Source: a virus
DNA: 55,516 bases
IMG/VR virus record: IMGVR_UViG_3300042934_000707
Coordinates: 1 to 55,516 of that record
Reading direction: 5' to 3' (one strand)
Shown here piece by piece: positions 1 to 55,516 of the stretch. Every line of letters begins with the position of its first letter. Positions within the stretch are counted from its first letter, which is position 1. Both the position numbers and the translations under genes were made by a program. The notes beneath the pieces are model-generated. The model was not told where the DNA came from and did no database searches. It saw nothing but the letters and a program-made list of their open reading frames with translations.

Positions 1-211
1 CATCCAACCACCACATGATCTCCTCTTCCAGTTCTGGATTAGCGTCGATCATCGATTGTGCGTAGAACTCCTCATCGAACGAAAAGTAAGCTACAGCGGC
101 ATAAAGAAGCTCTGAGGCTCCTAGCTGGTCGGCTAAGTTGCGGCCGATCATGCTAAAAGCCTCAGAGTACTCAATGGGTACAATGAGTAAGGTGTTTCTC
201 GTTAATGACAT
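1..211 (-). CDS. Unknown protein, 3' end cut by window edge
   Basis: Seventy codons are visible, beginning at the ATG at 211-209 and running off position 1 without a stop. The peptide begins MSLTRNTLLIVP and has an acidic stretch near the visible end (NPELEEEIMW). A GGAAGTGAAG sequence lies just upstream of the ATG as a plausible ribosome site. It overlaps the end of the upstream gene by 41 bases, which fits a translationally coupled run of small phage genes. I do not recognise a family and too little is visible to suggest a role. Confidence 0.6.
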   Translation of the reverse strand, partial: MSLTRNTLLIVPIEYSEAFSMIGRNLADQLGASELLYAAVAYFSFDEEFYAQSMIDANPELEEEIMWWLD

Positions 212-650
212 TCTTCACTTCCACTACCATCGAGCCGTCCTGATATTCCAATACCGTACAACGTACCTTCATTCCGTAGAACATGGGCTGCATAAGACTG
301 CCAAGCTCGGAGAGGATCACTGAGACGACTGGGAGAAACGCTGAGAAATCTACAGCGTGTAAACGGACTAAAGCGGCGGCGACTGGTTCCATGTCAAGTG
401 TGCTGTTGGCTAAAAGCGCCCAGTTAAGGATGGCCTCAACAGAAAGGTCCGCACCGACACGGCGGAGGTCTCGCTGGTGGCGCCGTAGGTCATCTGCATC
501 GACTGGGCACTCCATTAAAACGTAGCATGGGCGGGAAGATCCTAAATTGACCGTGACTTGAGTCACTGTATAGTTGGAGAAGTTATCGGGATATTTCTTC
601 GAAAGCACGGCGCAATCTTTCGGGAATGAAATCGCTACGCTCGAGCGCAT
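171..650 (-). CDS. Unknown 159-aa protein
   Basis: Open frame of 159 residues starting MRSSVAISFPKD. An AAGGAAG ribosome site lies about 8-10 bases before the ATG at 650, which supports this start even though it makes the gene overlap the upstream gene by 68 bases. The middle is rich in Leu and Ala, and the C-terminal third (MKVRCTVLEYQDGSMVVEV) looks like beta strands. No signal peptide, membrane segment or catalytic motif is seen. It lies in a run of five closely packed minus-strand genes. Function unknown. Confidence 0.65.
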   Translation of the reverse strand: MRSSVAISFPKDCAVLSKKYPDNFSNYTVTQVTVNLGSSRPCYVLMECPVDADDLRRHQRDLRRVGADLSVEAILNWALLANSTLDMEPVAAALVRLHAVDFSAFLPVVSVILSELGSLMQPMFYGMKVRCTVLEYQDGSMVVEVKNVINEKHLTHCTH

Positions 651-1032
651 GATTAAAGTCTTCCTTCAGATTGTCGAGATACGCATCAGTTCTCACGACC
701 ACAGGTACTGTTTTCACAATCGCCGTGTTGCTCACGCTGTCGTAGTCCACTTGCACATGACTCCCCGGTTTGCCGCTAAATGTGAACAGCCTACGAAAGC
801 AATCGAGAATGTTGTCGATTGCCTGAACGTTGTCGCTGACCCACAAACCCTTCTTACGAAAGGCTTCAAAGATGCTGTCGGTTGCGGCGTCCATGCCGCC
901 TCCGTTGAAGAACTCAATGGCCTCGTTGACGATTGCCTGGATGTTGGCGTCCCAGATCATGCCACTTAGCTCTCGTTGCAGAAAGTCACTTATCTGGTCA
1001 GTCAAAGGATCGACTTCGATGAGGACGTTCAT
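583..1032 (-). CDS. Unknown 149-aa protein
   Basis: Open frame of 149 residues beginning MNVLIEVDPLTDQ. The N-terminal half is predicted helical and acidic, the second half contains a beta-like stretch (HVQVDYDSVSNTAIVKTVPVVV). It starts three bases after the stop of the upstream gene (1036-1668), so the two are almost certainly co-transcribed. The ribosome site is weak. No family is recognised. The layout (helical head followed by a strand-rich tail) is similar in outline to the next gene downstream, but I cannot show homology by eye. Confidence 0.65.
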   Translation of the reverse strand: MNVLIEVDPLTDQISDFLQRELSGMIWDANIQAIVNEAIEFFNGGGMDAATDSIFEAFRKKGLWVSDNVQAIDNILDCFRRLFTFSGKPGSHVQVDYDSVSNTAIVKTVPVVVRTDAYLDNLKEDFNHALERSDFIPERLRRAFEEISR

Positions 1033-1035
1033 GGT

Positions 1036-1668
1036 TCAGTTCTTCGCAGCGATATAATCGATGAGCTTCTTCTTGAGTTCATCGCGCACGGCTGAATCCT
1101 CGACTTGTCGAAAAATCCCGTCCACGAACTCAAAGACCGTATTCTCTACGTCAGCGAGATCATCAATTTCCTCGATCACACGTGGCATTCGAACCACGGG
1201 GATACGAGCTAGGTTGGCGATTTCCTTCGTCAACACGTAGTACTGGCTGATGCGGTAATCCTGACCAATGGCCAGTACGATCTCTTCCGCATCGTTGTCC
1301 ACGTTGATCGTGGTTTCGCACCATGACAGCCGGTTGCCAAAGCTTGACAACAGGTAGTCGGCGAACTGGTTCAAGCGCAGCTCGAAGTCGTCGAAGTCGG
1401 CCAGAAGGTCCTCGTACTCCGACAGCTTCATCTTGCGCAGGTTGTAGCCTACGATCGAGAGCATCTTCTTGAAAGGATCGTCCCGCAGACCGTGGCGATA
1501 ACGTTGGAGCCGTTGAATGTAAAGCTTCAAGTACTCGCCAGCGGCTTCCGACAGTTTGCGGTCATCGGCGTTGTCAAAAGGCGAGGCTAATTTGTCTTCT
1601 TGCAGCCGTTCCTTTTGATCGGCCAAAATACTGACCAACTGATTGAATGGAATCCGGTAAGATTTCAC
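1036..1668 (-). CDS. Unknown 210-aa helical protein, GTG start
   Basis: The frame starts with GTG at 1668-1666, preceded at a good distance by AGGGGAA, so the GTG start is well supported. The protein is 210 aa, charged and probably almost all helical (for example FDDFELRLNQFADYLLSSFGN and the C-terminal FRQVEDSAVRDELKKKLIDYI). There is no membrane segment and no motif I recognise. It is the second gene of the unit that seems to begin at the promoter-like motif at 2058-2084. Confidence 0.7.
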   Translation of the reverse strand: MKSYRIPFNQLVSILADQKERLQEDKLASPFDNADDRKLSEAAGEYLKLYIQRLQRYRHGLRDDPFKKMLSIVGYNLRKMKLSEYEDLLADFDDFELRLNQFADYLLSSFGNRLSWCETTINVDNDAEEIVLAIGQDYRISQYYVLTKEIANLARIPVVRMPRVIEEIDDLADVENTVFEFVDGIFRQVEDSAVRDELKKKLIDYIAAKN

Positions 1669-1695
1669 AAGCTAATTCCCCTAAGCGAAGGCAGG

Positions 1696-2022
1696 TTATT
1701 TCTTGACGATGAACAGTGTGTTGCCGCTCATCTTAATCTCCACCCCAAACTTGCGTAGGTAGAGAACTAGTTGTCCTGGGATGCAATTAACGATGTTGAA
1801 CTTCTGATGGTCTTGCAAGAACGTGATGAGCCTAGCTTGACTGAGCAGGGAGTCTGGCAGAACCGAAGGCTCTAGCACTAACCAACCGCATTTGTTGACC
1901 AGGTCTTGTTCGATCACGAATTGCCACGTAAGAGGCGATATGGTGCGCTCGGCATCCACGGTGTCCATCAGTAGCGAAAGATCGAGGATGAAGCCCGTAG
2001 GGGCCTTAGAATTGATTTTCAT
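1696..2022 (-). CDS. Unknown 108-aa protein, first gene of a unit
   Basis: 108 residues beginning MKINSKAPTGFILDLSLLMD. An AAGGG ribosome site sits six bases before the ATG. The gene is the first of a minus-strand run reaching at least to the window edge, and a copy of the two-part promoter-like motif lies 35 bases upstream. The protein alternates hydrophobic strands and short helices and is probably a small soluble globular protein. No family recognised. Confidence 0.7.
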   Translation of the reverse strand: MKINSKAPTGFILDLSLLMDTVDAERTISPLTWQFVIEQDLVNKCGWLVLEPSVLPDSLLSQARLITFLQDHQKFNIVNCIPGQLVLYLRKFGVEIKMSGNTLFIVKK

Positions 2023-2057
2023 GGAATACCCTTGGGGTCCCTACAGTATATCCATGT

Positions 2058-2084
2058 AATGTATCTTTTTACCGCTTACAAAGA
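2058..2084 (-). promoter_or_regulatory. Promoter-like two-part motif, weaker copy
   Basis: Read on the minus strand: TCTTTGTAAGC, six bases, AAGATACATT. The downstream box matches the GCAATACATT consensus at 8 of 10 positions and the upstream box matches poorly. It ends 35 bases before the ATG of the gene ending at 2022. Confidence 0.4.
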
Positions 2085-2103
2085 AGAGAAAATAAAAGCC
2101 GTA

Positions 2104-2129
2104 TCAGACGGGGTGTTACCCCCGTCTGA
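2104..2129 (-). terminator. Rho-independent terminator
   Basis: A 10-bp stem (TCAGACGGGG / CCCCGTCTGA) with a 6-base loop, followed on the minus strand by CTTTTATTTTC. It lies right after the stop of the zinc-ribbon gene (2138-2344). Confidence 0.75.
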
Positions 2130-2137
2130 CCGATGGA

Positions 2138-2344
2138 CTAACTGAAGCCGTAGTTATCACCCGACACCGGGTCAGCCACGTTCAACGCAGGACCATGGGC
2201 TTCGAAGCTGTACTGCTCTTTCGGGAACTGGCCGTGCCATTCGCCCGTCAGACATTCACCGCACAGGTAACCGGCGTTGGTGGTCTGAGTGGCATGAATG
2301 GAATCGCAGCAACCGCAGCGCTCGCATTTGAAGATGTTGGACAT
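2138..2344 (-). CDS. Small zinc-ribbon protein
   Basis: 68 residues. Near the N-terminus are CERCGCC and, about 20 residues later, CGEC, giving the CxxC...CxxC spacing of a zinc ribbon; Cys8, Cys11, Cys28 and Cys31 are the likely ligands. After it come an aromatic-rich stretch (EWHGQFPKEQYSF) and an acidic Gly-rich tail. Ribosome site CAGGAGACATC precedes the ATG. It is the last gene before a terminator and lies 25 bases after the gene at 2370-3011. Zinc ribbons of this size in phages are often nucleic-acid or RNAP-binding adaptors, but nothing here fixes a partner. Confidence 0.75.
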   Translation of the reverse strand: MSNIFKCERCGCCDSIHATQTTNAGYLCGECLTGEWHGQFPKEQYSFEAHGPALNVADPVSGDNYGFS

Positions 2345-2369
2345 GATGTCTCCTGTTTAAAGGTCGGTG

Positions 2370-3011
2370 TTAAAGTTCGCCAGTGCGTACCGCAGCGGCT
2401 TCGCCGGTAGCGCGGTCAGGGGCTTGACGGCGGATCATGGCTTCACGGAAGAAAGGACGACCTTCGCCAGTGCGCGACGAAGTGGTCAGGTCTTTCCATG
2501 CCTCAATCGCTTGATCACCTGATAATGTATCGTCACAGACGTATGGAATCTTGAGCACCGCTTCGTTGGCACGGTTGAAGAACGTGAAGGAGCCCTTCTT
2601 GTGGTTACGCAGAACCAGGACCTGTACGACACCGTCCAAAAGGAAGGGCTCTAGTGGTGCGGCAGGCACCGCTTTGTCACGACACACGATGCGCAGCCCG
2701 CTGTGAGTGCCGAAGGTGAAAGCGTTTTCGAAACGGCGAGAGACCTTCGGGCGTTTCTTGCCCAAATGGAACGAATCCACTTCGAGCATCTTGGCCTTGA
2801 GCTTTTTACCCGCGTAACCCACATTGACGCCCAGAGTTTTTGGGGTGGCGCGGTCGTCGAATACACAGTTGCCCACTTGACGCGAGTACTTGTGCAGTTT
2901 GTTGAGCAGATCCCATCGCGAGGACTTCATGCGATTAGGCCAAGAGGACTGACGCTGTACGGAGACAGCCAGTTCGATTTGGGTGCGGCGGATGTTCTCT
3001 TTGTAGCCCAT
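2370..3011 (-). CDS. Unknown basic 213-aa protein
   Basis: I place the start at the ATG at 3011 (MGYKENIRRTQ), one base after the stop of the upstream gene; the longer frame to 3038 would overlap that gene and has no ribosome site. The first 100 residues are strongly basic with many Arg and Lys (KLHKYSRQ, GKKLKAKM, GKKRPKVSRR), and the second half is mixed with strands (VVQVLVLRNHKKGSFTFF). A nucleic-acid-binding role is possible from the charge alone. No family recognised. Confidence 0.65.
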   Translation of the reverse strand: MGYKENIRRTQIELAVSVQRQSSWPNRMKSSRWDLLNKLHKYSRQVGNCVFDDRATPKTLGVNVGYAGKKLKAKMLEVDSFHLGKKRPKVSRRFENAFTFGTHSGLRIVCRDKAVPAAPLEPFLLDGVVQVLVLRNHKKGSFTFFNRANEAVLKIPYVCDDTLSGDQAIEAWKDLTTSSRTGEGRPFFREAMIRRQAPDRATGEAAAVRTGEL

Positions 3012-3012
3012 G

Positions 3013-3408
3013 TCAGTCTGCCTGTTTATCAGGGCCATTGAACGACGGGATGCGCACGCGTCGTTGGCCGGGTTTGACGGGTTGGTCTGGTGTCACATCG
3101 TAGTAGTCGAAGATACCAACGGTGCGGTTGTCTTCGGTCACGTAGGCGTAATCACAGAAGTCAGAGTGCAGGATAGCATCGGCTGCTTCCAGCGCTTCGG
3201 TTTGTGTCGGGTACGGTGGACTGGTCTGCACCAAGCGTTTCTTGGAGTGCATTTCCACGTAGGCATCTACAGGGACACCGCTGCATCCCCGCTTACTGCG
3301 TGTTACAACGCCGCCAATGACAACATGGTCAGGGCGTTTGCCAGTGTTTTGTGGGAACAGTGCTTCGTTCCACGCGGCTTCCGTTTCAGGGGTCGGACGA
3401 CTTTTCAT
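3013..3408 (-). CDS. Unknown 131-aa protein
   Basis: 131 residues starting MKSRPTPETEAAW. The start overlaps the stop of the upstream gene by four bases (ATGA), a classic coupled junction. The middle (YPTQTEALEAADAILHSDFCDYAYVTEDNRTVGIF) looks like a small alpha/beta fold. The C-terminus is Pro- and Arg-rich. Not recognised. Confidence 0.65.
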   Translation of the reverse strand: MKSRPTPETEAAWNEALFPQNTGKRPDHVVIGGVVTRSKRGCSGVPVDAYVEMHSKKRLVQTSPPYPTQTEALEAADAILHSDFCDYAYVTEDNRTVGIFDYYDVTPDQPVKPGQRRVRIPSFNGPDKQAD

Positions 3409-3977
3409 GACTCGCGTTTCCCTAAACGGATCTTGCGCAGCGGTGGGACAGAGCCGTTAGCCATGGCTTCTTTGAAAGCCGTGTCCAGACGTTTGCCGTA
3501 TTCACCGAACTCAGTATCGGCCACTTCATGTTCGATGTATTGATGGAACTTCTGGAAGTCTTCAGCAGATTCCACGGAACCCCAGTAACCGCGCTCACGG
3601 TCATTCAGGAAGAGCTGGACCTTTTCCTTACCCGCCAAACCTACCAGTGCTCGCCACTTCTTGGCTTCTTGCTCTGTTTCTTTGGTGCTGGCATCCAGAT
3701 CGCCCAAGATGTTCGACAGCGTATGGCGGTCATCGACGCTGAACTGACGCCCGTCTTCCAGCAAGACAGCGATCACATGGTAATACTGGTCGTGGTCAAG
3801 ATCGACGCGGTTCAGCGTAGCCGTGATGTTTTCACGGCGGTGGATGGGCATTTCCAACAGCGAGTAAAAGCTGTCGTAGAAGTTGTTGAGGGAGGTGTCA
3901 TCAGACTCCTTGATGTAGATTCCCATCAATTCGATCTCAGCCATCGTCTGAGCCGTTTTGAGTACCGTCATCTTCAT
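3405..3977 (-). CDS. Unknown 190-aa helical protein
   Basis: The start chosen is the ATG at 3977 (MKMTVLKTAQ), which has GAGG six bases upstream; the frame is open further but without a ribosome site. The protein is highly charged and mostly helical, with a central section rich in Glu and Lys (DLDASTKETEQEAKKWRAL) and a basic C-terminus (PLRKIRLGKRES). It lies just after the phuZ terminator hairpin and is coupled by ATGA to the next gene. Function unknown. Confidence 0.65.
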   Translation of the reverse strand: MKMTVLKTAQTMAEIELMGIYIKESDDTSLNNFYDSFYSLLEMPIHRRENITATLNRVDLDHDQYYHVIAVLLEDGRQFSVDDRHTLSNILGDLDASTKETEQEAKKWRALVGLAGKEKVQLFLNDRERGYWGSVESAEDFQKFHQYIEHEVADTEFGEYGKRLDTAFKEAMANGSVPPLRKIRLGKRES

Positions 3978-3999
3978 GGTGTACCTCAAGCGCATAAGT

Positions 4000-4023
4000 C
4001 CGCTAGGGATTGCTCCCTAGCGG
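4000..4023 (-). terminator. Hairpin after phuZ
   Basis: A perfect 10-bp stem (CCGCTAGGGA / TCCCTAGCGG) with a 4-base loop, just after the phuZ stop. No T-run follows, so it may act as a 3'-end stabiliser or partial terminator. Confidence 0.55.
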
Positions 4024-4036
4024 CACAGGGGGTTGA

Positions 4037-5053
4037 TCAGTCCAGGATCGGACCTTTCTTCTTCTTGCCCGCAACGCCAGTCAGCCCGGCGAAGGACGCC
4101 GTGGTGTTGGTGGTACGGTTCTTCTCGGCAGCTTCGAGTTCACTGTGCAACGCGGCCAGTTCCTTGTGGATGCCGTGCAGCGAGTGCGTTTCGATCGCGA
4201 AGAACAGGTTGTTCTTTTGCGCCACGTTTGGCAAGAAGCCGTCGGTGGAGTACGGAGCAAAGACCGTTGGCTGCTCATCGTCCGGGCTGCGGGTCAGATA
4301 GGCCGCCGAAATGACGTTCTTCTGCTCTTCGTCAAACTTCTCGGCGCTGTCGTACACCTGGATGCGGGACAGAGCAGGTTTGAACTCAGGCTTGACCAGG
4401 TTGTAGTTGATGAAGCTGTCCAAGTCAGCCGTGTCGAAGCCGACGTTGCGGCGTGAGCACAGGATGGCCAGGGCAGTGATCATCAGTTCAGCTTCAGCAT
4501 CCACAGCCGAGCGTGCTACGCCCTTCTTGTTCATGCCCCAGTGGAAGACGATGTTCTTGCCCAGCTCTTCGGACAGGTCTTGCAGGTTCGCCACCGACGT
4601 GATGACGTTCTTGACCTTGCGCTCGTTCTCGGAAGAACCGATCAGCACGACGAAGACGCGCTTGCCCGCTTCGAGCAGCGCTTTGGTCAGGTAGTACGCC
4701 GCCACGTTGCCAGTGCCGCCCGACGCCGTGGAGACCACGATGTTGGCGTAGGCCGCTGGGAACTTGCGGATCACTTCAGGCGTGGCCTTTTCGATCGCTT
4801 CGGCGTTCTTGGACTTGAGCATGCCAGAGCCGTCAAGTTCTTCGCCCTCGATGGACTTGAACAGGTACGCGTTCTTGACCTGGCTGTCGGTGAGGTTCGA
4901 GTCGCTGGTGTCGAGGTAACGCACGCTCAGCTTGGCGATATCAGCTTGCACCGGTTCGGAATCGAATTTCTTGGCAATGTTGGAACCGCCACCACCACAG
5001 CCCCAGATAGCTACGGTGCCGACTTCGCGAGTGGAGAGAATTTCATTGGACAT
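4037..5053 (-). CDS. phuZ: PhuZ-type phage tubulin (FtsZ/tubulin family GTPase)
   Basis: This 338-aa protein is a tubulin/FtsZ-family GTPase. The N-terminal nucleotide loop GCGGGGSN is at residues 18-25, the tubulin signature SGGTGN at 111-116, and an FtsZ-like T7 synergy loop (RNVGFDTADLD) at 201-211. The C-terminal region after about 300 is low in structure and ends with a short Lys-rich stretch and GPILD. In phiKZ-type phages PhuZ forms a dynamic spindle that centres the phage nucleus and carries capsids to it. Length and domain order fit that family; a bacterial FtsZ would be unusual here and lacks the surrounding phage context. It appears to be a single-gene unit: a copy of the promoter-like motif lies 67 bases upstream and a hairpin follows the stop. 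Confidence 0.88.
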   Translation of the reverse strand: MSNEILSTREVGTVAIWGCGGGGSNIAKKFDSEPVQADIAKLSVRYLDTSDSNLTDSQVKNAYLFKSIEGEELDGSGMLKSKNAEAIEKATPEVIRKFPAAYANIVVSTASGGTGNVAAYYLTKALLEAGKRVFVVLIGSSENERKVKNVITSVANLQDLSEELGKNIVFHWGMNKKGVARSAVDAEAELMITALAILCSRRNVGFDTADLDSFINYNLVKPEFKPALSRIQVYDSAEKFDEEQKNVISAAYLTRSPDDEQPTVFAPYSTDGFLPNVAQKNNLFFAIETHSLHGIHKELAALHSELEAAEKNRTTNTTASFAGLTGVAGKKKKGPILD

Positions 5054-5120
5054 CAGGTAACGCTCCTTGGTTAATTGAGGTATTGCAAGGTGAGAATTCG
5101 TTTCCGCTATACAAAGAGAT

Positions 5121-5147
5121 GATGTAGCATTTTAAAACCGTGGAATG
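5121..5147 (-). promoter_or_regulatory. Promoter-like two-part motif upstream of phuZ
   Basis: On the minus strand: CATTCCACGGT, six bases, ATGCTACATC, ending 67 bases before the phuZ ATG. ATTCC and CTACATC fit the consensus at the same spacing as the other copies. Confidence 0.5.
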
Positions 5148-5191
5148 TCGAGCCATCTTGTGTAGGTTGTAAAATATAACGAGGTTATACC

Positions 5192-6016
5192 ATGGACATT
5201 CTTTCGATCGCGCTTGACCGTGTCAAGTTCGAGATTAACCCGGAGGTGTTAGAACTTGCGTTCGCACCGCGGCGGTATAATCCCGCCAAACAAAACTTCA
5301 CACGTGAGAACCGCAGTGGGGTCTCCACCGATGCCATGATTCGTCGGGCTATCATCGACGCACGGGTCATGGTTGACATCAACCTGTGTTCCGGGGTTGA
5401 GAACGTGGTGTCCCTGAACGGTCTGCCAGTGGAGCGCATTGACCCCTGGAGCATGATCTACCGCATTCCTAAGGAAAGGACCGGGGGGCGGACCATCACG
5501 GCCGTGTACAGCCTCTCCTTCGGTCAGGGCAGTGTATTGGGGACCAGCTACAACGGGACCTCTGACAGCTCGGCTGCATTGGACGCAGCTGCCGGTGTGC
5601 TGCAATCGAACATGCCGTGGACTCAAGTCCAGACCGCGTTCGTGAGCCTCATCGGGGAGAACACCGTGCTGGTCAGTAACATGGGCCAACAACCGGGTGC
5701 ACTGTACCTGCGTTGCCAAGTCACCCATGAGCCTAACTTGGCCAACATCGCCCCAGAGAACTACGACGTGTTCACTGAGCTGGTCATTCTGGCTGCCAAG
5801 GCGTACGTCTACAACAACACCATTGTCTCGCTGGACGAAGGTGCGATCAAAGCCGGTGCGTCCATTGGCCGTATCCGTGAGATCATTGACGGCTACGCAG
5901 ACTCCAACCAGCTGTACAAAGAACACATGCGGGACAACTGGCGGGTCGTGGCTCACATGAACGACCGTGAGAAGAACAAGCGTCACATGCGCTACACCGT
6001 GGGTGCTCGTCGGTAA
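5192..6016 (+). CDS. Probable virion structural protein, 274 aa
   Basis: 274 residues beginning MDILSIALDRVKFE, with GAGG eight bases before the ATG. It stands alone on the plus strand between minus-strand units, with its own terminator shared with the next convergent gene. The fold appears mixed: a strand- and turn-rich core (YRIPKERTGGRTITAVYSL), a Gly/Ser-rich central loop and a C-terminal helical part ending in a basic tail (REKNKRHMRYTVGARR). The length, isolation and pattern resemble phage connector, neck or baseplate components, but I cannot match a named family, so the structural label is an inference. Confidence 0.55.
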   Translation: MDILSIALDRVKFEINPEVLELAFAPRRYNPAKQNFTRENRSGVSTDAMIRRAIIDARVMVDINLCSGVENVVSLNGLPVERIDPWSMIYRIPKERTGGRTITAVYSLSFGQGSVLGTSYNGTSDSSAALDAAAGVLQSNMPWTQVQTAFVSLIGENTVLVSNMGQQPGALYLRCQVTHEPNLANIAPENYDVFTELVILAAKAYVYNNTIVSLDEGAIKAGASIGRIREIIDGYADSNQLYKEHMRDNWRVVAHMNDREKNKRHMRYTVGARR

Positions 6017-6022
6017 TAGTGA

Positions 6023-6051
6023 CTCCACTGGGCTATCACGGCCCAGTGGAG
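6023..6051. terminator. Bidirectional terminator hairpin
   Basis: An 11-bp perfect stem (CTCCACTGGGC / GCCCAGTGGAG) with a 7-base loop between two convergent genes. It has no long T-run on either side. Confidence 0.65.
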
Positions 6052-6061
6052 GTCTATGCCG

Positions 6062-6463
6062 TTAGCGGCTGCGGATGCTGGCGACGAAGGACTCCACGGA
6101 GGTGTGCAGTTGGTAACCTTCGTCTTGAATCAACTTGAGTTCTTCAGGTGGCATGTCCATGGCCAGTACGTGCCCACCATCCGGGATAGTCACTGCATCT
6201 GGCCACTTGGTCACCGCGGTCAGCACTTGGCCTTCGTGGGACTTCTGATCTTCACCCTTGGTAAAGACGCCGTTGTTCACGGTGTTGGTCAAATCTTCAG
6301 CGTTGTAGACCTGACGGACGACAAAGCCGTTCTGCACCAGATCTTCAGTCACGTTGTCTGGTGGCTTGCCAAAGTCGGCTACTTGTACAGCGACAGCTGG
6401 GGCTTCAGTGTAACTGGGGTCAGCTGCCAGTTCTTCCATTGAGGGAAACCAGTTAACTCTCAT
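6062..6463 (-). CDS. Unknown 133-aa protein
   Basis: The start is taken at the ATG at 6463 (MRVNWFPSMEEL), which has CAAGG nine bases upstream; the frame extends 16 codons further without a ribosome site. The protein is acidic, with a central strand-rich section (GFVVRQVYNAEDLTNTV) and a helical C-terminus. No membrane segment or known motif. It ends at the convergent terminator with the 274-aa structural gene and is preceded by a gene-free stretch that may hold its promoter. Confidence 0.6.
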   Translation of the reverse strand: MRVNWFPSMEELAADPSYTEAPAVAVQVADFGKPPDNVTEDLVQNGFVVRQVYNAEDLTNTVNNGVFTKGEDQKSHEGQVLTAVTKWPDAVTIPDGGHVLAMDMPPEELKLIQDEGYQLHTSVESFVASIRSR

Positions 6464-6511
6464 GCGGGTCGACCTTGAAAATTTAGGGATGAGGAAGTGT
6501 TCACATAGCAT

Positions 6512-6835
6512 AAAGACCAGCCTTGGGGCTGGCTAGAGTGAGTGTGTATTTAATTACTGATCTAAAATATACTTTGATGCGCTTGTTTTGCTCCTTCTAT
6601 AAGGTGGGGCTACGCCCCACTGAAGAGCATCGTTGGGGTGTGCCTTCTCTCCGCTCGGTACCCTCCCTACGGAAGTCAACCCACAGAAGCTTATTCCTCA
6701 ACCTACCTATCCCCCAGCTTTAATCCTCACTACGTTCGTCTTAAAGCTACCCCCTTTCCTTCCTTCTCCAAAAAAAGGGTAACTCTGAGCATAAGATAGA
6801 AGTCAACCAAATAAAAAAGTAAAAGGGCAAAACAA
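6512..6835. other. Gene-free stretch with two hairpins
   Basis: About 324 bases with no convincing gene. Two short hairpins are visible: CCAGCC/GGCTGG at 6517-6532 and GTGGGGC/GCCCCAC at 6604-6620. The part from 6700 to 6835 is A-rich, CT-rich and low in coding character. A 66-codon plus-strand frame at 6523-6723 has no ribosome site and an unlikely sequence. It could contain a promoter for the gene at 6062-6463 (TTAAATACACAC on the minus strand near 6545) or a small RNA. No tRNA fold is apparent. Confidence 0.5.
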
Positions 6836-6853
6836 GGCACCCCGAAGGGTGCC
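6836..6853 (-). terminator. Rho-independent terminator
   Basis: A 7-bp stem (GGCACCC / GGGTGCC) with a tetraloop. On the minus strand it is followed by TTGTTTTGCCCTTTT and then TTTTTT, just after the gene at 6870-7283. Confidence 0.75.
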
Positions 6854-6869
6854 CGTTTATGCCGTCAGC

Positions 6870-7283
6870 TTAGTTGACAGCTGTCTTTGACACACCGGTG
6901 GCCTGCACTGCTTGATCAGGCCAATCAAAGGTCAACCCAAAGTCAACTCGATCCTTGTTGGCAATCAGGGAGAAGTGGTACGTGCCCTCCTCTACCCGAT
7001 GGCTCAGCGTGATGCCGTAGTCCAAGAACTCGCCCACAACGCTTGGGCAAGGCCGAAGCATCTTGTTCCAGAACTCTGTGTCCACCACGTCCATGGGGTC
7101 GATGTTGCAGACGTAGTGAAGCATGGTGCGGGCAAGGCGCTTGAGATCCGGCAACACGTCTTCAGTGCTGTCGATGCCATTGGTTTTGATCCATTCGACA
7201 AGCTTCAGGTATTCCTGAGCTACTTGACGGATCGTAGGGTTGTACTCGGTGATGTTCGGGTGTGGCTCGGTACGGCTCAGCAT
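6870..7283 (-). CDS. Unknown 137-aa protein
   Basis: 137 residues starting MLSRTEPHPNITEY, with AAGAGA eight bases before the ATG. The N-terminal half is helical (QEYLKLVEWIKTNG, LPDLKRLARTMLHYVCN), the C-terminal half strand-rich (GTYHFSLIANKDRVDFGLTF). The strand-rich half looks similar to the end of the upstream gene at 7298-7663 (shared G-x-T-L followed by Tyr-x-Phe and a final Phe-x-x-Pro), so the two may be old tandem duplicates. Function unknown. Confidence 0.65.
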   Translation of the reverse strand: MLSRTEPHPNITEYNPTIRQVAQEYLKLVEWIKTNGIDSTEDVLPDLKRLARTMLHYVCNIDPMDVVDTEFWNKMLRPCPSVVGEFLDYGITLSHRVEEGTYHFSLIANKDRVDFGLTFDWPDQAVQATGVSKTAVN

Positions 7284-7297
7284 AAGGCGATCTCTTG

Positions 7298-7663
7298 TTA
7301 GTGAACGGTCTCACAGGAAGGTTGGAAAATAGCAGCTGGGTGTGGGAAAGGAATGCGCACCGTGTAAGTTCCGGCGACGTTTGCCAAGGCCACATGGAAG
7401 AAGTAGCTGCGGTTCTTGATCGTGTACTTGAGGGTAAGTCCCTGTTGCCTGAAAGCACGCTTGATCTCCGGCAACGGGTTGACGAGGTTGTAGTAGTAGA
7501 GGGTGCTGTACATGACTGTCTCAGCGAGGTTACACACCTTGGCCAGAATGGCGCAACAGGCATGGTCCATGTACATGCCTCCGTGAGTGGCTTTCTGCTC
7601 GACCATCTTCGTGTGGTAAGCCTTATAAGCCGTTGCCAATTCCTCGACAGTGGCGCTTCTCAT
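7298..7663 (-). CDS. Unknown 121-aa protein, possible tandem paralog
   Basis: 121 residues beginning MRSATVEELATAY, with AGGAA about ten bases before the ATG. Helical N-terminal half containing two adjacent Cys (DHACCAILAKVCN), then an aromatic section (YSTLYYYNLVNPLPE) and a strand-rich C-terminus (RSYFFHVALANVAGTYTV). The C-terminal layout resembles the next gene downstream. The gene lies 14 bases upstream of that gene and below a strong terminator, so these two probably form a short unit. Function unknown. Confidence 0.65.
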   Translation of the reverse strand: MRSATVEELATAYKAYHTKMVEQKATHGGMYMDHACCAILAKVCNLAETVMYSTLYYYNLVNPLPEIKRAFRQQGLTLKYTIKNRSYFFHVALANVAGTYTVRIPFPHPAAIFQPSCETVH

Positions 7664-7704
7664 GACACGGATTTCCTAATGGGATGAAAAAAAGAACACC
7701 ACAG

Positions 7705-7744
7705 CACCGGGTCCTAAGGACTAAGGGGATGTCTGGACCCGGTG
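7705..7744 (-). terminator. Rho-independent terminator with nested stem
   Basis: A 10-bp stem (CACCGGGTCC / GGACCCGGTG) around a 20-base loop, with further pairing outside it. On the minus strand it is followed by TTCTTTTTTT. It ends the unit containing the gene at 7780-8535. Confidence 0.75.
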
Positions 7745-7779
7745 AGGGGAGTCCGTGGCGTTCTAAAGTGAGATAACGG

Positions 7780-8535
7780 TCAACCGGTGTAAACGTATTC
7801 TTTGCCCATGACGGCAGCAGGCATACGTTGAACCAGTGGGGTTTTATGCACAGGCTTGCTGAGCACGATTTTCCAGATCAGGGTGCGGTTGTAAGTCTTG
7901 ACAGGGTCGACCCAGCCGGTAGCCGTTTCACCCATGTCGACCTTCGGCTTGGCGTCCAGGAAGCTGGGGCCCGAGTTGATCTTGTCGAGCAGGCTCTTGT
8001 TGCGCAGGTCTTGCTGCACGTCGTTCAGACGCACTTCGCACGCTTCGGAGAACATGATCGAGAAGGTCATGGTGGACTTGTCGAAGGCGCACTGGAAACC
8101 CAGCTTGTCCAGACGGTCCATCAACGGTTGAAGCTCAGTGGTCGACCAGTAGTCGCTGCTGGGCATCAGGGTTGCATCGAGGGCTGCTTGCAGCTCATCA
8201 CGGATCAGCGGACCAGCAGGGTGCTGATCGGCCACTTTCTGCCAGTGTTCATTGGTCAGCGACGAATTGAAGAACTCGCCGATGGCTTTGACGCGGTTGC
8301 CGATGTCTACGTCCGGGACGTAGTGAGGAGTAAGAGTCATCTTCACAGATCCTTCCTGCGGGGTGTTCAATTCACCGGGTCCTTCCAGCAACAACCCGTA
8401 GATCGGGTGCGAGGACAGGTCGGCATGCTTGACGCGAGTAGATCGTTGTTGTTCTTCTTGTTGCATGACAGCCTCCAAGGACTTATCGAAATCGTCTTGG
8501 TGCATAGAAAAGTCGGGATGTTCGAACTTGGACAC
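7780..8535 (-). CDS. Unknown 251-aa protein, GTG start
   Basis: 251 residues, starting with GTG at 8535-8533 and preceded by an excellent AGGAGATC ribosome site. The first 40 residues are charged and Gln/Glu-rich (AVMQQEEQQRSTR), and the rest is mixed alpha/beta. A central section (MPSSDYWSTTELQPLMDRLDKL) and a strand-rich stretch (FQCAFDKSTMTFSIMF) are visible. It follows the gene at 8574-9047 by 38 bases and is probably the second gene from the promoter-like motif at 9088-9114. No family recognised. Confidence 0.7.
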   Translation of the reverse strand: MSKFEHPDFSMHQDDFDKSLEAVMQQEEQQRSTRVKHADLSSHPIYGLLLEGPGELNTPQEGSVKMTLTPHYVPDVDIGNRVKAIGEFFNSSLTNEHWQKVADQHPAGPLIRDELQAALDATLMPSSDYWSTTELQPLMDRLDKLGFQCAFDKSTMTFSIMFSEACEVRLNDVQQDLRNKSLLDKINSGPSFLDAKPKVDMGETATGWVDPVKTYNRTLIWKIVLSKPVHKTPLVQRMPAAVMGKEYVYTG

Positions 8536-8573
8536 GCAAGATCTCCTAGTGGATCGGGTTAGAATTCCGGTTC

Positions 8574-9047
8574 TTAGAACCAGACTGGATCGGACAGCTT
8601 GGGGTTTTTGGCAACAACGTCTTGAACTTCGTCGTCTTCGCCGATTGACAGCATGTCGTGCACGAAGCTCTTGCTGATGAACAGGCGCTCCTTGACCGAC
8701 TTGTCGCTGAAGATGTCCTGCTGCACTTTGATCACATCCATCGAGTGGCTTTCAGGATGGTGTGCAACGACACGCTCGTACATGCCGCCAGCGTTTTCGC
8801 CACGGTAGATGCTGTAACCCACGATCTCGAGTTCTTCGATCATCGGGGCTTTGTCGTCAAAGATAGTCTTTTGAGCCTTAGGTTCGCCCGGCACCAGACC
8901 CTTGACCGTGATCATAGGCTTGCGGTGCACTTCAAGCGGCAGCGTCAGCAGCTTGCCTTTGGCTGGCTTGTGCTGCTTGAGTTTGCTGTAGACGTACTCA
9001 GCATCGGTGATGACCTTGGATTCAACGCGGGTTGCAGGGTTAGACAT
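8574..9047 (-). CDS. Unknown 157-aa protein
   Basis: Two ATGs are possible. I take the inner one at 9047 (MSNPATRVESKV) because CGGAG lies nine bases upstream; the outer ATG at 9065 has no ribosome site and sits only 22 bases from the promoter-like motif. The N-terminal half is basic (SKLKQHKPAKGKLL), followed by a strand-rich middle (HRKPMITVKGLVPG) and an acidic C-terminal part. Soluble, no membrane segment. Function unknown; it is the first gene after one of the two perfect copies of the motif. Confidence 0.7.
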   Translation of the reverse strand: MSNPATRVESKVITDAEYVYSKLKQHKPAKGKLLTLPLEVHRKPMITVKGLVPGEPKAQKTIFDDKAPMIEELEIVGYSIYRGENAGGMYERVVAHHPESHSMDVIKVQQDIFSDKSVKERLFISKSFVHDMLSIGEDDEVQDVVAKNPKLSDPVWF

Positions 9048-9087
9048 GGGTTGATACTCCGACATGATAAGGTTTATTCCCAGTTGT

Positions 9088-9114
9088 AATGTATTGCGGT
9101 AACTTTTTCGAATC
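9088..9114 (-). promoter_or_regulatory. Promoter-like two-part motif, perfect copy
   Basis: On the minus strand: GATTCGAAAAA, six bases, GCAATACATT. Both boxes are identical to the copy at 26231-26257 while the six-base spacer differs (GTTACC here, TCTATG there). It lies 40 bases before the chosen start at 9047 and just upstream of the divergent plus gene at 9117. Confidence 0.7.
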
Positions 9115-9116
9115 TT

Positions 9117-10406
9117 ATGACAGCTCCTCTAGCAATTACTCAACAGGCTCCCATTATGTCCACCGTTAAAACAGTCAAGTCCCTGTTCGACGAGTATTGC
9201 AGCCATTTACAGGTAGACGCCAAGTTTGCCTATCAACTGCAATCGTATCGCCAGAATTTCGCCAACAAGAACGAAGACCACGTGGCCTTCTTCGGTGGGC
9301 ACCTCATGGGCGTTCAAGAAGTCAAGTTCCTGCCCTCCGATAAAGCCGAGTGGTTCAACCACTTGCTAGACATCGACGAAGTCTCCCTTCAGGACGAACT
9401 GCTCACCCTGAAGACGCTGGTACCCGACCCCAAGAAAGTGCGCTTCGTGTCCACGGACGTGATGAACCTGTCTTGCCTGTGGTTGGTCCATGCGCTGTAC
9501 AACAGCAACATCCCGCAGCAGCAGAAGCACAACGCAATGGTCGATTGCCTGCTGACCTTGGAATACAAGTTCATCACCTCGATTCTGGCCTACTGGTTCC
9601 CGCACCGTGCTGACGAAGCGGTGGCCGTGGCCACTTACGCGCGTCTGACCAAGAAGTTCAAGTTGAAAGAAGTGGGCAGTTGGGGCGCCCTGCTGCTGTA
9701 CCTTGCCGAGCACATGCTGAGCGACAAGAGCCCGCACTTCAAGAACAAGACCTTCCAGCAGTTCACCGATGATTACAACATCATCTACATGGTCAACGAC
9801 ATTCAGGGCCGGATCAAGGACTACCTCAAGAACATCCGTGATGAGTTCGAGATCGTCCGTCGTGACCCAACGGCCCTCATCCGCACCAATAGCAACACCG
9901 TTACAATAGATGGAGAAGTATTAGTAAAAAACAAGCGCAATGTGTATTCGACGTACCGTCGCTACCTCAACGACGTCATGGCGGACAAGAACAGCTTCAT
10001 TATCAAGGAACTCTCCGAGATCGTGGTAGGCTCCATGCCCAAGCTGCCGTACGCCAACATGATCACTACGCTGGAATACATGGTGGCCAACTCCGGCCTC
10101 AAAGGCGACAAGAACGTAGCCAAGCTCACGGACTTGGTGCTGGAGCACTTGTTCGAGTTCATCTCCTCCAGTCGCGACACCGTCAACAGCCGGGACATCC
10201 CAACGCTGCTGTCCAAGCTGCGTAACCTGTACACGGCCAGCCGTGCAGCGAACCCCTTGCTGCTCGACATCCGTGACATCGGGGAGAAGGTCGTGCTTAA
10301 GGCTGTCAAGACCAAGAACTCGGCGCTGGTCTCCTCTATCCGCACAGGCGTGTTGCTTTACTTAGTCCTGCGTACCGTCACAATGTCTCACTACCGGAAG
10401 AACTGA
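9117..10406 (+). CDS. Unknown 429-aa protein, possibly structural
   Basis: 429 residues from the ATG at 9117; an alternative start at 9156 (MSTVKTVKSLFDEY) gives 416 residues. Neither has a clear ribosome site. The protein is almost entirely helical, rich in Leu, Lys and aromatic residues, with a hydrophobic stretch near the C-terminus (SSIRTGVLLYLVLRTVTM) that could be one membrane-interacting helix or just a buried helix. It is followed after one base by the next gene, so both are co-transcribed. Codons around 9900-9940 are unusually A/T-rich compared with the rest. It lies next to the terminase region, where phiKZ-type phages carry virion genes, but I do not recognise it. Confidence 0.65.
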   Translation: MTAPLAITQQAPIMSTVKTVKSLFDEYCSHLQVDAKFAYQLQSYRQNFANKNEDHVAFFGGHLMGVQEVKFLPSDKAEWFNHLLDIDEVSLQDELLTLKTLVPDPKKVRFVSTDVMNLSCLWLVHALYNSNIPQQQKHNAMVDCLLTLEYKFITSILAYWFPHRADEAVAVATYARLTKKFKLKEVGSWGALLLYLAEHMLSDKSPHFKNKTFQQFTDDYNIIYMVNDIQGRIKDYLKNIRDEFEIVRRDPTALIRTNSNTVTIDGEVLVKNKRNVYSTYRRYLNDVMADKNSFIIKELSEIVVGSMPKLPYANMITTLEYMVANSGLKGDKNVAKLTDLVLEHLFEFISSSRDTVNSRDIPTLLSKLRNLYTASRAANPLLLDIRDIGEKVVLKAVKTKNSALVSSIRTGVLLYLVLRTVTMSHYRKN

Positions 10407-10407
10407 C

Positions 10408-11349
10408 ATGGAGAAGATCGACGCTGTCGCGCAACTGATCGAGATGCGCAAACACAACACCGTCGCCATGGAAGGACTGGCCACTGTTTACTCAGACACG
10501 CTGGCCAAGCTTCGGATGTGGTTACGGCAGACGGGCGGTGGGGCTATTCAGCGATTGAAGCGTCAGCCTTGGCAGGATGCGTCCTTTCGTAAGTTGGTCT
10601 TGGACACCTTGACCGACCCGGACGATGCCAAGCTGTACAAGTTCAATGAAAAGTGGAACGTGATCGAAGGGCCCAATGCAGGCTGGTTCACCATCGGCAA
10701 TAAGCCCTTGGCCAGTCTGCACAAGAACCAATTGATCGCGGCCATGAAAGATGAAGTCATGGAGTACCGCAAGTACATCGACTTCACCCAAACCACGTGC
10801 TTGAAGTACCTGGACTGGGCATTGAACGCCACACAGTCGATCCTGTTGGCTGATCATCGCGGTGTAGGGGCAGACTACGACAACTTGATCAAAGACCGTC
10901 CACAGACGGTCGCAGAGGCCCTTAAAGGCGATCAGGTGTACTGGGTAGGGTTTGCCAAGCCAGCCGCGCTGTCGGTGACCAAACAGTTCGGGGAAGAGGT
11001 GCTCACGATCGTGGACGTGCCAGTCAAGGCCGGTAAGTTCACCAACGTGCAAGTGCCGGGCATCACCCGCAATGAAGTCAGTGAGTTGGCCAGTATCTAC
11101 GCCCTGTACGACGCGGTGGTCGAAGACCTGAACGGCCTGTTTGAAAAGATGGACCGCCGGATCAAAAGCCTGAAGACCTACCGGGAGATTTCCAAGGTCG
11201 ACGAGGCGTATCACCGCATCATGACGGACATCGACCAAGAGATGCAGCTGTACTTCAACGTTGAGCTGTTCTCGGCGCTGTATTCACGTGCCGGTTCCAT
11301 CCAAGACGCGCTGGGCCAGTACCTGTATCAGAACATGCTTCACGACTAA
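10408..11349 (+). CDS. Probable head-associated protein, 313 aa
   Basis: 313 residues beginning MEKIDAVAQLIEMRKHN, one base after the previous stop, with GGAAG before the ATG. Early in the protein is VAMEGLA, of the (S/A)xE type; phiKZ's head protease gp175 cuts after Glu in SxE motifs, so this may be a protease site removing the first 20 or so residues. The rest is mostly helical with a strand-rich middle (EEVLTIVDVPVKAGKFTNVQV). Internal head proteins of phiKZ-type phages have this general character. The assignment is an inference from the motif and composition. Confidence 0.5.
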   Translation: MEKIDAVAQLIEMRKHNTVAMEGLATVYSDTLAKLRMWLRQTGGGAIQRLKRQPWQDASFRKLVLDTLTDPDDAKLYKFNEKWNVIEGPNAGWFTIGNKPLASLHKNQLIAAMKDEVMEYRKYIDFTQTTCLKYLDWALNATQSILLADHRGVGADYDNLIKDRPQTVAEALKGDQVYWVGFAKPAALSVTKQFGEEVLTIVDVPVKAGKFTNVQVPGITRNEVSELASIYALYDAVVEDLNGLFEKMDRRIKSLKTYREISKVDEAYHRIMTDIDQEMQLYFNVELFSALYSRAGSIQDALGQYLYQNMLHD

Positions 11350-11352
11350 CGG

Positions 11353-11391
11353 CATACACCCCCAGAGCCGCAGTGGCTCTGGGGGTGTATG
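11353..11391. terminator. Bidirectional terminator hairpin (17-bp stem)
   Basis: A perfect 17-bp stem (CATACACCCCCAGAGCC and its complement) with a 5-base loop, exactly between two convergent stops. Similar hairpins with the same CATACA base occur at 22146 and 47201. No T-run. Confidence 0.75.
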
Positions 11392-11394
11392 TTG

Positions 11395-13653
11395 TCAGCG
11401 TACCATGACAGCTTTGCTCGAGGCGTGTGAGTTCCCCGAGTAGCCACCACTGCGATTCCCACTGCCGTACTTGTTCTGGCGCATGATCGTCGTTGCCGAA
11501 CGATTGCCCAAGTCGATTTCCCGACCCGGTCCCAAGTTGCGGTTGGTGAGATTGACCTTCTCGACCATGTCTTCCTTGATCTGGTCCAAGTTGGCAAACC
11601 GAGATGCGTCGAAGTTGGTGTCCAGCTTGTTGAAGACCAAGTCTATCTTCAGTTCCAACTTCTTCTGTTCCATGGAGTTCTTCGTGTTGGCCAGTTTCTC
11701 GGTCAACTCGTCCAGCTCCACACGCAGCTTCTCTTGATGGTTGTAACGCTGTTGCTCCACCCAGGTCAGCTTGTGCTCGGTCTCGTACACCCGACGCTTC
11801 ACGTTGGAGGTGTCGATGCCGTAGTGGTCCAAGTTCTGCGCGTACGTCAGGAACCAGTGCGCCATGAGCCACGAGATAACGTGGTCGTCGTGTCCGCTGG
11901 CTTCGTGGTCGATCCGCTTGTTCTTGGTCACCAGTTTGGCGATCTCGTTCTGAAGCTTCTTGTCGCGTACCAGTGAACCGGAACGCTTGGCCGCTTCCTG
12001 AATGATCGGACCGTACAGCATTTCCCGCAGAGGTCCGTTGGTTGGGAACCCGAACTCCTTACGGTACGAGCGGTAGTTGTCCCGATCCGCCTTAAAGGCC
12101 GAGTAGCGCCGACGCCCACCTTCCGATTCTTCCTTCTCATCAACGACACGCGAGTACAGACGCTCTGCTGGGTCCACGCCGTAGATAGGCAAGTGCAGCA
12201 GCAGGTAGTCCAGGATCGCAATCCACGTCGACTTCGCTTCACCGATCACGGTCAAGGTCGGATGACGGGCAATCAAACGCGCCAGCCATGCCGAGAAGTG
12301 TTGCAGGTTGGAATCGTTCACCGTCCAGACGCCCAGCACCTCCAGTGTACTGTTGTCCAAGATCACGCCGGTGATGTTGTCTCGACCGGTGGCGTTAGAG
12401 GTGTCAACCCCCATCGTCATTTCCCGGCCCAAGATGCCGTTCTTCACTTCGCGTTCAGGGATCTGCCAGCGGATGATGAACTTCTCTTTCTCGAACTTCT
12501 CCGAGTAGAGCGGCGGGGTGACGCTGTCGTGGATCTTACGCAGCAACTTCTTGGACAAGGGGTTACTCAAGGTACCCGAGGTCCATTCATTGAGGTAATC
12601 TCGACGCACTTCATCGCCAGTCTGACGCGATTCGGCAATCTTCGTACGCAGCCACTGGTCATCAAAGCCCAGTTGACGGTGGTTGAAGGTCCCGTTGATG
12701 AGCAAGGACTCTTTGTTCGTCGAGTTGGCCCGTACAGTGTCGTACAGGTCTTGCTGGTCCACGCTGTCGTAGAACAAGTCGTCCCACTCAGCGCCACTGG
12801 TCATCATCTTGTACGCGTACGCGCCTTCGGTCGAATCGAGCATCCCCGCCGTTGTGGTGAAGATGTTCCCGAATGGCAGGCCGTTACGTTTGGCTTCCTC
12901 ACGGGCCGCACCACCACCCGCGAGCATAACACCGAGGGAGATGTGCACGTTCTTCAGGAACGCGATTTCGTCCGTGTGGCTGTGGGGAACGGTCAGACCA
13001 CGACCCAGGTTCCGGGCAGCGTCTTCGTCTTTCTGAGGAATGTACACCACCATCCGGTTGCCTTGGGCAAGGTTGGTGAATTCCTTCTGGTTGTCGGTGT
13101 CCTTCTTGGTGATTCGTACCAAGTACTTGGGCAAGAGGGCCCGCAGTTTCTTAAGGCGGTCAATGTGCGCTTTAAACAGGTCACCCTTGGTGAACAAGTT
13201 AGAGCGGGCGTTTCGGGCACCGAACACTTGGTACCACACGCTGATTCCGTCAGAGTTCAGTGACTTACCGGTCTGACGAATCTGCACAAGGAAATAGTCG
13301 ATGTGGTTCAGGAAACTCCACCACAGCGAGATGTTGCCCCGGTTAGCAATCAGCGGGACCGGCACGTCACCCGCCGCAGGCGGTACGCGCATGATTTCAC
13401 GGATGAAGTACCACGGGTTGAACGTACATTCCACCCGGATGGCCAGCTTTTGCTCGGCCGTCAGGTTGGCTTCATCGAAGGGGTCAACGCCCTGAAGTTC
13501 AGGTTGCATCAACGCCAGCATAAACAGGTGGTTACGCACCCCCATGGATTTGAGCAGGGCAGAGAATTCCAAGAACGTCTCGTTCTTAGTCTTCGTGTCC
13601 CAGATCGCCGTGGGGTAACGGTCCCAGTCTTGGTCGAATAGAATCGTTTCCAT
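11395..13653 (-). CDS. terL: Terminase large subunit
   Basis: This 752-aa protein is the DNA-packaging motor ATPase and nuclease. Walker A is IRQTGKS at 125-131 and Walker B ends in Asp-Glu at 228-229 (HTDEIAFL). The RNase H-like nuclease half shows MGVDTSN (Asp417), VIGEAKST (Glu472) and GHDDHVISW (Asp589-590), the expected acidic metal ligands in order. After about 620 there is a coiled-coil stretch rich in Glu, Leu and Lys and then a low-complexity Gly/Asn/Ser tail. Packaging in this family pumps DNA into proheads, where the internal head proteins encoded further on also reside. The order with the next genes matches phiKZ gp25 onwards. No strong ribosome site precedes the ATG. Confidence 0.93.
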   Translation of the reverse strand: METILFDQDWDRYPTAIWDTKTKNETFLEFSALLKSMGVRNHLFMLALMQPELQGVDPFDEANLTAEQKLAIRVECTFNPWYFIREIMRVPPAAGDVPVPLIANRGNISLWWSFLNHIDYFLVQIRQTGKSLNSDGISVWYQVFGARNARSNLFTKGDLFKAHIDRLKKLRALLPKYLVRITKKDTDNQKEFTNLAQGNRMVVYIPQKDEDAARNLGRGLTVPHSHTDEIAFLKNVHISLGVMLAGGGAAREEAKRNGLPFGNIFTTTAGMLDSTEGAYAYKMMTSGAEWDDLFYDSVDQQDLYDTVRANSTNKESLLINGTFNHRQLGFDDQWLRTKIAESRQTGDEVRRDYLNEWTSGTLSNPLSKKLLRKIHDSVTPPLYSEKFEKEKFIIRWQIPEREVKNGILGREMTMGVDTSNATGRDNITGVILDNSTLEVLGVWTVNDSNLQHFSAWLARLIARHPTLTVIGEAKSTWIAILDYLLLHLPIYGVDPAERLYSRVVDEKEESEGGRRRYSAFKADRDNYRSYRKEFGFPTNGPLREMLYGPIIQEAAKRSGSLVRDKKLQNEIAKLVTKNKRIDHEASGHDDHVISWLMAHWFLTYAQNLDHYGIDTSNVKRRVYETEHKLTWVEQQRYNHQEKLRVELDELTEKLANTKNSMEQKKLELKIDLVFNKLDTNFDASRFANLDQIKEDMVEKVNLTNRNLGPGREIDLGNRSATTIMRQNKYGSGNRSGGYSGNSHASSKAVMVR

Positions 13654-13699
13654 GAATAATCAACGGGAGCCTTGCGGCCCCCGCTGCCCATGCTGAGGG

Positions 13700-15430
13700 T
13701 TAGTTGCTCTGTTCCACAGCCAAGCCCGTGACACCCAGTTCCAGACGGGTGTTGGACGTGTCGCGAATCCAGCGGATGTAGACGGTCTCGCCGATAGCCA
13801 CGTCGTTCAGGATTGCAAACTCCTGATTCCACTGGCTCAGCGCGAACTCGTACTCGCGTCCTTTGGTTTGGATGATGAAGTGAGTCGGCAGTGGTGCTTG
13901 GACTTCACTGGTGTCATCAAACAGAGGGTTGACAGCGTAGAACACTTTGTTCAGCCAGTCGGTGACGTTGGCCGCGCCATTGGACACGGTCAGGTACGAC
14001 AGGTTGACGTTGACAAAGCGGTTGCTGGCCTTGACGCCATCGCCGTAGAACACGGCCATGGTGGAGTCCAACTTGACTTGCCACTTGGTGCCCTTTTCGA
14101 TACCGGACTGGTTGAGCACGATCTCGCACGATTGCACGTGACGGTGACTGGTAAAGGTCGGATCGACTTTGCTCAGTTCCACAGCAAACTTCAGGCGCTG
14201 ACGGTTGCTGTACAGCTGACCGTCGAACAGCATGGATTCGTCCGGTGCTTCCACCACGTTGCGAGGCAAGCGGTAGTAGACGTCGCGGTCGATGCTGTAG
14301 AGCCAGAAGTCCAAGTCGTAGCGACTGGCGGCGGTGTTCCAGGTTGGGTAGATGTACAGCTTCATGCTGTACGCGTTGTCCACTGGACCGGCCTTGATGC
14401 TGTACGGTTCGGTGATGAAGCCGTTCTCGGTCACGCCGTGTTCCAACGAGGTTTCGTCATCGGACAGGCGATAGGCGAGGGTCAACTTCTTCGGGTAACC
14501 CTGAATGGTCGGGTCAAACCACTGAAGCCCGTGCAGGCTCATCTTGCCCTTGCCATCCAACGTGATCGGCACGTCAACGACTTCGCCGGTGTTGTAACGC
14601 ACCTGAGAAGAGATCGCCAGCGTTTTGATGTCAGCGTTGATGGGCACGATCAACATGGTCGGATCGGAGTCAGACAGGAACGGGCTGACCACCTCGATCG
14701 ACCTGACCGCTTTAAGGCCTGCTTCCGAACGTCGCACCAGTGCAGTGTTCTGCACCAGCATGGTCGCATGAGACAACGGACCCGCAGCACCGTAAAGCAC
14801 AACGGTCACAGGTTCACCGTCCACGATCGCCCGGTTGGTGTTACCAGCTTTTGGGGCCCAGATCGCCTTATTGTTGATGTCGTCAGTGGCCACCAGTTCC
14901 AACGGGATGTTCTCCCCCTTGAACTCTTCGGACTCGGTGAAGTACGAACTGATCACTTCGCCGGTGACTTCGCTGATGTCGGTACCCATGAACACTTTGT
15001 AGTGGCTGGCATCGGAGCGGTACAGGTGCAGTCGCCCGTCCACTTGCAACGAGTACGGCATTTGACGGGTGTCAATGTACACACGCCACGTTTCCGATTG
15101 AGCGCCTGTGCCCACACCGAGCAACACGTCCACAGCCACGCCGGTGTCGCTGGCAGGTTGCAGGGTCCACGGGATCGATTTGCTCAAGCCGGTGGTAATG
15201 TCGATGGTAGTGACACGGCGGAACCCGGTAGCCCAGTCCACGATCATGTCGTCGACATTAGGGCACCAGTGACCTGTGCCGGTTTTACCGGTAAAGATTT
15301 CGCTGATGTTCCAGACCTTGAAACCCCGGTTCAAATCGGAATAACCGATGTCTGGGATCTCAGTCGTCTCGACCAGCAGCGTCGTGCCGTTGGAGGCGAC
15401 GAGTGCGGTGTTATTGGCGGTATCAACCAT
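13700..15430 (-). CDS. Virion structural protein, 576 aa
   Basis: I start at the ATG at 15430 (MVDTANNTALV); a TTG nine bases earlier is also in frame, and neither has a strong ribosome site. The protein is dominated by beta strands, Thr, Val and aromatic residues, with few charged helices, as expected of a tail or baseplate structural protein. It lies between the terminase and the 855-aa structural gene, in the position of phiKZ gp26-gp28 products, which are virion proteins. No enzymatic motif or membrane segment was found. Which part of the virion it occupies cannot be told from the sequence. Confidence 0.65.
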   Translation of the reverse strand: MVDTANNTALVASNGTTLLVETTEIPDIGYSDLNRGFKVWNISEIFTGKTGTGHWCPNVDDMIVDWATGFRRVTTIDITTGLSKSIPWTLQPASDTGVAVDVLLGVGTGAQSETWRVYIDTRQMPYSLQVDGRLHLYRSDASHYKVFMGTDISEVTGEVISSYFTESEEFKGENIPLELVATDDINNKAIWAPKAGNTNRAIVDGEPVTVVLYGAAGPLSHATMLVQNTALVRRSEAGLKAVRSIEVVSPFLSDSDPTMLIVPINADIKTLAISSQVRYNTGEVVDVPITLDGKGKMSLHGLQWFDPTIQGYPKKLTLAYRLSDDETSLEHGVTENGFITEPYSIKAGPVDNAYSMKLYIYPTWNTAASRYDLDFWLYSIDRDVYYRLPRNVVEAPDESMLFDGQLYSNRQRLKFAVELSKVDPTFTSHRHVQSCEIVLNQSGIEKGTKWQVKLDSTMAVFYGDGVKASNRFVNVNLSYLTVSNGAANVTDWLNKVFYAVNPLFDDTSEVQAPLPTHFIIQTKGREYEFALSQWNQEFAILNDVAIGETVYIRWIRDTSNTRLELGVTGLAVEQSN

Positions 15431-15440
15431 GTGTATCAAT

Positions 15441-15461
15441 CACGGGGGTGCTGCCCCCGTG
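15441..15461 (-). terminator. Short hairpin between structural genes
   Basis: An 8-bp stem (CACGGGGG / CCCCCGTG) with a 5-base loop between the 855-aa and 576-aa genes. No T-run; possibly an attenuator or a processing site, since the genes on both sides read the same way. Confidence 0.4.
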
Positions 15462-15480
15462 CTCCATGTAATCGTCGGAC

Positions 15481-18048
15481 TTACGACAGAGGTCGGATCG
15501 AGATGAACGGACTGATGTTGACTTTGTCTTTCAAGTAGATCTTGACGACGCGGCGCAGGAAGTTGTACTGGTACAGACCCAAGACGAAGGTCTCGTACGA
15601 CTCGTGTGGGTGCACGTTGATGTAGTCGTTGTTGACAAACTTCGCAGTAGGTTCGTACGGGAGCAACCATTCATAGTCAGCGCACAATGATTTCACGTGG
15701 GCATCGTTGTACTGAGCATTGTCGATCTCGGATTCAGGGATGTACCCGGCGTCCAAGTCGTGCATGATCTTGCTGATGAACGGACTGTACAGCACGTGCG
15801 GACCAGGGATGATGTTTGGCCCATCAAGGACCACCTCACCCATCTTCTCGGTCATGAAGTTTTCGATCTGCTCGTCGGTAGCCTGAGCCAATGCACGCAT
15901 GGCGTACGTGTCTTCAAGCGTGGCCCCACGCAGCGGGATGACCGGCTCGAGCACCTGGTACGGCGCACCGTTAGCCACACCGGGCAACATGACACCGGGA
16001 CGGTCTTCGGTCCAGTTCAGTTCGCTGGTGGAGTACAGACGACCGGCAGCAGTCACACGGACCACTTTGTCATCACGCAGGTTCCAGCGGTTGTTGCGAG
16101 ACAGGTAACCCTGTTCCACGAAACCAAACTCTTCCTGTTTGATGCGGCTCATGTCGCTGTTGCAGAAGCCCGACCCACGAACCGTGATGCGGTTGGCGGT
16201 GGTGTCTCGGTTACGCCACACCTTGTTGACGATGCAGATCTCTTTACCCACCATGAACCAGTCAAGGTTCTCGATCAATGGGTGACCGTTGAGCCAGATT
16301 TCCAGCAGGCCTACTGGGATTTCCACCAAGTTGGTCAGCAATGCACCTTCGTGACGGATCTCGTCGATGTTCAACGAGAAACGCAGCAACCCATCAGGGT
16401 AGTTCAAGGTCAAGTCGTACGTCAGGAAGCTGTCGTCCATCTTGATCGCGGTGAACGTCTGCTTGCGGTTGACCGACCAAACGATCTGACCGCCTACGAT
16501 GTTGTACTTGGTCGTGTCACCAGTGACATCTTTCCAGTTGCCGTCGGGAATGCCGTTGACAATCGGGCAGGTGTACAACCGGTAATTGATGCCCGCAGGC
16601 ACCGGACCGTCTTCGCCGTAGATCGTGGAGGTGGTCTTGCCACCTTTACCAATGAAGGCTTCCACGTAACGAGCGTTCTGGTTACGCGCCACGTACCACT
16701 GCACGTTCACGTTCGGGTGCCAGTCAATCAGCAGACCCGCAGCGTCGTACTCGTACACGGTGGACTCACCACGCAGACCAAACGGCAGTTCGACCCAACG
16801 GTTGACGTCGGTGATGATCTGCGGCGTATCGGCAAGCAGCTTACTGATGGCGTTGTAGCCGTAGGCTTGCTCAACCATGGTGCGGGTCACCTTACCTGCG
16901 TACGCACGCATCAGGGCAGTGTACATCGACTCTTCGAGCGACGCGGCTTTCCAGACATCGACGTTGGCATCAGTCCCGATGACCGCTTCCATCCAATCGT
17001 TCTCTGAGAGCTTATACAGCTCCCGGATGTGATGGGCTTCGTCGATGAGCAACTTGTCCATCCCGGAGTGACGCAAGATCAACTGGACGGTCAACACGTT
17101 CGACAGGCCCAGATCCGGGTTGCTCGAACTGAAGCGTTCCACGTAAGCCGTCGGGATCGAATAGTCACGGTGGGTGACCATGCGCATGGAGTCTTCCGCG
17201 TTCTTGTGGAAGTACACGCCTTTGTACGTGTTGACGTTGGCCCGGTTGATCAAGAAGATGTCTTGATCGTCCCGGTACTCGATCAGGTCATCGCCATTTT
17301 TGGGACGGTGGATCAGGTACTTCTGCTTGGCATCAAGCGTCGACAGAAAGAGCGGCAAGGAGCGCACTTCAAATTCCAAGATCTCCCGGATCGAGGAGTC
17401 GCGCACGATCTCCACCAAGTCGCCGCGTTTAACCGTGGCGGTGTTGATGCTCTGCACTTTCCAACCGTTGATGAAGGCAAAGCACTTGCCCGACTTCATC
17501 TGAATGTCACGCCACACACGAGAAATCGAGCTGATGCTGTCGGTCGTGGTTGGAATGACAAAACGGTACTCAATGCCTTCTTGAGCGTCGTCTTCATCTT
17601 CACGGTTGAAGTAGGCGTTGGAGTAGAAGCGGAAGTACAGCTTCTCACTGCCAAAGTCGCCGATCTGAGTGGTGGCCTTGACTGCAATGTTCAGGTTGCC
17701 ATCGGGCGTGGCCAACAGGTAGACGCGTTCACGAGGAACCATGCGTCCGCCTTCAGTGTACACGTCGATGATCAGGTCTTGATTGACCATCTCAACACTG
17801 GCCGCTGTCCAGACGTAATCGGTCAGGTTCAAGCCCAAGTTTTCGTAGATGATCGGACCGACCTGATACACGTGGTACCACTCGCCTTGGGTCGGTAACT
17901 CGTACCGGGTCCAGAGCAAGTCGACACTGCCACGAACCCCGATGGGTTTGCTGATGCGTGCAGGGCAGAAACGAAACTGTCTGTCCTGCTCAGGGGCGCA
18001 CCACACCCGGTTGTAAGCGTCGTTAATCAAAAAGTCATCGGAGGTCAT
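15481..18048 (-). CDS. Large virion structural protein, 855 aa
   Basis: 855 residues beginning MTSDDFLINDAYNRV, with GGTGAG five bases before the ATG. Composition is rich in Tyr, Trp, Asn and beta-strand patterns, with a more helical section around 340-440 (LLIDEAHHIRELYKLSENDW onward). It is followed by the 576-aa structural gene and preceded by the 313-aa gene, forming a three-gene block between terminase and sheath as in phiKZ gp26-gp28. Likely a tail or baseplate component that binds its neighbours. The LIDEAHH string resembles a helicase DEAH box, but no Walker A or other helicase motif is present, so I treat it as chance. Confidence 0.65.
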   Translation of the reverse strand: MTSDDFLINDAYNRVWCAPEQDRQFRFCPARISKPIGVRGSVDLLWTRYELPTQGEWYHVYQVGPIIYENLGLNLTDYVWTAASVEMVNQDLIIDVYTEGGRMVPRERVYLLATPDGNLNIAVKATTQIGDFGSEKLYFRFYSNAYFNREDEDDAQEGIEYRFVIPTTTDSISSISRVWRDIQMKSGKCFAFINGWKVQSINTATVKRGDLVEIVRDSSIREILEFEVRSLPLFLSTLDAKQKYLIHRPKNGDDLIEYRDDQDIFLINRANVNTYKGVYFHKNAEDSMRMVTHRDYSIPTAYVERFSSSNPDLGLSNVLTVQLILRHSGMDKLLIDEAHHIRELYKLSENDWMEAVIGTDANVDVWKAASLEESMYTALMRAYAGKVTRTMVEQAYGYNAISKLLADTPQIITDVNRWVELPFGLRGESTVYEYDAAGLLIDWHPNVNVQWYVARNQNARYVEAFIGKGGKTTSTIYGEDGPVPAGINYRLYTCPIVNGIPDGNWKDVTGDTTKYNIVGGQIVWSVNRKQTFTAIKMDDSFLTYDLTLNYPDGLLRFSLNIDEIRHEGALLTNLVEIPVGLLEIWLNGHPLIENLDWFMVGKEICIVNKVWRNRDTTANRITVRGSGFCNSDMSRIKQEEFGFVEQGYLSRNNRWNLRDDKVVRVTAAGRLYSTSELNWTEDRPGVMLPGVANGAPYQVLEPVIPLRGATLEDTYAMRALAQATDEQIENFMTEKMGEVVLDGPNIIPGPHVLYSPFISKIMHDLDAGYIPESEIDNAQYNDAHVKSLCADYEWLLPYEPTAKFVNNDYINVHPHESYETFVLGLYQYNFLRRVVKIYLKDKVNISPFISIRPLS

Positions 18049-18072
18049 GGACTCACCTTTAAATGCTAAGCG

Positions 18073-19014
18073 TTACTTGCCTGCCGGGTAACGGTTCCGA
18101 CCTACCAGCACAGACAACGCTTGGGAATATTTCTTGCCGATGTCACCGGTGTCGAAACGCTCAACCAAACGACCGAGGCTCGAACGGCGGAAGACCTTGG
18201 AGTTGCTGGCTGCTTCAACGAGGGCCAAGAAGATAGCCGGGTATTCGAGCGAGGCTGCGATCACATCTTCCGAACCAAAGCCCATCCACGACTTGTTCAA
18301 GGTCATGACGATGAGGGCGTTGTTCAGCAGCGACACACGGGTGTTTTGAGCGAAGACTTGCTTGACCACTTCGATGTAGTCAGGCAGCGAACCCATGTAA
18401 GAGCAGCTCTCAACCATGGTAGCCACGGTGGCTACCGGAGCACGGGTCCAGCGCTGAACCAGCTTGGTGATAGTGCCCTTGCCACGCGGCGATGTAGCTT
18501 CTGCTTCATCATGGTATAGATGGGCGTAATAAATTCCCGTCAGAATCTGAAGCACTTGGGCAGTGGCTTCATCGAGACTCAGGTTCCGAGAAGCGGCTCC
18601 GCTGATCCAAGCGATGAAGACGGAAGCAGGCATGTCACTGGTACGCATCAGGTCCAAACGGGTCGCTTCATGCTGCACCCAATACGCCGTCAGCTCTGCC
18701 ATGCGGATGCTGAAATCGTACTGCGTTTGGTTGTTGACAATCTGGCCACCGGCCTGATTCAAATCCTTCTTCATGAAGGAGCGGCCGTCAATGAACACGG
18801 CGTCGGAGTTGGCTGCTTTACGGTCGCCCAACTCATGGCGGGTAACCGGAATGTTGAACACCGGGACCTTGGCTGCATGAGGAGAAACGATCAAGACATT
18901 GTCGCCTTCAGGGACAATGCCACGACCGCCTGCTTGTGCAAGCATCAGTTCGCTGACCAGCTCAGTGGTGAGGTGTTGTTTGAAACTTGTCGCTTTCCAG
19001 GGACTGTCGATCAT
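18073..19014 (-). CDS. Virion structural protein, 313 aa
   Basis: 313 residues starting MIDSPWKATSFKQ, with AGAGG about eight bases before the ATG. Mostly helical with a short strand-rich part (NVLIVSPHAAKVPVFNIPV) near residue 50. It is the first gene of the block leading to the terminase and is divergent from the sheath gene, with a 164-base spacer between them. In phiKZ the gene just before the sheath encodes a virion protein (gp28), and length and location agree. The specific role is unknown. Confidence 0.6.
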   Translation of the reverse strand: MIDSPWKATSFKQHLTTELVSELMLAQAGGRGIVPEGDNVLIVSPHAAKVPVFNIPVTRHELGDRKAANSDAVFIDGRSFMKKDLNQAGGQIVNNQTQYDFSIRMAELTAYWVQHEATRLDLMRTSDMPASVFIAWISGAASRNLSLDEATAQVLQILTGIYYAHLYHDEAEATSPRGKGTITKLVQRWTRAPVATVATMVESCSYMGSLPDYIEVVKQVFAQNTRVSLLNNALIVMTLNKSWMGFGSEDVIAASLEYPAIFLALVEAASNSKVFRRSSLGRLVERFDTGDIGKKYSQALSVLVGRNRYPAGK

Positions 19015-19178
19015 TTGCTAAACCTCTTAAGCCAGAGCCTAGTAAAAAAATACAAAATAGTATGTGGTGGTGGTATCGATTTCCCGATTACCGTTTTGCC
19101 TACTTAAACAGTAGGTGCGGGCCATACCATTCGTAACTTCACGCGCGAAGTTGATATTTTTCCCATGGGAGACATGAA

Positions 19179-21251
19179 ATGTCGTTAACGATGGCTTCGT
19201 CTTTGCCCAGAACGGAAGTTCTTGGGTTCAAGGATGTCAGTGGCCGTGGTCAACCGCTCGAGATCAGCACCCTGCCGATTTTCCTGCCGTTCACCCCGCT
19301 GATGACAGCCTGGGGTCCTGAAGACAATGCTCACATTGTCACAGGCTCGGGCTTCAGCACTATTTACGGTGCTGAGTCCTTCGAAGCGGACAATCCGCTT
19401 TATACCCACCAGAGCGTTTTCGCTCAGAAAGCAATGCAAGTGGGCGGTATGGCGTTGGTTCGCCGTTTGCTCGCTCCCGGCGCTTCGGTGGCCAACACCC
19501 GTATCTGGCTGGACATCGTTGCTGACAAGATCAAGCAATATGCCCGAAATGCCGACGGCAGCTTCAAGAAAACCGACGGTCAGTTGGTAGAAGAAGGCGC
19601 TGCTATTGACGGTTACCGTGGTCGCTTCGTGATCGAGAAAATCGACATCAGCGACGAAGACGGCATCGGCAAAGGCAAGCCAATCACCGGTGGTCTGGTT
19701 GCCGCTGACGGCACCGAATCCACCATGTACCCGATCTTCGACATCGAGGCCCGTTTCTACGGTGCACGCGGTTCCAACACCGGTTTCCGTCTGGTCGCTC
19801 CAACCATGTTGAGCGCCACCCCTACCGACGCCGATCTGATCGAAGAGAAAGGCGGCTTCCTGTATCGCTTCTACGCGCTGACCCGCGCTGATGCGAGCAC
19901 CGGCGGTTCGGTGATCAGCAACCTCGACGGCGAGCAGTACATCGACTTCAGCCTGAAGAAAGGCGTGAAGAACGCCAAGACTGGCATCGATTACTCGGTC
20001 GACAAGCGCATCCTCCCTGGCTACGAAAGCAAGGACCCTGCGTCGTTCACCGGTTACGGCCCGATCCGTTCGTTCAAGGTCTACCAGGACAACGTGAAAA
20101 CCGTTCTGGACCTGATCTACGCGAAGGAAAAGGAATTCGGTCTGATCACGTCCGAAGTGACCCCAGAGCAAACCATCAACCTGCTGGGTGCTGTTTCCCC
20201 AGAAGGAATCCCGTACTACAGCTACGCTATCGAAGGTCCGTCCTCCGGTGGTGCCCTGTTTGGCGAGTCTGCCAACCACTGGCTGCTGGGCGGTAGCGAT
20301 GGCGTCATCGAGGAAGACACCTACGACAAGTTGGTGCGCGATGAGCTGAACGTGTTCGGCGACGGCCTGGTGCCGTACGGCGACAAGGCCAGCTACCCGA
20401 TGTCCTCGTTCGTGGACACTGGTTTCTCCGTAGAGACCAAAATGCTCATGGGTAACATCATGCGCGTTCGTCCAGACGCTTGGGTCGTTGCCTCGACTCA
20501 GGACGTGAACGAGAAGCTCAACACTCCGGCTGAAGATTCCAGCATCGGCGCGATGATTCGTAACGCGCTTCAGCTGATCCCAGAGTCCGAGTACTACGGC
20601 ACCGGCGCCTGCCGCGCTGTGGTCATGAAGCACGCCGGTACTTACCTCGAGTCCGATTACGAAGGCATCCTGCCATTCACGATCGACTGGGCGGTGAAAC
20701 TGGCTGTCTACATGGGCGATGCCAGCGGCAAGATGAAAACCGGTTATGCGACCGACAACGAAGAAAACCGCGTGGTGCGTACGTTCATCGACCACAACGC
20801 CAAGTTCCGCAACGTTGTTCCGCGTAACAAAGACTGGCAGAACGGTATCACCAGTGCTGAGCCATTCGACCATAACGGGTCGGTGTTCTTCCCTGGCATC
20901 CAGACCATCTACCACGACAACACCTCGGTACTGAACTCGTTCTACCCGATGGCTATCTGCTGCCACCTGAACCGTATCGGTGAACTGGCCTGGCGGATGT
21001 ACACCGGCGACAGCCGTCTCACCGCGCTGCAATACGCAGACCGTGTGGACCGCTTCATCGAGGCTCAGGTCAAAGACAGCTACGACAGCCGTGCGGATGT
21101 TACGCCGTCGTCGTACTACACCGCTGCGGATACTCGCCGTGGGTACAGCTGGCACACCGACATCGAAGGTCTGTTCGACGGCATGAAGACGGTGCAACAA
21201 CTGACCATCATCGCCGGTCGTCGTACTGACACCACCACGGAGACCGCATAA
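19179..21251 (+). CDS. Contractile tail sheath protein
   Basis: This 690-aa protein forms the contractile outer tube of the myovirus tail. It starts at the ATG at 19179 with GGGAGA upstream, and a 1-base overlap joins it to the tube gene. The C-terminal 250 residues carry the features of sheath proteins: an Asn/Asp-rich section naming a fixed-up loop (PRNKDWQNGI), a FFPGIQTIYHDN motif and the closing helix-strand unit (LNRIGELAWRMYTGDSRLTAL). The N-terminal half contains large variable inserts, usual in this family. The order sheath then tube, downstream of three structural genes and the terminase, matches phiKZ gp29-gp30. No promoter-like motif was found in the 164-base upstream gap. Confidence 0.9.
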   Translation: MSLTMASSLPRTEVLGFKDVSGRGQPLEISTLPIFLPFTPLMTAWGPEDNAHIVTGSGFSTIYGAESFEADNPLYTHQSVFAQKAMQVGGMALVRRLLAPGASVANTRIWLDIVADKIKQYARNADGSFKKTDGQLVEEGAAIDGYRGRFVIEKIDISDEDGIGKGKPITGGLVAADGTESTMYPIFDIEARFYGARGSNTGFRLVAPTMLSATPTDADLIEEKGGFLYRFYALTRADASTGGSVISNLDGEQYIDFSLKKGVKNAKTGIDYSVDKRILPGYESKDPASFTGYGPIRSFKVYQDNVKTVLDLIYAKEKEFGLITSEVTPEQTINLLGAVSPEGIPYYSYAIEGPSSGGALFGESANHWLLGGSDGVIEEDTYDKLVRDELNVFGDGLVPYGDKASYPMSSFVDTGFSVETKMLMGNIMRVRPDAWVVASTQDVNEKLNTPAEDSSIGAMIRNALQLIPESEYYGTGACRAVVMKHAGTYLESDYEGILPFTIDWAVKLAVYMGDASGKMKTGYATDNEENRVVRTFIDHNAKFRNVVPRNKDWQNGITSAEPFDHNGSVFFPGIQTIYHDNTSVLNSFYPMAICCHLNRIGELAWRMYTGDSRLTALQYADRVDRFIEAQVKDSYDSRADVTPSSYYTAADTRRGYSWHTDIEGLFDGMKTVQQLTIIAGRRTDTTTETA

Positions 21252-22117
21252 TGGCTCGCTACCGCGACACGCTCCTTGGCAATGGCCAGGGGTACGGCGA
21301 GTACGTCAACTCGCCGATGGTAAACCTCGCGGTTGGTGGGCAGAACGCCTACCAATCCGACTTGCGCTACTTCCATGCCAACACGGATTACGTTCGTCGT
21401 AACCTGATCATGAAAGTGCTGCAAGCACCGCGTGGCTTCCAGTATCTGGACAACCCTGCCAGCTACTACAAGGCCCTGAAAGGGATCTGCGAGATGCACG
21501 CGCAGACCTGGGATGGCCTGAACCGTACGTTGACGGTCAACAGCGTTGAAGGCGCGGTCTCGGGTGCTGGCGAAATCCAGCACACCCCGAGTAACGTGCT
21601 GCGTCAGCGCTCCGACCCGTCGATGACGGTCCGCGAGAAGTACGGCCGTCCGATCCAGCGCTTCTTCGAAAGCTGGATCACCGAGCTGATCATGGACCCG
21701 GATTCGAAAGTACCGGGTATCGCTACCCGTGCCAACGCACCGACCGACCTGCTGCCGGACATCTACTCGATGACCGCCATCTTCATGGAACCGGACCCAA
21801 CCTTCACGAAAGTGAACGCGGCCTGGCTCATCACCAACATGTACCCGACTACCGCTGGTGATTTCACCGGTCGTCGTGACAAGACGGCTGATGGTGAAGA
21901 ACTGGTACTGACCATTCCGTGGACCGGTACTCAGCAAGTTGGCCTGGCGGTTGACCGTTTCGCCCAGACTCTTCTGGACGGCATGGTGAAGACCGGCACC
22001 AACCCGAACCTCAAGCCTGCGTTCATCAACGCGGTCGACGCCGACGTGCTGTCTTACAGCACCGTGGGTTACACCGAGCAGGTGGCTGAGTTCAACCGCA
22101 ACTTCATCCGTCCGTAA
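21251..22117 (+). CDS. Tail tube protein
   Basis: 288 residues beginning MARYRDTLLGNGQGYGEY. The ATG overlaps the sheath stop codon by one base (TAATG), so the two are translated together. Length and location directly after the sheath identify it as the inner tail tube subunit, in the position of phiKZ gp30. The middle section (KYGRPIQRFFESWITELIMDPDSK) and a late strand-rich part (DGEELVLTIPWTGTQQVGLAV) fit the tube fold of two stacked beta-sheets around a helix. A strong bidirectional hairpin follows the stop. Confidence 0.87.
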   Translation: MARYRDTLLGNGQGYGEYVNSPMVNLAVGGQNAYQSDLRYFHANTDYVRRNLIMKVLQAPRGFQYLDNPASYYKALKGICEMHAQTWDGLNRTLTVNSVEGAVSGAGEIQHTPSNVLRQRSDPSMTVREKYGRPIQRFFESWITELIMDPDSKVPGIATRANAPTDLLPDIYSMTAIFMEPDPTFTKVNAAWLITNMYPTTAGDFTGRRDKTADGEELVLTIPWTGTQQVGLAVDRFAQTLLDGMVKTGTNPNLKPAFINAVDADVLSYSTVGYTEQVAEFNRNFIRP

Positions 22118-22145
22118 GGGCGATGGGGAAGCAAAAAAGAAAGAG

Positions 22146-22179
22146 CATACACCCCCGGCCATCTGGCCGGGGGTGTATG
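22146..22179. terminator. Bidirectional terminator hairpin (15-bp stem)
   Basis: A perfect 15-bp stem (CATACACCCCCGGCC and complement) with a tetraloop between the tube gene and a convergent minus-strand gene. It belongs to the same hairpin family as 11353 and 47201. Confidence 0.75.
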
Positions 22180-22187
22180 TTGTCTAT

Positions 22188-22502
22188 TCAGTGGGTGTAG
22201 CGGGCCACACAGAAATCGCCACGGTTGGTGGACACGAAGATATGCCGCCAGCCGGAGTTGTCTCGCCAGTTGACTTCACGGTCGTAAGGCGTGTAACCGA
22301 TGTTCTTGCCAAAGCTGCGAAAGGTAAAGCCACGTGCGTCTACCGATAGGAACTCACGTAGCGCTAAACCCGTCGCTGGAAGGCCTAGGTCATCCAACAG
22401 ATGCTGAGTGCCATAACCGTAGCCAACGTACTCGATGTCGTCTTCTATGGCGCTCAGGAGCGCTTCTAGGGCTATGTCATCCTTAGTCGCTTGGTGTTTC
22501 AT
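22188..22502 (-). CDS. Unknown 104-aa protein
   Basis: 104 residues beginning MKHQATKDDIALEAL. The start overlaps the upstream gene by 20 bases. The N-terminal 30 residues are acidic and helical (ALLSAIEDDIEYVG), the rest is strand-rich and ends basic (RGDFCVARYTH). No known motif. It is the last gene before the tube-gene terminator. Unknown function. Confidence 0.65.
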   Translation of the reverse strand: MKHQATKDDIALEALLSAIEDDIEYVGYGYGTQHLLDDLGLPATGLALREFLSVDARGFTFRSFGKNIGYTPYDREVNWRDNSGWRHIFVSTNRGDFCVARYTH

Positions 22503-23061
22503 TCTTCACTACCCGCAAACGTGGTTTAAGGGGTAAGACGTTGTCTGCTTTCGGTGGGGAGGGAGCAGGGTTCTCCATGACAGTGAAGTCAGGTTTGAAG
22601 GCATCGTTAGCCGAGTAATCCGGTACACCGCAGGAATTGCCATGACCGTGATCATCAGGACGATCCGGGCAGCAGCAAGAGGGCAGGCCTTCTTTCTCTG
22701 CCATCAGTTCAACGCACCAGTGAGTCAGTGTGTTGAAGATGTGGCACATGGAGTATTCCATGTTGGGCAACGGGTGGGTGATGATGACCCCACTTGGGAT
22801 CTCGGGGCACAGCGTGATGCTGCATTCCTGGAAGGGCTCTTCAACCGTGCCTGCAATGAAACGGATCTTGAGCAACCGGCCCATGGGTTCGGTGACCCAG
22901 TTGGCTTTGATCTCTACGCGCATGAAGGGTTCGTACATGCCTTCAGGCATGTCATCGCCTTCGTACACGGTGTTGCGCTCATCGAGGTCAAAACACCCCA
23001 AGTGGTTGTACAGAACAATCCCGATCAGGTTTCCGTACAGCTGGTTATGCAACGTAGACAA
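22483..23061 (-). CDS. Unknown 192-aa protein with a Cys/His cluster, TTG start
   Basis: A strong GAGGAGG lies six bases before the TTG at 23061, so I start there (STLHNQLYGNLIG after the start); the frame is open six codons further but that start would overlap the ribosome site. The N-terminal two thirds are strand-rich and acidic. Near residue 135 there is CCCPDRPDDHGHGNSC, four Cys and two His within 16 residues, which could bind a metal ion. The C-terminal 50 residues are Pro-rich and basic. No known family. Confidence 0.6.
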   Translation of the reverse strand: MSTLHNQLYGNLIGIVLYNHLGCFDLDERNTVYEGDDMPEGMYEPFMRVEIKANWVTEPMGRLLKIRFIAGTVEEPFQECSITLCPEIPSGVIITHPLPNMEYSMCHIFNTLTHWCVELMAEKEGLPSCCCPDRPDDHGHGNSCGVPDYSANDAFKPDFTVMENPAPSPPKADNVLPLKPRLRVVKNETPSD

Positions 23062-23087
23062 ACAACACCTCCTCGACAAAAAATAAA

Positions 23088-23111
23088 CACACGGGCCCGA
23101 AGACCCGTGTG
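23088..23111 (-). terminator. Rho-independent terminator
   Basis: An 8-bp stem (CACACGGG / CCCGTGTG) followed on the minus strand by TTTATTTTTTG. It ends the 349-aa gene. Confidence 0.8.
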
Positions 23112-23121
23112 GAGTGGCTGC

Positions 23122-24171
23122 TTATGCCTTGACTTCGCGAAGGATGGTGCGTTCCTTACGCTTGGTAGGCGCTTTCTTCTGGGACTTGACCTTCGGCTTG
23201 TCTTCCACGACCATCGGGCGGTTGGACAATGCCATCGGCGTCTTGGTACGCACCGGGGCTACAGGCGCAGCCGGGATGGTAGCTTTCGGACGTTCCACAT
23301 ACTCTTGGACATCCATCTGGCGCTGCTTGAGGATCTGGCTGCGGTCAGTGAAGTCTTTACCGGCATCCGTCTCGCGGGTCTTCGGTACCCAGGTACGACG
23401 AGGACGAGTAGGCTGCGGGTTCAGGAAGAAACCGAAGGTCTGCTTGTAATCGTTGTTGGTCTGGATGCTGAGGTGCCACACGCCATCAGGGTTGTTGCTG
23501 TCGCAGTTGAAGGAGTTGAAGAACACCTTGGCTGCGCCATCGTTGACCATCGTCACCAGCGTTGCTTTGTCCTGACGAACGATCTCGTCCAGCAGGTCTT
23601 GAGCCACGTTAGGCAGCGCTACACCGAAGTAGTAGCAGTCCTTGTGCTTCTTGAGCAGGTCCATCGCTTTCTCACGCAACAGCGTGAAGTTGATCGTATC
23701 GTCCGTCATCAGCAGACGATCAGTGCACCCTGCCGCACTCACCATGCGACCGAGGTTGTTCAGCTTTTCCACCAGCGCACTGTACACACGGTACTGCTCG
23801 TCGGTGACGCCTTTGAAGTACAGGCCCAGACGGCCGCCTTCAGGGTCTTTGTCCACGTACTGCATCTGGTCCAGCCAGTTGTACTCACGCAGCACTTGCG
23901 CCTGCTTCTCGTAAGACGAGGTGAACAGGTTCAGGAACTTCATCTTGACGTCGTCGTCCAGATCACTGTCGTCGATGTCAGCGATCAGCTCTTCTTCTTT
24001 GCGTGCCCCATTACGGGAAACGCTGGCGCTGTCGCTTTCACGGTAGGTCCAGTCGAAGCCACGCAGTTTCAGTGCGAACTGTTCTTCGAGGTTCAGCGGG
24101 CGTCCCAGAGCCCGGCAACGGTTAATGGCGGAGAGGCGGTTAAGTTCTTCTTCGGTAAGGTGGCCCAGCAT
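23122..24171 (-). CDS. Unknown 349-aa protein
   Basis: 349 residues beginning MLGHLTEEELNRLSA. The N-terminal 230 residues are helical and highly charged, with an acidic patch (DIDDSDLDDDVKMKFL). A strand-rich section around 235-265 (GVWHLSIQTNNDYKQTFGFFL) follows, and then a long Arg/Pro/Lys-rich tail (residues 270-349: many Arg, Pro and Lys, ending RKERTILREVKA) that is probably unstructured and could bind nucleic acid. It forms a single-gene unit between a promoter-like motif 52 bases upstream and a terminator. Not recognised. Confidence 0.7.
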   Translation of the reverse strand: MLGHLTEEELNRLSAINRCRALGRPLNLEEQFALKLRGFDWTYRESDSASVSRNGARKEEELIADIDDSDLDDDVKMKFLNLFTSSYEKQAQVLREYNWLDQMQYVDKDPEGGRLGLYFKGVTDEQYRVYSALVEKLNNLGRMVSAAGCTDRLLMTDDTINFTLLREKAMDLLKKHKDCYYFGVALPNVAQDLLDEIVRQDKATLVTMVNDGAAKVFFNSFNCDSNNPDGVWHLSIQTNNDYKQTFGFFLNPQPTRPRRTWVPKTRETDAGKDFTDRSQILKQRQMDVQEYVERPKATIPAAPVAPVRTKTPMALSNRPMVVEDKPKVKSQKKAPTKRKERTILREVKA

Positions 24172-24223
24172 TGTTATCCCCTTGTTGGTTAAGTGCAGGT
24201 GACAAGCCCATCGTCATACCTGT

Positions 24224-24250
24224 GATGTATCGCCGTAATTAATTGGAATC
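24224..24250 (-). promoter_or_regulatory. Promoter-like two-part motif
   Basis: On the minus strand: GATTCCAATTA, six bases, GCGATACATC, 52 bases before the ATG at 24171. GATTC and RATACAT are exact. Confidence 0.6.
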
Positions 24251-24286
24251 GATCACGGGGGCAAAACAAAAGTCCTGCATAGAGAA

Positions 24287-24314
24287 CCACTCAGCCGCTC
24301 TCACGGCTGAGTGG
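24287..24314 (-). terminator. Terminator hairpin
   Basis: An 11-bp stem (CCACTCAGCCG / CGGCTGAGTGG) with a 6-base loop after the gene at 24331-24795. TTCTC follows on the minus strand, with a later TTTTGTTTTG. Confidence 0.7.
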
Positions 24315-24330
24315 CGTCGCTACTTGGCGC

Positions 24331-24795
24331 TTACTGACCGAAGATGGAGGTAGCTTCGGTGACCAGGTGTTCCTGGATGCGCTTGAAGTTGCCGCGTTTC
24401 TGGCCGATGCCGCTCACCAGCTTCAGATTCGAGGCGCCGTACTTCGGCTTTTCTTCGGTGCTGCCCGGCGCGCGGGTCATGACCTTGCGATCGTAGCTGG
24501 CCAGCAGCTGATCGTGGCCGATGTTCAGGGAAACGGTGGTGCGGTCAATGCCTTTGTTGGCTTGCAGGTGCGACTTGGACTTGTCGCCGTTGCCCAGGAC
24601 CAGAGCGTCGCCGAAGTCCAGCTCGACTTCTTGATGGCGCTTGAGGGAATCGACGGTCACGTCTTCAGGCAGGTTGTCGGCGAGGAAGGATTCGGGAAGG
24701 GTGCCTTGGCCGTCGTCGTCGTAGGTGATGGCTTCGTTGATTTTCGCAGCGAGGGCCAGAACGTGGGCTGGTACTTTTTCCAGGTTGGTCGACAT
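24331..24795 (-). CDS. Unknown 154-aa protein
   Basis: The start at 24795 (MSTNLEKVPAHVL) has GTGGAG eight bases upstream; the frame continues 16 codons further upstream without ribosome site. Acidic N-terminal half with an Asp-rich patch (YDDDGQGTLPESF) and a basic C-terminus (GQKRGNFKRIQEHL). It is a single-gene unit flanked by a motif copy 94 bases upstream and a hairpin. Small acidic-then-basic proteins of this kind occur in jumbo phages without known function; I do not recognise this one. Confidence 0.7.
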   Translation of the reverse strand: MSTNLEKVPAHVLALAAKINEAITYDDDGQGTLPESFLADNLPEDVTVDSLKRHQEVELDFGDALVLGNGDKSKSHLQANKGIDRTTVSLNIGHDQLLASYDRKVMTRAPGSTEEKPKYGASNLKLVSGIGQKRGNFKRIQEHLVTEATSIFGQ

Positions 24796-24889
24796 CGTGT
24801 TGCTCCACTTGTTGAGAATTTGATTAATCCGGGTGTAACGCACAGCAGATGAGTGCAGAGTTTTAATTTACATCCTTACTCCCCTTGAT

Positions 24890-24916
24890 AATGTATTGTT
24901 CAAGGAATCTTCAATC
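24890..24916 (-). promoter_or_regulatory. Promoter-like two-part motif
   Basis: On the minus strand: GATTGAAGATT, six bases, ACAATACATT, 94 bases before the ATG at 24795. GATT and CAATACATT match exactly. Confidence 0.6.
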
Positions 24917-24935
24917 GAAGAAAAAAGAAAGCAAT

Positions 24936-24961
24936 CACTGGGAGCCCGAAGGCTCCCAGTG
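24936..24961 (-). terminator. Rho-independent terminator
   Basis: An 11-bp stem (CACTGGGAGCC / GGCTCCCAGTG) with a tetraloop, followed on the minus strand by ATTGCTTTCTTTTTTCTTC. It ends the four-gene membrane-protein run. Confidence 0.85.
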
Positions 24962-24968
24962 GGTCTGC

Positions 24969-25325
24969 TTACTTGTTCTTGGCACGCAGGCTGGCTTTCA
25001 GAGCGATGTTCCACTCATCCAGCAGGCCCGACTCAACGGCTTGCTCACGGGTCATGCTCAGCAGTGCGTGCGACTGTTGGGCAGCGACCTGCTCAGCGGT
25101 TTGCACTGGAGCTGCTGGAGCAGCCTCAGCGGCGTTTGCAGCCACCACAGCAGCAATGCCTGGGGTTTGCTTGGCCGGACGGTTACGCAGGTATTTGACG
25201 CCCTTGTAGCCACCGTAGCCGACAGCCACCGAACCCACCGCGATGCCAGCGGCAGCGATAGGGTTGGCTTTGATCAGGCCCAGAGCGGATTCGGCAGCAG
25301 TTTTGATAGCGGTCATAACGGACAT
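24969..25325 (-). CDS. Small membrane protein, 118 aa
   Basis: 118 residues with GGAG seven bases before the ATG. A single strongly hydrophobic, Gly/Ala-rich segment at about 22-40 (NPIAAAGIAVGSVAVGYGG) is probably a transmembrane helix, followed by a basic stretch (KYLRNRPAKQT) and an Ala/Gln-rich soluble C-terminal half. The positive-inside rule would place the C-terminal half in the cytoplasm. It is the last of four neighbouring small membrane-type genes reading the same way and ends at a strong terminator. Holin-like or membrane-remodelling roles are possible but not shown. Confidence 0.7.
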   Translation of the reverse strand: MSVMTAIKTAAESALGLIKANPIAAAGIAVGSVAVGYGGYKGVKYLRNRPAKQTPGIAAVVAANAAEAAPAAPVQTAEQVAAQQSHALLSMTREQAVESGLLDEWNIALKASLRAKNK

Positions 25326-25366
25326 GGTGAATCTCCTAGCGATGTAGCGAATGGTTGGGTTAGGTG

Positions 25367-25495
25367 TTACGCGAGTTTGGTAGCTTGTTGCTTTGGAGCA
25401 GGTTTGCGCAGCTTGTCGCCGAAGTACGCCATGACGCCGAACGCCACGAAGAAGCCGACGATTACAGCGAGGTCAATCCAAGGGTTGTGGGTCAT
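25367..25495 (-). CDS. Tiny membrane protein, 42 aa
   Basis: A 42-codon gene, MTHNPWIDLAVIVGFFVAFG and onward to KQQATKLA. It has AAGGAA eight bases before the ATG. Residues 7-25 form one strong hydrophobic helix (IDLAVIVGFFVAFGVMAYF), followed by a basic stretch (GDKLRKPAPK). The reading frame, ribosome site and position between two related small genes make it a real gene despite its size. It is typical of one-pass small phage membrane proteins. Function unknown. Confidence 0.7.
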   Translation of the reverse strand: MTHNPWIDLAVIVGFFVAFGVMAYFGDKLRKPAPKQQATKLA

Positions 25496-25507
25496 GGCAG
25501 TATTTCC

Positions 25508-25633
25508 TTAGGCAGTAGCAGTTTTAGCGCGGAGGGTTTCGAGTTCTTTCTTGAGGTCTACATCATCACGACGCCCTTTCATCCACAGGGCACCGAACGT
25601 GAAACCAATAGCGAGGAAGGCAATCTCTTTCAT
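25508..25633 (-). CDS. Tiny membrane-anchored protein, 41 aa
   Basis: A 41-codon gene, starting MKEIAFLAIGFTFGALWMKG, with a near-ideal AAGGAGACTGTC ribosome site before the ATG. Residues 4-18 form a short hydrophobic helix, followed by a charged amphipathic helix (RRDDVDLKKELETLRAK) that could be a coiled coil. It lies 12 bases upstream of the 42-aa gene. One-pass anchor plus coiled coil is a design seen in spanin-like, holin-accessory and membrane-scaffold proteins; none is proven here. Confidence 0.7.
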   Translation of the reverse strand: MKEIAFLAIGFTFGALWMKGRRDDVDLKKELETLRAKTATA

Positions 25634-25649
25634 GACAGTCTCCTTAGAC

Positions 25650-26171
25650 TTAATGACGGTTACGCAGGATCGAGCCCAGAAGCCCCAGGCCCGCGCCTAC
25701 AGCAGCACCGAGGGCAACAGCTGCATCCATCTCTGGATTATGGCTGGTGATCACGGTACGGCGTACAGTCGTCGTTTCTTGACGACGGTGTTCAACAACC
25801 ACTGGACGCTCGACGTACACGGTACGTTCTACGATCACAGCGTCACGGCATTCTTCCAGAGCGATGAGCGCATCGCCGCAGAGAACCACGTCTTGCTTGG
25901 TGGCGATCAACGCAGCACCGACCAGTTGCATTTCAGCAGCCGACAGCTTTTCGTAGTCGGTGCCAAACATCAACCAGGTGGAGCGGTAGTCGATTTCCAC
26001 TTCAGACAGTTTCCACTTACGCGAACGGCTGTCCATTTTGAACTTCACCTTCGAAGCGCCGAAGGTGCTGGTGCCGAAGCGAACTTCCATGCTGTAGCTG
26101 GAACTGCGTACGTTAGCCACGTGTTGCAGGGTGTTCATTTCGGAAGTGCGCGAGATAGTGATGATGTTCAT
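25650..26171 (-). CDS. Unknown 173-aa protein with C-terminal membrane anchor
   Basis: 173 residues beginning MNIITISRTSEMNTL, with GGAG nine bases before the ATG. The first 120 residues are a soluble, strand-rich domain with two Cys (LCGDALIALEEC). Then comes a Val/Arg-rich linker (VERPVVVEHRRQETTTVRR), and residues about 149-170 form a Gly/Ala/Leu-rich hydrophobic segment (AAVALGAAVGAGLGLLGSIL) with a basic end. This is a tail-anchored layout. It is the first gene of a four-gene run, with a perfect motif copy 59 bases upstream. Confidence 0.7.
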   Translation of the reverse strand: MNIITISRTSEMNTLQHVANVRSSSYSMEVRFGTSTFGASKVKFKMDSRSRKWKLSEVEIDYRSTWLMFGTDYEKLSAAEMQLVGAALIATKQDVVLCGDALIALEECRDAVIVERTVYVERPVVVEHRRQETTTVRRTVITSHNPEMDAAVALGAAVGAGLGLLGSILRNRH

Positions 26172-26230
26172 GCTGTGTTCTCCATTAGAACAAGGGTTAG
26201 GTAGAGATTAGTCTCTCTATTCACATGTAC

Positions 26231-26257
26231 AATGTATTGCCATAGATTTTTCGAATC
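26231..26257 (-). promoter_or_regulatory. Promoter-like two-part motif, perfect copy
   Basis: On the minus strand: GATTCGAAAAA, six bases, GCAATACATT, 59 bases before the ATG at 26171. Both boxes are identical to the copy at 9088-9114. Confidence 0.7.
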
Positions 26258-26275
26258 GAATAACAGACGGCATAA

Positions 26276-26309
26276 ACACCCCTCTACGGCCGATGCCGTA
26301 GAGGGGTGT
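26276..26309 (-). terminator. Terminator hairpin (15-bp stem)
   Basis: A perfect 15-bp stem (ACACCCCTCTACGGC and complement) with a tetraloop, just after the 417-aa head gene, followed on the minus strand by TTTATGCCG. Confidence 0.75.
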
Positions 26310-26316
26310 CCAGTGC

Positions 26317-27570
26317 TTAGCGGTTCTTCGCAGCCTTGGTCACGGAGTCAGCCGCGTCGTTCAGCTGACGCACGATTGCGTACAGGATGGTGAACGCGCC
26401 ATTGAGGCACTCCCAGCCCAGACGATCGAGTTCGCTGATCGCACGGATGGCGATCTTGGCTTTGTCGCTGCCACGCACGTCGGCGCGCAGTTTCTTGACC
26501 AGTGCACTGTGAGCAGCCCACTTGCGTGGAGCGTTGCTACGGATCGAAGCAGTCTTGGTAGCGACGGCCTTGATCTTCTCGAGTGCGGTGACCATGTCTT
26601 CGATCTTGACTTCACGCTTGGTGGAGCCTTGAACGATGAGGTACAGCAGCGTACCGAAGTTGCCGGTCAGGTTGGCCACGATTTCCATGCCGGTGGCTTT
26701 TGGCCAGGACACGTTCAGGCTGTAACCGTTGGACCAGTCTTTGCTCAGGTGCTCGCCGCCCTTGAGGTCGAAACGCTTGACGTTCAGACGACGGTTGCAG
26801 AGGGTCCACTTCTCGTCGAGCTTGTCGTACGCTTCTTTACCGGTGTTCTTCAGCGCGGCAATGGCTTTGAGGCCTTTCTCGGCTTCAGCTTCATCGGACC
26901 AGTCGATCTTGTAGGCGGCGTCAGCGGCCTTCTGAGCGTTGGTGGTGGCTTCTTCGCCCAGGCGCAGCATGATGTCAACCAGGCTGGCGGTGTCGCTGGC
27001 CGCGCCGGTCAGGTTCGGGGCGATGGTGTTGTTGACCTGGAAGATCTTCCAGAGGTTGCCCATGGAGATCTTGGCGCTGCCCTTGTAGTTCTTCAGGACG
27101 GCGATCTTGTCACCCATGTTCGGGATTTCACGGTTCAGGATGCCGAGGTGGTCCCACAGGTCCTTGACCGAGTAGCTTTCCAGCGACACGTCAACGGCCG
27201 ATTCCAGAGAAGCGGCTTGGCTGCGCAGTTGAGCCACGACATGAGGAGCACGGGCGGAAGCGTCGCCAAAGGACTCCAGGCCGGTGTCTTTCATGCGGAA
27301 GCCGTAACGGCCAGTCACAGCGTTGGCGAGGCGTACAGCGGCGTCCAGGGACTCGTGGGTGACTTCCACGCCAGCTTCTTCGATGCCAGCAGCTTCTTGC
27401 ACCAGAGTACCGACGTCGCCTTCCACTTCGATGCGCTCGGCAACGTAGGTGTTAGGGTCCAGGTCGTTGGCCTCTTCCACGAGGGTTTCGAGCAGGTCGG
27501 CCGAAGCCTGTTGCTCTTCGATTTCCTCGAGCGAGACCTTCAAAGCGTTGGTCAGCAAATCGTTACGCAT
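26317..27570 (-). CDS. Probable internal head protein, 417 aa
   Basis: 417 residues beginning MRNDLLTNALKVSLEEIEEQ. The first 150 residues are acidic and Glu-rich with at least three SLE motifs (KVSLEE, AASLES, DVSLES), which fit the SxE specificity of the phiKZ head protease gp175. The remaining two thirds are basic-to-neutral and helical. An acidic, cleavable N-terminus on a helical body is typical of phiKZ-type internal head (inner-body) proteins. It is the last gene of a long head and polymerase unit ending at a terminator, two genes downstream of the protease gene. Which inner-body protein it equals cannot be decided by eye. Confidence 0.65.
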   Translation of the reverse strand: MRNDLLTNALKVSLEEIEEQQASADLLETLVEEANDLDPNTYVAERIEVEGDVGTLVQEAAGIEEAGVEVTHESLDAAVRLANAVTGRYGFRMKDTGLESFGDASARAPHVVAQLRSQAASLESAVDVSLESYSVKDLWDHLGILNREIPNMGDKIAVLKNYKGSAKISMGNLWKIFQVNNTIAPNLTGAASDTASLVDIMLRLGEEATTNAQKAADAAYKIDWSDEAEAEKGLKAIAALKNTGKEAYDKLDEKWTLCNRRLNVKRFDLKGGEHLSKDWSNGYSLNVSWPKATGMEIVANLTGNFGTLLYLIVQGSTKREVKIEDMVTALEKIKAVATKTASIRSNAPRKWAAHSALVKKLRADVRGSDKAKIAIRAISELDRLGWECLNGAFTILYAIVRQLNDAADSVTKAAKNR

Positions 27571-27657
27571 GTCTTTCTATCCTTAAAGGAACGGGGTGCC
27601 ATGAACGGCAGGGAGAGAGCGGGCACTTCATAGAAATACCCGCCAAACGTGGATGTG

Positions 27658-28956
27658 TTACTTGGCTTTTGACAACACCTTGTTCGCCATGGTTGTTACA
27701 CCCCGGTACACGTAAGTGGCGTGGTCTTCCATCATGGTGGCAATCAGCTTGCCGAGGAACATGTACTGCGACACCGAACGACGGGCTGACTTGTGCAGGT
27801 CCATCAATTCCCGGTAGACCACATGGTCAAACTTGCCGGTTTCCTTGTTGATCACGTTGTCGTACGCGTCATCCAAGTCATCGGACAGGCGAGCCACGCG
27901 TTCACCCATGGAAGCAGCCATCTGTGCAAAGCGCACGGAGTCTTGGTTGAGCACCTGAGCCCGATCCATCACTTTCATGAAGTCCGGGAACGGTACCGCG
28001 CCACCGGTCTTGGCCAGCGCAGTGGTCACAGCCTTTTGGCCTGCCACAGCGTCCATACCCGGCACGGCCAACACAGCCTTAGGCGCCCCACCGATGGAGA
28101 ACCCATTGATGGTCCCGTTGGTGATGCCTGCGGTCAGGTTGTGCTCATCGTCCGCCTTGGTGGTGAACTTGATCGGATCACCGGCCAGCTTGGTGATCTT
28201 CGGGTAGCCTTTCTTGTCCAGCTCCACCACGCGGTTGCCCAGCAAGCGGAACTTGGTCAAGTCTTCAAACCCGTTACGGTCGAGCAACGAGGTGTCAAAG
28301 AAGTCAATGGCTTCCCGAATGGTCTCAGCGGTCATGCTGGTCGCAGCCGCCCGGAAGACCTTACTCATCTCGGTCGATTTCTCGAACAAGGTTTTGTAAT
28401 GCTTCTCGCAGGCTTCGATGAACTTGACGTCGTCATCAATGCAGGACACGAACTTGGTCACCGGCTTATCGTCCTTGGACAAGAAGCGGTAGATGTCCGG
28501 GGTGTCCAGCAGGATCGGGTTTGCCGCGATGCTGTCTTGCTTGGCCTTCAGTTCCATTTTGATCTTGAACAGGTTCTTACCGAACGTGCGCAAGTTCGTG
28601 GAGACTGCGTCGTAGGTGCGTTTGAGCATCTGAACGAGGTCAGACTCAAGCGACGGGTTGTGCAGAGCAGCCAAAGTGCGTCTAGCGTCCGCCAGAGACT
28701 CCTCAGGCGACGATCGAGGGGTAACCGCCGTAACGACCCCTTCATCGGCCAACCACTGCTTATACGCGCCGTCAACCACCATTACGTCGACCATGTTGCC
28801 GTCAGACAATTCGAACTGGTTGATGAACCCTTCCAGCGTGATGCGACTGTCCACCAAGGTGGCCATGTCAATCAGCGATTCCATTGCAGGGATCAGGTCA
28901 GGTTCAGATTCCAGCGAGACCCGTCCGACCAAGATGTCATTGATCGAAGGTTTCAT
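27658..28956 (-). CDS. Probable internal head protein, 432 aa
   Basis: 432 residues beginning MKPSINDILVGRVSLESEPD, with GGTGATCCC just before the ATG. SLE or MES sites occur near the start (RVSLES, PAMESL) and around residue 105 (NPSLES), consistent with processing after Glu by the phiKZ-type protease next door. The body is helical, charged and ends basic. A similar architecture in the downstream 417-aa gene suggests two members of the same inner-body group. It lies four bases after the protease gene. Confidence 0.65.
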   Translation of the reverse strand: MKPSINDILVGRVSLESEPDLIPAMESLIDMATLVDSRITLEGFINQFELSDGNMVDVMVVDGAYKQWLADEGVVTAVTPRSSPEESLADARRTLAALHNPSLESDLVQMLKRTYDAVSTNLRTFGKNLFKIKMELKAKQDSIAANPILLDTPDIYRFLSKDDKPVTKFVSCIDDDVKFIEACEKHYKTLFEKSTEMSKVFRAAATSMTAETIREAIDFFDTSLLDRNGFEDLTKFRLLGNRVVELDKKGYPKITKLAGDPIKFTTKADDEHNLTAGITNGTINGFSIGGAPKAVLAVPGMDAVAGQKAVTTALAKTGGAVPFPDFMKVMDRAQVLNQDSVRFAQMAASMGERVARLSDDLDDAYDNVINKETGKFDHVVYRELMDLHKSARRSVSQYMFLGKLIATMMEDHATYVYRGVTTMANKVLSKAK

Positions 28957-28960
28957 GGGA

Positions 28961-29770
28961 TCACCAGTTCATTGCGGCAGGGACGTAGATGCGGATCGGT
29001 TTCTCGATCTCAGCCACGAGGGAGAACAGCTCGTTGTTGGCACTTTCCATGGCGACATTACCACGGGCAATCTCAGCGGACAGTTCCAGCTCAGCGCGCA
29101 GGCTGTCGGTGAAGAAGCTCACTTCCAGATCGGCTTGGTTGGTGTCGGCGGAGAGCGACAGGTTTTCCATCGCTGGCATGACGTTCTTGAGGATCGAGTT
29201 GGACTTCGACGCGTCGGACATGCCCGGCTCGTTGACGTTGTCCCACGTGACGATCTTCTTGAGCATCTTGGTCTTACGACCGCCCAGGATCTTGTCCTCG
29301 GTAAAGGAACGGATCGAGAAGCACACGTCTTCTTCTGGGTTTTCGAACTGCTTCTCCAGCCACGCGTACGCCGAGCCGCTTGGTGCGACTAGGCCCATGA
29401 TCAGGATGATGTTGTTGCCCTGCTCGTCCTTGTGACCGTCGAAGGACAGCGACACTTTGGAGATGTGCGAGCAGATGTTGGGTTCGAAGATGTCGTTGAC
29501 CCGTTGGAACCATTGCAGCTGCGTCATGCCCGGTGCAAAGCGTGGGTGACCGTTCTCACCACGAAGCCGCTTGGCCAGGATACGACGTTGCAGTTCGGCA
29601 CTGTTCTCGAAGAGCGCTTTGGCGTGTTCGAACGAGTAGTACCAGCCTGCGGAGTTGTACGCGTTCAGGGCCCCGAGGATCACCCAACGGTAGCCGTTGG
29701 CATCCTTGGAGAGATTCCCCGCTTTGTTCACGCCGTTGATCGCGGCGCATTGGTAAACGATCTGTGTCAT
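28961..29770 (-). CDS. Prohead protease, phiKZ gp175 type
   Basis: 269 residues with AAGAGG before the ATG. The motif GENGHP at 71-76 is the His box found in T4 gp21 and related prohead serine proteases (His75). The nucleophile is probably Ser152 in CFSIRSF (150-156), about 77 residues after the His. Near the C-terminus, VAMESANNE offers a self-cleavage site of the (S/A)xE type. The protease would sit inside the prohead, cut internal head proteins after Glu, and be destroyed or released. Its neighbours on both sides are head genes, and the order with the RNAP genes fits phiKZ gp175-gp180. Length is usual for the family. Confidence 0.78.
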   Translation of the reverse strand: MTQIVYQCAAINGVNKAGNLSKDANGYRWVILGALNAYNSAGWYYSFEHAKALFENSAELQRRILAKRLRGENGHPRFAPGMTQLQWFQRVNDIFEPNICSHISKVSLSFDGHKDEQGNNIILIMGLVAPSGSAYAWLEKQFENPEEDVCFSIRSFTEDKILGGRKTKMLKKIVTWDNVNEPGMSDASKSNSILKNVMPAMENLSLSADTNQADLEVSFFTDSLRAELELSAEIARGNVAMESANNELFSLVAEIEKPIRIYVPAAMNW

Positions 29771-29779
29771 GATGACCTC

Positions 29780-30505
29780 TTAAGTCCGAAGAATCTGCTC
29801 AGTACGCTCGACGCGGTCGCCGGGGTTGACAATGGCCGACGTCATGCCCTCGTCGAAGCGAGAACCCGTGATTTTAGCGATGGTGTTGGTGGCCCCGTAA
29901 CTGACGTTACGCAGCGGGATGACGGTTGGAGGGTTCTGAGTGATTTCTTCTTTGGTCTGAACAACCTGCCGGTAGTAACGACGCAAATCGTTAGGGTCAC
30001 GGGCGATTGTGCTTACGATGATTTCCATGACTGTAGGGGTCGAACCCACAGTGACGCCTGCGTGTTTCTTCGCAGAGTCAAACAAACGACCGAGGTCATC
30101 GTAACCGATGTACCACGGCACCCGGCCCTTGGCGATGATCTCGTCGTAGATCCGGTACATGAGGTTGTCGATCTTCACCAAGTCAAGCGATGCAATCACG
30201 CGATCGCCTGGCTCGTACTGCAACTCGAGGTATTCGACATCGTCGATCACCACGGTGTTGACCAGCGTAGGCTCGGTCCGAATAGGGGCGCAGATCATGG
30301 CCGACATGAAGTAGGTGTCGTCCAGTGTAATCGCGCAGATACCAACCAGCGTGATCTCATCTTCAAAGACTGCCAAATCGCGCTGGGGAAACCGAGCCGG
30401 GATATACATTTTGACTGGCTTAAGGGCTACCACCGAACGCTCAGCAGTTTCCTCAAGCGCTTTGTGCACGCGCGCAGCATCACGGATAAACTGGCTCGAT
30501 TTCAT
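29780..30505 (-). CDS. Conserved virion-region protein, 241 aa
   Basis: 241 residues beginning MKSSQFIRDAARVHKALEE, with GGTGGAGAG just before the ATG. Helical N-terminus, then a strand-rich centre (MYIPARFPQRDLAVFEDEI, VEYLELQYEPGDRVIASL) and a helical C-terminal third. It lies between the protease gene (9 bases after it) and the 450-aa gene, in the place of phiKZ gp176. A structural or assembly role is likely from location only. Confidence 0.6.
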   Translation of the reverse strand: MKSSQFIRDAARVHKALEETAERSVVALKPVKMYIPARFPQRDLAVFEDEITLVGICAITLDDTYFMSAMICAPIRTEPTLVNTVVIDDVEYLELQYEPGDRVIASLDLVKIDNLMYRIYDEIIAKGRVPWYIGYDDLGRLFDSAKKHAGVTVGSTPTVMEIIVSTIARDPNDLRRYYRQVVQTKEEITQNPPTVIPLRNVSYGATNTIAKITGSRFDEGMTSAIVNPGDRVERTEQILRT

Positions 30506-30555
30506 TTTCTCTCCACCTGGGTATAACCGGAGGGACGAACCCTCCGGTCACTGGG

Positions 30556-31908
30556 TTAAGCGGTTGCAATGCACAGTTGGGAAGCAATCCAGTTGTTGAC
30601 GTACTTGATCGTAGCCAACAGCGCGATTTCGCGTGGATCACCGTCACCGCCGAACTGAGCACCGACACGGTTGATGATCATGATGACAGAACGGGCATCG
30701 GATTCTGGGTAGAACACGTTGCACACGATGTCGGTCAGCGCTTGGTACAGGTCACCGCACTTGGCTTCAGTCAGCTTGTCGATTTCGGCCGACAGGCGAG
30801 TGCGCAGGATATCGGTGTCAACGCTGTCAGCGTCAAGCTTGGCGATTTCCATGCGAATGGCCGTGTCGATCACGTTACGGCAGATGCCGAACATCTCGGA
30901 CTGAGTGCGCAAGGCACGCAGGTTCATTTCACGATCGTAGATCGCTTTGAGACCCTGTGCGTTTTCGATCAGTTGACCGGCGGTGTACTTGCGACCTGCC
31001 ATTTCGTTGCCGATCAGGACTTCAGGACTCAAGCCATCGTCGAGCAACTTGCGGTAGGTTTCGCCCATCACAATCACCTGAGTGATCGAGGTGCGCTCTG
31101 GGACGTACAGCAGGCCCAGTTCACGGGACCGCTTGAAGTTGGCCGCACGGGCCAGTGTCATGGCTGCTGCTGCATGGATCACAGCGTTCAGCGCCGCGTT
31201 GTAGTCGTGCAGGCCCAGCTTCACGCCTTCACCCGGTTCGTCGTAGATGGCTTGAGCCACCACCATCAGACCCGGTGCATAATCGAAGTCCATGTCACCG
31301 AAGCCTTTACGGCCAGCGAGCACGTCCATCACCTGAGCGTAGCCTTCGTTGTTGTTCAACGAGAGCAGGTTCGCCAGATCCGCATCAGAACCGGCCATGC
31401 CAGTCTTGGCGTGAGCGATGATGTCGTCCACGACCATGATGTTGATGACCTTGGCTGGCGGGTAACTGAGGTCACGCACACCGTAACGCTCGGCCATGCC
31501 GATAACGCCTTGGTTGGTGAACGCTGCCGGGATCTCTTTCATGACGATCTCGTACGGCGAGGTGGCCGATTGACGACGACCTTCGACCGAACCGCTCACT
31601 TGCTCAACCAGCAGCTTGATGTGCGGCAGAACAACGTTACGGGCGTTGTCCAGTGTACGGCTCACGCATTCGGAAGCCACTTTCACCAGATCGGTCATGG
31701 CCAGACCATGCGCCACTTCTTTGGAACGTTCCGAGACCAGACCCACGAGGTCCGCATTCTCAGAGATGCCCAGGTCAAAACCTGAACGGTTGCAGGAGAG
31801 CAGCAGGCTCATCATCGGCGTGCCATCTTTAGGCAGCAGACGGATGCCGCGCTCTTTCAGCTTCTCGGCCACCGGCAGAGCTGCTTCAATACTGACACGG
31901 TTAAGCAT
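30556..31908 (-). CDS. Conserved virion-region protein, 450 aa
   Basis: The start used is the ATG at 31908 (MLNRVSIEAALPVAEKL), which overlaps the stop of the 64-aa gene by eight bases (ATGCTTAA); the longer frame to 31956 lies inside that gene. A SIE site at residues 6-8 could be cleaved by the head protease. The protein is Ala/Leu-rich, helical and soluble. Its location between protease and beta genes corresponds to phiKZ gp177. A virion or assembly role is inferred from location. No enzymatic motif is seen. Confidence 0.62.
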   Translation of the reverse strand: MLNRVSIEAALPVAEKLKERGIRLLPKDGTPMMSLLLSCNRSGFDLGISENADLVGLVSERSKEVAHGLAMTDLVKVASECVSRTLDNARNVVLPHIKLLVEQVSGSVEGRRQSATSPYEIVMKEIPAAFTNQGVIGMAERYGVRDLSYPPAKVINIMVVDDIIAHAKTGMAGSDADLANLLSLNNNEGYAQVMDVLAGRKGFGDMDFDYAPGLMVVAQAIYDEPGEGVKLGLHDYNAALNAVIHAAAAMTLARAANFKRSRELGLLYVPERTSITQVIVMGETYRKLLDDGLSPEVLIGNEMAGRKYTAGQLIENAQGLKAIYDREMNLRALRTQSEMFGICRNVIDTAIRMEIAKLDADSVDTDILRTRLSAEIDKLTEAKCGDLYQALTDIVCNVFYPESDARSVIMIINRVGAQFGGDGDPREIALLATIKYVNNWIASQLCIATA

Positions 31909-32095
31909 TTCGGGCGCCCTCGATGGAGTTGTTGATTTCGCTGGCCGCCAGAGCACACATCGTACGTTCCGTCACGGGAACGCCATCGAGATGGTTGGAG
32001 ATCAGGTTACCGGACACGTTGGCGATCACTTCTGTGGCCAACTGCACAGCGTTCGCAGCCACCGTGAGGTTATCGAATTCGATAGCAGTGCTCAT
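31901..32095 (-). CDS. Unknown 64-aa protein
   Basis: 64 residues beginning MSTAIEFDNLTVAANAVQ, with AGGAATTTACTC before the ATG. It is helical and rich in Ala, Asn and Ile. It is coupled to the 450-aa gene by an 8-base overlap and lies 62 bases after the beta gene. Possibly a small scaffold or partner of the downstream protein. Unknown. Confidence 0.65.
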   Translation of the reverse strand: MSTAIEFDNLTVAANAVQLATEVIANVSGNLISNHLDGVPVTERTMCALAASEINNSIEGARNA

Positions 32096-32131
32096 GAGTA
32101 AATTCCTGTGATTTCAATTCTTGTAAAGCAA

Positions 32132-32151
32132 TCCGGGGATCGCTCCCCGGA
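32132..32151 (-). terminator. Hairpin after RNAP beta gene
   Basis: An 8-bp stem (TCCGGGGA / TCCCCGGA) with a tetraloop, just after the beta gene stop. No clear T-run; the next gene reads on in the same direction. Confidence 0.5.
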
Positions 32152-32157
32152 CTTCTC

Positions 32158-35100
32158 TTACGACTTATCGTTGCTCATCCACATCCGAGCAGCCGCTTCG
32201 CCGATGGCGGTTTGGACTGCAATGGACATACCCAAGATGATCGCAGACAGAACGATCCGGTCAATGACCGACTTGGCACCGAAGATGGCGTTCAGGGCGA
32301 CACCGGATTCGGTTTCGTTGATCCCAGACAGACGATGACCAATAACAGTCTTCATCTGGTTACAGAACACCGCCTTGTCACCGACGCCCATCGATTCGGT
32401 GTAGGTGATGTAGATCTTGATGGCAACGTGGTCAAGGTCAAGACCGTTCCCGTCAATGCGAAGGGATTGGTCCACCTGACCGGTGATGTTGTTTTTACCC
32501 AGCCGCTTGGATTTCTTCCGACGTTCTTTGTCACCGGCTTGAACGATCTCCAACAGCGAGTCCGACATGTCGTCCGGGTCACCGTGGTAGAACACTTCCG
32601 TCTTGGCGACTTTGCCCACCACACCAGCACGTGGTGAAGGGGAACCCATCAGACGAAGTGTGTCCAAATCCTTTTCATTGAACAGTCCAGAATCAGCCAC
32701 ATTGGCATCGACAATCGTGCATAGGATACTGTCGATATCCGTGACATCCCCGACTTTCACGAGGTTCTTCACGGTCTGATCTGCACGCACGACCACGGTC
32801 TTGACTTTCGTCACCGGAGCCTTGAGTTGATCAGCCAACCAATCATCAATGGCCGAGGAGTCTTCCAAGGTGTAGGAAGCTTCCATCAACGCGGTCTTGG
32901 CAATCACGCCCGCTTTCCACATCACCTGACGCTTGTGGAAACGGCTCGGCTTAAAGAAGCCCGAGTTGTACTTGATCACATCGCCTTTCTTGACTTTGTC
33001 ACCCAGTTCAAACGTGGTGGCCTGCACCTGAGGGTAGACCGAACCGTTGGAGATCCCGTACTGCGTGGTCAGGTCATGGTGAACGAAACTGCCATCGGCG
33101 TACTGCACCACAATGTGCTCAGCACTCTTCTCGATGACTTCACCGTCTTGATCGGCTGTGGCGGCGAAGATGTCGTCCACCCGTTGGGCAATGACATGGT
33201 CGTAACCGGTGCTCAGCGGGGATTCACGGTAGCCTGTGGTAGCGATCACGTGAGACTGCTGAATGCCGATGAAGTTAACCCGCTTCGGGTCATCCCGGTC
33301 AGAGCACGGCGAAATCAACGCCGCGGTCGACACCAAGGAACTGGCACCGTCTTCACCCGGTTTGAACGTACGCACCGTACCACGGACACTGGTCAGGTTA
33401 GCGTTAGGCGGCATGTACGTGATCACAGCCACGTCACCGGAGTCCACCGTTGCCTCGGAGATGAACCCCAAGTCGCTTTCCTTATACAGTCGCGCTTCGG
33501 CCGTCATCGAACGGCTGCTGCGACCCCCACGACCACCGTAGGTGATGATCTCTTTCTGTTTCAGGTTCTGGATCGGGTTGATGTCGTCGACCAACGCAGC
33601 AGCCGGGTCTTGAACGATGTTCGTCCAGACTTCGTGCGGCTTCATGGTGACTTGCGAAGTGTTCGAGGCGTTACGCGAGTTGTAGACACGCACCGAGCGC
33701 ACCAACTCACTGTAGATCGCACCCGGAATACGCTCGTAGCCCTTCGCCCGTTCCAGCCCTTCAATCAGCCCATCAGCCCCTTCCACTGCGACAGGGACGT
33801 AACGGGTGACCAGCATCTCACAGGCCCGTTCCAGCAACGGAATGAACTCGGTCGGCTCTTTCATCCATTCAAGGACGCCCTTGGTGATCGGGTCAACGAA
33901 CATGGCGTTCATCAAGTCCAACTCACGCAGGTAACGCAGGCCGATGTTGTTCTCGTTCAGGACGTTGAAGTACACGTCTTTGTCGTTGAAGCTGTGACGA
34001 CTGAACTGACGGATCTGACGGTGGTATTGCAGGAAGCCCCCGAAGATCAGAGCGTTACGCTGATCGAGCTTGTCAAAGACCAAGGTCTCATCCAAGAAGC
34101 GCAGCGCGTACTCATCATCGGACATCTTGAGGTTCGTGCCCAATGGCACCACCCGGTACTTGGCCTTGGTGTTCTCCAGCAAGGCGTTAAAGCCCAGCAG
34201 GTAACCCAGCACAGCACCGATTGGAATGACCTTACCGAAGATGCTGACTTCTGCCACCGAGACAGGCGCCTTCTCTTTCGAGATGCCGAGGATGTCCTCG
34301 ATTGCACCCAGCTCCGTCACCTTGTCAGTGTGGTTGTCGACCAAGTAGAACTGATCGTTGCGGTCCACCATGATGTAACGTTTGTCACGACGACCAACTG
34401 CGGTCCAACCTTTGTACTTGCTTTCGATGGCTGTCAGGTCCGCTTCCGTGAAGAGCTTGGACTTCAACCGGTTCTTGTAATCGAACCAGTACTGACCGTT
34501 GCAGGTAAAGGCCATGATACGGCTGGAGATGATCGCGTAGATGCGAGGCAGGTCCTGACTGTAGTCAGCCACGTCGGCCAACCGCATTTCGGTCAAGGTG
34601 GTGTTTTCCTTGTCCTGACCCATCTTGACGATCTGGTTGGTGATCCACTTGTCGTAGTCAAAGACCGAACGGGTAGAACGGTCCACGAAGATCTTGGCGT
34701 AGTAGGAGGACAGAGCCACCCGGTCACGGTTGATCTTGCGGATCGGCACGTCAGCTTTCTGAGCCCGCATGCGGTAGCGCTGGCCGTTGGAGACGTACAC
34801 GCCTCGTTTGTCCACCACAGGCACACGCACTTGGATGGTCGAGGGTTTGCCGGTGACCGGCGTCAGCTGAATCGTGTGGACTTCGTAGTTGCTGACTGCA
34901 TCCTCTACCACCCTCACCGAATACCCCGTGACCGCAATGCCTGCCTTTTGAACAGACAGGACGCAGTTGAGGATATCCTTCTTCATCACCTTTTCGATGT
35001 ACTGACTGTCCATCATCTCGACGGTCGAGTGCAGCATCGATTTGTCTTTGACCGCATCAGTGTCCGGGTAAGACTCTGCCGGAGCAAACACCAAGTCTTC

Positions 35101-36615
35101 CTGGGTGACGGTCATCGATTCCTCGATGGTCTGCTCAGGGTTCCATGGGTTCTTGATTACGGTGTAGGACTTGGACAGACGCTGCATGCGGCGCACTTCA
35201 GCAGCCGACACCATGTTCTTGTCAACCAGCTCGTCGAGCTTGCTGTCGATGGAACTGGTCAGGGTCTGTTCAATGTTACGGTTACCCACAGCCTGAGGAA
35301 TGTTCTCAGCCACTGACTGCGCGCTTTCGATGATCAGCTCACCGTCCTCGTCCGTCATGATGGCTTTCTCTTCCGTCCGGGCTTGTTTGTCCAGGTCTTC
35401 AGAGAGGGTTTCTTCCTCATCGATCAACAAGCCGTCCTCAGTGGTGTTCTTGAGGATTTGCAGGTCAGCCTCACGGTCGTCCTGTTTCTCGGCTTCAGCT
35501 TCTTCGAGGTCTTTGTTCTCCTCTTCTTCGCTGTTGATCAGGTTGCCGTTGTCGATGATGGGGTTGGTGGCGGCAATGATCTTGACCAGCAGGCCCAAGA
35601 AGCGGATCTGCAAGACCTTTGGATCAAGGCCACGGCCACTGGCCGATTCGAGCGAGACGTTGTCGTGCGGAATGGCTTGCACCGAACCGTCGTCAAAGAC
35701 CAAGTCAAACGACGAATCTGACACGTGCCCGACTTCAGCCTCACGGATCTGCCAGTTACCGTCCAAGTCCATGGACGCCATCGACACGGACAGACCTTGC
35801 ATCAAAGCCAGATCGTCCAGCACACCTTCGAGCGAAGCCCGCTTCACGCTACGACGCCACGAATCCAGTTTGCCCAAGTTAATGGCAATCCAGCCGGTGT
35901 CTTTGCGCAGGATGATGTTGGTGGTGGTGAACTTGTCTTCCGACAGACGCCCCATCGGGGTGTTCTCACGGTCATTCCCCAACCACGCGAACATGTCCAA
36001 GATGTCCAACCGCTCACGGCTGTTGAAGACTTTGACCAGCTCAGGGGTCATGCGTTTCTCAGCCCGACGAATCTCGGCCAAGGTTGGCAGCACTTTAGGA
36101 ATGTCCATCACCACGAAGTGATGACGCTCGTGCGGGGTGTTCAACGAGTTGATCGTGTCCCAGAGCGTGTTACGGATGTTCTTCCAGTACCAGTACAAGG
36201 ACAGCGCTGAACGCATGTACTTGAACATCTTGCCGACCATCGAGTAGTTGATGACGACAGTGTTGAGCGGCTCACGGGTGGCCATCTCGTAATCGTTCAT
36301 CGGACGGATCTGCATGTTGTCACGACGATACTGTTGCATCATCGGACCGGGCAGCACATACGAGGGACGCGGCGCGCCATCGGCTGTGGTCAACTTGGTG
36401 ACGTGCTGAACGTAGATCAACCGTTGCACGTTGGCCAGGAATGGGTTCTCACGAGAAGGACCCAGTTCGGTTTCGTTTTGAGGCAGGTAGTGCAGGACAC
36501 TACCTCGCGGCAGCGCCAGTCGCTCGATCCTGCGGACCTTCGGGTTCATCAGCTGCTCGGCACGGAAAATGCCGAAGAGTCTAATGTACCGTTCGTACGG
36601 GAGCATTACTGCCAT
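32158..36615 (-). CDS. RNA polymerase beta subunit (phage multisubunit RNAP), lacking the last clamp part
   Basis: This 1485-aa protein is a beta-type RNAP subunit. Its first 560 residues or so are a phage-specific extension with an acidic stretch (residues 360-400, Glu-rich). Beta motifs then follow in order: DKRGVYVSNGQRYRM (like the 'GT-fII-NG-ERV' region), DDPKRVNFIGIQQSH (like the 'NRALMGSNMQRQA' region), ELGDKVKKGDVI, and VGDKAVFCNQMKTVIG at about 1411-1426. In the last, the two lysines (1414, 1422) have the same 8-residue spacing as the catalytic lysines of E. coli GDKMAGRHGNKG. The protein ends about 60 residues later, so the final clamp segment is missing; a 233-aa gene at 51831-52532 looks like it. 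The position matches phiKZ gp178, a virion RNAP subunit. Confidence 0.88.
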   Translation of the reverse strand: MAVMLPYERYIRLFGIFRAEQLMNPKVRRIERLALPRGSVLHYLPQNETELGPSRENPFLANVQRLIYVQHVTKLTTADGAPRPSYVLPGPMMQQYRRDNMQIRPMNDYEMATREPLNTVVINYSMVGKMFKYMRSALSLYWYWKNIRNTLWDTINSLNTPHERHHFVVMDIPKVLPTLAEIRRAEKRMTPELVKVFNSRERLDILDMFAWLGNDRENTPMGRLSEDKFTTTNIILRKDTGWIAINLGKLDSWRRSVKRASLEGVLDDLALMQGLSVSMASMDLDGNWQIREAEVGHVSDSSFDLVFDDGSVQAIPHDNVSLESASGRGLDPKVLQIRFLGLLVKIIAATNPIIDNGNLINSEEEENKDLEEAEAEKQDDREADLQILKNTTEDGLLIDEEETLSEDLDKQARTEEKAIMTDEDGELIIESAQSVAENIPQAVGNRNIEQTLTSSIDSKLDELVDKNMVSAAEVRRMQRLSKSYTVIKNPWNPEQTIEESMTVTQEDLVFAPAESYPDTDAVKDKSMLHSTVEMMDSQYIEKVMKKDILNCVLSVQKAGIAVTGYSVRVVEDAVSNYEVHTIQLTPVTGKPSTIQVRVPVVDKRGVYVSNGQRYRMRAQKADVPIRKINRDRVALSSYYAKIFVDRSTRSVFDYDKWITNQIVKMGQDKENTTLTEMRLADVADYSQDLPRIYAIISSRIMAFTCNGQYWFDYKNRLKSKLFTEADLTAIESKYKGWTAVGRRDKRYIMVDRNDQFYLVDNHTDKVTELGAIEDILGISKEKAPVSVAEVSIFGKVIPIGAVLGYLLGFNALLENTKAKYRVVPLGTNLKMSDDEYALRFLDETLVFDKLDQRNALIFGGFLQYHRQIRQFSRHSFNDKDVYFNVLNENNIGLRYLRELDLMNAMFVDPITKGVLEWMKEPTEFIPLLERACEMLVTRYVPVAVEGADGLIEGLERAKGYERIPGAIYSELVRSVRVYNSRNASNTSQVTMKPHEVWTNIVQDPAAALVDDINPIQNLKQKEIITYGGRGGRSSRSMTAEARLYKESDLGFISEATVDSGDVAVITYMPPNANLTSVRGTVRTFKPGEDGASSLVSTAALISPCSDRDDPKRVNFIGIQQSHVIATTGYRESPLSTGYDHVIAQRVDDIFAATADQDGEVIEKSAEHIVVQYADGSFVHHDLTTQYGISNGSVYPQVQATTFELGDKVKKGDVIKYNSGFFKPSRFHKRQVMWKAGVIAKTALMEASYTLEDSSAIDDWLADQLKAPVTKVKTVVVRADQTVKNLVKVGDVTDIDSILCTIVDANVADSGLFNEKDLDTLRLMGSPSPRAGVVGKVAKTEVFYHGDPDDMSDSLLEIVQAGDKERRKKSKRLGKNNITGQVDQSLRIDGNGLDLDHVAIKIYITYTESMGVGDKAVFCNQMKTVIGHRLSGINETESGVALNAIFGAKSVIDRIVLSAIILGMSIAVQTAIGEAAARMWMSNDKS

Positions 36616-38242
36616 GATTAAACCGTCCTGTCAAATTGGTAAGTACATAGCCGATGGTGTCGTAGTCGAAGGAAGCCATGAGGCTGCCATCGCTGTTGAG
36701 CCAAGTGTTACGCGAGCTGAGTTGGCGTTCGTTCTCTTCCAGCGCTTGGTTCGACATGACAAAGGTTGCAGAGCCGGTGTCACCGTCAAAGTCCGCTGCC
36801 AACTGGGCCAGCTTGGTGGAGTGAGGCGACTGAGTGTCCATGTAGGACATCGAACCTGCCATCGGGAATTCCAGAGCGATGTGATCATCGTCCCCGTACG
36901 GTTCCCACTGGTCGTTCAGCTCATGACGCTGCTCGCCGACGATGGTGGTCTTGGTGTAGACCCGGCTTGGATAAATGGAGCCTGTGCCCGTGATTGGGTA
37001 ACGGCATATTTGCACGAAGTACTTGTTCCACTTGTTGTAGCCGCACAGGTACAGCATCTCGGCCAACGTAATGGGTGACACGTACTTGCGGTCAAGGTTG
37101 GCCGGAAGCTCATTGATGTCGTAGAAGATCTTGAAGCTGTTGTCCGGGCCTTTATAAATGAGCGCCAGATAGTAGCCTTCGATCTCCACGTAACGACCGC
37201 GGTTGTCCACCAGTTGGTACTGGTCGATGATGCCGCTCAAGCCGTCTTTGGTGGTCCACGCATCGCGGGTCTCAGGGGTCAACGACACCCATTCACCGGT
37301 CAGCGAATTCTTGTTGATCAACCGCGCTTGACCTTCACCGGCGTCAATCAAGGTGCCGAAGGTTTTACGCAGGTGGTGGATCGTGATCGGGGTCAGGCCT
37401 TTAATGACCTGGAACAGACCCAACGAGGTGGCATCAAAGCCCGGCGCATTCTGGTCCGAGAGGTTGGCAATGGAGGTGTCCATAACCGACAGCACGTTAC
37501 GCGTACCGTACACCACACGACGGGAAGCCCACTTGTCGAGGATGAAGCCGTTCTTACCGCCGAGCATGCCTTCGATCAGCTCGTAGATCTCCATCATGGT
37601 GTTGGTCAGCGCATTACGCGCAATGTCCAACGCCGGGGACTCCATGTCACTGGTAGAAGGGATCGTGTTGGCAATCGACAACGCCCGGTAGTACAGGTCG
37701 TGGATCTCGTTCTTGGAGACCGAGCCATTAGAGTTGATCTCGATGTCACGCAGGCCTGCTGGGATCACAGGGATGTAACGCCCCATGGCCGTGGCCCGGT
37801 ACTTGTTGATCAACTCGACCCGCAGCATGCGAGTAGGTGATTTACTCTTGCGAAGTTGCAGCTCTTTGAAGTGCTTGATAAAGAAGCTGTAACCGGTTTG
37901 GGCTTTCTCGCTGGTGTCGGCAATGAAGTCCTTGGTAACCGGATCAAAGATTGCCGTTTCACGTCCCGACAAGATCCCTTTGTAGATCCCTTTCAAGGAG
38001 ATCAGGTCGCGGTAGATCTTGGGGTGCATGATGAAGACTTTGAGGTCGATGTACGAGAACGTGTAGTCCCGCGAATCAGAACCCACCCGGCCGAAGATCG
38101 ACGTCGAGTACAGACCTTGGTCATGAAACTCGTTGCTGGCACCTTCGTAGATGTCAAGACTGGTGACTGGCGTTAGACCTCTCACACGCTGGTCAGTGAG
38201 CACCATGGGCCAAATCTTGGCGGGCTCTTCTGCGTATTTCAT
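36581..38242 (-). CDS. RNA polymerase beta' N-terminal half
   Basis: A 553-aa beta'-type subunit containing only the N-terminal catalytic half. AADFDGDTGSA at 482-492 is the metal-binding site; the three Asp of DFDGD (484, 486, 488) hold the catalytic magnesium in all multisubunit RNAPs. Before it are SRRVVYGTRNVLS (like the 'GKRVDYSGRSVI' region) and RYPITGTGS. The protein stops about 65 residues after the metal site, where bacterial beta' continues for hundreds of residues, so the C-terminal half must be another gene outside this window (phiKZ uses gp180 plus gp80). AAGGG precedes the ATG. The stop lies 35 bases inside the start of the beta gene, and the two are clearly coupled. Confidence 0.88.
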   Translation of the reverse strand: MKYAEEPAKIWPMVLTDQRVRGLTPVTSLDIYEGASNEFHDQGLYSTSIFGRVGSDSRDYTFSYIDLKVFIMHPKIYRDLISLKGIYKGILSGRETAIFDPVTKDFIADTSEKAQTGYSFFIKHFKELQLRKSKSPTRMLRVELINKYRATAMGRYIPVIPAGLRDIEINSNGSVSKNEIHDLYYRALSIANTIPSTSDMESPALDIARNALTNTMMEIYELIEGMLGGKNGFILDKWASRRVVYGTRNVLSVMDTSIANLSDQNAPGFDATSLGLFQVIKGLTPITIHHLRKTFGTLIDAGEGQARLINKNSLTGEWVSLTPETRDAWTTKDGLSGIIDQYQLVDNRGRYVEIEGYYLALIYKGPDNSFKIFYDINELPANLDRKYVSPITLAEMLYLCGYNKWNKYFVQICRYPITGTGSIYPSRVYTKTTIVGEQRHELNDQWEPYGDDDHIALEFPMAGSMSYMDTQSPHSTKLAQLAADFDGDTGSATFVMSNQALEENERQLSSRNTWLNSDGSLMASFDYDTIGYVLTNLTGRFNHGSNAPVRTVH

Positions 38243-38324
38243 GATCTATCCCTTTTATGGAATGGTTTTTAAACAGTTGGTATGAACAGCGGCTTAGGTA
38301 TGCAAGCCCGAATGGGAGATGGCC

Positions 38325-41300
38325 ATGGCCAGAAAAGGCGGTAAGGACAATGTAGAAGTCGACGAGTTCGGGCTCGATGATTTCGATTTTGATATTCCCG
38401 AATTCGATTCACCCGAAGTAGACACTAATTCTCGTAAGCCCATCACCCGCGCTTTGAAAGGCGCTGTGCGTGGTGCAAAAGAGAACATTAAAGACCCCGC
38501 CACCTTGCGTCGCGCTGTCTCGATGGCCATGCCGGAAGGCTACGGTCTCGCAGCCGATACCTTGGATGCCGCGTGGTCAGACTCTAAAGAACTATACGAT
38601 AAGATCTCAGGAGACTCTCCCGAGCTGATTCGTAGCAGTAAAGCCTTTGCTCGCAAGGTAAAAAACAAGGTCAATGGCGTACTGCCCGGCGGGTTGAGCA
38701 AGAAGCTTGACGACGCGTTGGAAGACGATCCGTACTCCGGTCCGGTGAAGTCCAGCAAGCAACTTCAGCAGGAACAAGACGACAGTGAGATCGCGGCACT
38801 CAACGATCTGCTCAAGTCCAAAACCGCTGTCGATGAAGCCCGCTATAAAGATGAACAAGCTGAGAAACTGGAAGGCAAGGCACTTGAAAACGCCCGCTTC
38901 CAGTCCAGCGCCAAGTTCCTGAGTTCGATCAACCGCGGCATTGCTCGGTTGGTGGGGTATCAGGACAGCATCAACCTGAAGTACCAACAGAAATCCCTTG
39001 AGCTGCAATACCGTCAATACTCGACGACCAAGCAGCTGACTGACTTGATGGCCGTGGCCACTGAGAAACAGTACCGGATTCTGGAGGAGATCAAACACAA
39101 CACCGCGCTGCCTGAACAGATCAAGTTCAAGAACAGCAAAGAGTTGATGGGCACCATGGCTCGGCAACGTTTGCTGGGCGGTGCACTGAACACGGTCTCC
39201 AACTTCACGCAGAACTACCGCAAGCAGCTCACCGACAACATCGGCGGCATGGTGCAGGGCTTCATGTCCCCGCTCACCGATGCCAAGCAGATGACAGAGG
39301 GGATGGACAAGTCCGACCTCGCTGGCTGGGCGATTGGTAAAGAGGCAAGTGATGCCCTGATCAATCACGGTGCCATGGCACTGAACCCATTGTTGGAAAG
39401 GAGTGACAAGCTTAAACGCGGCAGTGAGGTTTTGCGGAACACCTTCACGGGGATTCCTCAGAAGCTCAACGAGTTTGCTCAGTCTGAAACCACTGCCACC
39501 GGTGGTAAAGGGGTGCTCGCTAACCTCTTTAAAAGCTTCCTGCCAAAGTTTTCCTTGGACGCCCGTCCAGGTGGCACGAATGTCATGGATCTGGACGAAC
39601 CCGGTACATTTGACAAGATCGCCCGCAGGACGCTGATCGAAGTCATCCCAGGGCACCTGGCGGAAATCGCCCACTGGACCAAAGTCGCCGTCACTGGCGA
39701 GAAGGACAGTGAGAAACAAGTGTACAGTGTTGTGCGAGGTGGATTCACCACCCAGTCTGAGAACCTGAAGGACGTCTCCCGGCAGATCATTTCCCGCTCG
39801 GAAAAAGACTCCATCAGATCTTCCACCGAAGAGTTCCTCAAGAAGATCGGCGGGGATACCCTCTCGTCGAAAGCACAGCGCATCCTTAAACGCAAGATCC
39901 TTGATGAAGTTGCGAACGGCAAAGATTTGAAACCGGATCGTCTGGCAGACCCTGCCAACTATCACGGTGAGGACGCGGCTGCTGTTGACGAGATCAACTC
40001 GTTGCTGGTAGACACGTTCGATCTTGACTGGTCCGGCAAAATGTCCGATCAGTCCACTGAAGGCAAGAAGAAATTCAACGACATTCGGAATGAGTTCATC
40101 CGAATGGCCAGCATGATCCCGGCAGCGGGTGATCGCATTCGTGTCTTGAGTGATGTCGTTGGGCGGGACAACCTTCGCAAACTCGGTTTCATCGAGAAGC
40201 AGGGGCGTGAAGACCGCATCAACTACGACAAGATCTGGAACTCGGCCTTAGACGATGAAGAAGATCAGACTCCACCGGCTCCAGCAGGAAGTAAGAAAGC
40301 TCCTCCGAGTCTTGGGGGTAATAACGGTCCTTCTGGCGGTAACCCTAACGACGACAGTCTCAATCCTTTACCACCTGCCGATCGCGCTGGTCGAAGTGAT
40401 GATATCTCTCGTCGTGCCCAGAAAGGACGACCCGCCAAAGTAAACCTTGAGAAGTACCTGGGTGGCAAGTCGCTGTTGATCGGGATCTTGAAAGAGACCC
40501 GTGATTCAAATGCGAATGCTGTTCAAGGTCTGGCGGCGATTCACGGCATCTTCCAGAAATGGGACGTGGCCGGTGTACCTACAGCGTGCTGTGGTCACGA
40601 AGAAGGTGGTGGCTTTGTCGGCCCAATGCCAGGCGGGGCTAATGGCCCTGGGTTTGCTCAACGCATGCGCGATCGTTTCGGTCGCATGATGCCGTCGGGC
40701 GCTGGCGGCGCAGCCGGTGCTGCACGTGGCTGGGCTTCTCGTATCGGAGGCGGTCTGGGCGGGGCTGTAGGCGGGTTGGCCGGGATGGGTGCACGCGGAG
40801 CATGGGGCGCTGGGAAACTGGCTGCTCGTGGCTACTGGGGCGCTTTGAAAGGCGGTGCTCGTTTGGGCTTTGGCGGCGCTAAGCTCGGTGCTCGCATGAG
40901 CTGGGGTGCTCTTAAAGGCCTCGGTGCTGGCGCTGGTGCCATGGGCCGTGGTTTGGCTTGGGCTGGTGGTCTGGGTGGTAACCTTCGTGATCGCTACAAC
41001 GCGAACATGGAAAAAGCTGAAGGTCTGTTAGGTCAGGCTGGAGACTTTACCCGTGATGCGTACGACCGGGCTTCTACTGGGGCGAAGGATCTGGCAGGGG
41101 CCGCGAAGGACAAGTTCTCGGACGTGTTCCTCAAGGGTGAAACTCACCCACGCTTGCTGGGCTGGAAACTCAAAGCTGGTCAGTACTACGACGAAGCCAC
41201 CGGCAAGGCCATCACCAACTGGAACGACATCAAAGGCAATGTGCTGGATGAGAAGAAGAAACTCGTGATGAAATACGAGGACTTCATCGACTCGGGTGGA

Positions 41301-44300
41301 TTGACCGATGCCAAGGGCAAGGTGGTCGCCAAGTACGACAAAGCCAAGCAAGCTGCTCATGACCTGGCCAATAAAGGCAAGGACAAGTTGGGTGGTGCAC
41401 GGGGTATCGCGTCGGAGTTCATGCGCAACTCGTTCTCCAATGGCGGTAACTTGGTCTCGGCCGGTTTGCAAGCCAGTCGTAAGCTGACCACCGGTGGCTT
41501 CAAGAAGGTGATGAACATCTTCCGCCGTGGGAAAGCCGGAGCTGACCTGTCCAGTCACATGACCGGGGATTACGAGAAGGACATGTCCATGCTCGCCCTG
41601 CGTCAAGCCCAAGTGCAGTACGACATCTTTAACCTGCTCAACGGTAAGTTCGGTGGTAAAGGGGTGCGTAAAGGGTCGTGGCAGGATCTGTTCTCCCGTC
41701 GCAAGGAGAAAGAGCAGGAAGAGAAAGAAGCCAAAGGTGCGAAATACACCACCGGTGGCCTCTTTGCCAAAGGCGGTCTACTGGCTGGTCTCCTCGGAGG
41801 CAAGGGCAAGTACGACAAGACAGGCGAAGAGAAAGGCGAAGACGATGACGGCTTGGGCCTTGATGATGCAGCTGACCTCCTAGGAGGCGGTGACGAACGG
41901 GAAGGACGCCGTGGACGGCGTGGTCGTGGTCGTGGGGGTCGTCCTCGTGGCAAGATCGGTCGCCTGTGGGACGGTACCAAACGTCTGGCCGGGAAAGGTC
42001 TGGACAAACTGGGTAAGGTCGGCAAGCTGATCAAAGGTGTCGGTAAAGTTGCTGGGTGGGCTGGTAAAGCCGCGTGGGGACTGACGAAGGGTGTGTTTAA
42101 GGTCGGTGGTGCATTGCTGAACAACCCCCTGACTCGAATCGGTGCCAAGATGCTCGGGCGTGTGGCTTTGGGTGCGGTGATCGGTGCAGGTTCTCTCTTG
42201 AGTGCGCCTGTGATCGGTGCGGCCATGGCGGCATGGACCGTGTACGAGATTGGCAGCTGGTTGTGGTCGCGTTACAAAGACCGCATGCCGCCGCTGTCCC
42301 GTCTGCGGTTTGCACAGTACGGTCTGACACCGCGTAAAGACACGAAGAACTTGGACAAGGTCTTTGCCTTGGAGAAGATGTTCGCCAGCTACACCCGTGT
42401 CGAAGAAAACGGTGCCGTGTCGATCAACTTGAACAAGATCCCGGCTGAGCAGTTTGGGGCCATCTTTGGCTTCAAGATCAGTCAAGACGATCCAGACAGC
42501 ATGGAGAAGTTGGCCAAGGTCATGAAGTGGGTGAACGCCCGTTTCAAAACCGTGTACAGCGCGCATGTGGCTCAGGTGTTTAAACTCACCAAGGGCATGG
42601 ATCTGACCACCGTGGATCAGAAGGTGACTGGGCAACCAGCACTGGACATGCTTGAAGCCGTGAAATTGGGCGATCAAAGCGATCTGTTCAACGACATGTC
42701 CAGCCCGTTCGAGGATGATTTGACCGAAGACGCCGGTGATGTTGAAGACTGGTACAAATCGGCCAAGTCTGACTTGGAATCGGAGTTGAAAGAATCCGAG
42801 AAGGCTGGAGCGGACAAGACCCTGCAAGACGGTACCAAACCGTTGAGTGCTGCTGAAACCGCGGCTGCTACGGCAGCGGCTGCCAAGTTGGGCAGTAACG
42901 CGGCCAGCATGGCGGCGATGCCGAAGAAAGGGGGTAACTACCCTGGTGAATTGGTGTCAGCGGCTGTGGGCACGGGCAAGATCATGCCGGGCATTGGGTT
43001 GGGCGCTGCTGTCGCAGGTGGGGCGCATGTCATCGCTGAGGCCTCCATGGCCGCAGGCCCTGATGACAAGCGGTTGGACTTCGGTAACCCCGTGCGCTAC
43101 AAAGTGTACGGTCTGACGGAGATGGCGGAAGCCAAAGTCGTTCAGCTCTCGCAACTGGAAACCGTGGCCTGGCCAATGGTCAAGTACGATGCCCAGAAGC
43201 GTGCCTTCATTGGCAATGAGACCGAACTGTTCAATCAGTTTGTCAACATCTTTGGGTTGGCTGGCAAGAATCAGGATGATGCCTACGTCTGGTTCTACCG
43301 TCGATTCCTCGTGGCGTTCCTCAAGTACTGCACCGCGGTGCGGGCTCGGAGCACCATCGATGCGAAGGATGCCGTGGCCCGTCTGTCTAACGACGACTTG
43401 CTCGCGGTCCTGAAAGAGATGGTCGGTGCTAAAGATGAAAGCGGTACGTCCGTGTGGCAAGTCACTGAATCCCCATGGGAAGGGTACTGGCTCAACAGTG
43501 ACTCCGCGTCGGTCGATGCTAACCTCACCGGTTTGGCTTCGCGTACTCCGCCTAAGTTGCTCTCTGAAGACGGCTTCAAGAAAGCCGATCAGGTCAAGAA
43601 CAAAGACGGTACCGTGGTCAAGCAAGACCCGACACAGACCAACCGTCCTGCCAACTCGACCTCGTCGAGCAGCACGCCGCAAGCGGCTGCCAGTGCATCG
43701 AAAGATGATTCCGGTGGTGGGTGGTTCAGTAAGTTGTTCGGGGGAGGGGATGACAAGACCAAAGCGCCTCAGGTCGGTGGTATCAATAACCGCACAGGTG
43801 CGCCGTCGATGGCCATGGGTGGCTACAGCGGTGCTCAAGGGAGCATCAGTTCGAGTGGGGGTGGAGGCGGTGCCGTAGGCGCTACCTCGATGGACAACGC
43901 AGGGTCGATCGCTCACATGGGCGGGGGTTCTGCCGGTGACATCAACGCCATTCCGAATCCGTCTGGCGATGGGTGGGAGGCTAACAAAGCAACCATTCTG
44001 GCAGCGGCGAAGATGGTGGGGGTCGATCCAGAGTTGGCATCGAGCATTGCAGGGGTGGAGTCTAACTACATCCCAACCGCACGGCCATACTCCAAGAAGC
44101 TTGGGAAGTTCCTCTCCTCGGCCGCCGGTTATTATCAGGTCATCAAAGGCACATGGAACAGCCTGATGGGCCGATACGGTGCCAAGTACGGGATCAACCC
44201 GAACACGACAGCCATGGACCCTCGGGCGAATGCGTTGCTCGGCTTGGAGTACGTCAAGGAGAACTACGACATCCTCAAGGCGAAGATTGGGCGCAAGGTG

Positions 44301-45074
44301 ACCGACACGGACGTGTACCTCGCTCACTTCTTGGGGTCAGGTGGGGCCAAGCGGTTCTTGGTGGCGCCTCCCGGTGATCCTGCCATCAACCACGTGAGTG
44401 CTGATCAAGCGGCGGCTAACCCGACCATCTTCTACGATAAGTCGGGTCGTCCTCGTACGGTGGCTGACGTCTACAACGACTTCAGCAACAAGCTTCAAAA
44501 ACACCGTAAGCCGAACGCGGCTCAAGACATGGCAGCCCTTCCAGGCGGTGCAGCAGTGGCTGCGTCTGGTGATCAAGGTTCTGCTGCGCCTTCTGAGTCC
44601 CCTGGTGGTGCAGGTGGTGGTGGGTCTTTCGATCCGGCTAACGCCCCATCCGCACCGAAAACAGCCGCCGCTCCGTCGATGGCTCAACCGTCTGGCTCGA
44701 ACATCTCGACGCCAAATAGTGTGTCTGACCCTGGCCCGTCGCCTGCTGATTCAGCCGGTAGCACAACCAAGGTGTCTCAGGCTGCGCAGAACATCGGCCG
44801 TCAAGCCGAGATCGCTGAACTTCAGTCCTCTAGTCAGAACGCAGCAATGTCCAACTCGTTTGGCGGTGTTGAAGGTGTGCTTAGAGAACAACTGTCGGTC
44901 AGCAAGGAATCGGATGCGAAGTTGCAACAACTGGTGGAGTTGGTGTCCAAACTCTCCGGTGGTGGGCTCGCGCCTGCTAGCAATGCCGATCAAGCGCCGC
45001 CGTCCCGTCAGGCTCCGGCACTGAGTACTCCGCGTGCTGCTCCGCGGCCCGTGGTCTCGGTAACCAAGCGCTGA
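38325..45074 (+). CDS. Giant virion protein with lytic transglycosylase domain (phiKZ gp181 type)
   Basis: 2249 residues from the ATG at 38325, chosen because GGGAG lies six bases upstream (an ATG six bases earlier touches that site). Residues 1-720 are charged and helical. About 770-880 is a Gly/Ala-rich stretch of repeated small-residue helices with regular Trp, and 1230-1330 holds two or three probable membrane-spanning segments (ARMLGRVALGAV type and IGAAMAAWTVYEIGSW). A soluble section follows, then Gly/Ser-rich linkers. The transglycosylase domain spans about 1890-2010, with catalytic Glu1912 in IAGVESNY and a downstream AAGYYQVIKGTW motif. The Ala/Pro/Ser-rich tail ends in a short coiled coil. 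Length and position match phiKZ gp181 (2237 aa), a tail-associated wall-degrading protein used at injection. Confidence 0.85.
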   Translation: MARKGGKDNVEVDEFGLDDFDFDIPEFDSPEVDTNSRKPITRALKGAVRGAKENIKDPATLRRAVSMAMPEGYGLAADTLDAAWSDSKELYDKISGDSPELIRSSKAFARKVKNKVNGVLPGGLSKKLDDALEDDPYSGPVKSSKQLQQEQDDSEIAALNDLLKSKTAVDEARYKDEQAEKLEGKALENARFQSSAKFLSSINRGIARLVGYQDSINLKYQQKSLELQYRQYSTTKQLTDLMAVATEKQYRILEEIKHNTALPEQIKFKNSKELMGTMARQRLLGGALNTVSNFTQNYRKQLTDNIGGMVQGFMSPLTDAKQMTEGMDKSDLAGWAIGKEASDALINHGAMALNPLLERSDKLKRGSEVLRNTFTGIPQKLNEFAQSETTATGGKGVLANLFKSFLPKFSLDARPGGTNVMDLDEPGTFDKIARRTLIEVIPGHLAEIAHWTKVAVTGEKDSEKQVYSVVRGGFTTQSENLKDVSRQIISRSEKDSIRSSTEEFLKKIGGDTLSSKAQRILKRKILDEVANGKDLKPDRLADPANYHGEDAAAVDEINSLLVDTFDLDWSGKMSDQSTEGKKKFNDIRNEFIRMASMIPAAGDRIRVLSDVVGRDNLRKLGFIEKQGREDRINYDKIWNSALDDEEDQTPPAPAGSKKAPPSLGGNNGPSGGNPNDDSLNPLPPADRAGRSDDISRRAQKGRPAKVNLEKYLGGKSLLIGILKETRDSNANAVQGLAAIHGIFQKWDVAGVPTACCGHEEGGGFVGPMPGGANGPGFAQRMRDRFGRMMPSGAGGAAGAARGWASRIGGGLGGAVGGLAGMGARGAWGAGKLAARGYWGALKGGARLGFGGAKLGARMSWGALKGLGAGAGAMGRGLAWAGGLGGNLRDRYNANMEKAEGLLGQAGDFTRDAYDRASTGAKDLAGAAKDKFSDVFLKGETHPRLLGWKLKAGQYYDEATGKAITNWNDIKGNVLDEKKKLVMKYEDFIDSGGLTDAKGKVVAKYDKAKQAAHDLANKGKDKLGGARGIASEFMRNSFSNGGNLVSAGLQASRKLTTGGFKKVMNIFRRGKAGADLSSHMTGDYEKDMSMLALRQAQVQYDIFNLLNGKFGGKGVRKGSWQDLFSRRKEKEQEEKEAKGAKYTTGGLFAKGGLLAGLLGGKGKYDKTGEEKGEDDDGLGLDDAADLLGGGDEREGRRGRRGRGRGGRPRGKIGRLWDGTKRLAGKGLDKLGKVGKLIKGVGKVAGWAGKAAWGLTKGVFKVGGALLNNPLTRIGAKMLGRVALGAVIGAGSLLSAPVIGAAMAAWTVYEIGSWLWSRYKDRMPPLSRLRFAQYGLTPRKDTKNLDKVFALEKMFASYTRVEENGAVSINLNKIPAEQFGAIFGFKISQDDPDSMEKLAKVMKWVNARFKTVYSAHVAQVFKLTKGMDLTTVDQKVTGQPALDMLEAVKLGDQSDLFNDMSSPFEDDLTEDAGDVEDWYKSAKSDLESELKESEKAGADKTLQDGTKPLSAAETAAATAAAAKLGSNAASMAAMPKKGGNYPGELVSAAVGTGKIMPGIGLGAAVAGGAHVIAEASMAAGPDDKRLDFGNPVRYKVYGLTEMAEAKVVQLSQLETVAWPMVKYDAQKRAFIGNETELFNQFVNIFGLAGKNQDDAYVWFYRRFLVAFLKYCTAVRARSTIDAKDAVARLSNDDLLAVLKEMVGAKDESGTSVWQVTESPWEGYWLNSDSASVDANLTGLASRTPPKLLSEDGFKKADQVKNKDGTVVKQDPTQTNRPANSTSSSSTPQAAASASKDDSGGGWFSKLFGGGDDKTKAPQVGGINNRTGAPSMAMGGYSGAQGSISSSGGGGGAVGATSMDNAGSIAHMGGGSAGDINAIPNPSGDGWEANKATILAAAKMVGVDPELASSIAGVESNYIPTARPYSKKLGKFLSSAAGYYQVIKGTWNSLMGRYGAKYGINPNTTAMDPRANALLGLEYVKENYDILKAKIGRKVTDTDVYLAHFLGSGGAKRFLVAPPGDPAINHVSADQAAANPTIFYDKSGRPRTVADVYNDFSNKLQKHRKPNAAQDMAALPGGAAVAASGDQGSAAPSESPGGAGGGGSFDPANAPSAPKTAAAPSMAQPSGSNISTPNSVSDPGPSPADSAGSTTKVSQAAQNIGRQAEIAELQSSSQNAAMSNSFGGVEGVLREQLSVSKESDAKLQQLVELVSKLSGGGLAPASNADQAPPSRQAPALSTPRAAPRPVVSVTKR

Positions 45075-45077
45075 CAC

Positions 45078-45103
45078 GTGTGAGGGGGTCACACCCCTCA
45101 CAC
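45078..45103 (+). terminator. Rho-independent terminator
   Basis: A 10-bp stem (GTGTGAGGGG / CCCCTCACAC) followed on the plus strand by CCTTTTTATTG, right after the giant gene. The next gene continues in the same direction, so it may be partial. Confidence 0.75.
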
Positions 45104-45134
45104 CCTTTTTATTGTCTTACCCAGGATGCTGAAT

Positions 45135-47195
45135 ATGGCTGCGACTACCATCAACGATTCCAGTTGGGTGAAGTCGGCCTTCTTGCTCCCAGCTGATGCC
45201 ATGCTTGGTGATGGTGGGAGTGCTCGGCGCATTTACTCCACGTCGATGCAGAAGGCTTTCGACACCACCCTTGGTGGGAATTTCGTGCTCAACCCTTTAC
45301 CGCAGTTCACGCGGTACGCGGACCTGAAGCACAACAATTCGATGAGTTACAACCGTGGTCGAGGGACGCAGTTAACCTCTGCGAAGATGCCCAAGAACAA
45401 CACCACGTCGGACAAGACGTCCAACGGGATGGGTCGGGTCTACAGTGAGAAGTTCGACGACAACATGCAGCGGGTTCACTTCCGTTGCGGGATGGCAGAG
45501 TTCAACGACCTGTACTCGTACTACACCAACTACTACTCGGTACCGGCGGCCACCATGGCGCGGACTGGGCGGACAGCCGGGTTCTTCTACAACCTCGGTT
45601 GGGCGTTGGGTTCTGTAGGGTCCATTCCTTTCATGCCCTTCATTGTGGCAGGCAAGGCCTTGAAGTTTGCCTTGCGACGTCCTGCGTCCAAGTACTACTA
45701 CCTCAAGCCTACGATGTACCCGTATTGGCATGCGGTGTCCTCGATGGTCAACGGTATTGCGGCCAACATGGGCTTGATCCCTCGACCGATTGCTGACAGT
45801 GCGTCCATGCTGTTTGACAACAACGAGAAGATCAGTTCGGCCGACGTTTTGGCGTTCCACAAAATGATGCCGTCGATCTACCGGGCCAACGGTGGTATCG
45901 ACGTGTTTGCGATTGCGCAGCGTGGCCAGCGTTTGATCAACGAACGACGGGCACTGCTCGACTCCGAGTTGGACGGCGTGACCGACTACGCGCAAGTGCA
46001 GAAGATCATGCAGAAGCGTCTGTTTGGTGATGACTTGGCTGAAGTGTACTCCACGATGGAACGTCCGTCGCTGGAAGACTACGGCAAGGTCTGGCGAGAA
46101 TCGGCGGAGCTGGGTAAGTTCGACGACAACTCGGTCACCGACAGTTTCGAGAAGACGCAGCGCGGTGATGGGTTCTGGCAGAAAGCCAAGGACGCCTTTA
46201 CCTCCGAGCATCGCATGGGTTCTGAATTCGTCAGTTTCCGGGTGGACTACACCGGGACTCAGACGGAATCGTTCTCCAGCCAGAGTAAAGAGTCTTCGAT
46301 CTCTCAACAGATCAACTCCCTCTCGGCATCGGCCCGTGAAACCCGCTTCAGCTTAGCGGACGGTAACATCGACTCCACTGGATTGATTGGTGGGGCGGTG
46401 AACAGTCTCAAGAGCTTCGTCGCCGGGGGCATGCAAGGGTTCGGGGTACAAGGGTTGGCACAGCTATCGGGTTCTGCGTTTGCGGACATCCCGAAGATCT
46501 ACGACTCCTCGTCCTGTGATTTCAACAAGACGACGTTCACGATCCCGCTGCGCTCACCGTACGGCGACCCCATGTCGCGGTTGCAAAACCTGATCCTGCC
46601 GCTCTGTGCATTGTTTGCCATGGCAGTGCCGCTGTCCACCGGTAAGCAGTCCTACACAGCGCCGTTCTTGGTTGAGTGCTTTAACCAAGGCCGTTCTCAC
46701 ATTCGCTTGGGGTTGATCTCCTCGTTCAGTGTGACGCGTGGTGTGGGTGACATCGGCTGGAACAACCAAGGTCACTTCTTGGGTTGCGACGTCACCATCA
46801 CCGTGGACGACTTGTCCGGTGTGATGCACATGCCGCTGCAAGCCGGTTACGCCCTGACTGAGAAACTGGTTCAAGGTGCTGGCTACGCCATCGGTTCGGT
46901 CACCGGGTTGTTCACCGGTTCTGAAACGGCAGGCGAAACCGGATCGGCGTTGGCTTCGGCCACCATCGGTTCAACCTACGACGATGACAACGCATACACC
47001 GACTACATGGCCATGCTCTCGGGCATGCCACTGGAAGCGGAAATCAACACGGCCCGTAAATGGGCAGTTCGGATGGCACGGCAGCAAGCCAAGTTCGACG
47101 ACCTCAAGTCGCCAAACCGCATGGTCATGCAAGCCACCTCCGGCGTCATCGGGGACGTCATCAAAGCGTTCTCGCTCTCGACCGATCGTTGGTGA
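45135..47195 (+). CDS. Large virion structural protein, 686 aa
   Basis: I start at the ATG at 45135 (MAATTINDSSWVKSAF), nine bases after CCAGG; an ATG at 45126 overlaps that site. The protein is strand- and loop-rich with two hydrophobic stretches (about 145-175 with FYNLGWALGSVGSIPFMPFI and 490-510, PLCALFAMAVPL). A region around 530-580 (SHIRLGLISSFSVTRGVGDI) is rich in strands. It follows the giant transglycosylase protein in the phiKZ gp182 position, so a baseplate or tail-tip role is likely; that location is inferred from order, not from a recognised motif. It ends at a bidirectional hairpin. Confidence 0.65.
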   Translation: MAATTINDSSWVKSAFLLPADAMLGDGGSARRIYSTSMQKAFDTTLGGNFVLNPLPQFTRYADLKHNNSMSYNRGRGTQLTSAKMPKNNTTSDKTSNGMGRVYSEKFDDNMQRVHFRCGMAEFNDLYSYYTNYYSVPAATMARTGRTAGFFYNLGWALGSVGSIPFMPFIVAGKALKFALRRPASKYYYLKPTMYPYWHAVSSMVNGIAANMGLIPRPIADSASMLFDNNEKISSADVLAFHKMMPSIYRANGGIDVFAIAQRGQRLINERRALLDSELDGVTDYAQVQKIMQKRLFGDDLAEVYSTMERPSLEDYGKVWRESAELGKFDDNSVTDSFEKTQRGDGFWQKAKDAFTSEHRMGSEFVSFRVDYTGTQTESFSSQSKESSISQQINSLSASARETRFSLADGNIDSTGLIGGAVNSLKSFVAGGMQGFGVQGLAQLSGSAFADIPKIYDSSSCDFNKTTFTIPLRSPYGDPMSRLQNLILPLCALFAMAVPLSTGKQSYTAPFLVECFNQGRSHIRLGLISSFSVTRGVGDIGWNNQGHFLGCDVTITVDDLSGVMHMPLQAGYALTEKLVQGAGYAIGSVTGLFTGSETAGETGSALASATIGSTYDDDNAYTDYMAMLSGMPLEAEINTARKWAVRMARQQAKFDDLKSPNRMVMQATSGVIGDVIKAFSLSTDRW

Positions 47196-47200
47196 TACGA

Positions 47201-47237
47201 CATACAGCCCGGAGCCACTGCGGCTCCGGGCTGTATG
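47201..47237. terminator. Bidirectional terminator hairpin (16-bp stem)
   Basis: A perfect 16-bp stem (CATACAGCCCGGAGCC and complement) with a 5-base loop between two convergent stops; same family as 11353 and 22146. Confidence 0.75.
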
Positions 47238-47240
47238 CTG

Positions 47241-48245
47241 TTACTTGAGGGCAGCAACGGACAACGGGTACTGGTTCCGACACAGGTCGTACGTGGTGGT
47301 GACCGGGAAGTTCGGTGCAATCTGAATCGCATCACGCATCTCGGTGATCAGCGTCAAGATCTTACGGCCATCGGCACTCATGATCGATAGCGCTGTAAGG
47401 TCGTAGATGGGCGCAGGATCGACGGGACGCTTAAAGGTGGCCCATGTAGGGTTGATCTTGTTAAGCGTGTCACGCAGCAGCACAGCCTTTGCTGGGTACT
47501 CTTCTGGCTTCCATGTGTCGGTAATGGTGAAGCCTGACAGGAACGTCTTGATGAAATCCGGGTTGTTGCCCAAGATCTCGTCCACCGTGAGCACATCCAT
47601 CATGGACAACAGGCCTTCCAAGTTCCCCGACTGCATGACCGTGCCCGAGGCGTAGATCATGGACTGCTTCATGACATCCGGGTCAACATTGGCCGAGACC
47701 ATCTTGATCATGTCAGGGTAGTTGTACTCCACCGCTTGACTGATCGTGGCACCCCAGAGCGAAGCCTCCATCCCGATGTTGATGAACTTGGTGTACTCAG
47801 AGTTCCCCGAGACGTCCCCTGCCAAGCGCAGCAGCTGTTGCAGGTTGTTGGCCTGATTGCCCGAGTACGTCTTGACCACCCCGTCCGAGGCAATCTTGAT
47901 CTTGTCCATGACGGCCGGGTCAATGCCTGCGTACTGACCTGCCTTGTCTGCGATGAAACCCCCACCTTGGGTGAGCAACGCTTGGGTGTTGGTGCCGAAG
48001 GCGTTCAGACCCCGCTCAAACAGCTCCTTACCGGTCGCTCCAGAGCGTTTGAGCTGAATGAGCGATGAGACACTGCTGATCAGCGCATCGCGTCCCCCAG
48101 TGGCGCTCAGGATGTTCTTGCCGACGTTCTTGGCGGCTTCAAAGAGCTTGTTGACGGGTTCGGAGTTCGTGAGTTTGTACACGTCTGCCGTTGCAAGCTC
48201 TTCCTTGCCATTCGTCTTGAACAGCGGAGTGGAAATCAAACTCAT
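47241..48245 (-). CDS. Probable virion protein, 334 aa
   Basis: 334 residues beginning MSLISTPLFKTNGKEEL, with GGTGG just before the ATG. Helical throughout, with a Gln/Gly-rich stretch near 90 (GTNTQALLTQGGGFIADK) and a helical C-terminus. Its position beside the baseplate-type genes and the absence of enzymatic motifs suggest a structural or assembly factor. Not recognised by name. Confidence 0.55.
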   Translation of the reverse strand: MSLISTPLFKTNGKEELATADVYKLTNSEPVNKLFEAAKNVGKNILSATGGRDALISSVSSLIQLKRSGATGKELFERGLNAFGTNTQALLTQGGGFIADKAGQYAGIDPAVMDKIKIASDGVVKTYSGNQANNLQQLLRLAGDVSGNSEYTKFINIGMEASLWGATISQAVEYNYPDMIKMVSANVDPDVMKQSMIYASGTVMQSGNLEGLLSMMDVLTVDEILGNNPDFIKTFLSGFTITDTWKPEEYPAKAVLLRDTLNKINPTWATFKRPVDPAPIYDLTALSIMSADGRKILTLITEMRDAIQIAPNFPVTTTYDLCRNQYPLSVAALK

Positions 48246-48279
48246 GTGACCACCAATAAAGAAAAAAGAAAAGGGAAGA

Positions 48280-48305
48280 CCATGGAGACCCGAAGGTCTC
48301 CATGG
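48280..48305 (-). terminator. Rho-independent terminator
   Basis: An 11-bp stem (CCATGGAGACC / GGTCTCCATGG) with a tetraloop, followed on the minus strand by TCTTCCCTTTTCTTTTTTC. It ends the NADAR-family gene. Confidence 0.85.
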
Positions 48306-48311
48306 CGGGTG

Positions 48312-48884
48312 TTACTTACCAGCAACCTCGTCCAATTCGGCGGGGTTGTTCTTGGTACGATCGATGTGCTCGATCAACTCGTCACGGATTACGTCCAGGT
48401 TACCGGAGGCGATCAGCGTTTCACGCAGGGTCTGCCAGAATTCAATCTGCCATTCGTGACGAGGAGGCACATGGATCGTGCCGCGGAAGTTGTAGTAATG
48501 CACCAGAGGCAAGGTGTTCTTGATCAGCTCTTGTTGCAGCTGTGGGTTCTTGGCCAGTTTCTCGACCATACCCAGTTTGAACATCTTGGTGAACAGTGGA
48601 TAGTGGAAGCTTTCCATGTCCTTGCCTTTCTTGCGCGAGTCGTGGCCGTTCATGACGCGGAACAGCTCTTCGCTACGGCCTGTCTTGAGGTAATGCCACA
48701 GGCCTTCAAGGGTGCGGAAGCGGCCGAAGTACGGGTGCTCGATGTTGCACTCCTGGAAGTTGCTGAGGTCACGCCCCAGTTTCATCCGACCGCGTGTGAA
48801 TACGTTAACGTGCGAGACACCGTCTTGTTCAGGATCGAATGCTGGGACGGCCGGGGGTTTCTTCGTTTGGTTGTCAGTTGACAT
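48312..48884 (-). CDS. NADAR-domain protein (possible ADP-ribose N-glycosidase)
   Basis: 190 residues from the ATG at 48884, which has AGGAACAACATC upstream; the frame extends 12 codons further without a ribosome site. Residues 38-155 fit the NADAR/YbiA family: LSNF (40-43), a TLEGLWHYL motif (58-66, with Glu60 and Tyr65 in the place of the family's 'VEHYFQA'), a KKGKDM segment (85-90) like 'AKRLGR', then the helix LAKNPQLQQELI (110-121) like 'FEQNPELRELLL'. Several NADAR proteins remove ADP-ribose from modified guanine, including antitoxins of DarT-type toxins, and others act on riboflavin intermediates. A phage version could undo DNA ADP-ribosylation by a host defence. The match is by eye. 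It has an extra N-terminal tail of about 30 residues. Confidence 0.68.
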   Translation of the reverse strand: MSTDNQTKKPPAVPAFDPEQDGVSHVNVFTRGRMKLGRDLSNFQECNIEHPYFGRFRTLEGLWHYLKTGRSEELFRVMNGHDSRKKGKDMESFHYPLFTKMFKLGMVEKLAKNPQLQQELIKNTLPLVHYYNFRGTIHVPPRHEWQIEFWQTLRETLIASGNLDVIRDELIEHIDRTKNNPAELDEVAGK

Positions 48885-48916
48885 GATGTTGTTCCTGGTG
48901 CGATAGGGAGGTTCGA

Positions 48917-49393
48917 TCAATCGTCAGCGTCGAGGATATCGTCGTCGTCAGATTGGCCGAAATCACCGTCTCCAAAGGTAGGGTCGAGTTCTTCGGGCGA
49001 GGCACGATTGGTGAGCTTGTCAATGTCGGCGAGTGGGTTTGTGATAAACCCTGTGTCGACAGTTGTCTTCGATCCGTTACGCCATTCCATATCAATGGTG
49101 ATGCGATAGCGTAATGGGCCAATCACCTGCACGGCCTTTTGGAATGTCTTCCACGTCATGCTCGACCGGGAGATTGCACGGTTGAAGTTATTTCGTTCTT
49201 GACCAATGTCCTTGGCGTTCTTCGGCACCCGTGAAAAAGGTGACTTCAGAAAGGTGGTCAGACGACGGTTCCACTGAGACGCACCGATGTCTTGTTTGGC
49301 AAGGATCAGGCGAAACAGGCGGGTCAATGGGTTGGCGGACTCTTGGACTAACCGATTAGGGTCGTCCATCATTCTGCGTTGTTCTTTGCTCAT
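48917..49393 (-). CDS. Unknown 158-aa protein with acidic tail
   Basis: 158 residues beginning MSKEQRRMMDDPNRLVQES. The first 75 residues are basic and helical (RRLTTFLKSPFSRVPKNAK). The core (SSMTWKTFQKAVQVIGPLRYRITIDMEW) looks like a helix and a strand pair. The C-terminal 25 residues are almost all Asp, Glu and Gly (GDGDFGQSDDDDILDADD). Basic head plus acidic tail is common in phage-encoded assembly or DNA-mimic proteins. It lies 32 bases upstream of the NADAR gene. Unknown function. Confidence 0.65.
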   Translation of the reverse strand: MSKEQRRMMDDPNRLVQESANPLTRLFRLILAKQDIGASQWNRRLTTFLKSPFSRVPKNAKDIGQERNNFNRAISRSSMTWKTFQKAVQVIGPLRYRITIDMEWRNGSKTTVDTGFITNPLADIDKLTNRASPEELDPTFGDGDFGQSDDDDILDADD

Positions 49394-49427
49394 GAGTGTA
49401 ATCCGTAGGGTTGATTGTTTCAGGTGC

Positions 49428-49907
49428 TCATTTGATTGCGGCCCTTATTCCCGAGATCAGGAAGTCAGTGTCACGAAGCACAGAGTTGTAGTTACGCTGA
49501 TAGTACTCTTTATCGTCGTCTTCCAATTTCTTGAAAGCTTTCAACAGACGAGTGATACGGGGTTGGTTTTCCTTCAGCCAAGTTGCTGGGTCCACAATGA
49601 AGCCGTCGTAGGTGAACCAGTTGTCAAGGACATAAAAGTCTTCAACGCGTACACCGGCTTTCCACGGCTCGGGTACATACTCGTTCTTGGCCACAATCCG
49701 ACCGGCATTGCTTAACCACTCCGCCAATTCCCTGGGCGATCTGCTCGACAGCGTGACCGTTGTCTGCATGGCTTTGCGTACGTTGTACTTGCTCATCACG
49801 TCATGGGTTAATGCTCCTAGGTTGTGTTCGATACGGGCGAAGATATCGTCAGGTGGTGGGGGTTCTGGCGGTGGCGGGTTGAGCCAGGCCCATAACTGTT
49901 TCAGCAT
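49428..49907 (-). CDS. Unknown 159-aa protein with Pro-rich N-terminus
   Basis: 159 residues beginning MLKQLWAWLNPPPPEPPPPD. The short amphipathic start and the eight prolines within ten residues suggest an extended linker or membrane-contacting arm. The remaining 135 residues are mixed helix and strand (VRVEDFYVLDNWFTYDGFIV). AAGGGG lies upstream of the ATG. The gene is divergent from 49989-50525 with an 81-base spacer. Unknown function. Confidence 0.62.
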   Translation of the reverse strand: MLKQLWAWLNPPPPEPPPPDDIFARIEHNLGALTHDVMSKYNVRKAMQTTVTLSSRSPRELAEWLSNAGRIVAKNEYVPEPWKAGVRVEDFYVLDNWFTYDGFIVDPATWLKENQPRITRLLKAFKKLEDDDKEYYQRNYNSVLRDTDFLISGIRAAIK

Positions 49908-49988
49908 TTTACGATGACCCCTTTGACTTCCATAAGCGTTTACTGGGGGATTCTATGATTAGTTACCGTCTGCACGGAGAATTTCGAA

Positions 49989-50525
49989 ATGTCTGATGAC
50001 TTTGTCAAAGACGGCGAATACCTGCCCGCAGGCACCGGGGAGTTCCTCGGCGCTGAGCGTGCTCCTATTCACGTCAATCAATCCACGGACCCCGCTGATG
50101 TCGTCAAGACTTCTCAGGGCATCCGTTTACAAATCTTGAAACACCGGTTGGCCCGTGGCGTCAATGACGATGCCAAGGAACTGAACCTGGACCTGCAACT
50201 GCTGCGCGACCTCGATGCCAACGCCTTGACCACTCGAAAGATCGACGTGGAAGAACGCGCTGTCAACGAAGCCGAACAGGTCAGTCAGCAAACCAACGCC
50301 TTGCTCAAGCTGCTGGGCGGCAAGAACCCGTTCGCCGTGGACCTCAACAATGGCGGCGCCCTGCGTCAAGACCTCATTGGTCGTTCACGCGAGACCGCCT
50401 TGCCAGAGCCTAAGATCGTACCGGGCCATACCAAGCAAGGTACAGACAACCTCAACTACGGCGACTTCGTCGACGACCCTGATGCTGAAGATGACGATCA
50501 GCTTGAGGAAGAAGAGGAAGTGTAG
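49989..50525 (+). CDS. Unknown 178-aa protein with acidic tail
   Basis: 178 residues beginning MSDDFVKDGEYLPAG, with CGGAGAA eight bases before the ATG. Residues 40-115 form a long charged helix (ILKHRLARGVNDDAKELNLD onward, then AEQVSQQTNALLKLLG), probably a coiled coil. The last 25 residues are almost entirely acidic and end in EEEEEV. It is a lone plus-strand gene. Its 3' end overlaps the convergent minus-strand gene by 28 bases. Small helical acidic proteins of this kind can be terminase small subunits or scaffolds, but there is no direct support here. Confidence 0.65.
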   Translation: MSDDFVKDGEYLPAGTGEFLGAERAPIHVNQSTDPADVVKTSQGIRLQILKHRLARGVNDDAKELNLDLQLLRDLDANALTTRKIDVEERAVNEAEQVSQQTNALLKLLGGKNPFAVDLNNGGALRQDLIGRSRETALPEPKIVPGHTKQGTDNLNYGDFVDDPDAEDDDQLEEEEEV

Positions 50526-51253
50526 TTGCCGGGGGTGAAGAAGCAGAAGTCACCGATGGGCAGATGCTCCAAGTGAATGAACTCTTCCAACACCATGGCC
50601 TGCAACGCACACTTGTCCAACTGATTCAAGGCTGCATCCTCCGCGACATTGTATTGCTCCGGCGCACTTAGGTGGCGCTGGGGCAATATGACGGTCACTG
50701 AGTTAGCCCGCTTAAACAACAGGTCTTCGTGGTGGACCTTCATCCATGCGTCAAAGTCGTACGTCACCCAGCCGTCGAAAGACTTCTTCAGCTCTTCAGG
50801 GGTCAGCTTGTCCATGTTGACACGGGCGGCGCTGATCTGCACGTGCTCAGGGATGATCACCCCCAAGGCTTCCACGATCGCTTGCACGTCGGGACCGGGC
50901 AGCGTGTACGGCGCGATGTTGATGGTGATGCTGATGCTGCTGACGTTGACCTGTCGCAAGAACCGGTCTTGCAGCTGCTTGATGTACCTCACTAGGACAT
51001 GAGGTATCCCAGAGATAATGCTCTTTTGCAGCGTGTCACGATTGCGGTTACTGTAGATTTTATCGAAGTGAGCATTCTTGATCTTCCCTTCAGTCAAGAC
51101 TTCCATGTTGTCCCAGTCACGGATCTGATAGCCGTTACGCACAGCCAGCAAGGCCGCTTCCCGATTTATCTTCAGAAGCGTCCCAAAGCGTGTATCGAAC
51201 AGCGCATCCAGATCCAGTAACAACCGATAATCGTTCTGGACCGGATCACTCAT
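50498..51253 (-). CDS. Unknown 251-aa protein with Ser-rich C-terminus
   Basis: 251 residues beginning MSDPVQNDYRLLLDLDAL, with GTGGAG eight bases before the ATG and a 4-base overlap (ATGA) with the upstream gene. The body is alpha/beta, with a strand-rich middle (VNVSSISITINIAPYTLPG) and a late stretch near ILPQRHLSAPEQ. It ends in six serines because its last codons are the antisense of the Glu-rich tail of the convergent gene. A motif copy lies 18 bases upstream, inside the coding region of the gene before it. Unknown function. Confidence 0.68.
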   Translation of the reverse strand: MSDPVQNDYRLLLDLDALFDTRFGTLLKINREAALLAVRNGYQIRDWDNMEVLTEGKIKNAHFDKIYSNRNRDTLQKSIISGIPHVLVRYIKQLQDRFLRQVNVSSISITINIAPYTLPGPDVQAIVEALGVIIPEHVQISAARVNMDKLTPEELKKSFDGWVTYDFDAWMKVHHEDLLFKRANSVTVILPQRHLSAPEQYNVAEDAALNQLDKCALQAMVLEEFIHLEHLPIGDFCFFTPGNYTSSSSSS

Positions 51254-51825
51254 GGGGTTTCTCCACTAGATGATGTATTGCCTAAATCCAATGGAAGTGT
51301 GTCAGTGTCAAACGGCACCGGCGTGATCGACAGCATGTACATGAACAGGGTCCACGGGTTGTCGTTAAACAACGTGCGGATGTATTCGGTCGTGGCCGCC
51401 CGGTCCTTGATGTTGTTGCTGATCGCGGTTGCCCGGTAAGGCCACGTGATCGACTTGGCCAGATCACTGATGACCTCGTTCCAATGCCCGGACGGGATCG
51501 GGACCATCGCCGTGATGTAGGCCGTGCCCTGCAACACGTAGTCGACAATGTTCTCGTTAACGCGCTTAGGCGGGGTGTCATCGTCTTCTTCACGTTCAAT
51601 GCTACCCGGCATAACGGAATCCCAGACCGTGGCCAGTTGATCTTCCGTGGCAATCATGGCCCAACGGACCATGCGTGCTTCACCGACGAAGATCTCAAGA
51701 TCACGGGGAATGTTGGGGTCCATCTGCGAGCGTACACGGTCAGACGCAAAAATAAGATGCCACTCGAGGGTGGCATCTACTAAGCGTTTGAGGTACACCG
51801 CGGAAGTGTTGTTAGGTATTTCCAC
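51250..51825 (-). CDS. Unknown 191-aa protein, GTG start
   Basis: 191 residues; the start is GTG at 51825-51823, supported by GAGG ten bases upstream, five bases after the stop of the RNAP beta C-terminal gene. The body is helical with a Trp-rich middle (VRWAMIATEDQLATVWDSVM and later NPWTLFMYMLSITPVPF). The C-terminus ends GNTSSSGETP. ATGA overlap couples it to the next gene. It is co-transcribed with the polymerase piece, so an accessory role in that enzyme is conceivable but unproven. Confidence 0.65.
   Translation of the reverse strand: MEIPNNTSAVYLKRLVDATLEWHLIFASDRVRSQMDPNIPRDLEIFVGEARMVRWAMIATEDQLATVWDSVMPGSIEREEDDDTPPKRVNENIVDYVLQGTAYITAMVPIPSGHWNEVISDLAKSITWPYRATAISNNIKDRAATTEYIRTLFNDNPWTLFMYMLSITPVPFDTDTLPLDLGNTSSSGETP
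51272..51298 (-). promoter_or_regulatory. Promoter-like two-part motif inside a coding region
   Basis: On the minus strand: ACTTCCATTGG, six bases, GCAATACATC, 18 bases before the ATG at 51253. The downstream box is a 9/10 match. It lies in the 3' end of the preceding gene, so it may be a promoter internal to the unit or a chance match. Confidence 0.4.
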
Positions 51826-51830
51826 AGGGG

Positions 51831-52532
51831 TTAAACCTCGTCAAGATCGGTGTCGATCATCATCCCCCGGAAGAGGATGGCAGTGTTGGAAGTGGATTTG
51901 GTGACTTGTCCATCGGTCGTTACGTCGTCGATGTTGGCTTCGCCATGTTCGATCAACTGACGGTCAAACTCTAGTTGTGCGGACTCATCACCGCCACGGA
52001 TCTTGATTTCCTCGATCAGCGTGGAGGTCAGGTTCTGGGCCAACTGGGCCTGTACTTCTGGGAAGGAGATCTTGGACCCCTTCGATTTCCCTGTAACCTG
52101 CCCAGACATCTCGTCCACATGGCGAGCGTCTTCAGGGATCGACGATTTCTTGGTGAGCATCTGTGCTTGACGTCGCACCAACATATCCAGAACCGGATAC
52201 TCGTTGGGGGTCAGGTAAGTCACGCCGGTTTGCGGATCAGTAATCCACAGACGCTCGAAAAGCTTAAGACCAACGTTGTCGGCAACCAACATCAGGTTGT
52301 CCATGGTCAAACGGGTGTCATCCATCGGCGGTGAGACGAACGGGAGAATCTCTTGGGTAGCCTTCTCTTCTTCCGTCTCAGGCTTTGCGAGTGATCGCAT
52401 GTACGCGTCAAACTCGGCATCAGACATTGCTTCCAACCGCGACCGGGTGACATTGGGGTTGTAATCATCGCCTGGAATCATCAAGGCAATGTTGGATACG
52501 ATGAAATCGGTAACGTCGGCGCGGGTGATCAT
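51831..52532 (-). CDS. RNA polymerase beta C-terminal (clamp) piece, split from main beta
   Basis: 233 residues with GGAGC upstream of the ATG. Residues 65-165 follow the C-terminal end of bacterial beta in order: an FVSPPMDD-to-ADNVGL segment like 'ATPVFDGA...LKLAGL', then ITDPQTGVTYLTPNEYPVLD (like 'LYDGRTGEPFDNPVTVGY...L'), then QVTGKSKGSKISFPEVQAQL (like '[20 protein letters not shown]'). The last 60 residues are acidic. This is just the part missing from the 1485-aa beta protein, which ends after the catalytic lysine region. phiKZ also splits beta (gp178 and gp149). By-eye alignment only; it could belong to the non-virion enzyme instead of the virion one. Confidence 0.7.
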   Translation of the reverse strand: MITRADVTDFIVSNIALMIPGDDYNPNVTRSRLEAMSDAEFDAYMRSLAKPETEEEKATQEILPFVSPPMDDTRLTMDNLMLVADNVGLKLFERLWITDPQTGVTYLTPNEYPVLDMLVRRQAQMLTKKSSIPEDARHVDEMSGQVTGKSKGSKISFPEVQAQLAQNLTSTLIEEIKIRGGDESAQLEFDRQLIEHGEANIDDVTTDGQVTKSTSNTAILFRGMMIDTDLDEV

Positions 52533-52535
52533 GTC

Positions 52536-52826
52536 TTAGCTCCGTGGCAGATCGTTGGCCAGAATGGTTGGCAGAACGAGGTTACGGAAGTGACGCAGCC
52601 AATCACGCGGTGCGATGTCTTGATCGACCAGGCAGGTGCGCGCGCTGACGGTGGAGGTGTGCAAACGGCTCAGCTCATCACGCCAATAGCGATTCAGGGC
52701 TTTGATCTGTTGATCGGGGGAACCGTTCGCATCGTGGAAACCACGCGTGAAGCGAATGGCAGCAGCAGGGTTGGACGAGCTGATAGCGTCTGCTACAGCA
52801 CCGACCACATTTTCTTCAGGGTTCAT
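52536..52826 (-). CDS. Unknown 96-aa protein
   Basis: 96 residues beginning MNPEENVVGAVADAISSSN, with a good CGGAGAC ribosome site. Helical, with a charged C-terminal half (WRDELSRLHTSTVSARTCL, PRDWLRHFRNLVLPTI). It lies three bases before the beta C-terminal gene and after the UvsX-like gene, in the same unit. Not recognised. Confidence 0.65.
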   Translation of the reverse strand: MNPEENVVGAVADAISSSNPAAAIRFTRGFHDANGSPDQQIKALNRYWRDELSRLHTSTVSARTCLVDQDIAPRDWLRHFRNLVLPTILANDLPRS

Positions 52827-52849
52827 TGTCTGTCTCCGTTAAAGGGGAA

Positions 52850-52876
52850 GGCCGGAAAGTAAAAGACAATCCGGCC
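52850..52876 (-). terminator. Terminator hairpin after recombinase gene
   Basis: A 7-bp stem (GGCCGGA / TCCGGCC) around a 13-base loop, followed on the minus strand by TTCCCCTTT. Weak, and downstream genes continue in the same direction. Confidence 0.5.
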
Positions 52877-52905
52877 TCAGATAATTAGGCAAACTGCTTA
52901 AGTAT

Positions 52906-54498
52906 TTACGCAGCAGCCTTTTGCGCCTTGCGCGCCATCTTCTCAGCCAGCGCTTGTTTGAGCGCTTGCGGGTTGATGACAGCCGAGGTTTCCGTACCAG
53001 CGGCGGCTTCGTCCACGGTAGCCACCGCAGCTTTGCCCATGCCAGCCAACTTCTCTTTCAGCGCTTTGGCCTCGTCGTACCAGTACGGGTGGTAAGTCCC
53101 GGCCCGGATGTTGAGCAAGTCCATGGTCGACAGGAACGGGTAGTCCTGATCGGCCTCTTCCTCCAACGGTACCCAGTAGCCACGGGAGTCCATCAACAGG
53201 TCCCAATCGTAGCCCTTGGCAATGATCGCGTCGTACAGCTCTTTCGGGTGGCAGTACAGTCCTTCTTCCATGTCGTGCCACAGGTTGCGCATCATGCACA
53301 GCTCAGCGGTGACGTTCATGGCGCGTGCTAGGCGGTAGTTCTCTTCCAGCAGACTGCGCGTGGTGGTGCGTTGCAGGGTTTGCGTCGGGTACAGGTCCAG
53401 ACGGTAGTACTGCTTGCCCTTGGCGTTCTTGCCATCACGGTCGCTGATGCCGTAGTAGTCGTAGTCCTTGCAGTACTTGAACTCGGTCAGCTCAGGCTTG
53501 AGGCCTTCAGACTGAGACACGACCACGTCGTACGGGATACCCGATGGACCGGACTTGCCACGCAGGTTGACCAACGTGATGGTGATCAGGTCGGTGTCGC
53601 CCTTGAGGTCGTCTTCGCTGTTGCGAGGGAACTCGGGCTTCTTGTCGCCGTCCAGCATAGGCGAGAGGCTGACGCAGTACCAGCAGTTGGCGGTCAGGAA
53701 GCTGAAGTTCTCGGGCACCTTCTTGAGTTTCAGGTCGCCTTTGAGGAACTTGAGTTTCTTCACGTTCGGCTTGTACATGTCCAGCTGGTATTCCTGGCCC
53801 ACGTGCGCGGTCATCAGCAGATGCACACCACTGGAGCTGGTCACGCCAGTCACTTGGTCGATCAACTGCGACTTGGCCCCGGCGCCTTTCATGGCCACCA
53901 TGTTCAAGTCTTTGTGGCCCACGTCGGACTTCTCGTACATCGCCATGATGCCTTCGGTCTGCAAACCGGACAGCGAGTCGAGGAACGCCAGCGTCGGCGT
54001 AGGGATCTTCACGAACTCACCAGTGCCTTCGTCAACGAATGGCGTGGTGATCATGATCTCCTTGTCAGCACGGCGGTCAGCGCTGTACTCACGGATGAAG
54101 TTCCACCATTCGTTACCGTTGTACACGGTAGCGTCAGAGAACGCCAAGCGGCACAGGTCAACCAGGTCTTTCCCGTACAGGTTCTCGAACTGGCTGAACA
54201 CGTCATGGATACGCTTGACCGAGAGGGTGTTCTCCGAGTCATGCGCCATCATGATGGCACAGGCGATACGGTTCATGACAGAGCCCAGCTGGAACAGCGA
54301 GATCACCGTCTTGAACATGTTGGGCAGACCCGCTACCCCGGTAAAATGGTTCAGGCCGCCGCAGAGGATCATCTCCCCGCGTTTACCCTTGTAAAACTTC
54401 CCCGTTTGAATATCGAAGCCCGCTCCAATGTTCCACATGGGGCGAAGGGAGGGGGCTTTTTTCATCTTGGCAAATGGATCTTTCATGTACTGCTCCAT
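52906..54498 (-). CDS. RecA/UvsX-like recombinase
   Basis: 530 residues. A RecA-fold core has a relaxed Walker A, GVAGLPNMFKT at 54-64, close to the GPSxxFKS form of T4 UvsX, and a Walker B TLAFLDS at 169-175. HLLMTAHVGQE near 230 fits the switch region, and about residues 305-330 (KGDTDLITITLVNLRGKSG) form another core strand and DNA-contact loop. The N-terminal 40 residues and C-terminal 170 residues are phage-specific; the last 60 are Ala-rich and helical. UvsX-type proteins form filaments on single-stranded DNA and drive strand exchange and recombination-dependent replication. ATGs at 54498 (with GAGG upstream) and 54486 (MKDPFAKMKK, with GGAG six bases upstream) are both possible starts. 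Confidence 0.78.
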   Translation of the reverse strand: MEQYMKDPFAKMKKAPSLRPMWNIGAGFDIQTGKFYKGKRGEMILCGGLNHFTGVAGLPNMFKTVISLFQLGSVMNRIACAIMMAHDSENTLSVKRIHDVFSQFENLYGKDLVDLCRLAFSDATVYNGNEWWNFIREYSADRRADKEIMITTPFVDEGTGEFVKIPTPTLAFLDSLSGLQTEGIMAMYEKSDVGHKDLNMVAMKGAGAKSQLIDQVTGVTSSSGVHLLMTAHVGQEYQLDMYKPNVKKLKFLKGDLKLKKVPENFSFLTANCWYCVSLSPMLDGDKKPEFPRNSEDDLKGDTDLITITLVNLRGKSGPSGIPYDVVVSQSEGLKPELTEFKYCKDYDYYGISDRDGKNAKGKQYYRLDLYPTQTLQRTTTRSLLEENYRLARAMNVTAELCMMRNLWHDMEEGLYCHPKELYDAIIAKGYDWDLLMDSRGYWVPLEEEADQDYPFLSTMDLLNIRAGTYHPYWYDEAKALKEKLAGMGKAAVATVDEAAAGTETSAVINPQALKQALAEKMARKAQKAAA

Positions 54499-54573
54499 GA
54501 TAAAGACACCTCAAAAGAGAGGTTAGTGCAAACGATATGAACGAATACTTTCTTTTAACCCGGAGTCATTGTG

Positions 54574-55404
54574 ATGCAAGATAACCTGTACCCTGATTTG
54601 GACACCGTGTCGCTCGAAGAGTTGGGGCGACTGGTGAATGTCATCTCCATGGAGTCCGCCGCCTCAGGTTCGTTCCTGATGGACACGCGTGCTCGCTTCA
54701 ACAGCTTCTTCTCCAAAGCCGACAACTTCTTCAAGACACTGAAGTTTGACGTGATCGGTGTAGGCAAGGTAAACCCGGCCAACCTGATCCGTGGTGTGAA
54801 CAAGGCAGGCTTTGTTGACGCAGGTAAAGAAAACGTTGTGGTACCGCTTGGCTTTGTTGGGCTGTGGCTGCCATTCAGCAACGACCTGTACGCTGCTGTG
54901 AAGACTTCGGGCGCCCTGCCTCGGATGCTCAAAGATTACAACACCTGCTTGGGTGACCTGATCAGCAACCCTGAACTGCTCAAGGGCGCATCGGGCATCC
55001 CGTACAACAACAAGTTCGAGATCGGTCTGGCCAAAGCCATGCAAGACATCGCGGCCACGTACTTCAATCCTGCCACTGAGACGGTGAGCCGTTCTCTGAG
55101 CAGCGTACTGGAGCGCATTGCTGACATCACCCCGGTGTTCAACAACATCAACGATGCCAGCGCCTTCGACCGTCAGAACCCTGCGGTGCTGGTGACCAAG
55201 GCCGTCGGCCGTGCGATGGAGCTGAGCAAGCAACTGATGCCCCTGCTCGATGACGACAGCGCCGTCTCCAAGCCGGTGCGTGAACAACTGATCAGCCTGA
55301 CCTACTCGTTGGCCCGTGAAGTGGAGGCGTACTCGACCCTGTTGTACCGTCTGCGCCAGTTCAAACTGTCCGTTGAAGACAGCTTGGACAAGATCAAATT
55401 GTAA
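54574..55404 (+). CDS. Probable head protein, 276 aa
   Basis: The ATG at 54574 (MQDNLYPDLDTVSLEELG) has CGGAG eight bases upstream; a GTG three bases earlier is less well spaced. SLEELG and ISMESA near the N-terminus are (S/A)xE-type sites of the kind cut by the phiKZ head protease, so the first 30 residues may be removed during capsid maturation. The body is helical. Layout resembles the 313-aa gene at 10408. The head assignment rests only on these motifs and on composition. Confidence 0.5.
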   Translation: MQDNLYPDLDTVSLEELGRLVNVISMESAASGSFLMDTRARFNSFFSKADNFFKTLKFDVIGVGKVNPANLIRGVNKAGFVDAGKENVVVPLGFVGLWLPFSNDLYAAVKTSGALPRMLKDYNTCLGDLISNPELLKGASGIPYNNKFEIGLAKAMQDIAATYFNPATETVSRSLSSVLERIADITPVFNNINDASAFDRQNPAVLVTKAVGRAMELSKQLMPLLDDDSAVSKPVREQLISLTYSLAREVEAYSTLLYRLRQFKLSVEDSLDKIKL

Positions 55405-55413
55405 CGTCGACAG

Positions 55414-55452
55414 CATAGACGATGGGAGGAGCATGCGCTCCTCCCATCTATG
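55414..55452. terminator. Bidirectional terminator hairpin
   Basis: A 12-bp stem (GATGGGAGGAGC / GCTCCTCCCATC, 55421-55448) with a tetraloop and extra pairing outside (CATA / TATG), between convergent genes. Confidence 0.75.
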
Positions 55453-55458
55453 CCGAAT

Positions 55459-55516
55459 TCATGCGAATCCGTGCACTTCATCGGCCTTCCGCAGTACCTT
55501 TGCTGCATCCCTCAGC
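55459..55516 (-). CDS. C-terminal end of a gene cut by the window edge
   Basis: The minus strand shows 18 codons ending in a TGA at 55461-55459, giving LRDAAKVLRKADEVHGFA. The helical, charged sequence and the convergent terminator next to it suggest the tail of a real gene entering from the right. Too short to identify. Confidence 0.35.
   Translation of the reverse strand, partial: LRDAAKVLRKADEVHGFA

Follow-up and report, generated by a model that had tools for sequence, protein, structure and literature searches.

The window analysed here, the whole 55,516-nt stretch of IMG/VR record IMGVR_UViG_3300042934_000707, contains a minus-strand unit of small genes whose final three, named A, B and C (41, 42 and 118 aa), are best explained as a conserved cassette of three predicted single-pass inner-membrane microproteins in one clade of nucleus-forming jumbo phages. 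Judged by sequence comparison, only three of the four genes in the unit are conserved, and the fourth occupies a variable slot. We propose, at a probability of about 30%, that A-B-C anchors or marks the prohead-assembly site on the inner membrane.

Organization of the unit

All four genes of the preliminary description are present on the minus strand, each with a good ribosome site, and the unit has a single promoter-like motif and a single terminator (Table 1). Shine-Dalgarno-like sequences (GGAG, AAGGAG, AAGGA and AGGAG, read from the sequence) lie 5' of each of the four ATGs, and a hairpin-like inverted repeat, seen by eye, occupies the site in the relatives that corresponds to the hairpin between the 417-aa gene and the unit. 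The observation is sound, the interpretation offered with it is supported in part, and the small frames A, B and C are confirmed as real genes.

Table 1. Features of the unit and its surroundings in the window
Feature	Position	Strand	Basis or remark
173-aa gene	26171-25650	minus	ORF; predicted tail-anchored, fills variable slot
Gene A, 41 aa	25633-25508	minus	ORF
Gene B, 42 aa	25495-25367	minus	ORF
Gene C, 118 aa	25325-24969	minus	ORF
Terminator-like hairpin, 11 pairs, closing the unit	24961-24936	minus	hairpin scan
Hairpin between 417-aa gene and unit	26277..26308	minus	by eye, without a hairpin-scan call
Promoter-like element	26218..26248	minus	aligns with TTTCAACrATACATrrT....GTGA of relatives
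5'-leader hairpin TAGAGA-GACTAA-TCTCTA	26202..26219	minus	-6.2 kcal/mol; 0/200 shuffles as stable
Downstream neighbour, 154 aa, conserved marker gene	24331..24795	minus	phrog_9746
Upstream neighbour, 417 aa, head-type protein	26317..27570	minus	phrog_24630 virion structural protein, E 2.6e-5

The promoter-like element belongs to a pattern, TTTCAACrATACATrrT....GTGA, that is common to the leaders of 15 genomes (the alignment leaves out L012 and L023). The copy in the window has the top score there with a PWM that contains this copy, and at 23.0 it is the weakest fit among the leaders, the others scoring 37-46. The "perfect motif copy" of the preliminary description, which gives no letters, is taken to be CAATACATT at 26239-26231 (minus), inside the element and before the 173-aa gene; this motif has three copies in the window against 0.19 expected, and none of 100 shuffles reached three. 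The third copy, at 9088-9096 (minus), stands directly before a 163-aa ORF (8574-9065) that has no Pfam or PHROG match. A hairpin follows the element in 12 of the 15 genomes (L008, L013 and L022 have none), and its stems differ between genomes (GGAAGA/TCTTCC, GAGGA/TCCTC, GGTAGA/TCTACC, GATAGG/CCTATC, TAGAGA/TCTCTA and others). Among four sequences scanned, elements of the same type also precede PA10_00107 and PA10_00044 of the cultured Pseudomonas phage DT01. We infer both the promoter function of the element and the late timing of the unit, the latter from position only.

The leader of the 154-aa gene (24796-24907, minus) is itself long (about 110-130 nt) and conserved in the clade. It carries TACATTAT..., often a hairpin-like stretch with a AAATAAAA-type loop and, in many genomes, a CACGTGTTGA-like stretch after it. 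Rfam gave no match in the window, this leader included.

A, B and C are conserved as coding genes

Genes A, B and C were found in identical order and place in all 17 contigs that reach that far, namely the window, DT01 and 15 viral contigs; 15 of the 17 are distinct, as L011/L012 and L014/L023 encode identical A, B and C proteins. Loss of the small frames in close relatives, which had been named as grounds for refutation, was therefore not observed. Among phage records, DT01 alone is close in DNA sequence to positions 20000-32000 of the window. Screening viral contigs for the 432-aa neighbour found three contigs, and screening them for the 154-aa neighbour found 16 loci, of which three repeat those contigs and one (L019) starts 150 bases upstream of the marker gene and hence lies outside the count; A-B-C is present in all 12 remaining loci. 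A separate scan with B returned 11 loci, each on an already-known contig. Single-protein searches with the 173-aa and 118-aa proteins had no match in phages (E 1) or viral contigs, and an alignment search with the 417-aa protein found no relatives.

The relationship of the small proteins was clear when the window was compared with four relatives, the alignment score exceeding those of 2000/2000 shuffles in all 12 comparisons (z 6.7-20.8). Profiles, which contain the window copies, recovered those copies at E 5e-16 for A, 2e-19 for B and 2e-21 for C. Pooled dN/dS of A-B-C was 0.44, 0.21, 0.32, 0.34, 0.23, 0.22 and 0.30 in the seven pairs computed; single-gene values vary, and in gene B of L008/L009 the replacement rate is higher than the silent rate. 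On the whole, the A, B and C frames behave as protein-coding genes under purifying selection. The preliminary description considered the two tiny genes easy to miss, but DT01 has both annotated, as hypothetical proteins.

The closest known system is DT01 itself (MW735835.1), in which PA10_00100, PA10_00101 and PA10_00102 are the three genes of the window in equal order and with equal neighbours, with pairwise alignment identities of 40% (A), 38% (B) and 44% (C). DT01 differs in that its slot is empty, C has 90 aa, B ends in LRGATRVA and the cassette is annotated as hypothetical only. Outside the clade, the C profile indicated that the cassette is absent from phiKZ, Ea35-70, PhiEaH1, LucasX and pEa_SNUABM_54. 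Weak C-like matches in FLC9, Eowyn, G004 and G015 (E 0.002-0.019) and chance-level B matches in LucasX, FLC9 and Eowyn (E 0.013-0.094) were excluded from the members; the A profile covered selected segments of the named phages rather than whole records. In Klebsiella phage Eowyn (NC_070650.1), the small proteins gp205 and gp206 lie within the equal protease-to-tail-tube interval and are weak profile matches near noise (A 0.021, C 0.005), whereas B is missing from this place and many other genes lie in between.

A, B and C have diverged further than the flanking genes in two close pairs, L008/L009 and L011/L013. This variability, together with the swapping of the slot gene among genomes, would fit a role in superinfection exclusion or in protecting the infected cell, in which the membrane proteins block a second phage or a membrane-acting host defence. 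We regard this as quite unlikely, since the divergence is unremarkable (the L008/L009 contigs diverge in 123 of 428 windows of 250 nt), L018/L020 have an identical A and a nearly identical B, and PADLOC assigned no family at E 0.1 to the eight proteins scanned. A hypervariable hot spot at A-B-C, suggested by L008 versus L009, was dropped because these control windows diverge anyway, L018/L020 do not have it and the 417-aa neighbour is more divergent: the median identity over 105 pairs was 30.2% for the 417-aa protein, 38.6% for A, 44.2% for B, 37.7% for C and 63.6% for the 154-aa protein. In the contigs of two close relatives, G001 and G002 (L088-L099), differences are mainly in islands; the divergence falls mostly in G001 12-45 kb, and A-B-C is one of several islands elsewhere.

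The slot between the promoter and A holds different genes

The interval between the promoter and A differs in content among the 17 genomes: it is empty in two (DT01 and L015) and holds a 93-94-aa gene in five, a 128-129-aa gene in six, a 139-aa gene in one, a 124-127-aa gene in two and the 173-aa gene in the window only. Identities of 34% and 21% point to a possible relationship between the 128-129-aa and 139-aa genes, which perhaps extends to the 124-127-aa genes. L022 is the only one of the contigs listed in which an additional 47-aa one-pass protein, at 4011-4154, separates the slot gene from A. All 16 relatives lack the 173-aa gene in the slot, which is empty or filled by other genes, and the 173-aa gene is therefore no conserved part of the unit; the expectation that the order of four genes would be conserved did not hold.

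The 173-aa family is found elsewhere in 10 of 11 clade genomes by profile search (four of the ten supplied profile rows), each time at a distance of 0.4-2.1 kb to a gene annotated in DT01 as a putative transglycosylase; the profile had no match in phiKZ or Eowyn. A single-protein search with a relative from this family detected it in one of 13 other contigs. DT01 PA10_00046 (187 aa) belongs to the family by profile (E 2.9e-30) and also has a C-terminal hydrophobic segment, but it adjoins the transglycosylase-like gene whereas the window gene adjoins A-B-C. The structure model of the 173-aa protein has a fairly confident alpha/beta domain (residues 1-106) and a poorly modelled C-terminal part with the hydrophobic segment. 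Its fold had no PDB match at E 0.001, and the solved structures gave one match to the family, at chance level. Candidate folds from VIA were given no weight, as the best Z of 4.2, many acetyltransferases at about 3.5-4 and chimallin at 3.3 are all in the common range. Two BFVD matches, of 187 and 140 aa, reached E 0.001 or better; from their equal lengths they are presumably DT01 PA10_00046 and PA10_00048. The 173-aa gene is best explained as a tail-anchored accessory that fills the variable slot in the window phage, and the family can occupy two distinct membrane-protein loci.

The second of these loci in DT01 (MW735835.1, 40.2-45.8 kb, L044) is another array of small membrane-type proteins by the transglycosylase-like gene, with two-span, N-anchored and tail-anchored types and a promoter-like element of the unit type before PA10_00044. 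The transglycosylase-like gene is also adjoined, at 47.2-54.1 kb (L044), by five genes annotated as radical SAM and by two 2OG-Fe(II) oxygenase-like genes.

A, B and C are predicted single-pass membrane proteins

The view that A, B and C look like one-pass membrane proteins is borne out in 17 of 17 genomes, where each has a single hydrophobic segment and a more basic C-flank. According to the positive-inside rule, the established guide to membrane topology, such flanks predict an N-out/C-in orientation. The A protein has its hydrophobic segment at about residues 4-18, followed by a charged, helix-prone tail; the segment is short for a membrane span, which counts against a membrane-platform role. 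The B protein starts with NPWID, followed by a single strong hydrophobic segment (KD peak 2.7) and a basic tail. Its C-terminus is conserved in 16 of 17 genomes (LRGATR in 15, LRGVTR in one) and lost in the window, where it reads QQATKLA. The C protein combines an amphipathic N-terminus, an NPIAAAGI hydrophobic segment, a basic patch and an Ala-rich tail, at the end of which a further helix is predicted; its structure model (pLDDT 67.8) has helices at 2-20, 22-47 and 77-117, and no solved structure matched.

No Pfam, PHROG or PADLOC family was assigned to A, B or C. In the window, A and C had no Pfam family at E up to 1, the sole Pfam match of B was DUF6684 (E 0.083), and PHROG and Pfam profile scans of the three gave no lysis-family match; small holins often escape profiles. 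Kinship between B and C was rejected, as the profile comparison gave a probability of 33% only.

The main rival to a membrane platform is lysis control, in which A, B and C would be holin-, antiholin- or pinholin-like timers of membrane opening and the 173-aa protein their tail-anchored lysis partner. Tiny one-pass proteins suit such a role, and both the 173-aa family and an element of the unit type, before PA10_00044, recur on the transglycosylase side of the genome. Many holin genes, but not all, adjoin the endolysin gene; in DT01, however, the transglycosylase-like gene lies ~55 kb from A-B-C, so that the holin-beside-endolysin arrangement is not seen, and it is convergent to the small-protein genes of the second locus. 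The two-span small proteins PA10_00038, 39 and 41 near it are better holin candidates, the C-in tails of A, B and C are unlike spanins, and the only lysis-family match among the A, B and C proteins scanned was to an Rz-like spanin, for the B of L011 (E 0.1). Taken together, we consider lysis control unlikely.

A possible inner-membrane platform for prohead assembly

The conserved block runs prohead protease, 432-aa gene, 417-aa gene, slot, A, B, C and 154-aa gene, and the prohead protease and the 417-aa gene match head-and-packaging families. In DT01, the virion RNA polymerase genes and three small to middling genes precede the prohead protease and the 429- and 419-aa genes; then come the 46-, 45-, 90- and 159-aa genes, the first three of which align with A, B and C, and later the tube and sheath. 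The window, a 55.5-kb fragment, carries two marks of the Chimalliviridae: a multisubunit virion RNA polymerase (beta subunit matches phrog_3148 and phrog_2986) and a phiKZ-type sheath (matches to the phiKZ gp29PR Pfam family and to tail sheath phrog_3242). The supposed nucleus-forming setting agrees with the relatives: ChmA (E 1e-17 or better) and PhuZ were found in all 14 genomes searched, 11 of the clade and three others, and since they encode chimallin and PhuZ, the relatives are nucleus-forming phages.

The presence of ChmA and PhuZ in all 11 clade genomes, and predicted C-in tails that point toward the cytoplasm, would also suit proteins that dock the phage nucleus or PhuZ filaments at the membrane. 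The nucleus shell, however, is described as a product of early genes in the cited part of one account (PMC12908238), while the unit lies among head and tail genes, and phiKZ has no cassette by the B and C profiles; we find docking very doubtful. Alternatively, the small proteins might be packaged in the head and injected, and then help to turn inner membrane into the early infection vesicle. They adjoin head-type genes, and the vesicle appears to be derived from the inner membrane, its mode of formation being left open in the cited parts of two accounts (PMC12908238, PMC13282480). Against injection, C has no conserved prohead-protease-like cleavage motif by eye, the DT01 paper, as far as cited here, has no virion proteomics, and one-pass hydrophobic proteins would be unusual cargo, which makes it very improbable indeed.

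We favour a platform for prohead assembly because the cassette neighbours the prohead protease and head genes, and because of the predicted topology, the conservation and the capsids reported on the inner membrane. The position beside head genes is weak evidence; the block also holds variable genes. A, B and C would be made late as inner-membrane proteins that expose short N-termini outside and extend basic or helical tails into the cytoplasm, and they would mark or hold a site on this membrane for the portal, the scaffold or prohead assembly; once assembled at the membrane, the prohead would travel to the phage nucleus. According to the cited parts of two accounts, the inner membrane of the bacterium is where chimallivirus capsids assemble (PMC12908238; PMC10299810), and prohead initiation in T4 is described, in the part of the source cited, as gp40-dependent and located at the inner membrane (PMC9958956). 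The proposed job would thus be that of T4 gp40 and the membrane-bound gp20 portal initiator, carried out by proteins without a detected relation; the likeness is in the job alone, an inner-membrane prohead start, and no sequence relation of gp40 to A, B and C appeared in a Pfam scan, the comparison made here. T4 is not known to use a three-microprotein cassette for this step. By the B and C profiles, phiKZ and other chimalliviruses lack the cassette, although membrane assembly of capsids is ascribed to phiKZ-type phages as well; these must then rely on a different anchor. The stronger claim, that A-B-C and a swappable fourth protein form a dedicated phage-made inner-membrane capsid platform and are the missing link between membrane and prohead, is tentative and somewhat less probable.

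The cited parts of the DT01 paper mention no holin, endolysin or proteomics. The combination of nucleus-forming phages with small transmembrane proteins was not found in the literature searched, and the cited parts of the accounts of chimallivirus inner-membrane capsid formation name no phage membrane factor. Genes of ~42 codons are under selection in these genomes, and A-B-C may offer a small conserved candidate set for that factor. As the cassette is present in the cultured phage DT01, its role is directly testable.
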